NCBI RefSeq assembly: GCF_002934265.1
Contig: NZ_PTIX01000007.1
Coordinates: 248,001 to 312,000 of the forward strand
Direction of reading: 5' to 3'
Source of the DNA: Actinokineospora auranticolor
GTDB lineage: Bacteria > Actinomycetota > Actinomycetes > Mycobacteriales > Pseudonocardiaceae
DNA length: 64,000 nt
Part shown: piece by piece, positions 1 to 64,000 of the stretch
Layout: each line of letters starts with the position of its first letter
Position numbering within the stretch: position 1 is the first letter of the stretch
The notes under the pieces: model-generated
What the model was told of the DNA's origin: nothing
The model's database searches: none
The model's input: the letters and a program-made list of their open reading frames with translations, nothing else
Position numbers and translations under genes: made by a program

Positions 1-41
1 CCCGGGCATCGAGCACCACACGACCAGCAGGAGGAACGATC

Positions 42-1067
42 GTGACCGCAGCCGCCGAGCGAGCCACGACCACCGATGTGCTCGCGGTCGCGCGCGAGCA
101 GGTGCTCGACCGCGGTGTCGGCCTCACCGAGGCGCAGGTGCTCGACGTGCTGCGGCTCGACGACGACCGCCTCGACGACCTGCTCGCCCTCGCGCACGAG
201 GTGCGGGTGCGCTGGTGCGGTCCCGAGGTCGAGGTCGAGGGCATCGTCAGCCTCAAGACCGGCGGCTGCCCCGAGGACTGCCACTTCTGCTCCCAGTCCG
301 GCCGGTTCCCCAGCCCCGTGCGCTCCGCGTGGCTGGACATCCCGGGCCTGGTCGAGGCCGCCCGCCAGACCGCGGCCACCGGCGCCACCGAGTTCTGCAT
401 CGTCGCCGCCGTGCGCGGCCCCGACGCCCGGCTGCTCTCCCAGGTCCGCGACGGCATCAAGGCCATCCGCGACTCCGGCAACGACATCCAGATCGCCTGC
501 TCGCTGGGCATGCTCACCCAGGAGCAGGTCGACGAGCTGGTCGCGATGGGCGTGCACCGCTACAACCACAACCTCGAAACGGCCCGCTCGCACTTCCCGC
601 AGGTGGTGACCACGCACTCCTGGGAGGAGCGCTGGGACACCCTGCGGATGGTGCGCGAGGCGGGCATGGAGGTCTGCTCCGGCGGCATCCTCGGCATGGG
701 GGAGACCACCGAGCAGCGCGCCGAGTTCGCCGTCCAGCTCGCCGAGCTGGACCCGCACGAGGTGCCGATGAACTTCCTCATCCCGCAGCCGGGCACCCCG
801 TACGAGCAGTACGAGCCGGTACCGGGCCGCGAGGCGCTGAAGCTGGTCGCCGCGTTCCGCCTCGCCATGCCGCGCACCATGCTGCGGTTCGCGGGCGGCC
901 GCGAGCTGACCCTGGGCGACCTGGGCGCCGAGAAGGGCATGCTCGGCGGGGTCAACGCGATCATCGTCGGCAACTACCTGACCAACCTGGGCCGCCCCGC
1001 GCAGCAGGACCTCGACATGCTCGCCGACCTGAAGATGCCGATCAAGGCGCTCAGCGACACGCTGTAA
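42..1067 (+). CDS. bioB: Biotin synthase BioB
   Basis: Radical SAM enzyme that inserts sulfur into dethiobiotin, the last step of biotin synthesis. The protein has 341 residues. The CxxxCxxC motif that binds the SAM-cleaving 4Fe-4S cluster is at C76, C80 and C83 (context [14 protein letters not shown]), and conserved BioB blocks such as YNHNLET and the C-terminal FAGGRE follow. The GTG start at 42 has a strong AGGAGGA ribosome site 6 nt upstream. It lies 10 nt before the small gene for the biotin synthase auxiliary protein, the same pairing as in mycobacteria. Family assignment is secure. Confidence 0.97.
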
Positions 1068-1077
1068 AGGAGTTCGG

Positions 1078-1281
1078 GTGTTCTGCGTGCATTGCGGCCT
1101 GCCCGAGGCCGAGGGCGACCACCCCGGCTGCCGCGGCCCGCGCGCGGCCCTGGAGCCGCCGCGCTTCTGCCCGGACTGCGCCCGGCGCATGGTCGTGCAG
1201 GTGACCCCGGTCGGGTGGTCTGCCCGGTGCAGCAGGCACGGCGAGACGACCAGCGCGGGCACGCCGGCGCTGACGGAGTAG
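1078..1281 (+). CDS. bsaP: Biotin synthase auxiliary protein BsaP
   Basis: A 67-residue Cys-rich protein directly after bioB. It starts [18 protein letters not shown] and has a second CxxC pair in FCPDCARRM, as in the small partner encoded after bioB in mycobacteria (Rv1590 family). That family is reported to support actinobacterial BioB, probably by keeping its iron-sulfur cluster supplied; the exact role here is inferred from family and position. GTG start with AAAGGAG at 1067-1073. The end is uncertain only in function, not in frame, since the TAG at 1279 is clear. Confidence 0.85.
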
Positions 1282-1469
1282 GCCCTGTTCATTTCCTCCC
1301 GCCACCCACCCCCACGTCCCCGCCCGGCATCGTTCCCGACCTGGCGTGCCCGCGGTTGCCGAGCCGCTGTGGCCGCGAGCACGAAGCTCCGGCACACGGG
1401 CTAGTCTCGCGGGAGCGGGCCGTGACGGTCCGACACCAACGGACAGGTCTGGCAGGCGGAGGTCACGGC

Positions 1470-2168
1470 GTGGCGGAACACCCGGTGCGGTCGCAGGACA
1501 CCAGCGACGGCGCTCAAGGAACCGCCGCGGACCACGAGCACGCCCCCGCCGACCAGGGCACTCCGGGTGCGCAGACCGCGTGGGGGCGGCACCACGACGT
1601 GCCCGACCTCCCCGCCTACCCGGGCGCGGTCGACCCGTGGGCGTGGTCGCACCGGCCCGCGCGGGTCGCGGTGCGGCGCGACCTCATCCCGGCCGTCAGC
1701 GTGCTGTCCGCCGTCTCGGTGTTCGGCCTGGCCGTCGGCTGGCTGTGGTCCGCCCTCGCGCCGGGGATGCTGGTGCAGGTGGTGGACGAGGGCAAGCTCG
1801 CCGCCATCCGCACCGAGAGCTACCACCGCTTCGACGACCTCGTGCTGTTCATGCTGCTCGGTCTCGGCGCGGGCATCGTCACCGGCGCCGCCGTCTGGCT
1901 GCTGCGCGAACGCCGCGGCCCGGTGGTCTTCGTCGCCGCCGTCGTGGGTTCGGCCGTCGCCGCCTGGCTGGCCTACCAGGTCGGTCTGTCCTGGGCGGGG
2001 TCCCGCTTCCCGCTCCCGGACGCCCCCAAGCTCGGCGACGTCCTCGACCTCGCCCCCCGCCTGGAATCCGCCTGGGGTCTCATCGCCTGGCCCCTGGGCA
2101 CGGCCATCGCCTACGGCCTTGCCGCTGCCTGGAACGGCCGCGACGACCTCGGCCGCCGCCTGGGCTAG
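1470..2168 (+). CDS. DUF2567-type membrane protein
   Basis: A 232-residue integral membrane protein of unknown function. An N-terminal cytoplasmic segment of about 70 residues is rich in Ala, His and Pro. Four hydrophobic segments follow, for example AVSVLSAVSVFGLAVGWLW and LVLFMLLGLGAGIVTGAAVW. The GTG at 1470 is chosen because GGAGG lies 7 nt upstream; a longer open frame before it lacks coding character. The position after bioB-bsaP matches the DUF2567 gene Rv1591 of M. tuberculosis. No catalytic motif is visible. Confidence 0.75.
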   Translation: MAEHPVRSQDTSDGAQGTAADHEHAPADQGTPGAQTAWGRHHDVPDLPAYPGAVDPWAWSHRPARVAVRRDLIPAVSVLSAVSVFGLAVGWLWSALAPGMLVQVVDEGKLAAIRTESYHRFDDLVLFMLLGLGAGIVTGAAVWLLRERRGPVVFVAAVVGSAVAAWLAYQVGLSWAGSRFPLPDAPKLGDVLDLAPRLESAWGLIAWPLGTAIAYGLAAAWNGRDDLGRRLG

Positions 2169-2172
2169 TCCG

Positions 2173-2198
2173 TCCCGCCACCCGACCGGGTGGCGGGA
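2173..2198. terminator. Bidirectional terminator hairpin
   Basis: Perfect 11-bp stem (TCCCGCCACCC / GGGTGGCGGGA) with a GACC loop between two convergent genes. There is no U-tract, as is usual in actinobacteria. Confidence 0.7.
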
Positions 2199-2211
2199 AG
2201 GCGGAACCATC

Positions 2212-2892
2212 TCAGTTCATGCTGATGGGGGTGCTGAACTCCGAGGGCGGCGCCGGGACCGCGTGCAGCGCCGACAGGATCCCGGCCTCCCGGTTGAGCA
2301 GTTCGCCGACCAGGCGCAGCCGGTGCAGGGGACGGGTCTCCTCCAGCAGCCGCTGGCGGTCCTCCAGGCTCAGCAGGCAGTCCGCGGCCAGGGCGTGGGC
2401 CAGCTCGCACAGGGCCATGTCGGCCTCGGGCTCGCTCCAGTCCTCGGTCTGCCAGGCGGCCGTGCAGTAGCGCCGGTGGGCCGCGCGCGCGGCCTCGGCC
2501 AGCATCGACACCGAGTCGGCGGCCACCGTCGGCTGCTCGGCGTCGGGCACCCACTCGACCGTGCCCATCAGGTACGGCGCGGCGGTCGCGTCGACGTCCA
2601 GCAGCCGGAAGCGGCGCTCACCGGTGGTGACGATGTCGAAGCGCCCGTCCGGCAGCCGCTTGGCCTCGCGCAGCTCCGCCGAGCAGCCGATGGCGCACAG
2701 CTGGGACACGTCGGTCACCTCGTGGTCCATCGATGGCCGCAGCGCGACCACCCCGAACCGGCGCTCGGGCAGCGCGCCCGTCATCAGGTCGACGGTCAGC
2801 TGGCGGTAGCGCGGTTCGAAGACGTGCAACGGCAGGTTCGCCCCGGGGAGCAGCACCGCCCGTAGCGGGAACAGCGGAAGCGAATCGGCCAC
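2212..2892 (-). CDS. LON peptidase substrate-binding domain protein
   Basis: A 226-residue protein made only of the PUA-like N-terminal domain of Lon proteases. It begins LPLFPLRAVLLPGANLPLHVFEPRYRQL, the standard signature, followed by the GRFDIVTTGERRFRLL strand and a C-terminal helical region. There is no AAA or serine-lysine protease domain, so it is not a protease. Stand-alone members are common in actinobacteria, role unknown. GTG start at 2892. It is read toward the terminator at 2173. Confidence 0.88.
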   Translation of the reverse strand: MADSLPLFPLRAVLLPGANLPLHVFEPRYRQLTVDLMTGALPERRFGVVALRPSMDHEVTDVSQLCAIGCSAELREAKRLPDGRFDIVTTGERRFRLLDVDATAAPYLMGTVEWVPDAEQPTVAADSVSMLAEAARAAHRRYCTAAWQTEDWSEPEADMALCELAHALAADCLLSLEDRQRLLEETRPLHRLRLVGELLNREAGILSALHAVPAPPSEFSTPISMN

Positions 2893-2942
2893 GCGACAAC
2901 GCTACGACGAAGCGCCGACACCCGCTGCCCGATCCGCCGGGC

Positions 2943-3653
2943 TCAGGTCCCCGTTCCGCGCGGGCTGGGCGGCTTGAGCACCGCGAACGGGTCCGTGACG
3001 GCCATCGTGGCCTCCAGGAACCGGAACAGCGCCGCGGGCCGTCCGCCCGACCGACCGGGCCGCTCGGTCTCCCCGGTCGGCTCCAGCAGCCCCCGCCGGG
3101 ACAGCACGCGCTGCAGGTTGGTGGCCGAGACCCGGTAGCCCAGCGCGGCCGAGTACAGCGACCGCAGCGCCGAGACGGTGAACACCGGGGGCGCGAGGGC
3201 GAAGCCGATGTTTGTGTAAGACAGCTTGGCGCGCAGCCGATTACGTGCCCGTAAGACGATCGCGCCGTGGTCGAACGCGGTCTCCGGCATGGCCGAGACC
3301 TCGTGCCACTCGGTGTCCGGCGGCAGCGCCGGGTCCAGGTGCGACGGCACCAGGCTGAGGAAGGCGGTGGCCACCACGCGGGGACCGGGCACCCGGTCCG
3401 GGGCGCTGAACACCGCGAGCTGCTCGACGTGCGCGACCTGCCGGACGTCGACCTTCTCGGCCAGCTGGCGGCGGATCGAGGCCTCCACGTCCTCGTCCGC
3501 GCGCAGCCGCCCGCCGGGCAGTGACCAGCGGTGCGCGTGCGGTTCCAACGCGCGCTCCCACAGCAGCACCCGCAGTGATCCCTGCCGCACTTGCAGCACC
3601 GCGGCCAGTACTTCGTGGACGAGCGGTGGTGTCCCGGTGGTAGCATCGGTCAT
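2943..3653 (-). CDS. nrtR: NrtR-like Nudix transcriptional regulator of NAD synthesis
   Basis: A 236-residue protein with an N-terminal Nudix-fold domain (residues about 10-140; [22 protein letters not shown]) and a C-terminal winged-helix part ([28 protein letters not shown]). NrtR proteins repress NAD genes and respond to ADP-ribose-type ligands. The Nudix box is degenerate: the catalytic EExxE is not intact, as expected for a sensor rather than a hydrolase. The gene is divergent from nadABC with a clear palindrome between them. ATG at 3653 is used because the longer frame runs through that operator. The same gene pair flanks nadA in M. tuberculosis (Rv1593c). Confidence 0.88.
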
Positions 3654-3676
3654 GTTTTCGATCCTAAGGCGAAAAC
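3654..3676. promoter_or_regulatory. Candidate NrtR operator between nrtR and nadA
   Basis: Perfect inverted repeat GTTTTCG / CGAAAAC separated by 9 nt. It directly abuts the nrtR start codon and lies 38 nt upstream of nadA. Position between a regulator and its expected target operon supports an autoregulated operator; the binding itself is inferred. Confidence 0.6.
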
Positions 3677-3714
3677 CTCCGGATCGGAAATCGGACAAAC
3701 GAGGAGGACGACCC

Positions 3715-4722
3715 ATGACCGCGGAAACGATCGACCTGACCCCGTTCACCGGGGTGGAGGCGAACGCCGCGTGGCGGGACGAGGTGCGCGCGCTCGCCGA
3801 GGAGCGCGACGCGGTGCTCTTGGCGCACAACTACCAGCTCCCGGAGATCCAGGACATCGCCCACCACACCGGTGACTCGCTCGCGCTGAGCCGGATCGCC
3901 GCGTCCAGCGACGCGTCGACGATCATCTTCTGCGGCGTGCACTTCATGGCCGAGACGGCGAAGATCCTGAGCCCGGAGAAGACCGTGCTGATCCCGGACG
4001 CGCGAGCGGGCTGCTCCCTCGCCGACTCGATCACCGGCGCGCAGCTTCGGGCGTGGAAGGCCGAGCACCCCGGCGCCGTCGTGGTGTCCTACGTCAACAC
4101 CACCGCCGAGGTGAAGGCGGAGACCGACATCTGCTGCACGTCGTCCAACGCCGTCGACGTGGTGGCCTCGATCCCGGCCGACCGCGAGGTGCTGTTCCTG
4201 CCGGACCAGTTCCTCGGCGCGCACGTCAAGCGCGAGACCGGCCGCGAGAACCTGCACATCTGGGCGGGCGAGTGCCACGTGCACGCAGGCATCAACGGCC
4301 CCGAGCTGGCCGAGCGCGCCGCCGCGAACCCCGACGCCGACCTGTTCATCCACCCCGAGTGCGGCTGCGCCACCTCGGCGCTCTACCTCGCGGGGGAGGG
4401 CATCGTGGCGCAGGAGCGGGTGAAGATCCTCTCGACCGGCGACATGGTCACCCAGGCCCGCGCGACCAAGGCCAAGCAGGTGCTGGTGGCCACCGAGATC
4501 GGCATGATCCACCAGCTGCGCAAGGCCGCGCCGGACGTCGAGTTCAGCGCGGTGAACGACCGGGCGTCGTGCCGGTACATGAAGATGATCACCCCGGCGG
4601 CGCTGCTGCGGTCGCTGCGGGAGAACCGCGACGAGGTGCACGTGGACCCGGAGACCGCCGCGCGGGCCCGGGGCGCGGTGCAGCGGATGATCGAGATCGG
4701 CCAGCCCGGCGGTGGGGAATGA
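3715..4722 (+). CDS. nadA: Quinolinate synthase NadA
   Basis: A 335-residue 4Fe-4S enzyme that condenses iminoaspartate with dihydroxyacetone phosphate to quinolinate. The three cluster cysteines are visible in the contexts [20 protein letters not shown] and [10 protein letters not shown]. Substrate-binding blocks include [12 protein letters not shown] and the GECHVHAGI segment. ATG at 3715 follows GAGGAGG; an upstream in-frame extension crosses the operator. It is the first gene of nadA-nadB-nadC, with a 4-nt ATGA overlap to nadB. Confidence 0.97.
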
Positions 4723-6356
4723 CCGCCGCGACACCGATCCCGCGCTGGGAGGCGCGGGCGGACCTGCTGGTCGTCGGCACCGGGGTGGCCGGGCTGACGG
4801 CGGCGCTGCGGGCGCACGCGCTGGGCCTGCGGGTGCTGGTCGTGACCAAGGCCGCCGCCGAGGACGGCAACACCCGGTGGGCGCAGGGCGGCGTGGCCGT
4901 GGTGCTGCCGGGTGAGCACGACGAGGGCGATTCGGTCGACCGGCACATCGCCGACACCCTGGTCGCGGGCGCCGGGCTGTGCGACGAGGACGCGGTCCGC
5001 GCGATCATCGCCGACGGCCCCGCCGCCGTGACCCGGCTGCGCGAGCTGGGCGCCGAGTTCGACCGGGGCGCGTCGGGCGGCTTGGCGCGCACCCGCGAGG
5101 GGGGCCACACGGCGTTCCGCGTGGTGCACGCGGGCGGCGACGCGACCGGCGCGGAGGTCGAGCGGGCGCTGCTCGCCGCCACCCGCGACGGCCGGGTGCC
5201 GGTGCTGGAGAACCACGTCGCCGTGCAGGCGCTGAAGACGCCGCTGGGCGCGGTGGCCGGGCTGCACGTGCTGGACCCGGACGGCGTGCCGGGCGTGCTG
5301 ACCGCGTCCGCCGTGCTGCTGGCCACGGGCGGGCTGGGGCAGCTGTACCAGGCGACGTCGAACCCGGAGGTCGCGACCGGCGACGGGCTCGCGCTCGCGC
5401 TGCGGGCCGGGGCGCCGGTGGCCGACGTCGAGTTCGTCCAGTTCCACCCGACGGTGCTCTACACCGGCCAGGGCGCGCGCGGGCGGTGCCCGCTGGTGAC
5501 CGAGGCGGTGCGCGGCGAGGGTGCGGTGCTGGTCGACGCGACCGGTGCGCGGGTCATGGCGGGTGTGCACCCGCTGGCGGACCTGGCGCCGCGCGACGTG
5601 GTGTCCGCCGCGATCACCCGGCACATGGCCCTGGGGCGCGGGGGGATCGACGACCACGTGCTCCTCGACGCGACCCACCTGGACGCCGCGACCTTCCGGA
5701 CCCGGTTCCCGACGGTGTACGCGGCCTGCCTGGCGGCGGGCGTGGACCCGGTGGTGGAGCCGATCCCGGTGGCGCCCGCCGCGCACTTCGCGTGCGGCGG
5801 CGTCGTGTCCGATGTGGACGGTCGGACGCCGGTGGCCGGGCTGTACGCGGCCGGGGAGGTCGCGAGCACGGGGCTGCACGGGGCGAACCGGTTGGCGTCC
5901 AACAGCTTGCTGGAGGGGCTGGTCGTGGGGACGCGGGCGGCGGAAGCCGTCGCGGCGGACCTGGCGGCGGGTCGGCTGGCCGATCCCCGGTCGGCCGTGG
6001 TGACCTCGCTGCCGGTGGCGCCGGTCGCGGAGCGGGACTCGGTGCAGCGCGTGATGAGCCGGTACGCGGCGATCGGCCGGGAGGCCGAGGGGCTGGCGGT
6101 GGTCGGCTCGGTGCTCGACGTGTCCGCTGTGGACCGGGTGCTGGCGTCGCGGGAGCTGGTCGAGGACGCGGCGCTGACGCTGGTGAGCCGGGCGTTGATC
6201 GCCGCGGCGTCGGCGCGCGAGGAGAGCCGTGGTTGTCATGTGCGCACGGACTTCCCGGAGAAGGACGCGGCGTGGGCGCGGAGCCAGTGGGTCCGGCTCA
6301 CGCCGTCGGGTCAGCCGGTGCTCGGCGCCCTGACCGCCCTGCGGGGTGCGGCGTGA
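4719..6356 (+). CDS. nadB: L-aspartate oxidase NadB
   Basis: A 545-residue FAD enzyme that oxidises L-aspartate to iminoaspartate for NadA. The dinucleotide-binding motif [11 protein letters not shown] is near residue 17. Later motifs include [12 protein letters not shown], the active-site region [22 protein letters not shown] and [19 protein letters not shown]. It overlaps nadA by 4 nt and nadC by 4 nt (GTGA), so the three are probably translationally coupled. Confidence 0.96.
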
Positions 6357-7189
6357 TCGACCGGGAGGACATGGCCCGCGCGGTCGCCACCGCGCTGGCG
6401 GAAGACCTGCGGTACGGACCCGACGCGACCACCGACGCGACCGTCCCGGAAGACGCGGTGGCGGTGGCGGAGCTGACCCCCCGGCGCGCCGGTGTGGTGT
6501 CCGGCGTGCCGGTCGCCTTGGCGGTGTTCACGGAAGTCGTGCCGGACCTGACGGTTTTGTCCTCTGTGGACGACGCGGGCGCGGCGGTCGTGGGACAGCC
6601 GGTGTTGGTGGTGCGCGGGAACACCCGAGCGCTGCTGACGGCCGAGCGCACGGCCCTGAACTTCCTCTGCCACCTGTCCGGCGTGGCGACAGCCACCGCG
6701 GCTTGGGTTTCCGCGGTCGAGGGCACGGGCGCGGCGGTCCGGGACTCCCGGAAAACGTTGCCCGGCCTGCGGTTGCTGGAGAAGTACGCGGTCCGGTGCG
6801 GCGGCGGCGTGAACCACCGCCTCGGTCTCGGCGACGCGGTGCTGATCAAGGACAACCACGTCGTCGCCGCCGGTTCCGTGACGGCCGCGCTGAAGGCGGC
6901 CCGCGCCCTGGCACCGGCGTTGGAGTGCGAGGTGGAGGTCGACACCCTCGACCAGTTGGACGAGGCGTTGGCCGCCGAGGCCGAACTGGTGCTGCTGGAC
7001 AACTTCACCGTCGCCGACTGCGCGGAAGCCGTCCGCCGCGCGACCGGTTCCGGGACGCGTTTGGAGGCGTCCGGCGGTTTGACGCTGGACGTCGCCCGGA
7101 CCTATGCGGAGACCGGTGTCGATTACCTGGCCGTGGGCGGTCTCACGCATTCCTCGCCCGCGCTGGACCTCGGAATGGATTTGCGCTGA
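6353..7189 (+). CDS. nadC: Nicotinate-nucleotide pyrophosphorylase (carboxylating) NadC
   Basis: A 278-residue enzyme that converts quinolinate and PRPP to nicotinate mononucleotide. Family motifs: LNFLCHLSGVAT, RDSRKTLPGLRLLEKYAV, GGVNHRLGLGDAVLIKDNH, ECEVEVDTLDQL and LEASGGL. The GTG at 6353 overlaps the nadB stop. It is the end of the nad operon; the next genes (trpBA paralogs) have their own promoter-like sequence 8 nt beyond the nadC stop. Confidence 0.96.
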   Translation: MIDREDMARAVATALAEDLRYGPDATTDATVPEDAVAVAELTPRRAGVVSGVPVALAVFTEVVPDLTVLSSVDDAGAAVVGQPVLVVRGNTRALLTAERTALNFLCHLSGVATATAAWVSAVEGTGAAVRDSRKTLPGLRLLEKYAVRCGGGVNHRLGLGDAVLIKDNHVVAAGSVTAALKAARALAPALECEVEVDTLDQLDEALAAEAELVLLDNFTVADCAEAVRRATGSGTRLEASGGLTLDVARTYAETGVDYLAVGGLTHSSPALDLGMDLR

Positions 7190-7196
7190 TTTCTCG

Positions 7197-7226
7197 TTGT
7201 GCCGTGGCGGTGGATTCGGATAAGCT
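7197..7226 (+). promoter_or_regulatory. Candidate promoter for the second trpBA unit
   Basis: TTGTGC (7197-7202), 18-nt spacer, TAAGCT (7221-7226). The -10 box is 7 nt before a GTG at 7234, the spacing typical of leaderless actinobacterial transcripts. Confidence 0.45.
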
Positions 7227-7233
7227 CCACTCC

Positions 7234-7404
7234 GTGTCCATCGCCACGCGCCTCGCTCCCGGCTGCCGCCCCCGCGGCTGCCGCGCGCCCGCGCGCCTGG
7301 TGCGGGGGCGTCGGGTCCGGTACGTGATCGGCGCCGAGGCGGGGCAGGTCAACGGCATGCGATGGCGGCTGTCCCGCGCGCCGGGCGTCGTCTCCCAGGG
7401 GTAG
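7234..7404 (+). CDS. Candidate leaderless small leader ORF upstream of trpB paralog
   Basis: A 56-codon frame starting with GTG 7 nt after the TAAGCT box. The product is Arg-rich and Cys-containing (MSIATRLAPGCRPRGCR at the start; a single Trp in NGMRWRLSR near the C-terminus). Third codon positions are mostly G or C, as in real genes here. It could be a regulatory leader peptide for the downstream trpBA pair, but it lacks the run of Trp codons of classic trp leaders. Function not recognised. Confidence 0.4.
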   Translation: MSIATRLAPGCRPRGCRAPARLVRGRRVRYVIGAEAGQVNGMRWRLSRAPGVVSQG

Positions 7405-7417
7405 TTCGCCCCTTTCT

Positions 7418-7495
7418 TTCGGCATTCTCGCGCGCTTTCGATCACCATCGACCGTGCGACCGGAGCCGACCGCTCCGGGGTTGGAGCATGCCGAA
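7418..7495 (+). promoter_or_regulatory. Structured leader (attenuator-like) before trpB paralog
   Basis: Outer perfect arms TTCGGCAT (7418-7425) and ATGCCGAA (7488-7495) enclose an inner perfect hairpin CCGGAGC-CGACC-GCTCCGG (7460-7478) and the likely ribosome site GGAG (7483-7486). The outer stem ends 2 nt before the trpB ATG at 7498, so folding could hide or release the start. Regulation is inferred from structure only. Confidence 0.5.
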
Positions 7496-7497
7496 AA

Positions 7498-8718
7498 ATG
7501 TTCGACCATTCATTCTTCCCCGCCGCGAAACACGGTCCGACCGCCGACGGCTATTTCGGCGAATTCGGCGGCAAGTTCATCCCGGAGGCGCTCACCGCCG
7601 CCGTGGACGAGGTCGCCGCCGAGTACGAACGGGCCAAGGTGGACCCCGCGTTCACCACGGAGTTCGAGCACCTGCTCGCGCACTACGCGGGCCGCCCGAC
7701 CGCGCTCACCGAGGTACCCCGCTTCGCCGAGCGCGCGGGCGGCGCGCGGGTCTTCCTCAAGCGCGAGGACCTCAACCACACCGGCTCCCACAAGATCAGC
7801 AACGTGCTGGGCCAGGTGCTGCTGACCAAGCGGATGGGCAAGTCGCGGGTCATCGCCGAGACCGGCGCGGGCTCGCACGGCGTGGCGACCGCGACCGCCG
7901 CCGCCCTGATGGGCCTGGAGTGCGTGGTCTACATGGGCGAGGTCGACATGGCCCGCCAAGCCCTCAACGTCGCGCGCATGGAACTGCTCGGCGCCACGGT
8001 CATCCCGGTCAAGTCCGGTTCCCGCACCCTCAAGGACGCCATCAACGAGACCTTCCGCGACTGGGTGGCCAACGTCGAGACCACGCACTACGTCTTCGGC
8101 ACCGTCGCGGGCCCGCACCCGTTCCCCGCCATGATCCGCGACTTCCAACGCGTCATCGGCGTCGAGGCCCGCACCCAACTCCTCGACCGCACCGGCCGCC
8201 AACCGGACGCCATCATCGCCTGCGTCGGTGGCGGCTCCAACGCGATCGGCCTGTTCCACCCCTTCCTCGACACGACCGCCCGCCTGATCGGCTGCGAGGC
8301 CGCCGGTCACGGCCTCACCACCGACAAGCACGCCGCGTCCCTATCTGCGGGCGAACCAGGCATCCTGCACGGCTCCCGTTCCTATGTCCTACAAGACGAC
8401 GAGGGCCAGATCACCGAGGCCCACTCCATCTCGGCGGGCCTGGACTACCCGGGCATCGGCCCGGAGCACGCCCACCTGCACACCACCGGCCGCGCCGAGT
8501 ACCGCCCCGTCACCGACACCGCCGCCATGCGCGCGTTCCGGTTGTTGGCCGTCACCGAGGGCATCATCCCCGCGATCGAGAGCGCGCACGCCCTCGCCGG
8601 TGCCTTGGAGGTCGGCGCCGAACTGGGACCTGACGGCCTGCTGCTGGTCAGCCTGTCCGGCCGGGGTGACAAGGACATGGACACCGCCACCCGCTACTTC
8701 TCCGGAGCCACCGCATGA
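7498..8718 (+). CDS. Tryptophan synthase beta chain paralog (TrpB-like)
   Basis: A 406-residue PLP enzyme of the TrpB family, one of two in this window. The PLP lysine is K99 in NHTGSHKI and the catalytic Glu is E121 in [16 protein letters not shown] and [10 protein letters not shown] are intact. The loop that normally reads GAGQHG has Gln replaced by Ser126, and KINN is KISN, changes not seen in the canonical copy at 54162. It is followed by a matching trpA paralog with a 4-nt overlap. It may be a backup synthase or one making tryptophan analogues; nothing here decides which. Confidence 0.88.
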
Positions 8719-9518
8719 CCGGCAACCTCGACCTGCTCACCGCCACCCTCGCCAAGACCCGCGCCGAGGGCCGCGCCGCCCTGATCGGCGGCCTCCCCGC
8801 AGGCTTCCCCACGGTCGACGGCGGCGTCACCGCTCTGCGCGCGATCCTCGACAGCGGCGCCGACATCATCGAAGTCGGCCTACCCCACAGCGACCCGATC
8901 CTCGACGGCCCGGTGATCCAAACCGCCGTCGACCAGGCCCTCCGCGACGGCACCCGAATCGCCGACGTCCTCCACACCGTCCGGGAAACCCATGCGGCCA
9001 CCGGCAAACCCGTGCTGGTGATGTCCTATTGGAACCCCATCGACCGCTACGGCGTGGCCCGCTTCTGCGCCGAACTGGCCGAAGCGGGCGGCGCGGGGTG
9101 CATCCTCCCGGACCTGCCCGTCCAGGAGTCCGCCCATTGGCGAGAACACGCGACCGCCCACCACCTGGCCACGGTGTTCGTTGTCGCCCCCAGCAACACA
9201 GACGCCCGCCTGCGTGAGGTGACGGCCGCGACCACCGGCTTCGTCTACGCCTCGGCCCTGATGGGCGTCACCGGCGCCCGCCCCACCCTCAGCACCTCGG
9301 CGGCCACCCTCGTCGAGCGCCTCCGCCGCGGCACGGACCTCCCGATCTGCGTCGGCATCGGCATCTCGACCCCGGCCCAAGCCGCCCAGGCCGCCACCTT
9401 CGCCGACGGCGTCATCGTCGCCTCCGCCCTGGTCCAAACCCTCCTGGACACCCCCACCGACCCCACCGCCCCACGCCGACTCACCACCGCGCTGGCCACC
9501 GCCCTCCACCAAACCTGA
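8715..9518 (+). CDS. Tryptophan synthase alpha chain paralog (TrpA-like)
   Basis: A 267-residue TIM-barrel protein of the TrpA family, which cleaves indole-3-glycerol phosphate to indole. The catalytic Glu and Asp are present in [16 protein letters not shown], and [13 protein letters not shown] retains the Tyr block, so it looks active. It differs from the canonical copy at 55410 (GGLPAGFP instead of GYLPAGFP; longer Thr/Pro-rich tail). ATGA overlap with the trpB paralog implies coupled synthesis of a second alpha-beta complex. Confidence 0.88.
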
Positions 9519-9570
9519 CGCCTGCCCACCCGCGAATCCTCGCTTGATCACGAGTTGTCCACATGCCCCA

Positions 9571-10344
9571 GAGGGCTATTCAAAAGTTGATCTCCCCCGA
9601 AAAGGGGAACGGCCCCAGCCGGTAAGGTCGGGTTCCTCTCACGGAATCCGACCTGGCGGGTGGGGCCGTTGCGATATCAGTCCGCTACAGGGCTTGATCG
9701 TTGATATTGGCCCGCCAGAACATGAGCCACACGGTCGCGGCTGACCTCGTCGGCGTGAGTCAATCCACCGTCTCGCGCGTCTTCCGCCGGTTCCTTCCAC
9801 TGATCGGCCAGGCGTCATGCCTTCACGTCCCGCTATTTCCCGGCGTGCTGACCGGCCGCGTAGGGGGCATCGACGGCACCCCGCTCCCCACCGGCGACCG
9901 CGCGGGTCACCGGGACGACCACTTCGGCACATGGCGCCGATCCGGACTGAACGTCCAGGTCGTATCCGGCCTCGAGGGACAACTCCTCGCAGTCTCCATG
10001 CCAACCAAGGGATCACCCACGACCGAAGAGCATTCACGATCACCAGCTGGGAGGACACCCTCGCCGACCACGACATACTCGGCGACAAGGCCTATCGCGG
10101 CCCGGGCGTGATCGCGCCCATCCAGAAACCGTGTCGAGGCGACTCCTCGCCCGGCGACATCGACCACAACCACAACCACTCGGCCAGACGAGCTGCGGTC
10201 GAATGATGCATCGCCCACCTCACACACTGGAAAATGATCTCCAGCCGATACGGAGGGCCCTATCGGGAGTTCCCCGCGATCATTCGGATCATTACAACGC
10301 TCGAGTTCTATCGACTCGGCTGGTAGGCCGTATGAATAGCGCTC
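9571..10344 (+). mobile_element. Decayed IS5-like insertion sequence
   Basis: A 774-bp element with terminal inverted repeats GAGGGCTATTCA (9571-9582) and TGAATAGCGCTC (10333-10344), 11 of 12 matching. The left end carries a long near-perfect hairpin between about 9611 and 9669 (CGGCCCC...GGGGCCG with AGGTCGG/CCGACCT nested inside). No clear target duplication is left. It encodes a broken DDE transposase. Confidence 0.75.
9669..10326 (+). pseudogene. Broken IS5-family (DDE_Tnp_4) transposase
   Basis: Three pieces of one transposase can be read. The N-terminus RYQSATGLD is in one frame from about 9669. The HTH and first catalytic part (VGVSQSTVSRVFRRF, GGIDGTPLPTG, GTWRRSGLNVQVVSGL) are in a second frame from 9701. 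The remainder (THDRRAFTITSWEDTLADHD, ILGDKAYRGPGVI) is in a third frame after a shift near 10010. An in-frame TGA at 10204 then interrupts AAVE-x-CIAHLTHW before the normal end LEFYRLGW at 10326. Two frame changes plus a stop make it inactive. Confidence 0.85.
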
Positions 10345-10444
10345 CCGATCCCATCAACAGGATTTCGCCTGCCCTTCCCCGCTGCCCCAGCGTCGATGGA
10401 CTGGAGCAGGGCTGTCCCCCCCAAGAGGAGGGCGGGGGCTGTCC

Positions 10445-10856
10445 TGGGTCTGGGCGGGGTGTGCAAAAAGTTTGCCGGCCACTCGTCGGACATGTTCTCG
10501 CGCTGTCCCTGGACGGGGTGGTGTTCGAGCCTGCCGGTGTGGAGGTCGCGCGGCACCGGCGAAGTCGGGCGTGTTGGCGCCGATCTCGTGGATCGCTTAC
10601 CTGCCGCAGAGTGCCCGACGTTGTCGGCCCCGCTCGACCCGGCCAAGCTGCTCTCGCCCGCTCAACCCCGCGACCTCACAACTCCCCCACCCGACCAAAC
10701 CGCATGCGCCCACCCACCACGCCGACCCCGAAGGTTGGCGGACTTCGGCAACCTCGTCCGGCCAAGCTGTTCTCGCCCCGCCGACCCACCACCGCGCTGG
10801 CCGCTGCACTGCCCAAGGTCTCTCCCCGGCCCGCGCGCGGTTCTCGGCACGACCGC
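10445..10856. other. Non-coding spacer between repeat copies A and B
   Basis: No supported gene. The sequence is C-rich on the top strand with short imperfect repeats (for example CAAGCTGTTCTCGCC and CAAGCTGCTCTCGCC). Open frames here have no recognisable domains and no ribosome sites. It may be the remains of a deleted repeat-associated gene. Confidence 0.4.
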
Positions 10857-10973
10857 GAGTTGTCCACATAGGCCGAGCCGGTCCACAGGACTTCGGCGTC
10901 CCTTCCGATGCGGCCCGGTGCCGATAGGCTGGAGCGGGGCAGACCACCCCAAGGGAAGGGCGGGGGCGCGTTC
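10857..10973. repeat. Repeat copy B with DnaA-box-like TTGTCCACA
   Basis: Intact relative of copy A. It starts GAGTTGTCCACATAG and ends in CCCCAAGGGAAGGGCGGGGGC. The first 12 bases are identical to the starts of copies C (49915) and D (50278). Confidence 0.55.
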
Positions 10974-11003
10974 CCGACTCTTGGTGGACGAGCGATGCGA
11001 CGG

Positions 11004-11047
11004 TGGTCGTGGCTTGCCTGGTGCGCGCACCAGGCAAGCCACGACCA
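11004..11047. terminator. 44-bp perfect palindrome, probable terminator
   Basis: Two 22-nt arms with no spacer. The left arm begins TGGTCGTGGCTTGCC and the right arm ends GGCAAGCCACGACCA. It lies 5 nt beyond the stop of the leftward hydrolase gene, so it probably terminates that transcript, although arms this long and exact are unusual. No U-tract. Confidence 0.6.
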
Positions 11048-11052
11048 GGCCC

Positions 11053-11832
11053 TCACAGCCGCCGGTTGGCCAACACCGGGATCACCTTCCGCGTCTCCTC
11101 GACCGTCTCCGCGTCGATGTCCACCACAACCACCCCCGGCGCACCCGCCAGCTGCGCCACGACCTCCCCCTTCGGCCCGGCCACCGTGCTGTACCCGATC
11201 CCCAACGGCGTGTTCCCCGCCACCGGCCCAGGATCCGCCTGCCCCGCCGCCAACACCCACGACGTCGAATCCAACGCCCGGGCCCGCACCAGCAACTCCC
11301 ACTGCTCCCGCTTCCCCGGCCCCCCCCCCCACGACGCCCCCAGCAGCACCCCCACCGCCCCCGCGTCCGCCAACGCCCGGAACAGCTCCGGGAACCGCAC
11401 GTCGTAGCAAGTCGCCAACCCCAGCGTCAGCCCGTCCACCGTCACCGTCACCGGCGACGACCCCGCCGCGACCGTCCGCGACTCCGCGAAGCCGAACGCG
11501 TCGAACAGGTGGATCTTCCGGTACCCGACGTGCTGGCCCCGCCCCGTCGCCAGCAGCGTGTTGTAGACCCGGCCATCCTCCGCGGGGGTGAACATGCCCG
11601 CGACGACCAGCACCCCCGTCTCCTCCGCGATCTCCCGCACCGCCGAGGCCCACGGCCCGTCCAGCGGTTCCGCCAGCGGCCCCAGCGGAACGCTGAACGA
11701 GGCCATCGTCGCCTCCGGGAACAGCGCCACCGCCGCGCCGCGGTCCGCCGCGTCGCGGGCGCCCGCGCGGACCAGGTCGAGGTTGGCCGCGGGGTCCGGG
11801 GTGGAACTGATCTGACACAGCGCTACTCGCAC
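11053..11832 (-). CDS. Carbon-nitrogen hydrolase (nitrilase superfamily)
   Basis: A 259-residue amidase-type hydrolase. The Glu-Lys-Cys triad is visible: Glu in LFPEATM, Lys in GYRKIHLFD and Cys in LATCYDVRFPEL. Length and motifs fit the branch containing omega-amidase, deaminated-glutathione amidase and related enzymes; the substrate cannot be told. GTG at 11832 is chosen because the protein then starts at the first beta strand (VRVALCQISS). Divergent from the solute-binding protein at 11868. Confidence 0.88.
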   Translation of the reverse strand: MRVALCQISSTPDPAANLDLVRAGARDAADRGAAVALFPEATMASFSVPLGPLAEPLDGPWASAVREIAEETGVLVVAGMFTPAEDGRVYNTLLATGRGQHVGYRKIHLFDAFGFAESRTVAAGSSPVTVTVDGLTLGLATCYDVRFPELFRALADAGAVGVLLGASWGGGPGKREQWELLVRARALDSTSWVLAAGQADPGPVAGNTPLGIGYSTVAGPKGEVVAQLAGAPGVVVVDIDAETVEETRKVIPVLANRRL

Positions 11833-11867
11833 GGTCGCTCCCTCGTCATCCACTACTGTCGGGTCTC

Positions 11868-13364
11868 GTGCCGATCCTGCCGCGTCGAACCGGTGTCGTC
11901 CTCTGCCTGGTGGCGGTTCTCGGGCTGGCGCTCGCCTGCACGGCCGACCCGCCACCGCCCGCGTCCGGGGACCCGGCCGGGACCTCGCTGGTCATCGGTG
12001 TCGCCCAGGAGCCCGCGAGCCTCGACCCGGTGCGCGGGTACGCGCTCAACGGCGCGGCCAAGGTCTTCGACGGGCTGGTCGAGCACCAGCCGGTCGGCAC
12101 GCTGCGGCCCGCGTTGGCCACGGGGCTGCCCGTCCCGTCGGCCGACGGGAAGTCGTGGACCGCGCGGCTGCGCACCGACGTCTCCTACACCGACGGCAGC
12201 GCCTTCGACTCGGCCGACGTCGTCGCCGCCTACCAGCGGGTCATCGCCGACTCGCCGCTCAAGGCGCGGTTCTGGATGCTCGACGGGGTCAAGGCCGTCG
12301 ACCAGGCCACCGTCCGCTTCGACCTGAACACCCCGTGCGCCTACTTCCCCGACCTGCTCGTCCTCGGCATCCCCTCGGCGGGCACCCCGGACAAGCTCGT
12401 CGGCACCGGCCCCTACCAGGTGTCCGACTGGCAGCGGGGCAAGCGCCTGGTGCTCACCGCCAACAAGGCCTACTTCGGCACCCGCCCCGCCATCACCACC
12501 GTCACCGTCGAGTTCATCCCCGACGACGAGGTCCGCGCCCAGCGCCTGCGCGACGGCAAGCTCGACGGCACCGCGCTGCCCGCCCGGCTGGCCGCCGACT
12601 TCGCCAAGACCGACGGCCTCGCCGTGGTCAACCACAGCAGCGCCGACCTGCGCGCGGTCACCTTCGCGGCCACCGGGCCCACCGCCGACCCGGCCGTGCG
12701 CCTCGCCCTCAACCTCGCCGTCGACCGCCAGGACCTGGTCGAGCAGGTCCTGGCGGGCAAGGGCAAGCCCGCGTCGCTGCCGGTGCCGCCGACCCTCGCC
12801 GAGTTCGTCGAGCCCGGCGCCGACATCGGCTACGACCCCGCCCGCGCCGCCACCGTCCTCGACGCCGCGGGCTGGGTCGCGGGCGCCGACGGGATCCGCG
12901 CCAAGGCGGGGGAGCGGGCCGCGGTCGCCGTCGGCTACCGCGTCGCCGACGTCACCTCCCGCGACCTGGTCGCCGCGTTCGCCGCCACGGCCAAGAAGGT
13001 CGGCGTCGAGGTCACCGCGAACCCGACCGCCGAGGTCGACCCCGCCACGCCCCACCTGGTCGCCTTCGGCGACCCGTTCGACCCCGACCCCGCGCTGCAC
13101 CCCTTGCTGCACCCGGCGGGCGGCACCATCGCCGCCAACCTCGACGCCGCCCGCGCCACCACCGACCCGGCCCAGCGCGCCGTCGCGTTCCGCGCGCTGG
13201 AACGGGCGTACGCGACCGCGCCGACCATGGTCGTGCTCGCCGCGCCCGACCATAGCTACGTCATGCGCGAGAACTGGAACGGATACCAGCCCGTGGTCGA
13301 CGCCGCGGGCACCGACTACACCTGGGGGCCGTGGTGGAACCTGCAAGCCTGGACGCCCAACTGA
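11868..13364 (+). CDS. ABC-type peptide/solute-binding lipoprotein (SBP family 5)
   Basis: A 498-residue extracytoplasmic binding protein. A signal peptide with lipobox LALAC gives a lipidated Cys at about residue 24. The mature part has the family-5 blocks TSLVIGVAQEPASLDPV, FDGLVEH, VSYTDGSAFDSADVVAAYQRV and VGTGPYQV. No permease or ATPase genes are next to it, so the transporter partner is elsewhere or lost. GTG at 11868 lies 8 nt after TACTGT, suggesting a leaderless start. The 3' end overlaps the aminotransferase gene by 34 nt. Confidence 0.85.
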   Translation: MPILPRRTGVVLCLVAVLGLALACTADPPPPASGDPAGTSLVIGVAQEPASLDPVRGYALNGAAKVFDGLVEHQPVGTLRPALATGLPVPSADGKSWTARLRTDVSYTDGSAFDSADVVAAYQRVIADSPLKARFWMLDGVKAVDQATVRFDLNTPCAYFPDLLVLGIPSAGTPDKLVGTGPYQVSDWQRGKRLVLTANKAYFGTRPAITTVTVEFIPDDEVRAQRLRDGKLDGTALPARLAADFAKTDGLAVVNHSSADLRAVTFAATGPTADPAVRLALNLAVDRQDLVEQVLAGKGKPASLPVPPTLAEFVEPGADIGYDPARAATVLDAAGWVAGADGIRAKAGERAAVAVGYRVADVTSRDLVAAFAATAKKVGVEVTANPTAEVDPATPHLVAFGDPFDPDPALHPLLHPAGGTIAANLDAARATTDPAQRAVAFRALERAYATAPTMVVLAAPDHSYVMRENWNGYQPVVDAAGTDYTWGPWWNLQAWTPN

Positions 13365-14527
13365 TCGACGCCGCCGCGGCCCAGGGCGACACCCCCGCCG
13401 CCGGGCGGGTGTTCCTGGACAGCGCCGGGTCGTCGCTGCCGCCGTCGGCCGTGGTGGACGCCGTGGTCGGGCACCTGCGGCGCGAGGCCGAGATCGGCGG
13501 CTACCGGGCCGCCGCCGAGCGGCGCGACGACCTGGAGGCCGGGTACGGCCTGCTCGCCGACTTCCTCGGCTGCGCCCCCGACGAGGTCGCGTTCACCGAC
13601 AGCGCCACCCGCTCCTGGCTGTCCCTGCTCGACGCGATCCCGCTCGGCCCCGGCGACCGCGTGCTCACCACCGAGGCCGAGTACGGCGGCAACGCCATCC
13701 CGTTGCTGCGCGTGGCCGACCAGGCGGGCTTCAGCGTCGAACCCGTCCCTTCCGGACCGGACGGTTCGATCGACCTCGACGCGCTGCGCGGCGCGCTCGA
13801 CGAGCGGGTCAGGCTCGTCTCGCTCGTGCACGTGCCCACCAACGGCGGCCTGGTCAACCCGGTCGCCGAGGTCGCCGCCGCCGCGCACGGGGTCGGGGCG
13901 CTCGTGCTGCTCGACGCGTGCCAGTCGTTCGGCCAGCTGCCCCTCTCGCTGGCGGGCACCGGCGTCGACATGATCACCGCGACCGGCCGCAAGTGGCTGC
14001 GCGGACCCCGCGGCACCGGCGTGCTGGCCGTGCGGCGGGACGTCCTGGCGCGGCTGCGACCCCGGCTGGTCGACCTGCGCGGCGCGGTCTGGACGGGGTT
14101 GCGCGAGGTCGAGCTCCGCGCCGACGCGCGGGTGCTGGAGCTGTGGGAGCACAGCGTCGCCGACCGGCTCGGGCTGCTCGCCGCCGTCCGCTACGCGTCC
14201 GACCTGGGGGTCGATCGGATCGCCGCGTCGGTCGGCGACCGGGCGGCGCGGCTGCGGGCGGGGCTCGCCGAGGTCCCCGGGGTGACCGTGCGGGACATCG
14301 GGGCCCAGCGCTGCGGGTTGGTCAGCTTCACCGTCGACGGCCGGTCCGCGGAGCACGTACGTGACGCACTGGCCGACCGGGACGTCACGGTGACGGTCAG
14401 CTCCCTGCCCTCGACCCGCTACGACATGACCCGCCGGGCGCTGCCGCAGGTGGTGCGGGCCTCGCCGCACTACTTCGTCTCCCACGCCCAGATCGACACC
14501 GCGGTGGGCGCCGTCGCGGACCTGTGA
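13331..14527 (+). CDS. Class V aminotransferase-fold PLP enzyme
   Basis: A 398-residue fold-type I PLP protein. The PLP lysine is in [15 protein letters not shown], the Asp that holds the pyridine nitrogen is in [13 protein letters not shown], and the N-terminal [11 protein letters not shown] is typical of the isopenicillin-epimerase / cysteine-desulfurase-like group. The substrate is not identifiable. The GTG at 13331 lies inside the preceding gene (34-nt overlap), so coupling to the binding protein is likely; a later start is possible. It ends 73 nt before hisD. Confidence 0.8.
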
Positions 14528-17637
<3,110 letters not shown>

Positions 17638-17799
17638 GTGCCGAAGGAAGCGCTGACCATCGGCCTGATCGCCCTCGCGGGCATCCTCGTCGGCGGCGTG
17701 TACTCGACGTGGAAGACGGCCAAGCTGATGGCCGGGATCCTGCTGGTCCTGGCCCTGCTGGCGGCGGGCGGCGCCGTGGCCTGGTACGTGTCCTCCTGA
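17638..17799 (+). CDS. Small two-helix membrane protein at the end of hisDCB
   Basis: A 53-residue protein starting with GTG on the base after the hisB stop. Two hydrophobic stretches (LTIGLIALAGILVGGVY and LMAGILLVLALLAAGGAVAW) are linked by a short charged turn STWKTAK. It appears to be the last gene before a strong terminator at 17824. Role unknown; the tight packing suggests coupled expression with hisB. Confidence 0.65.
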   Translation: MPKEALTIGLIALAGILVGGVYSTWKTAKLMAGILLVLALLAAGGAVAWYVSS

Positions 17800-17823
17800 C
17801 CCACCCCTCCTGATCCGACGCGA

Positions 17824-17852
17824 TGGCTCGGGCACCGCGGTGTCCCGAGCCA
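17824..17852 (+). terminator. Terminator of the hisDCB operon
   Basis: 9-bp stem TGGCTCGGG / CCCGAGCCA with an 11-nt loop, followed by a moderately T-rich CCGTTTCGCTGCTTGCTTT. Confidence 0.75.
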
Positions 17853-18093
17853 CCGTTTCGCTGCTTGCTTTCCACTAGCGACTATTCGCTATCAAGATAA
17901 TGTGTATTGGCTGGTCATCGTGGTCGCGGTGACGGGGGTGGGCCGAGGTGGCGCGATGGGGAGAGTGGGTGCGGCTGGGCGGGGCGCAAGCACGCCAGGA
18001 CGGGGCGGGGCGCACCAGGACGGGGCAGGCCGCGCGCACCAGGACGGAAGGCGGACTTCGCGGCGGGGCGGGTCGAGAGGCCCGGGCCGGGAC
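17853..18093. other. Intergenic spacer with short repeats
   Basis: No supported gene. It contains an A/T-richer patch with a perfect inverted repeat TAGCGA-CTAT-TCGCTA (17876-17891) and three imperfect copies of CACCAGGACGG between about 17994 and 18047. Its open frames have atypical composition and no ribosome site. Confidence 0.4.
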
Positions 18094-18558
18094 CTACTCG
18101 ATGCCGCCCTCGGTGGCAGCCTTCAGCCGGGGCGCGCCCGGGCCGAAGTAGGACATCCGGTCGTCGACGTTGACCAGCAGGCAGCTCTTCAGCGACAGGC
18201 ACCCGCAGCCGATGCAGGACGTCAGGTTGTCGCGCAGCCGCTGGAGCGAGTCGATGCGGGCGTCGAGTTCGGTGCGCCAGGCCTTGGACAGCCGCGACCA
18301 GTCGACCTTCGTCGGGGTGCGGCGCTCGGGCAGCGTCTCCAGCGCGTCGTGGATCTCCTCGAGGGTGAGCCCGACGCGCTGGGCGGTGCGGATGAAGGCC
18401 AGCCGCCGCAGGACGGCCCGGGGGTAGCGTCGCTGGTTGCCCGCCGTGCGCTCGGAGGTGATCAGGCCGCGCTCCTCGTAGAAGCGCAGGGCCGTGTGCG
18501 GGACGCCGCTGCGGTCGGCCACCTCGCCGATGGTCAGCGTTTCGGGCAGTTTGGACAC
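18094..18558 (-). CDS. soxR: Redox-sensitive MerR-family regulator SoxR
   Basis: A 154-residue regulator. The N-terminal MerR winged helix (LTIGEVADRSGVPHTALRFYEERGLI) is followed by a dimerisation helix and the SoxR-specific 2Fe-2S cluster motif CIGCGCLSLKSC. In actinobacteria SoxR senses redox-active small molecules rather than general superoxide stress. GTG at 18558 is preferred since the domain begins 8 residues later; a longer frame upstream would run through the operator-like palindrome at 18578. Confidence 0.93.
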   Translation of the reverse strand: MSKLPETLTIGEVADRSGVPHTALRFYEERGLITSERTAGNQRRYPRAVLRRLAFIRTAQRVGLTLEEIHDALETLPERRTPTKVDWSRLSKAWRTELDARIDSLQRLRDNLTSCIGCGCLSLKSCLLVNVDDRMSYFGPGAPRLKAATEGGIE

Positions 18559-18577
18559 CTGGTCGAGCCTACCGGCG

Positions 18578-18597
18578 ACCTCAAGGTAGGTCGAGGT
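18578..18597. promoter_or_regulatory. Candidate SoxR box
   Basis: ACCTCAAGG-TA-GGTCGAGGT, an imperfect palindrome close to the known SoxR consensus CCTCAAG...CTTGAGG. It starts 19 nt upstream of the soxR GTG and overlaps the kptA stop codon. It fits autoregulation of soxR. Confidence 0.5.
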
Positions 18598-19126
18598 AAC
18601 CGGGCGGCACGTGCGCGCACAGCCAGACACCGTTCGCACTGAGGTGGAACACGTGCCCGTCGGTCGCCATCCGACCGGCCTGCACGCTCAGCACGACGGG
18701 CTTCCCACGCCGGGCCCCGACGTTGACCGCCGTGTCGTAGGCCGCTGACAGGTGCACCGCGTGCCGCCGCATCGGCCGCAGACCCTCCGCCCGGATCGCG
18801 GGGAGCACGGCGGCCACCGTGCCGTGGTAGAGCACCTCGGGCGGACTGGCCTCGGGCAGCCCGAGCTCCACCTCGACGCTGTGCCCCTGGCTGGCCCGGA
18901 TGCGGGTCCCGGTCTCGTCGAAGGCGTAGCGGGACTTGTTGTTCTCCGCCACGACCCGCTCGAGCAGCGCCCGGTCCATCCGGGTGCCGTGCCGGGCCAG
19001 CGCGGCGAGCAGGTCGTCGACGGGCACCCAGCCCGCCGGGTCGAGCGTGACGCCGACGCTGCCCGGGTCGTGGCGCAGCACCTTGGCGAGCCTCTTCGAG
19101 AGGCTGATGATCTTCTTGTCTTCCAT
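18581..19126 (-). CDS. kptA: RNA 2'-phosphotransferase (Tpt1/KptA)
   Basis: A 181-residue enzyme of the Tpt1/KptA family, which removes an internal RNA 2'-phosphate using NAD. Conserved blocks: LSKRLAKVLRHDP near the N-terminus, RASQGHSVEVELGLP, LYHGTVAAVLPAI and RMATDGHVFHLSANGVWL. Bacterial members rarely have a known substrate and may also handle ADP-ribosylation. ATG at 19126 is preferred over a TTG five codons earlier. Transcribed toward soxR, with its stop inside the SoxR-box region. Confidence 0.9.
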   Translation of the reverse strand: MEDKKIISLSKRLAKVLRHDPGSVGVTLDPAGWVPVDDLLAALARHGTRMDRALLERVVAENNKSRYAFDETGTRIRASQGHSVEVELGLPEASPPEVLYHGTVAAVLPAIRAEGLRPMRRHAVHLSAAYDTAVNVGARRGKPVVLSVQAGRMATDGHVFHLSANGVWLCAHVPPGYLDLP

Positions 19127-19221
19127 GTCCGGTTCAGTCAACCAGCCGGCCTGCCCACCCCGGAAGCGATTTCCGCCGAAGGCCGGGTCCGCTCGATCAC
19201 TCCCCAGTGGACACCCGGGGC

Positions 19222-19494
19222 TCAGGCATGGACGGGTCGGTGGGCGGGCCTCGGCTCAGGCTGCTGCTGCGTGAGGGCCAAGGCCTCGCGGGCCGTGCGG
19301 GGGGCGGGCACGGTGACGTCCTCGGCGGCGGGGATGACGACGGCGACGGCGAACGCCAGCCACAGGACGGCCAGGGGGATCGGCCAGATGACGGACTCGG
19401 TGACGGCCAGGTAGCCGTGCACGCCCGCCGCGGCCGTCAGGACCGCCGCCAGCGACCAGCGGACCGGTCTGCGGTCCAGGCTTCGAGTCTTCAC
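19222..19494 (-). CDS. Small membrane protein, two predicted helices
   Basis: A 90-residue protein with two hydrophobic segments (WSLAAVLTAAAGVHGYLAV and IWPIPLAVLWLAFAVAVVI) and a hydrophilic C-terminal tail rich in Ala, Pro and Arg. GTG start at 19494. No domain recognised. Divergent from hisH with 125 nt between them. Confidence 0.55.
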   Translation of the reverse strand: MKTRSLDRRPVRWSLAAVLTAAAGVHGYLAVTESVIWPIPLAVLWLAFAVAVVIPAAEDVTVPAPRTAREALALTQQQPEPRPAHRPVHA

Positions 19495-19619
19495 GGCGCC
19501 CCTCCGTCAGGTCCCCCGACCCCATACTCGTCACGGGGTAGGTACCCGCTCGGGTCACCGCTCAACCACAGCCGCATGTCACAGTTGGATCACGGAGGCC
19601 GCCGACTACGCTGAGCGGC

Positions 19620-20252
19620 GTGGCAAGAGTCGTCGTTCTGGATTACGGGTCGGGAAACCTTCGGTCGGCCGAGCGCGCGCTGCGCCGGGTGGGGGCCGAG
19701 GTCGAGGTCACCGGTGACTTCCAGACCGCGCTCGAGTGCGAGGCGCTGGTGGTGCCCGGGGTCGGGGCCTACGCGGCGTGCATGGCGGGGCTCAAGGACG
19801 TCCGCGGCGACCGCATCATCGGCCGCAGGCTCGCGGGCGGGCGCCCGGTGCTCGGCATCTGCGTCGGCATGCAGATCCTCTTCGACCGGGGCATCGAGCA
19901 CGGCGTCGAGACCGAGGGCTGCGCGGAGTGGCCCGGCGTGGTCGACCGGCTGGAGGCCGACGTCGTGCCGCACATGGGCTGGAACACCGTGCACGCCCCC
20001 GAGAAGTCGGTCCTCTTCGGCGGCCTCGGCCCCGACACCCGCTTCTACTTCGTGCACTCCTACGCCGCCCGCCAGTGGCAGCTGCACCCCGAACCGCCGA
20101 TGATCCCTCCCCTGGTGACCTGGGCCACGCACGGTGACGACTTCGTGGCCGCCGCCGAGAACGGCCCGCTGTCGGCCACCCAGTTCCACCCGGAGAAGTC
20201 CGGCGACGCGGGCGCGCACCTGCTGGAGAACTGGCTCGCGAGCGTCGCTTAG
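19620..20252 (+). CDS. hisH: Imidazole glycerol phosphate synthase glutaminase HisH
   Basis: A 210-residue class I glutamine amidotransferase that feeds ammonia to HisF. Nucleophile Cys in LGICVGMQ; His and Glu of the triad in QFHPEKSG. The GTG at 19620 lies 7 nt after a TACGCT box with TTGGAT 16 nt further upstream and has no ribosome site, so a leaderless mRNA is likely. hisA follows 9 nt later, but its partner gene hisF is 28 kb away because of the inserted accessory region. Confidence 0.96.
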
Positions 20253-20261
20253 GCTGTCCGG

Positions 20262-20990
20262 GTGAGCTTCTACCTGCTGCCCGCCGTCGACGTCGCCTAC
20301 GGCCAAGCCGTCCGCCTGACCCAGGGCGAGGAGGGCACCGAGACCACCTACGGCACCCCCCTCGACGCCGCGCTGGCCTGGCAGAACGACGGGGCCGAGT
20401 GGGTGCACCTGGTCGACCTCGACGCCGCCTTCGGCCGCGGCGGCAACCAGGACCTGGTCGCCGAGGTGGTCCGCGCCCTGGACGTCAAGGTCGAGCTCTC
20501 CGGCGGCATCCGCGACGACGACTCGTTGGCCGCCGCGCTGGCCACCGGGTGCGCCCGGGTCAACCTGGGCACCGCCGCCCTGGAGAACCCCGAGTGGTGC
20601 GCCCGCGCCATCGCCACCCACGGTGAGCGCATCGCCGTCGGCCTCGACGTGCGCATCAAGGACGGCGAGCACCGCGTCGCCACCCGCGGCTGGACCAAGG
20701 ACGGCGGCGACCTCTGGGAGGTCCTCACCCGCCTCGACCGCGACGGCTGCTCCCGCTACGTCGTCACCGACGTCAGCAAGGACGGCACCCTCCAGGGTCC
20801 CAACGCCGACCTGCTGCGCGCCGTCTGCGCCGCCACCGACGCCCCCGTCGTCGCCTCGGGCGGCGTGTCCAGTGTGGACGACCTGCGCGCGCTGGCCGCG
20901 CTCGCACCGATCGGTGTCGAGGGCGCCATCGTCGGCAAGGCGTTGTACAACAAGAACTTTACGCTGCCGGAAGCCCTCGCCGCCGTCTAG
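20262..20990 (+). CDS. priA: Bifunctional HisA/TrpF isomerase PriA
   Basis: A 242-residue beta-alpha-barrel isomerase. Catalytic Asp in [15 protein letters not shown], and the second Asp in [17 protein letters not shown]. In actinobacteria this enzyme (PriA) serves both histidine (HisA) and tryptophan (TrpF) synthesis, and no separate trpF is seen in the trp cluster here, consistent with that dual role. GTG at 20262 lies 6 nt after TAGGCT, so it may also be read from its own leaderless transcript. Its stop faces the convergent gene at 20997. Confidence 0.94.
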
Positions 20991-20996
20991 GGGCGC

Positions 20997-21623
20997 TCAT
21001 CCCGTTTTGGTGAGCCGGAGGGTTTCCCGCTTGCCGCCGCCGGTGATCGTCACGTAGTCGCCGCTGATCCGGTACGAGTAGTCGCCGTTGACCGCCAGGA
21101 AACCCTCGGGGGTCTCCTCGGCGCGGATGTTGATGTGGTTCTCCTTCGTCACCGGCCGGTCGGTGAACCGGCCGTCGTAGTACGGGAGACCGGACGCGGT
21201 GCGGCACAGCACGATGGTGTGCCGCACCGTGGTGTACGACGCGATCAGCGTGGCCTCCGCTCCGTCCGGTCGGGCCTCGGCCGGGCACGGGTTCCCGGTC
21301 GGTGACGCCGTCGCGGGCTCGGGCAGGATGTGCGCGAGCCGGTCCATCGCGGTCGGCCCGAACACGTACAGCGCCACCGCTACCGCGACCCACAAGGCCG
21401 CCTTCCGCGCTTTGCGCTTGGTACGCGGGGAAAGCGGCCGGGAACGCCTGCGCGCCTTCGGTCTCGACGCGGGTGGCAGACCTGGCGGTGGCGGCGCGGG
21501 CCGAGTCGGGCGTTGCGGCACGGGCGGTGCCGGGACCGCGGTGGCGGGTGGCGGTGGTGGCGTGAGGACGATGTCCGGCTGCCGCGCGCCGTCGTCGAGG
21601 ATCCGCTCAGCCACGCCGCTCAT
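20997..21623 (-). CDS. Proline-rich single-pass membrane protein (TIR-STAND operon)
   Basis: A 208-residue protein. Residues about 15-55 are strongly Pro-rich, followed by a basic stretch (ASRPKARRRSRPLSPRTKRK), one transmembrane helix (ALWVAVAVALYVFGPTAM) and an exported domain of about 110 residues with two cysteines (NPCPAEARPDG, TIVLCRTASG). Domain not recognised. It is the last gene of the operon starting at 25236 and its start overlaps the SPFH-like gene by 17 nt. Its stop is 6 nt from that of hisA. Confidence 0.6.
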   Translation of the reverse strand: MSGVAERILDDGARQPDIVLTPPPPPATAVPAPPVPQRPTRPAPPPPGLPPASRPKARRRSRPLSPRTKRKARKAALWVAVAVALYVFGPTAMDRLAHILPEPATASPTGNPCPAEARPDGAEATLIASYTTVRHTIVLCRTASGLPYYDGRFTDRPVTKENHINIRAEETPEGFLAVNGDYSYRISGDYVTITGGGKRETLRLTKTG

Positions 21624-22509
21624 CGTCCTCTGTGGACGCTTCGATCGCGGGCGCCTCCCGGGTGCCGCCGAGTTCCGGGCGCAGCGGCCTGCGCGACTGG
21701 CGCGGCTCCACCCGCGCGGTCGACGGGTCCTCGCCGAGCAGGGCCCGCCCGGTCGCGTGGATCGCGCGGCTCTGGTCGACCGGCTCGACCGAGTCCGACT
21801 TCAGCACCATGCCGAGGAAATCCAGCTTGGTCCGGTCCTGCCGCGCCGCGGACTCCTCCTCGGCGGCCAGGAACCCGGTCGGGTCGCCGCCGTTGAGCGC
21901 CATGTGGTGCGCCAGCATCTCGTCCCGGCCCCCGTCCACGACCTTGCGCGCGGCTTCCCGCCGGACGTCGTCGACGCGGATCTGCGCGCGGGCCGCCACC
22001 AACCCGGTGCTGTCGGCGGCCGCCAGGTGCACGACCAGGTCGCCCAGGTTGACCGCGTCCACGTGGGTGGCCACGGCCAGCCGCTCGTTCATCGCCCGCT
22101 CGGCCTGCCGCGCCCGCAGCACGTCGAACTGCCCGCCGATCGGCCGCAGCAGCCCCTCCAGGGACGGCTTCAGCGCCTCGGTCATGTCGCGCAGGCCGTC
22201 CCGCACGATCGGCAGCGGGTCCACCACCCGGCAGCTGAAGGACACCTTCGCGTGGAACCAGTGCGCGGGGTCGGCGCACGGCAGGATGGTCGCGAAGTGC
22301 AGCGCGTAGGCCGAGGTGTCGACCAGGTACGAGCGCAGGTGGCCGCCGAACCGCGACCGCGGCACCCGGTCGCCGGGGCTGATCACGCGCAACTCCCCGG
22401 ACTTGTCCTCCAGCACCAGCGCTCGCCCGAGCCGGGGCGGGCGCACCGGGGTGAGCAGCCGCACCGACGACAGCTCGGTGATCTCGACTATCGGGTTGTA
22501 GGTGTTCAC
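21607..22509 (-). CDS. SPFH/band-7-like protein (TIR-STAND operon)
   Basis: A 300-residue soluble protein. The core (about residues 45-170: ISPGDRVPRSRF, WFHAKVSFSCRVVDPLPIV, LEGLLRPIGGQF) resembles SPFH/band-7 domains, with a Glu/Arg/Ala-rich helical part after it that could multimerise, and a charged tail. The resemblance is by eye only. GTG at 22509 has GGGGGAA upstream. It lies between the STAND-like ATPase (35-nt gap) and the membrane protein (17-nt overlap), so it is probably a scaffold or membrane-linked partner. Confidence 0.5.
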   Translation of the reverse strand: MNTYNPIVEITELSSVRLLTPVRPPRLGRALVLEDKSGELRVISPGDRVPRSRFGGHLRSYLVDTSAYALHFATILPCADPAHWFHAKVSFSCRVVDPLPIVRDGLRDMTEALKPSLEGLLRPIGGQFDVLRARQAERAMNERLAVATHVDAVNLGDLVVHLAAADSTGLVAARAQIRVDDVRREAARKVVDGGRDEMLAHHMALNGGDPTGFLAAEEESAARQDRTKLDFLGMVLKSDSVEPVDQSRAIHATGRALLGEDPSTARVEPRQSRRPLRPELGGTREAPAIEASTEDDERRG

Positions 22510-22544
22510 GTGAGTTCCCCCGCTTCTCGGTGTCCTGGTCGCGG

Positions 22545-24635
22545 TCAAGCCCGCTGGAGCAGGTCGTCGTGCAGGTCGACCGCCGGGTGACCCGATTCCC
22601 GCGCCCACCGCTCCAGCAGGTGGAACACGCGGTCCTCGTGTTCGTCGACCGCTATCTCGTCCAGCACGTCCAGCAGCGCGCCGTAGTGCTCCGGTGCCAG
22701 GCCGACCAGCCGCACCCACGCCCGCAGCGCGGCCTCGGCCAGCGGTTTGACCTCCTGGTCCGCCAGCGCCCGCCGCCACAGCAGGGCCAGGGCTTCGCGG
22801 TGGTCGGCCGCCCCGGCCAGCAGCGCGGGCACCAGCGGCTCCCCGCGCGCGGAGGTGAGCACGTCCGCCGCCGCGACGAACACCGTCAGCGCCTTCACCG
22901 TGGTGTCGTCCCCGCTCTTGCCCTCGGTCCACACCAGCAGGGCGGCCAGCACCTCCCGGTCGTGACCGCGTTCGACGAGCAGCCGCGCGCCCGCCGCGAC
23001 CGGGTCGAGCAGCCCCCAGTCACCGCTCGTGACCACAGTGGACAGCACGCGCAGCGCGCGGTCGGGGTCGGTGTCGCCGATCGGGCCGCCGACCGCGGTC
23101 GCCGCTGCGGCGGGCAGGGCGCGCTGCCGCGGCCCACCGGTCGCGGCCCACTGCTCCAGCAGCGCCCACACCGCCGCGGTGTGCCGGGGGACCGCGGCGA
23201 CCACGTTCAGCGCGACCGTCGCGCTGTGCCTGCGCACCGCCGACTTCGCCCGCGCCCACGGCAGCAGGTACCGGTGCAGCGCGTGCTGGAAGTCGCCCGC
23301 CGCCAGCACCCCGGCGGCGAACGCGGCCCGGGTGCGCACCTCGACGTCGAGGTGGTCGACCAGGGTGCCGAGCCACTCCAACACCTTGGGGCGCAAGCCG
23401 TCCAGCTCGTAGTAGAGCCGCGACAGCACCGCCGCCCGCAGGTCGCCGTGCCGGAAGCGGACCACCGGCGGCTCGTCCGGATCGGGCCGGACCAGCTCGA
23501 TCCAGGTGTGCTCGGCGACCAGCTCCCGCTGGTAGCGCAGGGCGCGCCCGCCGGTGCCGCCGAGCCTGCCGAGCAGCGCCACGGCGCCGTCGGCGACGGT
23601 GAGGTAGGTCGACTCCTCCAGCACCGCGGCGGCCAGGGTGAAGGCCAGGTCCCGGGTGTCCGGCTCGGCGCTGAGCCACTCCACGACCTGGGCGTCGGCG
23701 TCGCGCAGCGCGGCGATGACCGGGGCCAGGTCCTCGTCGTAGCGCACCCCCTGGGCCAGCCGCTCGGCGACCCGCGCGGCGAACCCGGGGGTGCCGCGCT
23801 CGATCAACGGGTCCAGCAGCTCGCGGCGGGTCACCAGGTCGTCCAGCGACTCGGCGGACCAGTGCGGCGCGGCTCGGACGAGCCGTGCCCGCAGCACCTC
23901 GACCGGGTCGGGCGGCAGGTGCTCCACCACGTAGGTGCCGCGGTGGGTCGCCGTGGCGAGCGCACCGCGCACCGGCCCGGTGACCACCACGAGGTGACTG
24001 CCCGCCTCGCGCAGTTCCTCGGCGGTGCGGGTGAGCCAGGCGTCGGTGATGGCGTCGGCCGCGTTGTCGTCGTCGACCACCACGAACCCGGTGCCCGGCT
24101 GGGGCACCCGCCACGCCAGGTTGCCCAGCACCCGGCCGTGCAGCCGGGAAACCCGCGGTTCGGGACCGGTCTCGTGGACCAGCGCGGCGAGCGCGGTGCT
24201 GTAGCGGCCGGTGCGGCGCGGCCCGGAGACGATCACCAGGTGCCGCGCGCGCAGGGTCGCGGTCACGTCGTCGAAGCCGTCGGGTGGGACGAAGCAGCCG
24301 GTGTGGTCGTCGAGCTCGGCGGGGCCGACGGGCGTGCTGCGCGGCGCGTACCGGCGCCCGCCCGGTTTGCCGCCGGTGACCAGGTCGCCCATGACCTGGA
24401 TGTCGCCCTGGAAGACGGTGATCCGCCCGCCCGGGGCGGCGATCCGGTCCAGTCCGCGGGTCAGGATCCGGTCGGAGCGCAGGGAATCCCGCCGCTCGGC
24501 GGGGTCGGTCCCCAGCTGCTCCAGCGCCTCGGCCCGCGACGACGGCGGCGGGGGTCCGTCCTCGGCCTCGGGCGGTGCGGGTTCGGCCGCGAGCGGGTCG
24601 GGGTCGGTGTCGGCCGGAGTGGTGTCGGTGCGCAT
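22545..24635 (-). CDS. STAND/NACHT-like ATPase with HEAT-type repeats
   Basis: A 696-residue protein. After an acidic Pro-rich leader comes a short beta-type motif FQGDIQVMGD (residues 75-84). The nucleotide domain begins near 130: Walker A is degenerate (GPRRTGRYST, Arg144 for Lys) and a Walker-B-like strand FVVVDDD follows. Residues about 400-690 are helical HEAT-like repeats. This looks like an NLR-type sensor. The gene is 16 nt after the TIR gene, whose C-terminus has a matching motif. Hydrolysis may be lost; the family call is moderately sure. Confidence 0.6.
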   Translation of the reverse strand: MRTDTTPADTDPDPLAAEPAPPEAEDGPPPPSSRAEALEQLGTDPAERRDSLRSDRILTRGLDRIAAPGGRITVFQGDIQVMGDLVTGGKPGGRRYAPRSTPVGPAELDDHTGCFVPPDGFDDVTATLRARHLVIVSGPRRTGRYSTALAALVHETGPEPRVSRLHGRVLGNLAWRVPQPGTGFVVVDDDNAADAITDAWLTRTAEELREAGSHLVVVTGPVRGALATATHRGTYVVEHLPPDPVEVLRARLVRAAPHWSAESLDDLVTRRELLDPLIERGTPGFAARVAERLAQGVRYDEDLAPVIAALRDADAQVVEWLSAEPDTRDLAFTLAAAVLEESTYLTVADGAVALLGRLGGTGGRALRYQRELVAEHTWIELVRPDPDEPPVVRFRHGDLRAAVLSRLYYELDGLRPKVLEWLGTLVDHLDVEVRTRAAFAAGVLAAGDFQHALHRYLLPWARAKSAVRRHSATVALNVVAAVPRHTAAVWALLEQWAATGGPRQRALPAAAATAVGGPIGDTDPDRALRVLSTVVTSGDWGLLDPVAAGARLLVERGHDREVLAALLVWTEGKSGDDTTVKALTVFVAAADVLTSARGEPLVPALLAGAADHREALALLWRRALADQEVKPLAEAALRAWVRLVGLAPEHYGALLDVLDEIAVDEHEDRVFHLLERWARESGHPAVDLHDDLLQRA

Positions 24636-24651
24636 TCCGCGTCAGGTCCGA

Positions 24652-25236
24652 TCAGGCGTTGAAGTCGCCGTTCACGGTCATCTGGCCTATCTGGAACAGC
24701 TTGTCGACCCGGCCGGTGACCGCGCCGAACCGCGTTTCGGTGTGCGTTGTGACCGATTCCGCGGGGCGCGGCAGATCGGGGTTTTCCGCGCGCAGCCGCT
24801 TGGCGAGGGCGTCTATATCGTGTTCCATGCTGCGGCGGTGGACCCGGAATGCCTGGCTGCGCGCGAGCGCGGCGATATCGCCGGGGAGCGGCCGGTCGGC
24901 GGGGTTCGGCGCGTCGTCGAACAGCACGGGCACCACGACGCGGCTGTGGTCCAGCGCCGCGCGGATCTCCGCGCGGACGAGGTCGTCGGGGTCGTCGAGG
25001 CAGCGGTCACCGGTGTCGGTGGTCGCGCTCGACCACCGGGAACCCAGCAGTGCCAACAACACCCGGCACCCCGCCGCCGCGTCGAGCAGGGCGGGCGGCC
25101 AGGCCGCGCCGAGCGGGATCGACCGCGCCGCGAGGAACACGTGCTCGGCGCCGAAGTGCGCGGCCAGCCCGCCGCGCACGGCGTTCGGCGCGTACCCGAC
25201 GTCGGACGTGCGGTAGTTGATGAAGATGCTCGTCAC
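24652..25236 (-). CDS. TIR-domain effector with C-terminal amyloid-like motif
   Basis: A 194-residue TIR protein. The fold begins SIFINYRTSDVGYAPNAVRG, and the putative NADase Glu is in DDLVRAEIRAALDHS, followed by the strand VVVPVLFDD. The C-terminal tail after about residue 165 ends in FQIGQMTVNGD (181-191), resembling the FQGDIQVMGD motif of the next gene. In other bacteria such matched motifs link NLR sensors to TIR effectors through amyloid templating. First gene of the operon; GTG at 25236. Confidence 0.8.
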   Translation of the reverse strand: MTSIFINYRTSDVGYAPNAVRGGLAAHFGAEHVFLAARSIPLGAAWPPALLDAAAGCRVLLALLGSRWSSATTDTGDRCLDDPDDLVRAEIRAALDHSRVVVPVLFDDAPNPADRPLPGDIAALARSQAFRVHRRSMEHDIDALAKRLRAENPDLPRPAESVTTHTETRFGAVTGRVDKLFQIGQMTVNGDFNA

Positions 25237-25390
25237 GGGTCGCGCACCTCACGGTAAACCGGCTGGGGAGGGGGATTCACCAAACCGGGAGTGCCCGGTC
25301 GACGAGTGGGGACCTTGCCACAGGCGTGCGCGATTGTCCACCGATTCCGGGAGAACTCCCACCGGTGGTCCGTGTTCGTCCACTATTCGT

Positions 25391-25447
25391 CCATTCCCGA
25401 ATGGTGGGCGGCGGTGTTCGGATTGGTGTCCACAATCGATTGGACAC
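25391..25447. promoter_or_regulatory. Two inverted repeats upstream of the TIR operon
   Basis: CCATTC-CC-GAATGG (25391-25404) and GTGTCCA-CAATCGAT-TGGACAC (25426-25447), both perfect. They sit between the end of the PPOX gene and the TIR start, so they could terminate the former or regulate the latter. Confidence 0.4.
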
Positions 25448-25462
25448 GACGGTTGTCGCAGG

Positions 25463-25858
25463 TCAGGAATGTTCTTCCGGCGCGTCCGGGGTGATGGCGA
25501 CGCAGATCGTGCCGGTTGTGCCCCGGCGCAGCCTGCTGCCCTGGACGACCAGCCAGCCCATGGCGCCGTACTTGCGCTGGATCCGCTTGCGGCCCCGGTC
25601 GGACTCGGCGTCGTCGAGCAGGCGGGCGGTGGCGGGGGACGCCGGGCCGGTGGGGTTGCCGCGGGCGTCGCACGGCGCGACGGTCACCCGGGGGTCGTTG
25701 CGGATCCGCTTGACCTTGCCGGAGTCGCGGACGGTCCAGATGACCAGGTCGGCCCCCTCGCGGACGACCCACACCGGGGTGGGGACCGTGGAGCCGTCCC
25801 GCTTGCGGGTGGTCACCAGGAGGTAGTTGGGGTTCGTCAGGTCTTCCTGCGACGGCAT
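25463..25858 (-). CDS. PPOX-class, probably F420-dependent oxidoreductase
   Basis: A 131-residue split-barrel flavin/deazaflavin-binding protein. It shows NYLLVTTRKRDGSTVPTPVWVV at the N-terminus and KVKRIRNDPRVTVAPCDARG, typical of the TIGR03666/PPOX group in actinobacteria. The substrate is unknown. ATG start; the gene stands alone on the minus strand. Confidence 0.82.
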   Translation of the reverse strand: MPSQEDLTNPNYLLVTTRKRDGSTVPTPVWVVREGADLVIWTVRDSGKVKRIRNDPRVTVAPCDARGNPTGPASPATARLLDDAESDRGRKRIQRKYGAMGWLVVQGSRLRRGTTGTICVAITPDAPEEHS

Positions 25859-25911
25859 GCGTCGAGGCTACCCGCGCGGGGCCGGGGGAACCGGCCCCGC
25901 GCGCAGGACGC

Positions 25912-26376
25912 TCACAGCTTGGCGAGCAGCTCTGCCAGCCGGTCGTAGGAGTCGCGGATGCCGTGCTCCATGCCGCTGGCGATCATCGCGTCGCGGCCCT
26001 CGACGGAGAACCCGACCGAGACGCTGCGCACGGTCGTCCTGCCGTCCTTCTCCTCGAACCGCACGCGCTCCAGGGCGATCTCGCCGGGGGCGCCCTCGAA
26101 CTCGAAGGTCTGCACGAGGCCGTCCTCGAGCGACGGTGTGCCGTGGAAGACGCCCCGGAAGGCGTACTCGCTGCCGTCCGCGTCGACGTGCAGGTAGCGG
26201 TAGCCGTGCGCGTCCCAGTGGTCGACCTTCATGGTCAACCGGCGCGGGCCCAGCCACTGGGCGACCAGGTCGGGCTCGGTGTAGGCGCGCAGCAGCAGCG
26301 CCGCGGGGGCGTCGAAGTCGCGGGAGATGGTGATGTAGGGGCTGCCGGGCTCCGCGGTGATCACGGTCTCGCTCAT
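25912..26376 (-). CDS. SRPBCC/AHSA1-domain protein
   Basis: A 154-residue helix-grip protein (TISRDFDAPAALLLRAYTEPDLVAQWLGP at the N-terminus, GMEHGIRDSYDRLAELL at the C-terminus), the standard Aha1-like SRPBCC form. Such proteins are nearly always encoded after an ArsR-type repressor, as here (4-nt overlap with the gene at 26373). The ligand is unknown. Confidence 0.88.
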   Translation of the reverse strand: MSETVITAEPGSPYITISRDFDAPAALLLRAYTEPDLVAQWLGPRRLTMKVDHWDAHGYRYLHVDADGSEYAFRGVFHGTPSLEDGLVQTFEFEGAPGEIALERVRFEEKDGRTTVRSVSVGFSVEGRDAMIASGMEHGIRDSYDRLAELLAKL

Positions 26377-26723
26377 GATGGGTCTTCCTCTCCGGGGTTG
26401 TCGGTGTCCTGTAGCCGCGCGAGCAGCTCGTCGAGCCGGTTGTGGCTCTCCTCCCAGTACTCGCGGTAGTCGGCCAACCAGGTGGTGGCGTCACGCAACG
26501 GTGTTGCCTCCAGGTGGCTGAGGCGGGCGGTGGCCCGGCGGCTGCGGGAGATCAACCCGGCGGCCTCCAGCACCTTGAGGTGCCGGGAGACCGCGGGCTG
26601 CGACATCGCGAACGGCGCGGCCAGTTCGGCCACGTTCGCGTCGCCCTCGCGCAGCCGCCGCAGGATCGCCCGCCGAGTGGGGTCGGCTAGCGCGGCGAAC
26701 ACGGCGCTCAGCTGGTCGGTCAT
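26373..26723 (-). CDS. ArsR-family transcriptional regulator
   Basis: A 116-residue winged-helix repressor: AALADPTRRAILRRLREGDANVAELA, then the recognition helix MSQPAVSRHLKVLEAAGLI. No metal-binding Cys pair, so not a metal sensor. It is co-transcribed with and overlaps the SRPBCC gene, a common two-gene unit. The A/T-rich stretch just upstream of its ATG (26724-26760, with CATTTCGTTCTAGAAGG) is the likely promoter/operator. Confidence 0.88.
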   Translation of the reverse strand: MTDQLSAVFAALADPTRRAILRRLREGDANVAELAAPFAMSQPAVSRHLKVLEAAGLISRSRRATARLSHLEATPLRDATTWLADYREYWEESHNRLDELLARLQDTDNPGEEDPS

Positions 26724-26780
26724 TCATAACCATTTCGTTCTAGAAGGGATGTGTTAAGGATGCGCGTGGCGGAGCGCCGC

Positions 26781-26813
26781 GTCAAGGGGGAGTTCCGGAG
26801 AAGTTCACGCGAT
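26781..26813 (+). promoter_or_regulatory. Candidate Pho box upstream of phoD
   Basis: Three 11-nt units starting GTCAAGG (26781), GTTCCGG (26792) and GTTCACG (26803), resembling the GTTCACC direct repeats bound by actinobacterial PhoP. The last unit ends 42 nt before the phoD ATG. Confidence 0.45.
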
Positions 26814-26855
26814 CAGTGGGTGTGACACTTACCTTGGAGATGTATCACCTAAGGC

Positions 26856-28493
26856 ATGACTCCCACCCCACCGCTGGGCCGCCGCTCGTTCCTCAAGTCC
26901 TCCGCCGTGGCGGGCGGCGCGCTGCTCGTCCCCGCCGCCCTGGCGGGCACGGCCGCCGCCGCGACCGCCCCGCAGTTCGCGCACGGCATCGCCTCCGGTG
27001 ACCCGTTGCCCGACGGCGTCCTGCTCTGGACCCGCGTCACCCCCACGCCCGAGTCCACGCCCGGCTCCGGCAGCGGGCCGTCGGTCGAGGTGCGCTGGGA
27101 GGTCGCCACCGACGCCGCGTTCGGTTCGGTCGTGGCCTCCGGCGCCGTCCAGACCGGCCCCGACCGGGACCACACCGTCAAGGTGGCGGTCGCGGGCCTC
27201 AACCCGGCGACCGCCTACCACTACCGCTTCAGCCTCGACGGCGTCCGCTCCGACGTCGGCCGCACGCGCACCGCGCCCGCCGCCAACGCCGACGTCGGCA
27301 AGCTCCGGCTGGGCCTGGTTTCCTGCTCCAACTGGCAGGCGGGCTACTTCTCCGCCTACCGCCACCTCGCCGCCCGCACCGACCTCGACGGCGTCCTGCA
27401 CGTCGGCGACTACCTGTACGAGTACCAGGCGGGCGGCTACGGGGCCCGCGGCGTGACCGTGCGCCCGCACGTGCCCGCCACCGAGGTGCTGTCGCTGGCC
27501 GACTACCGCCGCCGCCACGCACAGTACAAGACCGACCCGGACCTGAAGGCGCTGCACGCCGCGCAGCCGTGGTTCATCACCTGGGACGACCACGAGTACG
27601 CCAACGACACCTGGTCCGGCGGCGCGGAGAACCACCAGCCGGGGGAGGGCGACTGGAACACCCGCAAGGCCGCGGCCCGGCAGGCGTACTTCGAGTGGAT
27701 GCCGGTGCGCCAGGGCGCGGGCGGCGAGATCTACCGCCGGTTCCGGTGGGGCAGGCTGGCCGAACTGTCGCTTTTGGACCTGCGCAGCTACCGCTCCAAG
27801 CAGACTACCCCGTCCAACGGCGACCCCGGCGACCCGAACCGCACCATCACCGGCGACGCGCAGATGACCTGGCTCAAGAACGGCCTGGCGGGCACGGACG
27901 TCCGGTGGAAGCTGGTCGGCAACTCGGTCATGATCACCCCGATCTCCCTGGGCACCGTCGAGTCCCGCTTCCTGGAGTCCCTGGGCTCCCTGCTGGGCCT
28001 GCCCATCGGCAGCGTCGCCGCCAACGCCGACGCATGGGACGGGTACACGGCGGACCGGCAGGAGCTGCTGGGCCACCTGAGGGACAACCGGGTCAAGAAC
28101 ACGGTCTTCCTCACCGGCGACATCCACTCGTCCTGGGGCGCGGACGTCCCGATCGACCGCTCGACCTACTGGTGGAACGGGAACTCCGTGGCCACCGAGT
28201 TCGTCACCACCTCGGTCACCAGCGACAACATCGACGACCTCCTGAAGGTCCCGCCGCGCACCCTGTCCGTGGCCGCCGAAACCGCCCTGTACGCGGGAAA
28301 CTGGCACCTCGAGTACATCGAACTCGACTCCCACGGCTACTCGGTGGTCGACGTCAACCCCCAGCGGGTCCAGATGGACTGGTACTACCTGGCCGACCGC
28401 CTAAGCCCCACCTCGACCTCCCACCACGCCAAGTCACTGGCCACGGTGGACGGCAGCCAGCGCGTCCGCGCGGCTTCGGGCCCCGTCGCCTGA
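26856..28493 (+). CDS. phoD: Alkaline phosphatase D (PhoD), Tat-secreted
   Basis: A 545-residue phosphodiesterase/phosphatase. The Tat signal RRSFLKSSAV starts at residue 9, ending in an Ala-rich cleavage region near 35. Metal-binding and catalytic blocks: GDPLPDGVLLWTRVTP, HVGDYLYEY, TWDDHEYANDTWSGG, VFLTGDIHSSWGAD and the late GNWHLEYIELDSHGY. PhoD releases phosphate outside the cell. The candidate Pho box upstream fits phosphate control. A strong terminator follows. Confidence 0.93.
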   Translation: MTPTPPLGRRSFLKSSAVAGGALLVPAALAGTAAAATAPQFAHGIASGDPLPDGVLLWTRVTPTPESTPGSGSGPSVEVRWEVATDAAFGSVVASGAVQTGPDRDHTVKVAVAGLNPATAYHYRFSLDGVRSDVGRTRTAPAANADVGKLRLGLVSCSNWQAGYFSAYRHLAARTDLDGVLHVGDYLYEYQAGGYGARGVTVRPHVPATEVLSLADYRRRHAQYKTDPDLKALHAAQPWFITWDDHEYANDTWSGGAENHQPGEGDWNTRKAAARQAYFEWMPVRQGAGGEIYRRFRWGRLAELSLLDLRSYRSKQTTPSNGDPGDPNRTITGDAQMTWLKNGLAGTDVRWKLVGNSVMITPISLGTVESRFLESLGSLLGLPIGSVAANADAWDGYTADRQELLGHLRDNRVKNTVFLTGDIHSSWGADVPIDRSTYWWNGNSVATEFVTTSVTSDNIDDLLKVPPRTLSVAAETALYAGNWHLEYIELDSHGYSVVDVNPQRVQMDWYYLADRLSPTSTSHHAKSLATVDGSQRVRAASGPVA

Positions 28494-28500
28494 TCGGGCT

Positions 28501-28529
28501 CCCGGGTTCCCGCCTCGTGGGAACCCGGG
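28501..28529. terminator. Bidirectional terminator after phoD
   Basis: Perfect 11-bp stem CCCGGGTTCCC / GGGAACCCGGG with a 7-nt loop between two convergent genes. Confidence 0.8.
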
Positions 28530-28533
28530 GCCC

Positions 28534-29070
28534 TCACTCGTGTTTGTCGCCGGTGGGGAAGAAGATCGCGCTCATCAGGTGTGGCCCGCGTCCCGGTGTG
28601 GGCGCGTTCCCCGCGCGGGCGGCGAAGACCCGGCGCAGCTCGCCGATCATGTCGGCCAGTTCGTCCGGGTTCAGCCACAGGGTGTCCTGCCGGTAGCCCA
28701 CCGAATCGGTGAACGGATCGGCTCCCGGCCGGTCGAGGTAGGCGTTGAACTCCGCCAGGAGCGCGGCCACGGCCGCCGCGAACCCGTGTCGGTGTTCGTC
28801 CAGCGACATCGACGCGCCCGCCGCCGGGTCGATCGACGTCCGCTCGCGGCGCAACCGGTAGTGGCGTTCGACGACGCCCCGTACCGGCCGCTCGTCGACG
28901 ACCTCGAGCAAACCGGCGTCGGCCAGCAGGCCGACGTGCCGGTACACGCTGGTCCGGGGTACGTCGGCCAGGCTCGCGCACAGGTCGGACGTGGTGCGCG
29001 TCCGACCGCCGGACATGGCCGACACGAGGCGCAGCCGGATCGGGTGCAGCAGCAGGCCGAGGATGTCCAC
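28534..29070 (-). CDS. Winged-helix (ArsR-like) transcriptional regulator
   Basis: A 178-residue regulator. N-terminal helix-turn-helix: LLHPIRLRLVSAMSGG, TSDLCASLADVPRTSVYRHVGLLADAGLLEVVDE, with the wing VERHYRLR. The C-terminal half is helical (HRHGFAAAVAALLAEFNAYL) and may bind a ligand. GTG start at 29070. Divergent from the erythromycin-esterase-family gene with a palindromic operator between, so that gene is the likely target. Confidence 0.8.
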   Translation of the reverse strand: MDILGLLLHPIRLRLVSAMSGGRTRTTSDLCASLADVPRTSVYRHVGLLADAGLLEVVDERPVRGVVERHYRLRRERTSIDPAAGASMSLDEHRHGFAAAVAALLAEFNAYLDRPGADPFTDSVGYRQDTLWLNPDELADMIGELRRVFAARAGNAPTPGRGPHLMSAIFFPTGDKHE

Positions 29071-29080
29071 CCCGTGATTA

Positions 29081-29112
29081 TCCCATACTTGGTACTATTC
29101 CCAAAGTTGGGA
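29081..29112. promoter_or_regulatory. Candidate operator between regulator and esterase gene
   Basis: Overlapping inverted repeats: TCCCA (29081) with TGGGA (29108), ACTTGG (29087) with CCAAAGT (29101), and CCCAA-AG-TTGGG (29100-29111). A/T-rich for this genome. Confidence 0.5.
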
Positions 29113-29133
29113 CAATACGAGGAGGGGTCCGCC

Positions 29134-30420
29134 ATGACGAACACCCGGATGAGTGCCGCGGCGGTGCGGCCACTGCGCACGCTCGACCCGACCGCGCCCC
29201 TGGACGACCTCGACTGGCTCGACGCCGCGATCGGCGACGCCCGGGTCGTGGCCATCGGCGAGAGCGCGCACTACAACACCGAGTCGTACCAACTGCGCCA
29301 CCGCCTGCTGCGTTACCTGGTGGAACGGCACGGATTCGGTGCCTACGCCATGGAGTCCGGGTTCACCGAGGGATGGCGCGCCGACGCTTGGGTCCACGGT
29401 GCCCCCGACCGCCTCGGCGGCGTGATGGGCGACGGCATGACGTCGCTGATGCTGCTGTGGGAACCGATGCGGGCGCAGTTGGAGTGGATGCGCACGCGCT
29501 CGGTGGGCTACTACGGCATCGATCTGGGCGGTTCCAACGTCTCCCTACTGCCCGGCCTCGACGCCGTGACCGCCTACCTCGCCGACGCCGACCCCGAGTT
29601 CACAGTGGACCCCCACCTGAGAGACACCGCCGCGATCTTCGCCCCACCGTCGGCGTTCTCCGCCCCTTCCGCCGTCGCCGCCTACGCCGATCTGACCCCC
29701 GACACCCGAGACGCGCTGACCGCGGGCCTGGCCACCCTCGCCGCACACCTGATCGGCCGACGCCTGGACTACCAACGCCGAACCACGGTCGACGCCTACA
29801 ACCGCGCCCTGCGCTCCCTGCGACTCGTCCTGACCCTCGACAGCGTGATCCGAGCCATCGCCCGCGGCGACCTGCGAACCGCGATGCTCAACCGGGACGC
29901 CGCGATGGCCGACACCGTCGAATGGATCCTGCGCAGGGAGGGGCGGGTCGTGCTGGGCGCGCACAACGGCCACATCCAACGTTGGCCCTGCCCCCTCCCC
30001 GGCATGGCGCCGATGACCCCGATGGGCATGCACCTGGCCGAGCGACTGGGGGAGGACTACCGGGTCATCGGCACGACCACCGGCACCGGTCAAACCCTCA
30101 CGACCAGCCCGGACTTCTACCGCGGCAAGATCTTCTCCGACCTGGGGCCACCCCAACCCGGAAGCCTCGACGCCCTCATGGAGGCCTGCTACGACAGTCC
30201 CTTCGCGACAGACCTCCGGACCCTGCCTCCAACCGACGTCGCCACGGTCGCCGCTGCCACGTGCCAACGCCACGGGACCCACTACGCCGATCTGGATCCT
30301 CTCGCCGCCTACGACGTGATCGTCCACTTGCCCCGCGTAACCGGAGCCGAACCCGACAAGGACGCCCTCGCCCATTCCCCTGACGAAGTGCGGCAAGCGT
30401 TTTCCCGGTGGGCGGGCTGA
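29134..30420 (+). CDS. Erythromycin esterase family protein
   Basis: A 428-residue protein of the EreA/succinoglycan-related family. Active-site blocks: VVAIGESAHYNTESYQLRHRLLRYLVER with the GExxH motif, YAMESGFTEGW, and LGAHNGHIQRW with the second His. Some family members hydrolyse macrolide lactones, others have unknown esterase roles; resistance is possible but not shown. ATG at 29134 with GAGGAGG upstream; an upstream in-frame extension covers the operator and is rejected. Confidence 0.88.
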   Translation: MTNTRMSAAAVRPLRTLDPTAPLDDLDWLDAAIGDARVVAIGESAHYNTESYQLRHRLLRYLVERHGFGAYAMESGFTEGWRADAWVHGAPDRLGGVMGDGMTSLMLLWEPMRAQLEWMRTRSVGYYGIDLGGSNVSLLPGLDAVTAYLADADPEFTVDPHLRDTAAIFAPPSAFSAPSAVAAYADLTPDTRDALTAGLATLAAHLIGRRLDYQRRTTVDAYNRALRSLRLVLTLDSVIRAIARGDLRTAMLNRDAAMADTVEWILRREGRVVLGAHNGHIQRWPCPLPGMAPMTPMGMHLAERLGEDYRVIGTTTGTGQTLTTSPDFYRGKIFSDLGPPQPGSLDALMEACYDSPFATDLRTLPPTDVATVAAATCQRHGTHYADLDPLAAYDVIVHLPRVTGAEPDKDALAHSPDEVRQAFSRWAG

Positions 30421-30431
30421 CCCCGCGCGAC

Positions 30432-31385
30432 TCAGGAAGTCGGCGGCAGCTGGGCCCACAGCTGCTCCGCCGCCTTCCCCGCCTGATCGCACGCCGCCGC
30501 CATGTCGGTGCTGGTCATGTGGCTCACCACCAGGCTCACCGACTCGTACTTCGGCTCATCCGGGAGTTTCACGTGGTTGTACTGCAGGATGCAGTGCACC
30601 GTGTTCCCCGCGGGTGCCTCCATCCGGTCCGTCACCCGCCCCGCGATCGTCACCGGCCGCGCCGGTGGTGTCGGCGACGAGTACAACCCGAACGTCACCC
30701 GCATGATGATGGTCTGGGCCGCGTTGCTCCACTGGCACGTGTGCTTCGTCGGCCAGCTCCGCTTCACGGTCAGCCCCGCCGTGCCCGCCGACGGCATCGC
30801 CCGGCACGGGTCGACCGGCCCGAACGAGTTCTTCCCGTACACCCGGTGCTTGACCTGCTTGGGGTTCTTCTTCAACCGCTCGAGCATCTTGGTGAAGCCC
30901 GCCCCCAGCAGCGAGCACTGGTTCTGCGCGCCCCCGCCCATCCGCCGGATGTACGCGCTCAGCGCGAGGTCGTCGAAGAGCACCAGCCGTCCGCACTGGG
31001 CGTAGTTGTCCAGGTACTCCGTGGTGCGGAAGCCGTCCTTCTCGACCGGTGCGCGTTGGCCGGTGAACTGCTTGGCCTGGTCGACGCCGCCGACCGAGAT
31101 CATGACGCCCGGCTCCGTGCTGCCCGGGGTCGAGAGGGTGAGCAGGCACTCGTCGAAGCCCGTGCCGGACACGAAGAGGCCGTTGCCGAAGTCCGACGGT
31201 TCGAACAGGGAGCACGGGTCGAGGGTGGTCAGGTCGCCCAGCAGCGCGCCCACGTCGACCATCGGCGGCTTGTAGTCGCTGACGGCCGGTTTGGCGTACC
31301 ACTCCGGCGGCGACACCACCGTCGTGCACCCCGCGGTGGCCGCCACCGCCGCGATCACCGCCGCGAGCCTGCGTAAACCGCGCAT
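30432..31385 (-). CDS. DUF3558-type secreted lipoprotein
   Basis: A 317-residue lipoprotein. Signal peptide with lipobox TAGC and lipidated Cys20. The mature protein has DUF3558 features, including LDPCSLFEPSDF near 57 and a second, related half starting near VDPCRAMPSAG, so it looks like a two-domain duplication. Paired cysteines suggest disulfides. Widespread in mycolic-acid bacteria and Pseudonocardiaceae, role unknown. Its stop is 12 nt from that of the esterase gene. Confidence 0.78.
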   Translation of the reverse strand: MRGLRRLAAVIAAVAATAGCTTVVSPPEWYAKPAVSDYKPPMVDVGALLGDLTTLDPCSLFEPSDFGNGLFVSGTGFDECLLTLSTPGSTEPGVMISVGGVDQAKQFTGQRAPVEKDGFRTTEYLDNYAQCGRLVLFDDLALSAYIRRMGGGAQNQCSLLGAGFTKMLERLKKNPKQVKHRVYGKNSFGPVDPCRAMPSAGTAGLTVKRSWPTKHTCQWSNAAQTIIMRVTFGLYSSPTPPARPVTIAGRVTDRMEAPAGNTVHCILQYNHVKLPDEPKYESVSLVVSHMTSTDMAAACDQAGKAAEQLWAQLPPTS

Positions 31386-31435
31386 CCGTGCCCCCGAGAG
31401 CCAATCACCAGCCGACGGGGAGGGATGTTAGGCGA

Positions 31436-32017
31436 TCACCCCGTGTACAGGACCAGCCCGTGCCGCGATAGGACCGTCGCGATGGGCAGGTAGTAGCTCG
31501 TACCGCCGCTGGAGCAGTTGCCCGAGCCGCCGACGACGACCCCCTGGGCCTGTCCGTTCCAGACCACCGGGCCGCCCGCGTCACCCGGTTCGACGCAGAT
31601 GGTGGTGCGGGTCAACCCCGTGATCGACCCACCGGGGAAGTTGACGGTCTGGTTCTTCGCCTGGACGGTGCCGCAGTGCCAGCCGGTGGTCGGGCCGTAG
31701 CGGCAGACCGAGGTCCCGACCGCCGCCTCGGTGCGGCCGCGCACGGTGGTCGTGCCGGTTCCGGTGCGCACGTACGGTGTCGACACCGAGTCGGCGGGTG
31801 CCGGGATGAGGCCGTACGCCTGGTTCCCGCCACCGCACGCCGACGTGGTGATGACCATCCGGACACCCGAGCCGGTGCGCGCGTTGAAGCCGATGACGCA
31901 CGTCTTCCCGTTGTACGTGATCCGGTCGCCGCCGATGAGCTGAACGGGCGCCGCCGCAGCCGACGGCGCGGTCAGGACAATGAGGACGAGGGCACACAGG
32001 GTCGCCAGGACACGCAT
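31436..32017 (-). CDS. Secreted S1 (alpha-lytic-type) pseudoprotease
   Basis: A 193-residue exported protein with an Ala-rich signal peptide (about residues 1-23). It has the chymotrypsin-like fold of streptogrisin/alpha-lytic proteases, with paired cysteines at 40/61, 105/115 and 141/168. The His position of the TAGHC motif is Ala60 (VITTSACG) and the nucleophile in GDSGGP is Ala147 (PGDAGGPVV). Both catalytic residues are lost, so it should not cleave peptides and may bind or inhibit instead. No propeptide is visible. Confidence 0.75.
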   Translation of the reverse strand: MRVLATLCALVLIVLTAPSAAAAPVQLIGGDRITYNGKTCVIGFNARTGSGVRMVITTSACGGGNQAYGLIPAPADSVSTPYVRTGTGTTTVRGRTEAAVGTSVCRYGPTTGWHCGTVQAKNQTVNFPGGSITGLTRTTICVEPGDAGGPVVWNGQAQGVVVGGSGNCSSGGTSYYLPIATVLSRHGLVLYTG

Positions 32018-32050
32018 CGCATCAGCCTTCCCCGAACGGTCGAGACTCGA

Positions 32051-32106
32051 CGGTAAGCGGCGAAACGGTCACCCCGGTACCCGCTGTTCGGCCTAGGCGC
32101 TTACCG
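32051..32106. repeat. Inverted repeat flanking the pseudoprotease/ABC gene gap
   Basis: Perfect 9-bp arms CGGTAAGCG (32051-32059) and CGCTTACCG (32098-32106). The right arm ends 2 nt before the permease stop. Possibly a terminator for the leftward ABC operon; the 38-nt spacer makes this uncertain. Confidence 0.35.
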
Positions 32107-32107
32107 T

Positions 32108-32842
32108 TTACGCGGTCCGCCTGCGCAGCGTCCCGGCGCCGAGGGCCAGTGCCACCACGACGCACCCCGCGACGACGACCAGGTCGCGCACGAGCGTCCC
32201 GCTGAACTCCGCCGACCGGGTCACCAGCGTCAGCGCGTCCACCGCGTAGGACAACGGCATCACCGTCGACAGCCACTCCAGCGGCCACGCCATCTCCGCG
32301 CGCGGCTGCAGCAACCCGCACAGCAGGAACTGCGGCAGCACGAACAGCGGCATGAACTGGATCGCCTGGAACTCGCTCGTCGCGAACGCGCTCACGAACA
32401 GGCCCAGCGCCATGCCGAGCAGCGCGTCCAGCACGGCGATCAGCAGCAGCGTCCACACCGAACCGGCGACGTCGAGACCCAGCCACAGCAGGGAAACCCC
32501 GGTCGCGACGCCGACCTGGAGCACGGCGAGCAGACCGAAGGCCAGCGCGTAGCCCAGGATCAGGTCGAGGCGGGCCAGCGGCATCGTCATGAGGCGTTCG
32601 AGCGTCGCGGTGGTGCGCTCGCGCAGCGTGGTCACCGACGCGATCAGGAACATGATGACGAAGGGGAACACGCCGAGCAGGGCCGGGGCGATGGCGCTGA
32701 ACGCGCGGGCGTCGTCGAAGACGAAGCGCAGCAGGGTCATCAGCAGGGCCGGGACGAGCAGCAGCATCGCGACCGTGCGCGGGTCGTGGCGCAGCTGGGT
32801 GAGCACGCGCCGCGCGGTGGCGGCGGTGGTGGCCGGGTTCAC
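32108..32842 (-). CDS. ABC-2 type transporter permease
   Basis: A 244-residue membrane protein with about six hydrophobic helices, for example AMLLLVPALLMTLLRFVF, FVIMFLIASVTTLRERTTATLERLM and FVLPQFLLCGLLQP. This is the ABC-2 (drug/polymer export) fold. The GTG at 32842 overlaps the stop of the ATPase gene (GTGA), so the two subunits are co-translated. The substrate is unknown; such pairs often export lipids or antibiotics. Confidence 0.88.
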   Translation of the reverse strand: MNPATTAATARRVLTQLRHDPRTVAMLLLVPALLMTLLRFVFDDARAFSAIAPALLGVFPFVIMFLIASVTTLRERTTATLERLMTMPLARLDLILGYALAFGLLAVLQVGVATGVSLLWLGLDVAGSVWTLLLIAVLDALLGMALGLFVSAFATSEFQAIQFMPLFVLPQFLLCGLLQPRAEMAWPLEWLSTVMPLSYAVDALTLVTRSAEFSGTLVRDLVVVAGCVVVALALGAGTLRRRTA

Positions 32843-33552
32843 GCCGCCTCCCGGATCACGCGCAGGAAAGCCCGTTCGAGGTCGGTCTCCCCGGTCGCGG
32901 CGCGCAGCCCGTCGGGGGTGTCGTCGACGAGGATCGCGCCGTCGCGCATCAGCAGGAGCCGGTCGCAGCGCGCGGCCTCGTCCATCACGTGGCTGGAGAC
33001 CAGGAGCGTGGTGCCCGCGGCGGCCAGGCGGTGGAAGAGGGACCAGAGGTCCTCGCGCAGCACCGGGTCGAGGCCGACGGTCGGTTCGTCGAGGACGAGC
33101 AGTTCGGGGCGGCCGAGCAGCGCGACCGCCAGGCCCGCCCGCCCGCGCTCGCCGCCGGAGAGGCTGCCGACGAGGTTCCGGGCGCGGTCGGCGAGGTCGA
33201 CATCGGCCAGCACGCGGTCGACGTCGGAGGCGGGGGCGCCGAGGACGGTCGCGAAGTAGCGCAGGCACTCGGTGACGGTGAGGTCGGCGTAGACGGCCGG
33301 GTGCTGCGTCGCGTACCCGACGCGGGACCGCAGGTCGCGGTGGCCCGCGGGCAGGCCGAGCACCTCGACGGTGCCGCCCGCGACGACCTGCACGCCCGTG
33401 ATCGACCGCAGGAGAGTGGTTTTCCCACAACCGCTGGGCCCGAGCAGTCCGGTGACCGACCCGCGCGGCACCGTGAACCCCACGTCCCGCAGCACGTCAC
33501 GACCCCCGCGGGCCACCCGGAGCCGGTCGACGGCGACCGCTGAATTAGTCAC
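32839..33552 (-). CDS. ABC transporter ATP-binding protein (exporter)
   Basis: A 237-residue ABC ATPase: Walker A GPSGCGKTTLL, signature SLSGGERGR, Walker B LLVLDEPTVGLDP, switch His in LLVSSHVMDEAARCD. The closest type is the drug-exporting DRA group (CcmA-like). GTG start at 33552. A GAATTA / TAATTC inverted repeat covers the start codon and may be an operator. Confidence 0.92.
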   Translation of the reverse strand: MTNSAVAVDRLRVARGGRDVLRDVGFTVPRGSVTGLLGPSGCGKTTLLRSITGVQVVAGGTVEVLGLPAGHRDLRSRVGYATQHPAVYADLTVTECLRYFATVLGAPASDVDRVLADVDLADRARNLVGSLSGGERGRAGLAVALLGRPELLVLDEPTVGLDPVLREDLWSLFHRLAAAGTTLLVSSHVMDEAARCDRLLLMRDGAILVDDTPDGLRAATGETDLERAFLRVIREAA

Positions 33553-33563
33553 GCGTTTAATTC
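33542..33563. promoter_or_regulatory. Inverted repeat over the ABC ATPase start
   Basis: Perfect arms GAATTA (33542-33547) and TAATTC (33558-33563), A/T-rich for this genome and spanning the first codons of the leftward ATPase gene. No regulator gene is next to it. Confidence 0.35.
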
Positions 33564-33652
33564 TGTCCGCGCCGGGATTCGCCCGTCAAGCCCTTCACGC
33601 CCGAGCACCGAAGACCTACGGTGAGCACCCTCGAACGACCCGGAGGACCCCC

Positions 33653-34174
33653 ATGCCCGCCGAGCGCCCCCTGGCCGCGCTGATCGACGAACTCGACCAC
33701 CCCGGCCCCCTGCGCGGCGCCACCGTGCTGGACACCATCCAGGGCGCCCTCGCGAGCGGGACCGAGTCGTGGCAGACGGCCCTGGCCGACCTCGACGCGG
33801 GCGGGGACGCGGTGGACGCCCTCGACCTCGTCGCCGACGCCTACGACCTGACCCGAGCACTGGGCGAGGCCACCCGGGAGGCCACGGAGATGATCAGCCT
33901 GGGCGTCGACACACCCACCCACCACTTCCTCGTCGCGGTGGTGCCCCTCCGCCGCGAACTGGTCCGCGCCAACGCGCGCCCCACCACCCAACTCCGCCGA
34001 GCCGTCGCCCTGGAACGGCGCGGCCAGAGCCGCTGGCGGGGCCCCGAGGGCCGCGCCGCCGCGATGGTCGACCGCGACCTCCAACTGGAAGAGGTCCGCG
34101 TCACCGCCAAAACCCTCCTCGACGACATCGCCGACCTCACCACCCACTACACCCGCTGGCGCACCGGCCGGTAG
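33653..34174 (+). CDS. Hypothetical helical protein
   Basis: A 173-residue protein with no recognised domain. It is predicted mostly helical and rich in Ala, Asp, Arg and Thr (for example LADLDAGGDAVDALDLVADAYDL). ATG at 33653 has CGGAGGA 8 nt upstream, and third positions are G/C biased, supporting a real gene. No signal peptide or membrane segment. It stands alone between the ABC exporter and a transposase remnant. Confidence 0.55.
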   Translation: MPAERPLAALIDELDHPGPLRGATVLDTIQGALASGTESWQTALADLDAGGDAVDALDLVADAYDLTRALGEATREATEMISLGVDTPTHHFLVAVVPLRRELVRANARPTTQLRRAVALERRGQSRWRGPEGRAAAMVDRDLQLEEVRVTAKTLLDDIADLTTHYTRWRTGR

Positions 34175-34311
34175 GGCGACTGCGTCCAGGATGTCGTGGC
34201 CCGCGCCTCACGCTCCTCGCGCCGCGAACCGCTGATCCTTTGTGGACTTAGGGTGGGCAGGCGGATCGCCTGGCCGGTATCGCCGGAACCGGGCTCATCG
34301 AGCCGGTCGGG

Positions 34312-34517
34312 ATGCTTCGGCGTGCCTGGCCCGACTTCTCCGACCGGCTGACGGCCAGCCGGGTCGTCGAACGCACGCTCTCCTGGCTCACCAGCTGCCG
34401 CTGCTCGACCATCCGCTACGAGCGCGGAGCCGCACACGTCTGCGGCTTCGTCACCCCGCCGCGGCATGGACCTGCGGCAAGCGACTCACCAAGACCACCT
34501 CATGGGACATGCCCTAA
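34312..34517 (+). pseudogene. C-terminal remnant of an IS5-family transposase
   Basis: RVVERTLSWLTSCRCSTIRYER matches the end of IS5-type DDE transposases, then the frame shifts near 34455 and the usual tail continues as TCGKRLTKTTS to a TAA at 34515. Only the last ~65 codons remain. It lies at the edge of the RiPP cluster. No inverted repeats found. Confidence 0.65.
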
Positions 34518-35716
34518 AGCTGCCCGTGCTCGGCCCGGAAGCGGTCGCGGTGGTTCCGGGCCGCGGTGGCCGCCGCCTCGCGGGCCGCCGAGGGGATGGG
34601 GGTGTTCGCGAGTTCGGCGAGGCGGGCGCGGATCGTGCGGACGAGGGTCGTGCCCAGGTCCGTCAGCGATCCCGTGCCCAGCAACGTCTCCGCCGCGTCC
34701 GCCGTGGCCCGGTGCCAGCGGGCGAACTCGGTGTCGGCGTGGGTGGGGTCCGGCTCCACCAGCCGTTGGTGGGACCAGAACTCGGCGACCGCCAGGTGCG
34801 CGTACGTGCCGTGCAGCAGCCCCGGCAGCGGACGGGGGTCGGTGCGCCAAGGGGCGTAGTACCGCGCTGACCGGTCGTCGGCGGTCAGGGCGAACAGGTC
34901 CAGCAGGACGGACAGCTTGCCGTGCTGGAGTTCGTGCGTCAGGGTGACCGCGGTCTCCGCCGGATTCGGTGGCAGCGAAAGGAAAACGCAACCGAACGCA
35001 TCCGCCAGGGTCAGGCTCGCCGTGCCCGACGGCGGGTCCGGCAGCGGTGTCAGTACCCGCACCGCCGCCGCCAGTTCCGCGGCCCGCCCCGGGTGGTGCT
35101 CGACCAGCACCCGCCAGCCCGCCGCCAGGGTTTCCCGCCACGGGGCGACGTCGGCGTCGCCGATCGTGACCCGCCGCGGCAGCGGGGCCCACCGCCAGTG
35201 GTCGAACCGGAAGCTCGCCGTCACCCCCGCGTGGGCCACCGAGATCACCGGCATCGGCCGCCACAGCTCGGACCGGCGCCCGATCAGCGCCCGCTTCCCG
35301 TCCACCGACAGGGTCACGCCCTCCGGGGTCCGCCGGACCCGGACCTCCGACGCCCCCACCGCCTCGAACACCCCGAGCGTCGGGATCTCGACGCGACCCG
35401 GCACCGCCAGCCGCACGCCCAACTCGCGCCCCCGCCGCGCCGCCCCGGCGATCGCCACCAACCCCAGGTCGTCCAGACCGAGCGCACCCGACGCGACGCG
35501 CACGGCCCACGCGCCCACCCCCGGGTCGTCCAACACCGACGACCCGTGCAGCGACGCCCACAACCGACGCGCCTCGGGGTCCCCCGACGCCCGGACCGCG
35601 TGCTCCAGCAGCAGCACCGTCCGACTCCGCCGCGCCGCCACCAGCGCGGCCACCGCCGCGGGCCCGCCGCCGCACGCCGACAGCTCCTCGAACACCCCGA
35701 CCGAGATCCGGTGCAC
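34514..35716 (-). CDS. HExxH-type peptide beta-hydroxylase of the Fxs-like RiPP cluster
   Basis: A 400-residue protein with the metal motif HELQH at 261-265 (TLTHELQHGKLSVLLDLF). Sequence layout matches the HEXXH proteins found as fusions (FxsBH) or partners of FxsB, now described as alpha-ketoglutarate-dependent peptide beta-hydroxylases. The GTG overlaps the last base of the radical SAM stop (TAGTG), so the two are coupled. It probably hydroxylates the peptide encoded at 37081. It is separate here, not fused as in many relatives. Confidence 0.78.
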   Translation of the reverse strand: MHRISVGVFEELSACGGGPAAVAALVAARRSRTVLLLEHAVRASGDPEARRLWASLHGSSVLDDPGVGAWAVRVASGALGLDDLGLVAIAGAARRGRELGVRLAVPGRVEIPTLGVFEAVGASEVRVRRTPEGVTLSVDGKRALIGRRSELWRPMPVISVAHAGVTASFRFDHWRWAPLPRRVTIGDADVAPWRETLAAGWRVLVEHHPGRAAELAAAVRVLTPLPDPPSGTASLTLADAFGCVFLSLPPNPAETAVTLTHELQHGKLSVLLDLFALTADDRSARYYAPWRTDPRPLPGLLHGTYAHLAVAEFWSHQRLVEPDPTHADTEFARWHRATADAAETLLGTGSLTDLGTTLVRTIRARLAELANTPIPSAAREAAATAARNHRDRFRAEHGQL

Positions 35717-36870
35717 TACCCGCGCCCCCGAGCCAACGCCGCCAGGTCCGCCGCCACCCGGTCCCGGATGTGGCCGACCAGCCGGAACAGGTCCGGGCAG
35801 TAGGCGGACGGGTTGTCGAACCCGGATCCCTCACGGTAGCGGTGCGCCCGCAGCCCCCCGCCGCACAGGCGCCGCACCGGGCACCCGCCGCAGCCCGTCG
35901 GCGGCACGACCACCGGCGACGGGCGCGGGACGCGGTCGAACGGGTCGCGGTCGACGTGCAGGCCCGTCGCGGAAGCGCCCTCGTACGACGACGTCAGCAT
36001 GTCCGACGACTCGATGCCCCCGTCGGTCTCCACGACCACCATGCGCGACGGCGACAGGCCGACACCCTCCACCCGCGACCGGCCGCCCAGCGCGACCGCG
36101 ATGATCTCCTCGAACAGCCGCACCCCCGTTTCGGGCGCGCCGTACCAGCGGTCGAAAATCGGGATCAGCCAGTCCGCGTACGGTGTTCGGGGGTCGCCCG
36201 GCACGCGGCCCGGCGGCGGGTTCGTCCAGTTCCCGTGCGGTAGCAGGAAATCGACGGCGGGCGGGTCGAACGCCAGCAGCGACTCGTAGGTCCGCAGTGG
36301 ATCGTTGGCGAGGTCGACCGTGCACAGCAACCCGGCGTACGCCGCCCGGTGCCGCGCGGACCCCAGGCGCCGCAACGCCGCGCTGACCGCCGCGTACGAC
36401 CCGCGGCCGTCGTGCCCGACGCGGTGCCGGTCGTGCGCCTGCGCGTCCCCGTCGACGCTCACGCTGACCCGGATCCCCAGCGCCGCCAACGCGTCCAGCG
36501 CCGCGTCGGTCAGCAGCGTCCCGTTGGTCTGCATGGCGAACCCGACCCGCACACCCGGGCCCACCGCGGCCCGGACCGCGGAAACGCAGTGCCGCAGGCG
36601 TTCGACCCCGGCCAGCATCGGCTCCCCGCCGTGCAGCACCACCTCGATGGCGTCCACGCCGTGGTCGCGGACGTGCTCGGCGATCCGCGCCGCCGTCCGC
36701 TCGACCGTGCGCGCGGACATCGCCCGCGGCCTGCCGCGCCAGCGCTGGTCGGCCATCGTGTACACGTAGCAGTGGTCGCAGGCGAGGTTGCAGCGCCCGT
36801 GCACCTTCAGGATGAACTGGCGCAGCGGCAGGGTGCGCGCCGCCGTCGCCGTGGCGCCCGGACCACCCAT
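35716..36870 (-). CDS. fxsB: FxsB-like cyclophane-forming radical SAM/SPASM maturase
   Basis: A 384-residue radical SAM protein. The SAM-cluster motif CNLACDHCYVY is at C27/C31/C34, followed by EVVLHGGEPML, FAMQTNGTLL and VSVDGD. The SPASM-type end is CGGCPVRRLCGGGLRAHRYREGSGFDNPSAYC. The block YAGLLCTVDLANDP and HGNWTNPPP are characteristic of the FxsB family, which joins an aromatic ring to the beta carbon two residues downstream. ATG at 36870 is preferred; GTG at 36891 or 36942 is possible. Divergent from the precursor gene. Confidence 0.88.
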   Translation of the reverse strand: MGGPGATATAARTLPLRQFILKVHGRCNLACDHCYVYTMADQRWRGRPRAMSARTVERTAARIAEHVRDHGVDAIEVVLHGGEPMLAGVERLRHCVSAVRAAVGPGVRVGFAMQTNGTLLTDAALDALAALGIRVSVSVDGDAQAHDRHRVGHDGRGSYAAVSAALRRLGSARHRAAYAGLLCTVDLANDPLRTYESLLAFDPPAVDFLLPHGNWTNPPPGRVPGDPRTPYADWLIPIFDRWYGAPETGVRLFEEIIAVALGGRSRVEGVGLSPSRMVVVETDGGIESSDMLTSSYEGASATGLHVDRDPFDRVPRPSPVVVPPTGCGGCPVRRLCGGGLRAHRYREGSGFDNPSAYCPDLFRLVGHIRDRVAADLAALARGRG

Positions 36871-37080
36871 ACGCTGACACCGTTCCCGCACGTCCTGGCC
36901 GCACCCTCGGCGCGACTCCTCCCCCGAGGGGGATCGCCGCACGCCCGCGGAGTGTTCCAGTTCCCGGCGGGCGCGCGACCGGGCCCCCGCGGTCGGTGCC
37001 TGTGGCTATCATGGCGCGGCACGTTGCCGGCCCGGCTGGTGGCCGACCACCGCCCGCCGAAAGAGTGAAAGGACGTCAAC

Positions 37081-37266
37081 GTGAGCACCCCTCAGCACGA
37101 GGCAGGCGCCGACCCTGCGGCGCTGGAGTCCGACCTGCCCGACGTCGGGTCGCTAGACCCGGCCGCGCTCGCGGCCATCCCCGACTCGGCGCTGGCCGCT
37201 GCGGTGCGCAGGCAGCTCGCGGGCGCCGACGAGGACTACTTCGCCGCCTTCCAGAACGCGATGTGA
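37081..37266 (+). CDS. Fxs-like RiPP precursor ending in F-Q-N-A-M
   Basis: A 61-residue acidic peptide with a leader rich in Asp, Ala and Leu and a C-terminal core DYFAAFQNAM. Classical Fxs precursors end FxSxx; here the third position is Asn (FQNAM), still compatible with a three-residue Phe-x-Asn cyclophane. GTG start with AAAGGA 8 nt upstream; a TATCAT box at 37007 may be its -10. It sits between the divergent maturase genes and the FxsT-like gene 61 nt downstream. Identification rests on position, size and core. Confidence 0.75.
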   Translation: MSTPQHEAGADPAALESDLPDVGSLDPAALAAIPDSALAAAVRRQLAGADEDYFAAFQNAM

Positions 37267-37327
37267 CGGGGCGGGGGAAAAGATCCTTCGGCGGTAACCC
37301 GGCCGCCGCGGCGCGCGACATCATCTA

Positions 37328-40300
37328 GTGATGAGCAGCCCCGCGCGTGACCTCGACCAGGTCCGGATCATCGCTCTCCTCGCGGTCAGCGGTGGGTCCG
37401 GGCGCACCAGCGCCGCGGCCAACGCGGCGTGGCTGCTCGCCGGGGACGACGCGCGCGTGCTCGTCCTCGACGGCGGCACCGAGCCGCCCCGCGCCGCCGA
37501 CTACCTCGCCCCCTTCTACGCCGCCGAGGTCGACCTGCCCGACGAGCTCGGCGCCGCGCTGGCCGAGCCGCCGCTGCCGGGTGAGCCCGTGCGGCCGCTG
37601 CCCGCCGCCCGGTTCACCGTCCCCGGCGCCCACGGCCACGTCGACGTGCTCCGGGTGGAGCACTGGGACCGCAGGCTCGACGTGCTCGACCTGCCCGCCG
37701 CCGCCATGCTCAGGGCCCGGCTGCGCACCGCGGGCTACGACTACGTCCTGGTCGACGTGCCGACCGCGCCGTCGCCCGCGGTGCTGGCCGCGGTGGCCGC
37801 GGTGTGCGACCGCGTCGCGGTGTTCTGCACCGCCCGCCCGACCGCGATCACCCGGGGCGCGGAGGTCGCGAGCCAGGTCGCGCGCGCCGCCCACGGGCCG
37901 CTCGCGGTCGTGCCGGTGCTGACCATGACCGACCCCCGCTTCGAGGAGCGCGAGCACCGCGGCCGCTCCGCCGTGCGCACCGCCTTCCACCACGAACTCG
38001 GCGGCGACGTCGAGCGGCTGGCCGAACCGGTCGAGATCCCGTACCAGCCCGGCGAGTCCTACGACCCGATGCTCGCGGTCGTCGCCGACGACCTGGCCCT
38101 CGACACCGGCCTCGGCGAGTCCTACGAGACCTTCACCAGGGACGTCTGCGGCCACGCGGTGAACCGGCAGGACATCGTCACGCCGCTGCTGCGCGCCCGC
38201 TACCGGGCCAGTTTCGGCCTCGGCGGCGACGTGCCCGACACCGTCACCATCGTCCACGCGCCCCCGGACCGCGCGTGGGCGGAGTGGGCCCACGACCGGC
38301 TCACCGCGGCGGGCGCGCACGTCCGGCGGACCCCGCTGGGCGTCGGACCGGTGCGCCTCCTCGCGGAGGAGGAACAGCGCGGCGTGCTCGTCGTGGCCTC
38401 GACCGCGCTGTACGGCGCGCCCGGCGTCCCCGAACTGCGCGGCGCGCTGGACGCGTTGCGCCTGGGCACCACCGACGTCGTGCTGATGCAGGTCTCCGAC
38501 GACGCCGTCGAACTCCCGTCGACCGGCGGGTTCGCGGTCACCGGGCTGCACGAGGACCAGGCCAAGGCGACGCTGCTGGGCCGCTTCGGGCTGGTCGACC
38601 GCACCGGCGGCGCGGACCCGGCGGACGCCCGGTTCCCCGCGCGCACCCCGGCCGTGTCCAACGTGGCCGCGCGCAACGGCCGGTTCGTCGGCCGCGGCGC
38701 GGACCTGGAGTCGTTGCGCGACAACCTGGTCTCCGACGAGCACACCACCGTCACGCTCACCGGGGTGCGCGGCGTCGGCAAGAGCGAGACCGCCCGCGAG
38801 TACGCCCACCGCTTCGCCTGCGACTACGACGTCACGTGGTGGGTCGCCGCGCAGGACGTGGACTCGGTCGAGGCGTCGGCCGCCGAGCTGCGCGCGGACG
38901 ACCCGCCGGTCGAGAACGCGCGGTGGCTGCTGGTCCTCGACGACGTGGCGGCCGGACCGCCGCCCGTGGACGCCCTGCTGCCCGGTCCCCGGCCGCGGTG
39001 GCTGCACGTGCTGTGCACGTCGACCGAACACCGCGGCGGCGACCAGGTCGACCTGCCGCCGCTGCCCGACGCGGACAGCGTCGCCCTGCTGACCCGGACG
39101 GTCCCCGGGCTGCTCGACCCCGAGGCCCGGCAGACCGCGGCCGCCGTGGCGCACCTGCCGCTGGCGCTGTCGCTGTCGGCCGCGCTGCTGCGCACCATCG
39201 CCGAGGACGCGGCCGAGACCCGGGGCCTGACCAGGAGTTCCGCCGCGGTCACCGCGACCGCGCGGTTGGCCGAGCTGCGGCCCCCGCTCGACCCGGCGGC
39301 GGTCCCGCCCGGCAGGCTGCCGGTGGCCCAGACCGTCGAGGTGGCGCTTAGCTGGCTGCGCCGCGAGGCCCGCGGCGCGCTCGCCGTGCACCTGGCCGAG
39401 CTGCTGGCGTTCCTGTCGCCGCAGGGGGCGAGCCTGCAACTGGTGCGCTCCAACGGGATGCTGGCCCGGCTGGCCGAACTGGGCGGTCCGGCGGCGGAGG
39501 TGCTGCGCTACGACGCCACCGAGGTCGACCAGGTGCTGTGGACCGGCGCCCGGTGCGCGCTGTTCGAGGTGGCGTGGGGCGAGGAGCCGTCGGTCGGGCT
39601 GCACCCGCTGGTGCGGGAGTGGTTGCTGGCGCGGATGTCCGAGGCCAAGCGCGCCGACAAGCGCGCGCACGCGCTGCGGGTGCTGGCCGCGTACGCGCCG
39701 CTGGAGGTCGGCGGGCACGAGGCCGACCGGGAGAACCGGCACGCCGAGCTGCAACGGCACCTCGGCCCGGCCGAGGCGCTGCGCAGCGATGACCCGCTGG
39801 TGCGGCGCTGGCTGGTCAACCAGGCGCGGTACCAGTACCTGGAGGGTAACCCGCGCACGTGGAGCGCCGCGCTGAAGGCGGGCATGCCGGTGCTGGCCGC
39901 GTGGCGGGAGCGGCACGACCAGCCGGACCAGCTCGACGTGCGGTTCGCGGGGCAGCTGGCCAACCTCAGCCGCGCGCTGGGCGACTTCCGCGCCGCGTAC
40001 GCCTTCGACAGGTTCGCCGTCGACCGCGCGCGGGAGCACCCGGAGCTGGGGACGGACCACCCGGTCACGCACACCGCGGTGCGCGGGCTCAGCGCCGACC
40101 TGCGCGGGCTGGGCCGGTTCGGCGAGGCGCTGGAGAGCGACGTGACCGCGTGGCGGGGGCTGCGGGCCACGCTCGGGGAGGAGCACCCGCAGGCGCGCAA
40201 GGCGGCCAACAACCTCGCGCTGTCCCAACTGCTCGCGGGCTTCCCCCAGACGGCGCTGGACATCGAGCGCGGCAACTACGCGCGGCGGCTGAGGCTGCTG

Positions 40301-41026
40301 GGCACCGACCACCCGAACACCTGGTTCTCCCTGTGCAGCGTGGGTTTCTACCAGCGGGAGATGGGCAGGCTGGACGAGTCGCTGCGCTCGCTGACCGCCG
40401 CCCGGCACAACATCCTCCGGTTGCGCGGACCGGCCCACCCGGACGAACTGCGGGTCCGCTGGCACTACGCGCTCACGCTGCGGCACGCGGGACGGGTGTC
40501 GGTGGCGCACGAGCTGACCAGCCAGGTCTGCGCGGAGTACCGCGCGTCGCTGGGCGACGTCCACCCGCACACGCTGGCGGCGCGGCTCAGCATGGCGGCG
40601 GTGGCCCGCGCCCGCGGCGCCGACAACGCGGCGGCCGTGGCGGTGGAGGTGTTGGAGCAGTACCGGACGAAGCGGCCGGACCACCGGCCGTTCATCGCCA
40701 TCTGCCACCTCGAGTACGCCATGTGCCTGCGGGCGGCCGGGGACCACGAGACCGCCTACGGGCACGCCCGCAACGCGTATCGTGAACTGGGGGAGACGGT
40801 GGACGGTCAGCACCCGTGGACCCTGGCCGCGGCCCTGGTCGTGGCCGCCGTGCTCGCCGACCTGGGCGACGTGGCGCAGGCCCGCCGCGACACCGAGGTC
40901 ATCTGGCAGCAGTGCGTCGACTTCGTCGGTGCCGACCACCCGTACACCCGGGTCGCCGCGGAGAACGTGAAGAACGCGGGCAACGTCCGCCTGGTGGACG
41001 TCGACCTCGACATCCCGCAGACCTGA
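37328..41026 (+). CDS. fxsT: FxsT-like multidomain protein (MinD-like, TIR, NB-ARC, TPR)
   Basis: A 1232-residue protein. Order: degenerate MinD/ParA-like ATPase (AVSGGSGRTSAAAN, residues about 15-270); TIR-type domain from about 306 (TIVHAPPDRAWAEWAHDRL); NB-ARC ATPase with intact Walker A GVRGVGKSE near 479 and Walker B WLLVLDDV; then tetratricopeptide repeats from about 830 to the end. This is the layout of the Fxs-system TPR protein. It probably senses or controls the RiPP product; the role is not known. GTG 37328 or the adjoining ATG 37331 may start it. Confidence 0.82.
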   Translation: MMSSPARDLDQVRIIALLAVSGGSGRTSAAANAAWLLAGDDARVLVLDGGTEPPRAADYLAPFYAAEVDLPDELGAALAEPPLPGEPVRPLPAARFTVPGAHGHVDVLRVEHWDRRLDVLDLPAAAMLRARLRTAGYDYVLVDVPTAPSPAVLAAVAAVCDRVAVFCTARPTAITRGAEVASQVARAAHGPLAVVPVLTMTDPRFEEREHRGRSAVRTAFHHELGGDVERLAEPVEIPYQPGESYDPMLAVVADDLALDTGLGESYETFTRDVCGHAVNRQDIVTPLLRARYRASFGLGGDVPDTVTIVHAPPDRAWAEWAHDRLTAAGAHVRRTPLGVGPVRLLAEEEQRGVLVVASTALYGAPGVPELRGALDALRLGTTDVVLMQVSDDAVELPSTGGFAVTGLHEDQAKATLLGRFGLVDRTGGADPADARFPARTPAVSNVAARNGRFVGRGADLESLRDNLVSDEHTTVTLTGVRGVGKSETAREYAHRFACDYDVTWWVAAQDVDSVEASAAELRADDPPVENARWLLVLDDVAAGPPPVDALLPGPRPRWLHVLCTSTEHRGGDQVDLPPLPDADSVALLTRTVPGLLDPEARQTAAAVAHLPLALSLSAALLRTIAEDAAETRGLTRSSAAVTATARLAELRPPLDPAAVPPGRLPVAQTVEVALSWLRREARGALAVHLAELLAFLSPQGASLQLVRSNGMLARLAELGGPAAEVLRYDATEVDQVLWTGARCALFEVAWGEEPSVGLHPLVREWLLARMSEAKRADKRAHALRVLAAYAPLEVGGHEADRENRHAELQRHLGPAEALRSDDPLVRRWLVNQARYQYLEGNPRTWSAALKAGMPVLAAWRERHDQPDQLDVRFAGQLANLSRALGDFRAAYAFDRFAVDRAREHPELGTDHPVTHTAVRGLSADLRGLGRFGEALESDVTAWRGLRATLGEEHPQARKAANNLALSQLLAGFPQTALDIERGNYARRLRLLGTDHPNTWFSLCSVGFYQREMGRLDESLRSLTAARHNILRLRGPAHPDELRVRWHYALTLRHAGRVSVAHELTSQVCAEYRASLGDVHPHTLAARLSMAAVARARGADNAAAVAVEVLEQYRTKRPDHRPFIAICHLEYAMCLRAAGDHETAYGHARNAYRELGETVDGQHPWTLAAALVVAAVLADLGDVAQARRDTEVIWQQCVDFVGADHPYTRVAAENVKNAGNVRLVDVDLDIPQT

Positions 41027-41048
41027 ACCCGACCGAGGAGCCCGCCCG

Positions 41049-41963
41049 GTGCCCACCGACCCCGTCGTCCTCGAAGCGAACGGCGGCCCCCACGGGGAGG
41101 CCCGCCCGCTGTCGGTCGACGCGTTCCGCCGGGCGGGGCTGCGGCACCTGGTGCACCTGGCCAACCACGTCCGGGTCCTGTCCCTGGACGACAGGGCGCA
41201 CGTCGGGTCCCGCGACCGGGTCTCCTCCAACGCGGCCCTGCTCTGCTCCCTGCTGGACGAACTCGACGAGCGGCTCGACGAACTCCGCATGGGAACGCTG
41301 ATCCGCACGGTCCTCACGGGCGCGGCCGGGTCGGTCCTGCACTACAAGGTCCTCCCCGCCAAGGACATCGTCGCCGCCCTGCCCGACGCGAGGGTGCACA
41401 AGGCGGACCAGGCCATGGCCGAGCTGACCACCGCGCTGCGCCGCGACCTCGGCCTCGACGACCAGAACCCGGGCGGTTTCGTGGCCAGCGCGGACCCGGT
41501 CGCCTCGGACCACCCGGTCGCCGTCCACTCCTTCCAGACCACCGCCCTCTCCCCGCGCTCCACCGCGATCCGCGACCTGGCCTCGGCGGTGATCGACCCG
41601 AGCGCGTTGCAGTGGGTCGCCTACTACGCGGGGGAAGCGGTCATCTTCACGGTGGACTGCCTGGACGACCCGGCGCTGGCGGACTTCCACACCTCGGTCA
41701 CCGTCGAGTCCCGCCGAGACCGCCTCCGCGCGCTGACCCGCGAGGTGCCGACGATCGCGACCAGGTGCAACCGGATCGTGGGCAGGCTGCTCGAACCGGT
41801 TCCGCTGGACCGCGTCACGTTCGACCCCGAACACGGCGCCCTGTACTACCGGCGGCTGACCCCGGGGTCGTTCCTGCTGGGCATGACCCTGCGCCAGGAA
41901 CGCGTCGCGGAGGCGGAGACCGCCATGGAGCGGTTGACCGCCGAGGTCGCCGCGCTCGGCTGA
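41049..41963 (+). CDS. Unknown protein, possibly roadblock/profilin-like
   Basis: A 304-residue soluble protein, 22 nt after fxsT and probably in its operon. No firm domain. Two segments each end in a helix after a beta sheet (LHYKVLPAKDIVAAL...KADQAMAEL and ALYYRRLTPGSFLLGMTLRQERVAEAETAM), a pattern resembling Roadblock/LC7 folds, but this is weak. GTG at 41049 with GAGGAG upstream. It ends tail-to-tail, 4 nt from the three-ATPase operon. Confidence 0.5.
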   Translation: MPTDPVVLEANGGPHGEARPLSVDAFRRAGLRHLVHLANHVRVLSLDDRAHVGSRDRVSSNAALLCSLLDELDERLDELRMGTLIRTVLTGAAGSVLHYKVLPAKDIVAALPDARVHKADQAMAELTTALRRDLGLDDQNPGGFVASADPVASDHPVAVHSFQTTALSPRSTAIRDLASAVIDPSALQWVAYYAGEAVIFTVDCLDDPALADFHTSVTVESRRDRLRALTREVPTIATRCNRIVGRLLEPVPLDRVTFDPEHGALYYRRLTPGSFLLGMTLRQERVAEAETAMERLTAEVAALG

Positions 41964-41967
41964 ACCG

Positions 41968-44325
41968 CTACTCCAGACCGCAACAGCGGCGGATGCCCTC
42001 GGGCGTCAGGGGACCGGCCTTGCGGTCGCCGACGACGGCGCGCAGCGCGGACCCCGACGCCATGGCGCGCAAGCGTTCCGGGAAGTCCTCCGAGAGCCAG
42101 CCCTCGTTGAGGATGCCCCGGACCGCGTCGGGGGAGCGCTGGAGGTGGTCGGCGATCTCCGGCCAGCGGACCCGGACGATCGACCAGAGGGCGAGCAGCC
42201 CGTGCGGCGGCGTGCCCGCCTCGGCCATCCGGACGGCCCGGAGCATGGTGTAGGTGTTGACGAACAGCTTGACTTCCCGGGGGTTGGTGCCCAGGAGCCG
42301 GGTGAAGTCGCTCAGCAGGTGCTCGGTGTGCGCGCGGATCCCGGGCTCGGACACCGCGACGGCCGCGTCGGGGGCGACGGCGGCGCGCACGTCCGGCGGG
42401 GCGCTGTTCATGATCCTGAGCACCTCGGTCTCGCCCTTGGCCGCGGTCAGCCGTTCCCGGACGGCCTTGACCGCCGGGTGTTCCACCCCGGTGTCGGCCA
42501 CGCCCAACAGGGAGTCCAAGAGGTGCCGCTGGGCGGACTCGCTGACCGACGGCATGGGGACGGTCAGCTGGAACAGCTTGTCCATGAACTGGTAGCCCAG
42601 CGCCTCCGCCCGCGCCGGGTCGCTGTCGAAGGTCGAGTAGGTGGCGGTGTAGCTGCGGCGCAGCCAGGCGCCGTCCGCCGCGACCACGAAGTACGCCGCG
42701 CGCGGGGACACGCGGGTGAACGGGTGCGCGCCGGGCGTCGTGCGCACCAGCGTCTGCACCGCGTCCAGCAGGTCGACCACGTAGTCGTGCTTGCAGCGGT
42801 CGAGGTCGTCGATGAAGAACACCACGGGTTTCGACGAGCGGCTCAGCAGCCAGTCGAAGTGCTCGGCCACCCGCACCATCGGGTTCGTGTTCGACTGCTC
42901 GAACAACCGCGCCCCGCGCGCCGACCGCCACAGCATCGCCTTGCCGACCCCGCGCGCCGCCACCCACACCGACCCGGTGGCCGTCAGCACCGCCACCACG
43001 ACCTTCAGCGCGTCCGCGAACGTGGTGGTCGAGTTGATCCCCAGCAGGGTCAGCGCGAGCCCACCGACGGTCAGGATCGTCAGCACCAGCGGCAGCACGT
43101 ACGCGGCCCCGGTCCGCCGCAGCCGCTCCCGCAGCTCGGCGATCCGGAAACCCCACCGCCGCAAGCGCTTGCGATCGGCGAGCACCGCGCCGCGCAGGTT
43201 CGTCAGCAGCGCCCACCACGGCGGCGACAGCCGTGCCTGCTGCCACGCGTCGAATCGCACCACGAGGAAGTCCTTCTCGGTGAGCTTTCGCTCCACAAAG
43301 GACAGCAGGGTGCTCTTGCCGGTACCCCAACGACCGTCGAGGTGTACCAGGATCGAGGTGCCGGGTTCGTTCTTGGCGGCCTCGACCATCCGGTTGGTGA
43401 TGACCTGGGCGACGCCTTCGCGCTTGAGGAGGTCCTTCTCGGCCACGGCGTCCGAGAGCCACTTGGCACCCGTGCCCACCGGCGGTTTCACCGAAACCGG
43501 TGGCGTGACGCGGATACCGATGATCAGGACGTTCAACCCGAGGAGGATGTCTTCGACGGTCACCGTGTCGGGGTAGGGTCGGGTGGGCGAGTGCGCCAAC
43601 CGGGTCGCGTACACCTCGACCATCAGGTTGTGCAGGAGGCCGACGTTCGTGACGTCCTTCTCCAGCTTCGCCAGCGCTTCCCCGCCCACGCGGGGGAACG
43701 CCATCCGCTTGGACCAGTGGTCCAAGCGGTTGTCGATGAACCTCCGCGCCTCACCGGGCCGCAGGTTCAGGGTGCTCAGCAAGAGCGCGTCGCCGTAAAC
43801 GCCGATCTCCGGCGATTCCGCCAGGAACACCGTCTTGCGCGTTCCCAGCTCCAAGTACGCCTCGACCTCGCGCGCGCTCTCCACCGGAGGCAACACGACG
43901 GCGCAGTCGACCAACTCCTCCAACAACCGGTAGAACTCCGCCGGGTCTTCGACCGCGGCAACGAGTTCGGTGTCTTCACCGAACCCGAGTTCCTCGGCCA
44001 CCCGCGCGCACGCCGACGACATCCGGTGCGCCCGATCCGTGCGCAGCGGTTCCACCGACACGTCCACGACCTCGCTGACCCGCTCCCGCGTCAGCAGCTC
44101 CCAGGCGCACACGTTGAGGGAAGTAGTGCGTCCCGTCCCCGACGGCCCGGTCACCGCCACGAACACCGACCGCGACTTGGCGAGCAGGTCCAGGTTGTCA
44201 CCGAGACCACCGATGTCCTGCACCAGCGGCACGTCCTCCGGGTGGACGTGCGGTCGCAGCGGGCGGTTGGACTCGCCATCGGGCAGGACGAACGGGTTGC
44301 CGTACGGCAGTGCGGGGTCGGTCAT
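41968..44325 (-). CDS. Two-unit ATPase: NPF-type P-loop domain fused to a KAP NTPase
   Basis: A 785-residue protein. Residues 1-275: NPF motif at 10-12, degenerate Walker A TGPSGTGRTTS (Arg66 for Lys) and TRKTVFLAES, related to the 314-residue protein at 46502. Residues about 290-785: a KAP-family P-loop NTPase with Walker A DGRWGTGKSTLL (Lys337), two transmembrane helices between Walker A and B (LPLVLTILTVGGLALTLLGI; VVVAVLTATGSVWVAA), and Walker B VVFFIDDLDRCK. KAP proteins act at membranes, often in defence or signalling. Its ATG overlaps the preceding gene by 4 nt. Confidence 0.82.
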   Translation of the reverse strand: MTDPALPYGNPFVLPDGESNRPLRPHVHPEDVPLVQDIGGLGDNLDLLAKSRSVFVAVTGPSGTGRTTSLNVCAWELLTRERVSEVVDVSVEPLRTDRAHRMSSACARVAEELGFGEDTELVAAVEDPAEFYRLLEELVDCAVVLPPVESAREVEAYLELGTRKTVFLAESPEIGVYGDALLLSTLNLRPGEARRFIDNRLDHWSKRMAFPRVGGEALAKLEKDVTNVGLLHNLMVEVYATRLAHSPTRPYPDTVTVEDILLGLNVLIIGIRVTPPVSVKPPVGTGAKWLSDAVAEKDLLKREGVAQVITNRMVEAAKNEPGTSILVHLDGRWGTGKSTLLSFVERKLTEKDFLVVRFDAWQQARLSPPWWALLTNLRGAVLADRKRLRRWGFRIAELRERLRRTGAAYVLPLVLTILTVGGLALTLLGINSTTTFADALKVVVAVLTATGSVWVAARGVGKAMLWRSARGARLFEQSNTNPMVRVAEHFDWLLSRSSKPVVFFIDDLDRCKHDYVVDLLDAVQTLVRTTPGAHPFTRVSPRAAYFVVAADGAWLRRSYTATYSTFDSDPARAEALGYQFMDKLFQLTVPMPSVSESAQRHLLDSLLGVADTGVEHPAVKAVRERLTAAKGETEVLRIMNSAPPDVRAAVAPDAAVAVSEPGIRAHTEHLLSDFTRLLGTNPREVKLFVNTYTMLRAVRMAEAGTPPHGLLALWSIVRVRWPEIADHLQRSPDAVRGILNEGWLSEDFPERLRAMASGSALRAVVGDRKAGPLTPEGIRRCCGLE

Positions 44326-46505
44326 CGAGGTCCGAAACCGCCCTGCTCGCTCCACCGGTTCACCGCGTCCAGCAGCAACTGCGCCAACCCGCCCACCGTC
44401 TCCCGCAGGTCCACTTGTCCGTCCGGCGGCGGTAGCGCGTCCCCGCGCGGGGACGGCAGGCTCGTGCGCAGCTCCTCGTAGTTGAGCATCAGCATGTCCA
44501 GCCGGTCGCGCTCCGCCGTCGACGGCAGGTCACCGGCCAGACCCCCGAACCACTCGGCCACCGCCTTCCGCAACCGCCGCACCACGTCCACCACCAGCAC
44601 CGACCCCGCGAGCTCCTCCCGGAACCGGACCACCCGCAGTTCGTTGAGGTACTTCTGGTCCAGCGCCCGCGCCGCGTCCGGCCCGAACGCCGCCGCCAGC
44701 ACCTCGTGCCACTCCTCGGTCCGGTCCATGGCGCCGAGCGCCGCGCGGAACAGCCTGTCCACCGCTTCCGGCATCTCCCGCGCCCGCTGCGCGGGCACCG
44801 CGTCGTCCGGGACCCGCTGCGCCGTGACCAAGCCCTCCAGGTACCGGGCGTTGTCCGCCAGGCCGGCGGTGAGCTGGTCGATGGCGGTGAACAGCTGCGC
44901 CTGCTGGCGCACCACCTGCTCCACCCGGTCCCGCAGCACGCTCGCGTCTCCCGCCTCGTTCACCGCGCGCAGGCGCTTCACCTTGGCGTCGAACAGGGAC
45001 AGCAGGTCCTCGCCGATGTTCTCGGGGGAGAACACGAGCGGCCGCGGCGGGAACACGTCCGCCAGCGCCGCCGCCATCGCCTCGGCCACCACCCCGTCGA
45101 CCACCAGCAGCAGCTCCACCCCCGGCAGACCGCCGCGCACCGCGGTCGCCCGCCGGGTCAGCCGCCGCACGTCCTCGTCGCCGAGCACCGAACCGCACAG
45201 CAGCACCGCGCACCCGCCGCCGTCGAAGGTGACCAGGAAGTCCACGACCGCGTCGTCCTGGTTGCCGTAGCGGTACCTCGTCCGGTAGTCCCAGCCCTGC
45301 GCGTCGAAGAACTGGCGCACCCGCGTGGCCACGGTGGCGCCGCCGGTCGGCGCCAGCTCCAGCGCGACCTCGCGGACCATCGCCATGCTGACCGCGCCGC
45401 CGCTCGCGCGCCGGTACAGGTGGTGGCACATGCGGATGATCCGCCGCGGGTTGCCGTCGGCGAGCGCGGTCAGGTAGTCCACGGTCTCGGCGGTGAACGG
45501 CGCCAACCTGCGCGTGTTGAACTGCCGGTGCTGCAGGTCGCCGATGAGCGCGCGGACGTCGTCGCCGGTCAGGCCGCGGGTGGTGATGGTGCGGCTGATC
45601 CGCAGGCGCACGTCCTCGGTCAGCTCCGACTGCATGTCCGGCAGACCCACCAGCACCAGCATCGCCCCGGACGCCACGAACACCTGCAGCAGCTGCTTGA
45701 GCGCGGGCACGAAGTCGCTGTCCCGGTCGCGGCTGACGAGCACCTTGTCGGCCTCGTCGAGCAGCAGCAGGAACCGGCGCTGCCTGCCGCCGTAGAGCAG
45801 CGCCAGCACGCCCAGCGCCTCCAGCGCCGCGGCCTCGGTGTCGATCGCGGCGGGGATGCCCTGCTCGGTCAGCACCTTGTCCGGCTGGGCGCCGTTGAGC
45901 CACTCCCACACCATCTCGTCGAACCCGCCGCGCAGCAGCAGCGTCAGCGCGATGGTGAACGCGTCGTTCTGGGTGACGCGGGCCAGCCGCTCGGCGGTGA
46001 TCCGCTGCAGCTCGCTCTCCGGCAGCCGCAACCGCTCGATCATGTCGAACGGGTCCAGGTCGTCGGCCCGCAGCCGCGACGCCAGCGCGCGGAACAGGTC
46101 GCTGCCTGCGAGGTGGCCCGCGATGACGTCCTTGTAGGTCTCCACGACCCGGCTGCGCACGCTCTCCTTGCCGAGCTGCGCCACCACCCGCCGGTACACG
46201 CTGATGAAGTTGGCCGACATGGATTCCAGGTAGACGGCCACGATCGGCAGCGGCGACCCCGCGGCCCGGTTCCGCAGCCAGGTCGCCAGGTGCGACTTGC
46301 CCGTCCCGTAGTCGCCGACCACCGCCACCACGTTGCCCGGCGGCAACCCGTCACCGTCGGGCGCGGTCGGCGTCAGGAACGCCGCCAGCTCCGCCGCCGC
46401 CGCGCGCACCGCGTCGGTCTCCACCGTCACCTCGTCGGTGGCGTTGACCCGCGCGATCGCCAGCGGGGAGAACGGGTTCTCCTCGGCGTTGGGCGGTCGC
46501 GTCAT
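44322..46505 (-). CDS. Orc/Cdc6-like AAA ATPase with NPF N-terminus
   Basis: A 727-residue protein. NPF at residues 10-12, Walker A VVGDYGTGKSHL (Lys70), Walker B LLLLDEADKVL near 250, and a sensor-like block LVLVGLPDMQSEL. After the AAA module (to about 400) comes a beta-rich domain that may be a degenerate receiver or nuclease-like fold (FLVTFDGGGCAVLLCGSVLG), then helices. Middle gene of three, with 4-nt overlaps on both sides. Confidence 0.7.
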   Translation of the reverse strand: MTRPPNAEENPFSPLAIARVNATDEVTVETDAVRAAAAELAAFLTPTAPDGDGLPPGNVVAVVGDYGTGKSHLATWLRNRAAGSPLPIVAVYLESMSANFISVYRRVVAQLGKESVRSRVVETYKDVIAGHLAGSDLFRALASRLRADDLDPFDMIERLRLPESELQRITAERLARVTQNDAFTIALTLLLRGGFDEMVWEWLNGAQPDKVLTEQGIPAAIDTEAAALEALGVLALLYGGRQRRFLLLLDEADKVLVSRDRDSDFVPALKQLLQVFVASGAMLVLVGLPDMQSELTEDVRLRISRTITTRGLTGDDVRALIGDLQHRQFNTRRLAPFTAETVDYLTALADGNPRRIIRMCHHLYRRASGGAVSMAMVREVALELAPTGGATVATRVRQFFDAQGWDYRTRYRYGNQDDAVVDFLVTFDGGGCAVLLCGSVLGDEDVRRLTRRATAVRGGLPGVELLLVVDGVVAEAMAAALADVFPPRPLVFSPENIGEDLLSLFDAKVKRLRAVNEAGDASVLRDRVEQVVRQQAQLFTAIDQLTAGLADNARYLEGLVTAQRVPDDAVPAQRAREMPEAVDRLFRAALGAMDRTEEWHEVLAAAFGPDAARALDQKYLNELRVVRFREELAGSVLVVDVVRRLRKAVAEWFGGLAGDLPSTAERDRLDMLMLNYEELRTSLPSPRGDALPPPDGQVDLRETVGGLAQLLLDAVNRWSEQGGFGPR

Positions 46506-47446
46506 GGGGCCGTCCCGGGGTCCCGCAGGAACCGGTCGTAGAAGTACTCGGTGATGTCGGCGAAGGTGATCTCGTCGGTGTCGGAGTAGCGGTCGCCGCG
46601 GTTCTTGCGGTCCTCGTACACCCCCGACAACACGCGCTGCAACATGGCGATCGAGCGGAGCGGGCCCGCCATGGACCGCACCGTGGTGGCGCTCATGGTC
46701 GGGAAGTGTCCACGGTCGTGCCGACCCAGCCGATCGGCCGCGAACCGCGCCACGTCACCCGTGCGCAGGGACCCCACCCGCAGCGCCACCGGCGGGATCG
46801 GGACCTTCGCGGTGCCCTGCCGGACCAGGTGCGCGTGCCGCTCGTCGAGGTAGGAGGACTCCGTGAAGAACAGCGTTTTGCGGCCCGCCAGGTGGGCGTA
46901 GGACACCACCTCGTCGACCAGGTCGGTGGCGGGCAGCAGGACGACCAGCACCACCTCGTCGGGCAGCTCACCGGCCAGGTACCGGTAGAACCGCTCCGGC
47001 TGCGCCAACCGCTCCCGCAGCGCCGCGGCCCGCTCGCCGTCGAGCACCTTCTCCTGGAGCAGCCGGTCGAACAGCAGCGCGCACACGCCCGCCATCCGCT
47101 CGTCCACGCTCTGCCGGGTCTTCGGGCCCAGCGACAGGTCGACGACCACGCCGCGCTGGTACCGCTCCTGCAGCGCGCGCAGCAGCCAGCCGACGCAGCG
47201 GTTGACCAGGGATGTCTTGCCGCAGCCGGAATCCCCGGTGACCAGCGTCAGCCTGCCCCCGGAGTCCAGCCACCGCAGCGCCCCCATCTGCGCGGTGAAC
47301 TCCTCGTACGCCTCGGCGGTGTGGTTTATCGGGACGTAGTACCCCTCGTCCTCCGGCCGCTCCCACGGGCACAGCGGGCGCAGCGGGGAACTCTCCCACC
47401 CCGGCAGCAGGAACGGGTTGACCTCCGCCTTCGGCGGAGCCATCAC
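46502..47446 (-). CDS. P-loop ATPase with NPF N-terminus
   Basis: A 314-residue protein, first gene of the three-ATPase operon. NPF at residues 10-12, Walker A TGDSGCGKTSL (Lys77), and a segment LAGRKTLFFTES that aligns with TRKTVFLAES in the first domain of the KAP fusion protein, as does the DVARFAADRLGRHDRGHFPT region with EARRFIDNRLDHWSKRMAFP. So this gene and the N-terminal domain of the third gene are paralogs. GTG 47446 or ATG 47443. Function unknown. Confidence 0.65.
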   Translation of the reverse strand: MMAPPKAEVNPFLLPGWESSPLRPLCPWERPEDEGYYVPINHTAEAYEEFTAQMGALRWLDSGGRLTLVTGDSGCGKTSLVNRCVGWLLRALQERYQRGVVVDLSLGPKTRQSVDERMAGVCALLFDRLLQEKVLDGERAAALRERLAQPERFYRYLAGELPDEVVLVVLLPATDLVDEVVSYAHLAGRKTLFFTESSYLDERHAHLVRQGTAKVPIPPVALRVGSLRTGDVARFAADRLGRHDRGHFPTMSATTVRSMAGPLRSIAMLQRVLSGVYEDRKNRGDRYSDTDEITFADITEYFYDRFLRDPGTAP

Positions 47447-47552
47447 CGCTCACCCCGCGCACACCACAGCCCAGCCACCACGTCCGCACGCCCCCTGGCT
47501 CGCTCCCGGCTCCTCCGGAGGGTCGCTCGCCGAAACCGGGCCGTTACGTCGC

Positions 47553-48152
47553 TCACACCGGTGATGCTCCCACCGGTGGCAAGGGCGCCAGGTACCCGTT
47601 GAGCACCGGCGCGACCACCGCGACGATCTCGTCGTCGGACGCCGAGGTCAGCGGCTCGACGCGGACCACGTACCTGGCCATGGCCAACCCGACCAGGTGC
47701 GCGGCCACCAGCGCGGCGCGCAGGGCGGGCACGTCCAGCGCGGCCGCCACCCGGCCCAGCACCGCGCTCTCCAGGAACTGCCGCAGCAGCGCGGCCGCCC
47801 GCTCGCTGCCGGACACCGACCGGAACACCGCCAGGAACGCCGCCGCCGACTCCGGCGCGGTCCACAGCCCCAGGAACAGCCGCAGCAGGCGCTCGCCGAC
47901 CTCGGCGCGCGGCCCGTCGACGACGGCGGCCACGACCCGGGCGGGGTCGACGGGCAGGGCGAGGGCGGCGACGAAGACCTGCTCCTTGGTGCCGAAGAAG
48001 TGGTGCACCAGCGCCGGGTTGACCCCGGCGGCGGCCGCGATGCCGCGGATCGTGGCGCCCGGGTAACCGCGCGCGGCGAACTCCGCGCGGGCGGCGGCCA
48101 GGATGGCCTCGCGGGTGCGCGTGGGGCCGGGGCGGCGACCGGTCTTGGCCAT
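47553..48152 (-). CDS. TetR-family transcriptional regulator
   Basis: A 199-residue TetR protein: [50 protein letters not shown] at the N-terminus (HTH about residues 10-55) and a C-terminal ligand domain. It resembles the second TetR protein at 50463 in both halves. ATG at 48152. It is divergent from hisF, with a perfect 14-bp palindrome in the gap. Confidence 0.9.
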
Positions 48153-48186
48153 CGGGCTGGCGTCCCCCTTCCGGTGCGGTTGGTGA

Positions 48187-48200
48187 CACAGTGCACTGTG
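48187..48200. promoter_or_regulatory. Candidate TetR operator (14-bp perfect palindrome)
   Basis: CACAGTG/CACTGTG with no spacer, 34 nt upstream of the TetR start and 39 nt before hisF. Position suits autoregulation. Confidence 0.55.
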
Positions 48201-48239
48201 GCCGATGCCCGCCGGTCGGTGCCCCGTAGGCTCACCGGC

Positions 48240-49013
48240 ATGTCCGTAGCGGTCCGCGTGATCCCCTGCCTCGACGTCGACGCGGGCCGGGTGGTCAAGG
48301 GCGTCAACTTCACCGACCTCGTCGACGCGGGGGACCCGGTCGAACTGGCCGCGGCCTACGACGCCGAGGGCGCCGACGAGCTGACGTTCCTGGACGTGAC
48401 CGCGTCCTCCGGCAACCGGGAGACCACCTTCGACGTGGTCCGCCGCACCGCCGAGCAGGTGTTCATCCCGCTCACCGTCGGCGGCGGCGTGCGCACGGTC
48501 GAGGACATCGACCGCCTGCTGCGCGCAGGCGCGGACAAGGTCGGCGTCAACACCGCCGCCATCGCCCGCCCCGAGTTCCTCGGCGAGGCGTCCCGCCGCT
48601 ACGGGGCGCAGTGCGTGGTGCTGTCGGTCGACGCCCGCCGGGTGCCGGAGGGGTCGGCCCCCACGCCGTCGGGCTTCGAGGTCACCACCCACGGCGGCCG
48701 CCGCGGCACCGGCCTCGACGCCGTCGAGTGGGCCGAGCGCGGCCAGGAGCTCGGCGTCGGCGAGATCCTGCTCAACTCCATGGACGCCGACGGCACCAAG
48801 GCGGGCTTCGACCTGGAGCTGATCCGCCTGGTCCGGGCCCGCGTCGACGTCCCCCTGATCGCCAGCGGCGGCGCGGGCGCCCTGTCCCACTTCGCCCCCG
48901 CGGTGCGGGAAGGCGCGGACGCGGTCCTCGCGGCCAGCGTGTTCCACTTCGGACAGTTGCGGATCGGCGAGGTGAAGGACACCATGCGCGCGGCCGGTAT
49001 CGTGGTCCGGTGA
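48240..49013 (+). CDS. hisF: Imidazole glycerol phosphate synthase cyclase HisF
   Basis: A 257-residue beta-alpha barrel that works with HisH. The catalytic Asp residues are in [19 protein letters not shown] and [18 protein letters not shown] at 48240 lies 7 nt after TAGGCT with no ribosome site, so the mRNA is likely leaderless and separate from hisHA, from which it is cut off by the accessory region. It overlaps the following membrane-protein gene by 4 nt. Confidence 0.96.
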
Positions 49014-49372
49014 GCACCCGCCCCCTGGAGGTCCGGGTGGCCGCCGCGCTGCTGGCGGCCACCGCCCTGGCCTTCGTCGCGCTGGGCTTGGCGCGGCTGT
49101 CCGATTCGGACGCGGGCGTCCTCGGTTTCCCGGTCGGCATGGGCGTCATCGGACTCCTGGGCGCCGTGAGCGTCTTCGTGGGCCTCACCCGCGCCCGGAT
49201 CCCGGTCATCGTGTTCACCGTCCTCGCCGCGGTCGCCCACACCACGTTCGCCTTCGGGGGACTGCCGGTGTGGTACCGGGTCGCCTCCGGGATCCTGGCC
49301 GCCGCACACGTCTACGCGGCGGTGCTCCTGTTGACCAAACCCGCCGCCGAGTACCTGAAGGGCACCACGTGA
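49010..49372 (+). CDS. Small membrane protein between hisF and hisI
   Basis: A 120-residue protein with four hydrophobic segments ([70 protein letters not shown]). GTG at 49010 overlaps the hisF stop and its own stop overlaps hisI, so all three are translated together. No recognised domain or link to histidine synthesis. Confidence 0.7.
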
Positions 49373-49707
49373 CCACCCTCGACCCCCGGATCGCCACCCG
49401 CCTCAAGCGCAACGCCGACGGCCTGGTGTGCGCGGTGGCGCAACAGCGCGGCACCGGCGAGGTCCTCATGGTCGCGTGGATGGACGACGAGGCCCTGCAC
49501 CAGACCCTCACCACCCGCCGCGCCACCTACTTCTCCAGGAGCCGCAACCGACTCTGGGTCAAGGGCGAGACCTCGGGAAACACCCAACAGGTCCACGACG
49601 TCCGCCTGGACTGCGACGGCGACACGATCCTGCTGGTCGTGGACCAGACGGGCCCGGCCTGCCACACCGGCACCCCCACCTGCTTCGACGCGGACTCCCT
49701 GCTCTAA
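49369..49707 (+). CDS. hisI: Phosphoribosyl-AMP cyclohydrolase HisI
   Basis: A 112-residue zinc/magnesium enzyme for the third step of histidine synthesis, without the HisE pyrophosphatase domain. Motifs: [59 protein letters not shown] with the metal-binding Asp and Cys residues. GTG at 49369 overlaps the preceding gene (GTGA). Confidence 0.95.
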
Positions 49708-49914
49708 CCCGCCCCCCGCGCCCCGCGCTTGCCGCACCGTCGCGCGCCCCCGCTCCGCGACCTCGCCACGGCTCCCGCCACCCTGGCCTCGCCGCGCCCC
49801 GCCCCTCGCTTCACCGTCGCGCGTTCGCGCCCACTCGCACCCCGTTCCACGACCTCGCCACCGCTCGCGACTCCCGCCACCGCTCCGCCTTCCACGGCAA
49901 CACGGTGGTCACCG
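49708..49914. other. Non-coding spacer after hisI
   Basis: No supported gene. Strongly C-rich on the top strand, with repeated CTCGCCACC/GCGCCC words; no clear terminator hairpin. Its frames lack ribosome sites and domains. Confidence 0.4.
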
Positions 49915-49994
49915 GAGTTGTCCACAGGCATGATCATCTCCGACCGGAATTGTCAGTCCCCGCCGGTAGAATTGATTCCGGGGGCCGGCGGCAT
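49915..49994. repeat. 80-bp repeat copy C
   Basis: Starts GAGTTGTCCACAGGCATGAT and ends GGCAT. Identical to copy D (50278-50357) at 69 of 80 positions by eye, without gaps. Contains TTGTCCACA and a GGTAGAAT block. Such sequences resemble the upstream ends of 13E12/DUF222-HNH elements, here without the gene (inference). Confidence 0.7.
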
Positions 49995-50007
49995 GTGGTG
50001 ATCATTT

Positions 50008-50108
50008 CTCCGCCTCTCCGCCTCTCCGCCTCTCCGCCTCTCCGCCTCTCCGCCTCTCCGCCTCTCCGCCTCTCCGCCTCTCCGCCTCTCCGCCTCTCCG
50101 CCTCTCCG
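50008..50108. repeat. Tandem array of CTCCGCCT, 12 full copies
   Basis: 12 exact head-to-tail copies of the 8-bp unit CTCCGCCT (50008-50103) followed by a partial CTCCG. It lies between repeat copies C and D in non-coding DNA. Exact repeats of this type mutate by slippage. Confidence 0.95.
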
Positions 50109-50277
50109 ACGACGAGGCCGGGGGAGCCGACCGCGTCCGAGTCGGCTCGTTCGAGAGACGGCCGCGTTCGAGCGACCCGAGCCGCCCGAACCACGCCGAC
50201 CAAAGGCACCCCGCCGCGCGGCCCGGCGGTCCGCGCGGCCGCGATCCCTCCGCACCCCGGCCGCCATCGCCTCAGCC

Positions 50278-50357
50278 GAGTTGTCCACAGGCATGATCAT
50301 CTTCGCTCGGAACTGTCACCCCTCCCCGGTAGAATGGATACCGGGGGCCGGAGGCAT
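50278..50357. repeat. 80-bp repeat copy D
   Basis: Direct repeat of copy C, 363 bp away, same orientation and length. Between the copies are the 8-bp tandem array and about 170 bp of unassigned sequence. Confidence 0.7.
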
Positions 50358-50462
50358 ATCCAGCCCGCCACCCATCGCTTTCTCGTGCGCCAAGGCCGAG
50401 CCCGGACGCGGCAGATACCACCGCGTCAGCCCGGCCAGCCCGGCCGCGCCCCCCGACCCGCC

Positions 50463-51083
50463 TCAGTCGATCTTCCCCGTCAGGTACCGCTGCACCGTCG
50501 GCCCCACCGCCCTGGCCACCGTCTCCACATCCTGCTCCGCCGCGGGCTCGAACCGCGCCACGTACCGCACCATCCCCAGCCCGATCATCTGCGACGCCAC
50601 CAGGTTCGCCCGCAGCTCCCCGAGCCCGTCCGACACGTCCACCAGCTGCCCGAACACGTTGTTGTGGAAGAACTCCCGCAGCGCCTTCGCCACCTGCTCG
50701 TGCGCCGCCACGCTCCTGATCAGCGCCGCGAACACGCCCCCGTCCTGCGCGTCCCAGACCGTCAAGAACGCCCGCACCAGCCGCTCGCCGAGCGTGTCCA
50801 GGCTGCCCTCCCGCACCAGCGCGCCGATCCGGTCCTGCGGGTTGAACGGCAGCCGCAGCACGGCCTCGGCGAACAGCGACTCCTTGCCGCCGAACCAGTG
50901 GTTGACCATCGCCGCGTCCACCCCGGCGCGGCGCGCGATGGCCCGGACGGTGGCGCCGTCGTAGCCCTGCTCGCGGAACACCTCCTGGGCCGCCGCCAGC
51001 AGCGCGGCCCGGGTGTCGGTCCCGCCCGGCCGCCGCCCGCGCCGCCGTTCGGCCTGTCCTGAAGTCGTCACCTGAGTCATCAT
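50463..51083 (-). CDS. TetR-family transcriptional regulator
   Basis: A 206-residue TetR protein. [52 protein letters not shown]. The C-terminal domain ends [14 protein letters not shown] and is similar to that of the TetR protein at 47553 (compare [19 protein letters not shown] with [19 protein letters not shown]), so the two are paralogs. ATG 51083 or 51080. A perfect operator-like palindrome lies 19 nt upstream, in the gap to trpE. Confidence 0.9.
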
Positions 51084-51102
51084 GGACCAACGGCCCTACT
51101 CG

Positions 51103-51118
51103 TTCAACATGTGTTGAA
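51103..51118. promoter_or_regulatory. Candidate TetR operator
   Basis: Perfect inverted repeat TTCAACA-TG-TGTTGAA, A/T-rich against its surroundings, between the TetR gene and trpE (49 nt before the trpE ATG). Confidence 0.6.
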
Positions 51119-51166
51119 TTACCCCCGATGGCCCGGCGCGCGTCACCCGCACGGCAGAATGGGTCC

Positions 51167-52723
51167 ATGGCGAGTGCGATCGGTGTGCCCACCCCCCCGG
51201 TGAGCAAGAGCGGTATGGGCGGGGTCAGCCCCACGCGCGAGGAGTTCCACGCGCTGGCCGTCGACCGTCGGGTCATCCCCGTCGTGCGGCGGGTGCTGGC
51301 CGACGCCGAGACCCCCGTCGGCGTGTACCGCAAGCTGGCCGCCGACCGGCCCGGAACCTTCCTGTTCGAGTCCGCCGAGAACGGCCGCTCCTGGTCGCGC
51401 TGGTCCTTCGTCGGCGTGCGCAGCGCCGCCGCCCTCACCGCGACCGGCGGCGAGGCGCACTGGACCGGCACCCCGCCCACCGGCCTGCCCCAGGGCGGCG
51501 ACCCGCTGGCCGCGCTGCGCGAGACCGTGGCCCTGCTGCACACCGACCCGCTGCCCGGCCTGCCCCCGCTGACCGGCGGCATGGTCGGCTACATCGGCTA
51601 CGACGCCGTGCGCAGGCTCGAGCGGCTGCCCGAGCTGGCCGAGGACGACCTGAAGCTGCCCGAGCTGGTCATGCTGCTGGCCACCGACCTGGCCGCGCTC
51701 GACCACCACGAGGGCGTCATCACCCTCATCGCCAACGCCGTGAACTGGGACGACTCGCCCGAGCGGGTCGACGCCGCCTACGACGACGCGGTCGCCCGGC
51801 TCGACGCCATGGTCCTGGGCCTGCAGACCACCGCCGCGCCCACCGCCACCGTCTTCGACCGGCCCAAGCCCGAGTACGACCGTCGGACCACCCCCGCCGA
51901 CTACCACGACGCCGTGCGCGCGGCCAAGGAAGCCATCCAGGCCGGTGAGGCCTTCCAGGTGGTGGTCTCGCAGCGGTTCGAGATGCGCACCGAGGCCGAC
52001 CCGCTCGACATCTACCGCGTGCTGCGCACCACCAACCCCAGCCCGTACATGTACCTGCTGCGCCTCGACGGCTTCAGCATCGTCGGCTCCAGCCCCGAGG
52101 CCCTGGTCACGGTGCGCGACGGCCGCGCCACCACGCACCCGATCGCGGGCACCCGGTGGCGGGGCGTCGACCCCGAGGAGGACCAGATCCTGGAGAAGGA
52201 CCTGCTCGCCGACGAGAAGGAGCGCGCCGAGCACGTCATGCTGGTCGACCTCGGCCGCAACGACCTGGGCCGGGTCTGCAAGCCCGGCACGGTGCAGGTC
52301 GTCGACTTCTTCCGGGTCGAGCGCTACAGCCACGTCATGCACATCGTCTCCACGGTCACCGGCGAGCTGGCCGAGGGCAAGACGGCCTACGACGCCGTGG
52401 CCGCGTGCTTCCCGGCGGGCACCCTCTCCGGCGCGCCCAAGCCGCGCGCCATGGAGCTGATCGAGGAACTCGAGCCCACCCGCCGCGGCCTCTACGGCGG
52501 CGTGGTCGGCTACCTCGACTTCGCGGGCGACGCCGACACCGCCATCGCCATCCGCACCGCCCTGGTCCGCGACGGCGTCGCGTACGTGCAGGCGGGCGCG
52601 GGCGTGGTCGCCGACTCCGACCCGCGCTACGAGGACACCGAGTGCGTCAACAAGGCGGGCGCGGTGCTGGCCGCCATCGCCACCGCCTCGACCATGCGCC
52701 CGGCGGCCGGTACCGGTGACTGA
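51167..52723 (+). CDS. trpE: Anthranilate synthase component I TrpE
   Basis: A 518-residue chorismate-binding enzyme. Blocks: [21 protein letters not shown] (with the regulatory LLES-like region), [43 protein letters not shown] and [26 protein letters not shown] at 51167 lies 6 nt after CAGAAT, suggesting a leaderless start; ATG at 51215 is an alternative. The separate glutaminase subunit (TrpG) is not in the window. Overlaps the next gene by 8 nt. Confidence 0.95.
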
Positions 52724-53240
52724 GTCGCGCCGTCCACTGTGGACGGCCGTCGGGCTGTTGCCGCTCGCCGCCGCCGCGCTGTGGGGCGCCTCCCGGCTGC
52801 CCTGGGGTGCGACCATCCGGAGCAGGCCGGGTACCGACGCCACGACCAGCGTGCCAGTGCCGGGGGCGGAGATCGCGCCCGCGCTGCTGCCGCTGGCCGT
52901 CCTCGCGCTCGCCGCGGTGGCGGGCCTGCTCGCCGTCGCGGGACCGTGGCGCCGGGTCGTCGGCGCCCTGCTGGCCGCGGCGGGCCTGGTGCCGGTGTGG
53001 ACGGGCCTGGTCCAGCACACCGACGCCGACGCGCTGTGGGGTCGCGTGCTGGCCGCCGCCGGGGGAGCGCTGATGGTCGCCGCGGCCGTGGTCCTGCTGC
53101 TGCGCGGCCACCGCGCGCCCAGGCTGGGGTCCCGCTACCGCAGCCCCGCCGCGGTGAAGGAAGCGGCACGTGCCGAACCGGACCTCTGGCAGGCGCTGTC
53201 CGCGGGCGACGACCCCACGGAATCCGCCGAGGGCCGCTGA
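52716..53240 (+). CDS. Trp biosynthesis-associated membrane protein (TIGR02234 type)
   Basis: A 174-residue membrane protein with about four helices ([78 protein letters not shown]) and a hydrophilic tail. Position between trpE and trpC is conserved across actinobacteria (Rv1610 in M. tuberculosis). Function unknown. GTG at 52716 overlaps the trpE end. Confidence 0.85.
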
Positions 53241-53355
53241 AGCGAGGACCCGGTGCCGGGGCGGGAGAAGGGCCGGAGTTAGCATCAATTCGGCGGGAAG
53301 GGGCAGTGGTTGTGAGGGACTACACCAGTCAGACATCATCGGTCCGGGGTGCCGA

Positions 53356-54161
53356 ATGAGCATTCTGGACTCGATCATCGACGGGGTCCGGGAAGATCTC
53401 GCCGTCCGCGAGGCGGCGATCCCCTTCGACAGCATCAAGGAACTGGCGGCCAAGGCCGCGCCGCCGCGGGACGCGATGAGCGCCCTGCGCGGCTCCGACG
53501 TCGGCGTCATCGCCGAGGTCAAGCGACGCAGCCCGTCCAAGGGCGACCTGGCCGCGATCGCCGACCCGGCCGCGCTGGCCCGCGACTACGAGGCGGCGGG
53601 CGCGCGGGTCATCAGCGTGCTGACCGAACAGCGGCGTTTCGGCGGTTCGCTGGCCGACTTCGACGCGGTCCGCGCCAAGGTGGACATCCCCTTGCTGCGC
53701 AAGGACTTCATCGTCAGCCCGTACCAGGTGCACGAGGCCCGCGCGCACGGCGCCGACCTGGTGCTGCTGATCGTGGCCGCGCTGGAGCAGAACGCCCTGG
53801 CCTCGCTGCTGGACCGGGTCGAGTCGCTGGGCATGACGGCGCTGGTCGAGGTGCACACCGCCGAGGAGGCGGACCGCGCGCTGGAGGCCGGTGCCAAGGT
53901 CATCGGCGTCAACGCCCGCAACCTGCACACCCTCGAGGTCGACCGGGACACCTTCGGCAGGCTCGCGCCGGGGCTGCCGTTCGAGACCGTCAAGATCGCC
54001 GAGTCGGGCGTGCGCGGACCCAGCGACCTGATGACCTACGCGGGCGCCGGTGCCGACGCGGTGCTCGTCGGCGAGGGCCTGGTCACCACCGACGACCCCA
54101 AGGCCGCCCTGGTCCAGCTGGTCACGGCCGGATCGCACCCGGCGTGCCCGAGGCCCGGTCG

Positions 54162-54165
<4 letters not shown>
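53356..54165 (+). CDS. trpC: Indole-3-glycerol phosphate synthase TrpC
   Basis: A 269-residue beta-alpha-barrel enzyme. Motifs: [15 protein letters not shown] with the substrate-binding Lys, [57 protein letters not shown] and [14 protein letters not shown] at 53356; its stop overlaps the trpB start (ATGA). The 115-nt gap to the membrane-protein gene may hold an extra promoter. Confidence 0.96.
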
Positions 54166-55409
<1,244 letters not shown>

Positions 55410-56207
55410 ATGGGCAGGCTGGACCCGCTGTTCGCGCGGACCCGCGAAGAGGGCCGCGGCGCGCTCATCGGCTACCTGCCCGCCGGGTTCCCCACGGTCG
55501 ACGGCTCGGCGGAGCTGCTGCGCGGCATGGTCGACGCGGGCTGCGACCTGGTCGAGGTGGGCGTCCCCTACTCCGACCCGGTCATGGACGGCCCCGTCAT
55601 CCAGGCCGCAGCGGACACGGCCCTGCGCGCGGGTTTCCGGCTGCGCGACCTGTTCACCACGGTCGAGGCCGTGGCGTCGGCGGGCGGCCGGGCGGTCGTG
55701 ATGACGTACTGGAACCCGGTGTTCCGCTACGGCGTCGACGCCTTCGCCCGCGACCTGGCCGCCGCGGGCGGCCTGGGCCTGATCACCCCCGACCTGATCC
55801 CCGACGAGGGCGCCGACTGGATCGCGGCCTCGGCAGCGCACGACCTGGACCGGATCTTCCTGGTGGCCCCGTCGTCGTCGGAGGAGCGCATCGCCCTCAC
55901 CGTCGCGGCGTCGTCGGGTTTCGTGTACGCCACGGCCGTCATGGGCGTGACGGGCGCGCGAGACCAGGTCGGCACGTCGGCGGAGGGCCTGGTGGCCCGC
56001 ACCCGCGCCCACACGGCCCTGCCGATCGGCGTGGGCCTGGGCGTGCGCTCGGGCGCCCAAGCGGCGGAGGTGGCGTCTTTCGCGGACGCGGTGATCGTGG
56101 GCTCGGCCTTCGTCACCAAGGCGACGGAACACGGCGTGGAAGGCGTGCGCGCCTTGGCCGCGGAACTGGCCGAGGGCGTCCGGAAATCCCCCTCCACCAT
56201 CGGGTGA
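55410..56207 (+). CDS. trpA: Tryptophan synthase alpha chain TrpA (canonical copy)
   Basis: A 265-residue TIM barrel. Catalytic Glu and Asp in LVEVGVPYSDPVMDGP; GFVYATAVMGVTGARD; IGVGLGVRSGAQAAEV. It begins on the base after the trpB stop. It is the last gene of trpE-x-trpC-B-A and is shorter at the C-terminus than the paralog at 8715. Confidence 0.96.
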   Translation: MGRLDPLFARTREEGRGALIGYLPAGFPTVDGSAELLRGMVDAGCDLVEVGVPYSDPVMDGPVIQAAADTALRAGFRLRDLFTTVEAVASAGGRAVVMTYWNPVFRYGVDAFARDLAAAGGLGLITPDLIPDEGADWIAASAAHDLDRIFLVAPSSSEERIALTVAASSGFVYATAVMGVTGARDQVGTSAEGLVARTRAHTALPIGVGLGVRSGAQAAEVASFADAVIVGSAFVTKATEHGVEGVRALAAELAEGVRKSPSTIG

Positions 56208-56262
56208 ACCTCCAGCTCACCCCCGCCTGAGCGCCGGTTTCTGTCGGTGGCCGCCGAGACCC

Positions 56263-56848
56263 TTGGGCCGTGGACCGAGCAATCCCCCGGCACCCGGCCC
56301 CGCGGACGAGTACTGCACCCTGCCTGAGGACTCAGGCCGGGGCGTCGAACTGATCGACGGGCGGCTCATGCTCAGCCCGACGCCATCGGGCCGGTACCGG
56401 CCGCTGCTGTCGAGGGTGCTGTGCGCGCTGCCCGAGTCACTGCCGCCGGGTACCGAGGCGTTACCGGGGATCACTGTGCGCCGCGGTGCGGACCGCGTGC
56501 TCATCCCGGACTTCGCCGTGGTCACCGCGCCGGAACGCGACTGGCTGTTTGTCGACGCCCAGCGGGTTCTCCTGGTGGGCGAGGTGGTCTCCGCGCGGTC
56601 GCGCCCACGACTCGGTGTTCAAGCCGGTCCGCTACGCCGAGGCGGGTATCCCGTACCTCCTGCTCGTCGACTCGACCACCGGTCCGCCGGGATCGGCGCT
56701 GCGCGCGTCGGGTGGCGCGGACCCCGTCGCGGTGCGCGTTGATGGCCGATCGCGGTTCGACGAGCCATTCCAGGTCGATCTCGAACCGGCCTGCGAGCGG
56801 CACCACTTCACGGTCAGGCCACCTGGTCCCGTTACGGTAGCCCCGTGA
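56263..56848 (+). pseudogene. Frameshifted Uma2-family (DUF820) gene
   Basis: The first part reads GVELIDGRLMLSPTPSGRYRPL and VLIPDFAVVTAPE to VGEVVSA, as in Uma2-type restriction-fold proteins. Near 56605 the frame changes and HDSVFKPVRYAEAGIPYLLLVDS continues in the next frame to a TGA at 56846. Joined, the two parts give a full-length Uma2 domain of about 195 residues, so one indel breaks it (or a sequencing error does). Its stop overlaps the lgt GTG. Uma2 proteins are PD-(D/E)xK-fold nuclease relatives of unclear role. Confidence 0.75.
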
Positions 56849-57915
56849 CGAGCGCCTCCAACCTGATCCTGGCGAGCATCCCCAGTCCGGACCGCGGCGT
56901 CTGGCAGCTGGACCTCGGGGTGTTCACCCTGCCGCTGCGGGCCTACGCGCTGTGCATCATCGCGGGCATCATCGTGGCGATCTGGTGGGGTGAGAAGCGC
57001 TTCATCGCGCGCGGCGGCGCGCCCGGCACGGTCGTCGACGTCGCGGTGTTCGCGGTGCCCTTCGGCTTGGTCGGCGGCAGGCTCTACCACGTCATCACTG
57101 ACTACTACCGCTACTTCGGCGAGGGCAAGAACCCCCTCAACGCCCTCCGCATCTGGGACGGCGGCCTGGGCATCTGGGGCGCCATCGCCCTGGGCGCCGT
57201 CGGCGCGTGGATCGGCTGCAGGCGCAAGGGCGTCCCCCTCCCGGTCTTCGCCGACGCGGTGTCACCGGGAGTCCTCGTCGGCCAGGCCATCGGCCGCCTC
57301 GGCAACTACTTCAACCAGGAGCTCTACGGCGGTCCCACCGACCTCCCCTGGGGCCTGGAGATCTACCGCCGGGTCAACGCCGAGGGCCAGGACGACCCGC
57401 TCAACGGCGTGGCCATCGACCACACGCTGATCGACGGCAGCCCGGTGCACCCCACGTTCCTCTACGAGCTGATCTGGTGCCTCCTGGTCGCCGTGGTCGT
57501 GGTCGTGCTGGACCGCCGCCTGCGCCTCGGCCACGGCCGCGTGTGCGCCGTCTACGTGGCCGGCTACACCCTGGGCCGCGCCCTCATCGAAATGATGCGC
57601 ACGGACCCCGCCACCATGGTCCTGGGCCTCCGCGTCAACGTCTGGACGTCGATCCTGCTCTTCCTGGGCGCCATCGCCTACTTCGTCCTCGCCGCCCGCC
57701 GCGGCCCCCGCGAGGACCTGGCCGCCATCATCGCCGCCAGGCTCGGCACCCCCGCGGAAACCCCGGACAAGCCCGAGGACACCGACAAGCCTGACCACGA
57801 CAAGTCCGACGACACCGACAAGCCCGCGGACGACGACCCCACCCCGGACACCGACAAGCCGGACGAGGAAGCCACAGTCTCCGCCGCCAAGGACACCCCG
57901 GCCAAGGACGACTGA
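56845..57915 (+). CDS. lgt: Prolipoprotein diacylglyceryl transferase Lgt
   Basis: A 356-residue membrane enzyme that attaches diacylglycerol to the lipobox Cys of prolipoproteins. Family signature: GQAIGRLGNYFNQELYGGPTDLPWG; also GGRLYHVITDYYRY, HPTFLYEL and about seven helices. Residues after ~300 form a hydrophilic tail with repeated Asp-Lys-Pro (DKPED, DKPDH, DKPAD, DKPDE). GTG at 56845 is 6 nt after TACGGT, a likely leaderless start. A strong terminator follows. Confidence 0.96.
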   Translation: MTSASNLILASIPSPDRGVWQLDLGVFTLPLRAYALCIIAGIIVAIWWGEKRFIARGGAPGTVVDVAVFAVPFGLVGGRLYHVITDYYRYFGEGKNPLNALRIWDGGLGIWGAIALGAVGAWIGCRRKGVPLPVFADAVSPGVLVGQAIGRLGNYFNQELYGGPTDLPWGLEIYRRVNAEGQDDPLNGVAIDHTLIDGSPVHPTFLYELIWCLLVAVVVVVLDRRLRLGHGRVCAVYVAGYTLGRALIEMMRTDPATMVLGLRVNVWTSILLFLGAIAYFVLAARRGPREDLAAIIAARLGTPAETPDKPEDTDKPDHDKSDDTDKPADDDPTPDTDKPDEEATVSAAKDTPAKDD

Positions 57916-57928
57916 ACCCCAAGCCGAG

Positions 57929-57961
57929 AACGTGCCCGCGCCCCCAGGTCGCGGGCACGTT
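57929..57961 (+). terminator. Terminator after lgt
   Basis: 12-bp perfect stem AACGTGCCCGCG / CGCGGGCACGTT with a 9-nt loop, 14 nt after the lgt stop. Confidence 0.85.
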
Positions 57962-58177
57962 CCATGTCCGCCACCGTCCCCGCGCACCGCGACCACGCCG
58001 ACGCGCGGCCGAACAGCTCGGCGGTGCCGCCGCGGCGGGCCAGCCGCTGCTCCACGGATCAAGCAGGCGAGGCTCGCGGAACACCTCCAGGGGCAGCGGC
58101 GAGCCCGTTGCCCCACCTCCACCCTTCCGCCAGCAGCCGCCACCGATCAGCCAAGTCGCCCCCGCTGCCGGCAGCCA

Positions 58178-58789
58178 CTACCCCTGACGCCGGGCGATCA
58201 GGTACGCCTGCGGTGCCGTCTCCCCCTCAAGAGCCTCCCGCTCGACACGCACCACCACCTCGAACCCCCGCTCCTCCAGCAACCCCACCACCCACGCGGG
58301 CCGCAGCCGGTTGAAGTCCAGCGACACGTCGTGCCCCAGCGGCCGCTCCAGCCGCAGGGGTTCGTCGCCGATCTGGAACCCCAGCACCAGGTGCCCGCCG
58401 ACCCGCAGCATCCGCCCGAACTCCGCCAGCAAATCGCCCACCTCCGGCGCGGGCGTGTGGATCACCGAGTACCACGCCGACAGGCCCGCCAGCGACCCGT
58501 CCGCCAGCCCGAGGTCCCACATCGACCCCACCTCGAACCGAAGATCGGGCCGCTCACCGCGCGCGATCTTCACCATCTCGGGCGACAGGTCCACCCCGTA
58601 CACCGACACCCCGAGGTCGGCCAGGTATCCCGTCACCCGTCCGGGGCCGCACCCCACGTCCACCGCCGGTCCACTCCCGACGAACCGGCCGAAGGACCCC
58701 AACACCGCCCGGCCCAACGGGTCCGAGGGTTCACCGGCGAACATCTCGGCGTAGTCGACCGCCAACGCGTCGTAGAAGGCTCTGGTCAC
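58178..58789 (-). CDS. Class I SAM-dependent methyltransferase
   Basis: A 203-residue methyltransferase: motif I AVDVGCGPGRVTGYLADLG, then VYGVDLSPEMVKIAR, the loop VGSMWDLGLADGSLAGLSAWYSVIH, and VGGHLVLGFQ. The type is the small-molecule/UbiE-like group; the substrate is unknown. GTG at 58789 has AAAAGG 8 nt upstream (an alternative GTG is at 58798). The 216 nt between the lgt terminator and its stop show no gene. Confidence 0.88.
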   Translation of the reverse strand: MTRAFYDALAVDYAEMFAGEPSDPLGRAVLGSFGRFVGSGPAVDVGCGPGRVTGYLADLGVSVYGVDLSPEMVKIARGERPDLRFEVGSMWDLGLADGSLAGLSAWYSVIHTPAPEVGDLLAEFGRMLRVGGHLVLGFQIGDEPLRLERPLGHDVSLDFNRLRPAWVVGLLEERGFEVVVRVEREALEGETAPQAYLIARRQG

Positions 58790-59055
58790 AGCGGACACCT
58801 TTTCACACCGCGACCTGCTGATCCTGCCGACCTCCCACCGGCTATGCTCGCACCCGGAGAATGATCTTCCTGGGGTGGGCGCGAACCGGGTGTTCAGCCG
58901 TGCGCGGGACACCGCGTGACGGAAGTGACTCGCGCGTTTCCGGACTGTTAAGCTCGGGTCACTACGCGGGCCGCTGCCGTCCCGCGCCCAGTGCCCGGCG
59001 CTCCCCGCCGGCAACCGAACTGAGCGCGTGATCGCAGGACAGGAGGCCGTTTCCC

Positions 59056-62000
59056 ATGCTGTTCTCGGCATTCCCGCGCCCCCACGGCCTCTACGACCCC
59101 GCCGACGAGCGCGACTCGTGCGGCGTGGCGATGGTGGCTGACGTGCGCGGACGCCGCTCCCACGGCATCGTCGAGGACGCCCTCACCGCGCTGGCCAACC
59201 TGGAGCACCGGGGCGCCGCGGGCGCCGAGCCGACCAGCGGCGACGGCGCGGGCATCCTGGTCCAGCTCCCCGACGACCTGCTGCGCGCCGAGGTCGGCTT
59301 CACCCTCCCCGAGACCGGCGAGCGCGGCGTGCACGGCTACGCCACCGGCCTGGCCTTCCTGCCCGCCGACCCGGACACCCGCGCCGCCGCTGTCGCGCTG
59401 GTCGAGCGGATCGCCGCCGAGGAGGGCCTGCGGGTGCTGGGCTGGCGCGAGGTGCCGGTCGACCCGGACGCCGCCGACATCGGACCGACCGCGCGCTCGG
59501 TCATGCCGCACTTCGCCATGCCGTTCGTCGCCGCGCACCCGGACGCCGAAGGGGACTGTCCCACCGGGATCGACCTGGACCGGTTGGCGTACTGCCTGCG
59601 CAAGCGCGTCGAGCGCGACAGCGTCGCCGCGGGCTGCGGCACCTACTTCCCGTCGCTGTCCGCGCGGACCTTGGTCTACAAGGGCATGCTGACGACCGCG
59701 CAGCTCCCGTTGTTCTTCCCGGACCTGCGCGACCGCCGCCTGCGCAGCGCGATCGCCCTGGTGCACTCGCGCTTCTCCACCAACACGTTCCCGTCGTGGC
59801 CGCTGGCGCACCCGTTCCGCTTCGTCGCGCACAACGGCGAGATCAACACCGTGCGCGGCAACCGCAACCGCATGCGCGCCCGCGAGGCGCTGCTGACCTC
59901 CCCGCTGCTGCCCGGCGACCTCTCCCGGCTGTCCCCGGTGATCGACCCGGACGGCTCCGACTCGGCGAGCTTCGACGAGGTGCTGGAGCTGCTGCACCTC
60001 GGTGGCCGCAGCCTGCCGCACGCGGTGCTGATGATGATCCCGGAGGCGTGGGAGAACCACACCGGGATGGACCCGAAGCGCCGCGCGTTCTACCAGTTCC
60101 ACGCCAGCCTCATGGAACCGTGGGACGGCCCCGCCTGCGTCACCTTCACCGACGGCGCCCTGGTCGGCGCCGTCCTCGACCGCAACGGCCTGCGCCCGGC
60201 CCGCTGGTGGCACCTCGCCGACGACCGCGTCGTGCTCGCCAGCGAGACCGGCGTGCTCGACGTGCCGCCGGGCGACGTGATCGCCAAGGGCAGGTTGCAG
60301 CCGGGCCGGATGTTCCTGGTCGACACCACCGCGGGTCGCATCGTCGACGACGCCGAGGTCAAGGACGCGCTCGCCGCCCAGCACCCGTACGAGGAATGGC
60401 TCCACGCCGGGTTGCTCAAGATCGCCGACCTGCCCGACCGCGAGCACGTCGTGCAGACCCACGAGTCCGTCCACCGCCGTCAGCTCACCTTCGGTTATAC
60501 CGAAGAAGAGCTGAAAATTCTCCTCGCCCCGATGGCCGTCACCGGATCGGAGCCGATCGGGTCGATGGGCACCGACACCCCGCCCGCCGCGCTGTCGCAG
60601 CGGTCGCGGCTGCTCTACGACTACTTCAAGCAGAACTTCGCCCAGGTCACCAACCCGCCGCTGGACGCGATCCGCGAGGAGATCGTCACCTCGGTGCAGC
60701 GGATCATGGGCCCGGAGCAGAACCTGCTGGAGCCGGGACCGGCGTCCTGCAGGCACATCCAGCTGCCGTACCCGGTCATCGACAACGACGAGCTGGCCAA
60801 GCTCATCCACGTCAACGACGACGGCGACCTGCCCGGCTACGCCTGCACCGTCCTCTCCGGACTGTACGAGGTGGACGGCGGCGGTCCGGCGCTGGCGGCG
60901 GCGGTCGCGCGCGTGCGGCGGGAGGCGTCCGAGGCCATCGCCGCGGGCGCGCGCACGCTCGTGCTGTCCGACCGCGACTCCGACCACCGCATGGCGCCGA
61001 TCCCGTCCCTGCTGCTCGTTTCGGCCGTGCACCACCACCTGGTGCGCACCCGCGAGCGGCTGCGGGTCGCACTGGTCGTGGAGAGCGGCGACGCGCGCGA
61101 GGTCCACCACATCGCCCTGCTGCTCGGCTACGGAGCCGCCGCGGTCAACCCCTACCTGGCGTTCGAGACCATCGAGGACCTGATCGCCAACGGCGCCATC
61201 ACCGGCGTCGAACCGGCCGCCGCCGTGCGCAACTACGTCAAGGCGCTGGTCAAGGGCGTCCTGAAGATCATGTCCAAGATGGGCATCTCCACCGTCGGCG
61301 CCTACACCGCGGCCCAGGTGTTCGAGGCGTTCGGCCTGGCGGTCGACGTGCTCGACGAGTACTTCACCGGCACCACCTCCAAACTCGGCGGCGTCGGCCT
61401 CGACGTGATCGCCCGCGAGGCGCAGACCCGGCACCGCCGCGCGCACCCGGACAACCCGACCGACCGCGTGCACCGGCGCCTCGACGTCGGCGGCGAGTAC
61501 GCCTACCGGCGCGAGGGCGAGCTGCACCTGTTCACCCCGGAAACGGTCTTCCTCCTGCAGCACGCCACCAAGACCGGCCGCGAGGAGGTCTACCGCGCCT
61601 ACGCCGACGAGGTCGAACGGCTCAACCGCGAAGGCGGGGCGCTGCGCGGCCTGTTCTCCCTCAAGCGCGCCGCCGACCCGATCCCGGTCGACGAGGTGGA
61701 ACCCGTCGAGGCGATCCTGGCCCGCTTCAACACCGGCGCGATGTCCTACGGCTCCATCTCCGCCGAGGCGCACGAGACCCTCGCCATCGCCATGAACATG
61801 ATCGGCGGCAGGTCCAACACCGGTGAAGGCGGCGAGGACCCGGAGCGGCTCTACGACCCGGCCCGGCGTTCGGCGATCAAGCAGGTGGCGTCCGGTCGCT
61901 TCGGCGTGACGAGCGAGTACCTGGTCAACGCGGACGACATCCAGATCAAGATGGCCCAGGGCGCCAAGCCCGGCGAGGGCGGCCAGCTACCGCCGAACAA

Positions 62001-63621
62001 GGTGTACCCCTGGATCGCGCGCACGCGTCACTCCACCGCCGGGGTCGGCCTCATCTCGCCCCCGCCGCACCATGACATCTACTCCATCGAAGATCTCGCA
62101 CAACTCATCCACGACCTCAAGAACGCCAACGAGAACGCGCGCGTGCACGTCAAACTGGTGTCCGAGGTCGGCGTCGGCACGGTGGCCGCGGGGGTGTCCA
62201 AGGCGCACGCCGACGTCGTGCTGATCTCGGGCCACGACGGCGGCACCGGCGCGTCGCCGCTGAACTCGCTCAAGCACGCGGGCACGCCGTGGGAGGTCGG
62301 GCTCGCCGAGACCCAGCAGACGCTGATGCTCAACGGCTTGCGCGACCGCGTCACCGTGCAGGTCGACGGCGCGCTGAAGACCGGCCGCGACGTGGTCGTG
62401 GCCGCGCTGCTCGGCGCCGAGGAGTACGGGTTCGCCACCGCGCCCCTGGTCGTCGCGGGCTGCGTGATGATGCGCGTGTGCCACCTCGACACGTGCCCCG
62501 TCGGCGTGGCGACGCAGAACCCGGTGCTGCGCAAGCGGTACACTGGTCAGGCCGAGCACATCGTGAACTACTTCCGCTTCGTGGCGCGGGAAGTCCGCGA
62601 GCACTTGGCCGCGCTGGGCTTTCGCACCCTGGACGACGCCATCGGCCACGCCGAGCTGCTGGGGGTCGACGAAGCCGTCGAACACTGGAAGGCGCAGGGT
62701 CTCGACCTGACGCCGGTCTTCGCCGTGCCCCAGACCAGGTACGGCACCGCCCGCCGCCGCGTCCGCGCCCAGGACCACGGTCTGGAGCACGCGCTGGACC
62801 GCACCCTGGTGCAGTTGGCCGAGGCGGCGCTGGAGGACGCGCACCCGGTGCGGCTGGAACTGCCGGTGCGCAACGTCAACCGCACGGTCGGCACGCTGCT
62901 GGGCTCCGAGGTCACCCGCCGCTTCGGCGGCGACGGGCTGCCCGAGGACACCATCCACGTCACGCTGACGGGGTCGGCGGGCCAGTCGCTGGGCGCGTTC
63001 CTGCCGCGCGGCGTCACCCTCGACATGGTCGGCGACGCCAACGACTACGTCGGCAAGGGCCTGTCCGGTGGGCGGATCGTCGTCCGCCCGCACCCGGACG
63101 CGACCTTCGCCGCCGAGCGCCAGGTCATCGCGGGCAACGTCATCGCCTACGGCGCCACCGCGGGCGAGGTGTACCTGCGCGGCCGGGTGGGGGAGCGGTT
63201 CGGCGTGCGCAACTCCGGGGCGGTCATCGTCGCGGAGGGCGTCGGCGACCACGCTTTCGAGTACATGACCGGCGGCCGCGCCGTCGTGCTCGGCCCGACC
63301 GGGCGCAACCTGGCCGCGGGCATGTCCGGTGGCATCGCCTACGTGCTGGACCTCGACCCGGCGTCGGTCAACGCGGACATGGTGGAACTGCAGACCCCCG
63401 CGCCGGAGGACCTGCGGTGGCTGCGCGAAACCGTGACCCGCCACCAGGGTCTCACCGGCTCGGCGGTCGCCGCGTCCCTGCTGGGCGACTGGACCCGCCG
63501 CGCGGCCGGGTTCACCAAGGTCATGCCCCGCGACTACCAGCGCGTCCTGGCCGCGATGCGGCTGGCCCGCGCCGAGGGCCGCGACGTCGACCAGGCGATC
63601 ATGGAGGCGTCCCGTGGCTGA
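59056..63621 (+). CDS. gltB: Glutamate synthase large subunit GltB
   Basis: A 1521-residue enzyme that makes glutamate from glutamine and 2-oxoglutarate. Order: a 21-residue propeptide, class II amidotransferase domain with N-terminal Cys22 ([16 protein letters not shown]), central domain, FMN barrel ([28 protein letters not shown]), the 3Fe-4S cysteines in [15 protein letters not shown], and the C-terminal beta-helix ([13 protein letters not shown]). The 3' end is part of a tandem duplication with the gltD start (see 63614). Confidence 0.97.
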
Positions 63622-63778
63622 CCCCAACGGTTTCCTGTCCCAGCCGCGCGCCGACGCGGCCAAGCGCGCCGTCGACGAGCGCTTGGGCAACTGGCTTGAG
63701 GTCTGCGGCCACCTACGCCCGTGGGAGCGCGACGGGCATGTCCGTGCCGAGGTGATCGTGGAGGCGTTCTGTGGCTGA
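63614..63778 (+). pseudogene. Duplicated N-terminal fragment of gltD
   Basis: A 54-codon frame starting with GTG inside the end of gltB. Its first 25 residues nearly match true GltD ([20 protein letters not shown]), then it diverges and ends in a copy of the gltB tail (IVEAFCG, compare IMEASRG). So a unit of about 157 bp spanning the gltB/gltD junction is repeated in tandem. It lacks all catalytic parts. It might act as a coupling mini-gene, but it is most simply a duplication scar. Confidence 0.85.
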
Positions 63779-64000
63779 TCCCAACGGCTTCCTGTCCCAG
63801 CCCCGTGTCGACGCGGCCAAGCGCGCCGTCGACGAGCGCTTGGGCGACTGGCGTGAGGTCTACCGCCACCTTGACCCGGACGACCGCGACCGGCAGGTCC
63901 GCGCCCAGGCGACCCGGTGCATGGACTGCGGCATCCCGTTCTGCCACTCGGGTTCCGCGGGCTGTCCGCTCGGCAACCTGATCCCGGAGTGGAACGACCT
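63771..64000 (+). CDS. gltD: Glutamate synthase small subunit GltD (N-terminal part)
   Basis: The first 76 codons of GltD, cut by the window end. It begins with GTG overlapping the vestigial frame by 8 nt and contains the start of the ferredoxin-like double 4Fe-4S domain ([20 protein letters not shown]). GltD supplies electrons from NADPH to GltB. Confidence 0.93.

Follow-up and report, generated by a model that had tools for sequence, protein, structure and literature searches.

A four-gene operon was identified in which a predicted TIR effector and the neighbouring NTPase carry matching short motifs, located at the C-terminal end of the former and in an N-terminal linker of the latter. In related operons the effector is exchanged for a protein of another fold with the tail motif kept. 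We read the motif pair as a homotypic plug, perhaps of cross-beta type, that would recruit interchangeable effectors to a core of NTPase and SPFH protein in an abortive-infection-type system, and assign this reading a probability of roughly 0.53. The window (the whole stretch of DNA analysed, 64,000 nucleotides) contains the TIR, NTPase, SPFH-like and transmembrane (TM) genes at positions 20997-25236, all on the minus strand, in agreement with the preliminary description. The following features were assigned.

20991..25462, no strand: accessory cassette, from hisA to a PNPOx-like gene (flank genes by Pfam; empty sites)
20262-20990: hisA, cassette flank (Pfam)
25463-25858: PNPOx-like gene, cassette flank (Pfam)
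24652..25236, minus strand: TIR protein, 194 aa, GTG start, predicted NADase effector (Pfam TIR_2, 7.5e-7)
24655..24699, minus strand: putative coupling motif at the C-terminus of the TIR protein (residues 180-194), LFQIGQMTVNGDFNA (tail conservation)
22545..24635, minus strand: AAA+/STAND-like NTPase, 696 aa, with putative HEAT-type repeats at the C-terminus
24372..24413, minus strand: putative coupling motif near the N-terminus of the NTPase (residues 75-88), FQGDIQVMGDLVTG (Phe75 invariance)
24204..24224, minus strand: degenerate Walker A motif, NTPase residues 138-144, GPRRTGR (Arg for Lys)
21607..22509, minus strand: protein with predicted SPFH fold, 300 aa, GTG start (start from orthologs and gene caller)
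20997..21623, minus strand: Pro-rich protein, 208 aa, one candidate TM helix at residues ~75-93 (hydropathy; 14/15 ortholog loci with a homolog)

The TIR and NTPase genes are separated by 16 bases and the NTPase and SPFH genes by 35 bases; the SPFH and TM genes overlap by 17 bases. The start of the SPFH gene at 22509 was picked from the orthologs and the gene caller, the frame being opened at 22932 in the list of open reading frames.

Using a 16-row profile of the TIR protein, SARM1 was found as the closest solved relative (1.1e-8). Glu90 was present in all 16 TIR orthologs and lines up with the Glu of the SARM1 sequence DWVHKE, which we take to be the catalytic Glu642. On this alignment, the TIR protein of the window is predicted to act as an NADase effector. 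Its last 15 residues had a mean pairwise identity of 0.39, compared to 0.23 in the preceding linker (residues 149-179), and Phe192 within the tail was invariant (16/16 TIR orthologs). Nine further TIR_2 matches exist in the genome; the tail motif was absent from the two that were inspected, L004 and L006 (both ~200 aa). At L047, the tail of the TIR protein (L047:8015-8635, minus strand) contains three tandem QA[ED]H units before the GDFHA end, which resemble an amyloid or solenoid motif in repeat. Repetition is also frequent in BASS4 and HET-s motifs, according to the available part of PMC8086366.

The fold of the NTPase is AAA+/STAND-like, with AAA+ and HEAT structural matches on separate parts of the protein. 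Structural matches over the whole length, among them SIR2-STAND Avs5 and SAMD9, were low (Foldseek, TM-scores 0.12-0.27). No Pfam NTPase family was matched at E values up to 1, and by this criterion the protein is neither an NB-ARC nor a NACHT NTPase. The Walker A motif had been called degenerate before, and this was borne out: Arg replaces Lys in 43 of 48 aligned family members, and G143 and R144 were invariant in 17/17 aligned NTPases. The linker motif is located before the nucleotide domain and within a region modelled at a pLDDT below 50 (residues 68-98), low confidence alone being no proof of disorder. Among the orthogroup NTPases, Phe75 was invariant (25/25), Gly83 occurred in all 23 ungapped at that position, and position 85 was Phe in 21. 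Residues 75-86 had a mean pairwise identity of 0.44, compared to 0.26 for residues 67-74 and 0.32 for residues 89-104.

The matching ends proposed in the preliminary description for the effector and the neighbouring NTPase are conserved in the orthologs of both proteins, and the proposal thereby withstood the conservation half of its own refutation test. The shared motif is longer than originally given and extends into GDF-x-A-G, its consensus being roughly F-x(3)-[VIF]-x-[VIF]-x-G-[DG]-F-x-x-G (14-20 residues). Comparison of the TIR tails with the NTPase linkers by hhalign gave 95.1% (E 3.4e-8, valid for this one comparison); the TIR segment before the tail, used as control against the same linkers, gave 0.1%. 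HMM searches were performed on 298 called proteins from 25 orthogroup loci, 16 with a TIR protein and nine with a Bell-like protein in its place. A search with an HMM of the TIR tails retrieved its 16 own members first, then 12 NTPases and 9/9 Bell-like proteins, with others appearing only from E 1.7. The 21 cross matches were individually weak (E 0.0025 to 1.5), and the NTPase of the window was missed among the 298 proteins. With an HMM of the NTPase motif, 11 partner proteins preceded any other protein, and the TIR protein of the window followed later (E 0.68). The naive odds for these two counts, 3.6e-23 and 3.5e-13, are overstated, as the members are related. No third protein of the 25 loci carried the motif above noise. 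A like element on a core NTPase and on an exchangeable effector end, with no third carrier, would be expected for homotypic recruitment.

Exchange of the effector was found at nine Streptomyces-type loci (L039 and L089-L096), in which a protein of 128-137 aa (~131 aa) replaces the TIR protein and carries the same tail in 9/9 cases. L039 is a Streptomyces malaysiense locus; the other eight came from 297 genomes of the family of genome G319, which is probably the Streptomycetaceae, judging from its closeness to L039. The N-terminal ends of these Bell-like proteins are hydrophobic (best 19-residue means 1.20-1.69), and the proteins were judged to be helical with a hydrophobic N-terminus. Nothing above the Pfam cut-off was obtained for the four of nine that were scanned. 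All nine loci form one clade of the NTPase tree (98/99), which points to a single exchange between TIR and Bell-like protein. Tail likeness across the two folds was best for VFNEKVEIQGDWNIS (L092) and VFNERVDIAGDFNLS (TIR protein of L044), aligned with a score of 57. By hhalign, TIR tails and Bell-like tails gave 65.1%, and the corresponding domains 0.8%.

Motif matching at the level of partner types was analysed with more distant operons, for which 25 of 47 weaker NTPase rows were fetched and 23 used; L055, in which the upstream gene is an ABC transporter and not a partner, and L076, in which no NTPase was called, were left out. The partners in the distant set were longer TIR proteins, a DA1-like peptidase, SARP/BTAD proteins and two unclassified sets (236-241 and 231-272 aa), identities being assigned by Pfam scans of one to three members of each set. 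Both unclassified sets look cyclase-like. Within several types, the partner tail resembled the linker of its NTPase, for example VNGDVVGRDKHVGG and VTGDVVGRDSFVGR (L061), VIGQVGDRHD and TVGQVGDRAT (L059), or GNVFATDTIHHVDAR and GNVFVTNSIGLVDAG (L079). The test was carried out on 40 pairs, 17 from the orthogroup and 23 distant, in eight types, which were defined by partner kind after the tails had been seen. The summed cognate score was 20.1 and the permutation mean 5.5 (sd 3.1); 5 of 40,320 permutations reached the observed value, and 2 of 40,320 when the test was repeated. Three controls were null: the preceding 50 residues of the partner (21,105 of 40,320), a C-terminal segment of the NTPase (13,568) and NTPase residues 200-300 (19,160). 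With five clusters defined by NTPase identity alone, the fraction was 1/120, the one being the true assignment itself. When one random representative per type was used, the median permutation fraction was 0.001 (90th percentile 0.0096). Over the 40 partners, the own linker ranked first in 7 cases, within the top five in 22 and below the 20th position in 6. SARPa tails showed no preference for their own linker in this test.

The preferred mechanism of homotypic recruitment would proceed as follows. The NTPase, with an Arg-substituted P-loop and the motif in a flexible linker, would sense or scaffold by means of its HEAT repeats. Upon some trigger, the linker motifs would be clustered by NTPase subunits in assembly with the SPFH protein, and effector tails would join the motifs by homotypic beta pairing, most simply in a cross-beta (amyloid-type) stack. 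The TIR domains concentrated in this way would switch on and destroy NAD+, and the infected cell would be stopped, presumably as a measure against phages. The threshold might be set, where the operon is fuller, by its kinase, PP2C phosphatase and vWA protein. A beta-arch or cross-beta structure is favoured by the alternating hydrophobic residues with a G-D turn, by the linker position, and by the tandem units of the L047 tail. The amyloid nature of the motif is plausible from its sequence; the presence of acidic residues and the scarcity of Q/N count against it.

Unlikely, but the most serious rival to this mechanism, is a shared docking peptide, the motifs of effector and NTPase both fitting one groove on a third partner, likeliest the SPFH assembly. 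SPFH proteins form multimeric scaffolds. Of the 49 examined loci in which an NTPase was called, the window among them, 48 have an SPFH-like gene 3' of the NTPase gene (23/24 of the distant loci, the exception being L066). Co-variation of tail and linker beyond phylogeny was absent in the 16 TIR orthologs (partial r 0.08, reached by 1449 of 5000 permutations); with the Bell-like loci added, 0/5000 permutations reached the observed value, and 96/5000 for the Bell-like loci alone, the partial Mantel tests used here being lenient for related sequences. Direct pairing is also weakened by L047, L049, L050 and L053, where the best match of the tail in the own NTPase fell outside the motif, and by the exchange between TIR and Bell-like protein being a single event on the tree. 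By hhalign, Bell-like tails gave 79.8% with the linkers from TIR loci and 40.2% with the linkers encoded beside them. This preference, together with the escape of the window NTPase from the TIR-tail HMM, takes weight from homotypic binding and adds it to docking. The lack of a third motif carrier in the 25 loci speaks against a docking peptide, though docking predicts this result as well.

It is rather improbable that the operon is an ordinary TIR and STAND-like defence operon, with tails that are merely conserved protein ends and a likeness that arose by compositional convergence on V-x-G-D-F turns. The motif is short, and the pair of the window taken alone was no better than chance: the last 25 residues of the TIR protein scored 23 against the NTPase, a value equalled by 997 of 2000 shuffles with the full NTPase and by 375 of 2000 with its N-terminal region, and the pair ranked 9th of the 40. 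Convergence is opposed by the type-specific matching with its null controls, and by the nearly identical last 15 residues on the unrelated TIR and Bell-like folds: their mean tail similarity of 21.45 was reached by 0/300 shuffles (mean 13.45, sd 0.51). The bodies of the proteins hardly stood out from shuffled sequences, at 29.61 versus 28.55 (sd 0.59; 3/60 reached it). A true RHIM- or BASS3-type amyloid pair, as originally proposed, is hardly credible, since the core pattern (I/V)Q(V/I/L/C)xG, given in a narrower form in the preliminary description, was fitted by IQVMG in the window's linker and by no other of the 25 linkers, nor by any of the 25 partner tails, and membership was rejected. This pattern was found somewhere in 9 of 565 called genes.

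The third gene had been described as SPFH-like, and modelling upheld this: an SPFH fold was predicted (pLDDT 78.4, pTM 0.54), and all 22 PDB matches at E values up to 0.001 were entries of SPFH proteins or of the vault. No strongly hydrophobic stretch was found in this protein (best 19-residue mean 1.28). The only candidate TM helix of the cassette is that of the fourth protein (residues 75-93, 19-residue mean 1.84). The SPFH and TM proteins may place the response at the membrane.

TIR genes upstream and SPFH genes downstream of the NTPase were present in 15/15 ortholog loci other than the window, and the TM protein in 14; in L054 the contig ends shortly thereafter. Gene calling relied on a simple script. 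The SPFH gene of L047 and the TM genes of L049 and L050 escaped it and were recovered by tblastn. A triad of PP2C phosphatase, Ser/Thr kinase and vWA protein was found in 9/16 TIR loci and 9/9 Streptomyces-type loci, the domains being assigned by Pfam in L040 and elsewhere by BLAST to L040. TerY-P triads consist of the same three genes. The window represents the short form without the triad.

The hisA gene is present in each of the 15 other genomes of the genus. A relative of the PNPOx-like gene was located -4 to 1002 bases from it in 14 of these genomes, and the distance in the window is 4.5 kb; no PNPOx-like gene was present at the hisA locus of the fifteenth genome (L107). None of the four cassette proteins matched within the 3.7-kb hisA loci of these other genomes. 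By this comparison of loci, the cassette is accessory and patchily inserted. Among the 297 genomes of the family, 16 (own genome included) contained a close NTPase ortholog and 60 a relative at E values up to 1e-5. Genus mates with orthologs are L051 and L052, and the NTPase of the window groups apart from both on the tree. In the family of G319, the NTPase was found in 8 of 297 genomes using a protein query. A profile search of the phylum at 1e-30 recovered only the own genome among 396, carriers of the G319 family being missed or unsampled. No tblastn match of the NTPase at 1e-10 was obtained in 72,556 plasmid records, and none on viral contigs by the pattern method. The patchy distribution fits a defence-type gene set. 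No known defence family was assigned by PADLOC to the four window proteins and three others, and all NCBIfam matches of the window proteins were far below cut-off.

The cassette was compared to known systems. BASS 1-10, combining NLRs with BELL, CHAT or TIR effectors, were reportedly described by Dyrka et al. in 2020. In BASS, motifs are found at the N-terminal end of the NLR and the C-terminal end of the effector, encoded by adjacent genes, with BELL mostly and TIR more rarely (PMC7889193, available part). As far as the accessible portions of PMC7889193, PMC8086366 and PMC12261475 go, the present system shares with BASS the adjacent genes, the short matching motif on NTPase and effector, the BELL-like (putatively helical) and TIR effectors, and the occurrence in filamentous actinobacteria. 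It differs in its NTPase, with no NB-ARC/NACHT match in Pfam, an Arg in Walker A and putative HEAT-type repeats, and in an operon that adds an SPFH protein and often the PP2C-kinase-vWA triad. EADs, inactive STAND cores, kinase-PP2C-vWA triads and Band7-like effector domains are described in the available part of PMC7159879. According to the parts of PMC7159879 and PMC8195603 at hand, EAD and MoxR-vWA iSTAND systems likewise have one copy of the element on an often inactive core NTPase and another on a swappable neighbouring effector, use TIR, cyclase, peptidase and vWA parts, and occur in multicellular bacteria. EADs, as presented there, are small folded domains, whereas the motif here has 14-20 residues and appears disordered in the model (pLDDT below 50). 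No MoxR was present among the four window genes or the scanned genes of L040, and iSTAND systems are almost absent from actinobacteria (PMC7159879, same part). The kinase, PP2C and vWA triad also occurs in actinobacterial GAP1-N2 neighbourhoods, by the same portion of that article; in contrast to these, no GAP1 or GTPase was seen here, and the triad accompanies the TIR or Bell-like protein, the NTPase and the SPFH protein. Judged from sequence, the system appears to share the logic of BASS and of EADs without the core-defining part of either (NB-ARC/NACHT; MoxR not seen).

In SIR2-STAND Avs5, as probably in the present system, an NTPase is followed by helical repeats and tied to an NAD-consuming or SIR2-like part (Foldseek), and the same presumably applies to SAMD9. 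Unlike in both, the effector is a separate protein here, and the TM-scores to both were low. TEP1 of the vault, which we take to carry a NACHT NTPase, offers a further comparison. The vault combines the SPFH-like shoulder of MVP with TEP1, a TIR-like NADase (PMC13174449, a preprint, available part), and an SPFH scaffold with a TIR-type NADase is predicted here; no sequence kinship to the vault was shown, and MVP was one of many SPFH matches.

A wider reading, offered tentatively and at less than even odds, is that the cassette belongs to a hitherto undescribed superfamily of immune operons in actinobacteria, with a core of degenerate NTPase and SPFH protein and with orthogonal peptide plugs, in which each swapped partner (TIR, Bell-like pore former, DA1-like protease, SARP-like or unclassified) would have its own tail and linker motif. 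The plug types VxGDF, GQVGD, GDVVGRD and GxVDA would each probably be a private cross-beta seed. Taken furthest, this reading would have an SPFH cage or ring hold NADases and so be the bacterial equivalent of a vault with TEP1.

For the question of how immune sensors of bacteria select and activate their effectors, the operons provide a natural domain swap in which the fold changes and the tail stays. If each tail type binds its own linkers and no others, a set of short and mutually orthogonal coupling elements would be at hand for testing, and amyloid-type signalling would be linked to SPFH scaffolds and to control by kinase and phosphatase. A literature search retrieved no title or abstract opening on the combination of TIR or Bell-like protein, NTPase and SPFH protein, subscription papers being largely uncovered and the result no proof that it is unpublished. 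The terms amyloid, SPFH and vault do not occur in PMC9503650, and the available part of PMC7885112 (BASS3) holds nothing on this gene set.

Several minor observations were made at individual loci. The Lys of Walker A is kept, among the 48 aligned NTPases, only in those of L056, L057, L061, L062 and L065. These NTPases pair with the 231-272-aa partners, which are encoded upstream, have an I(V/I)VVDIA-type start and gave no Pfam match in the two scanned (L056 and L061). At the C-terminal ends of SPFH-like proteins (e.g. L040:8136-9137), a stretch R-[VL]-R-[GF] was seen by eye after a variable tail in 10/16 aligned orthologs; it is missing from the copy of the window. L048 contains a second, shorter TIR-like gene without the tail motif (L048:9122-9580, minus strand) directly upstream of the tailed TIR gene; it matched the window TIR protein by tblastn (2.8e-8), gave no Pfam TIR match and looks like a decaying duplicate. 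A divergent HTH gene, absent from the window, adjoins the TIR gene in eight loci (L040, 3724-5046; L041, L043, L045, L046, L047, L051 and L052); it gave weak TPR-like matches in the two scanned and is a possible regulator or sensor. In L069, L071-L073 and L079, a kinase of the L040 type is located upstream of the partner and not downstream of the SPFH gene. It adjoins genes of PP2C and vWA size, so that the whole triad may have been relocated together.
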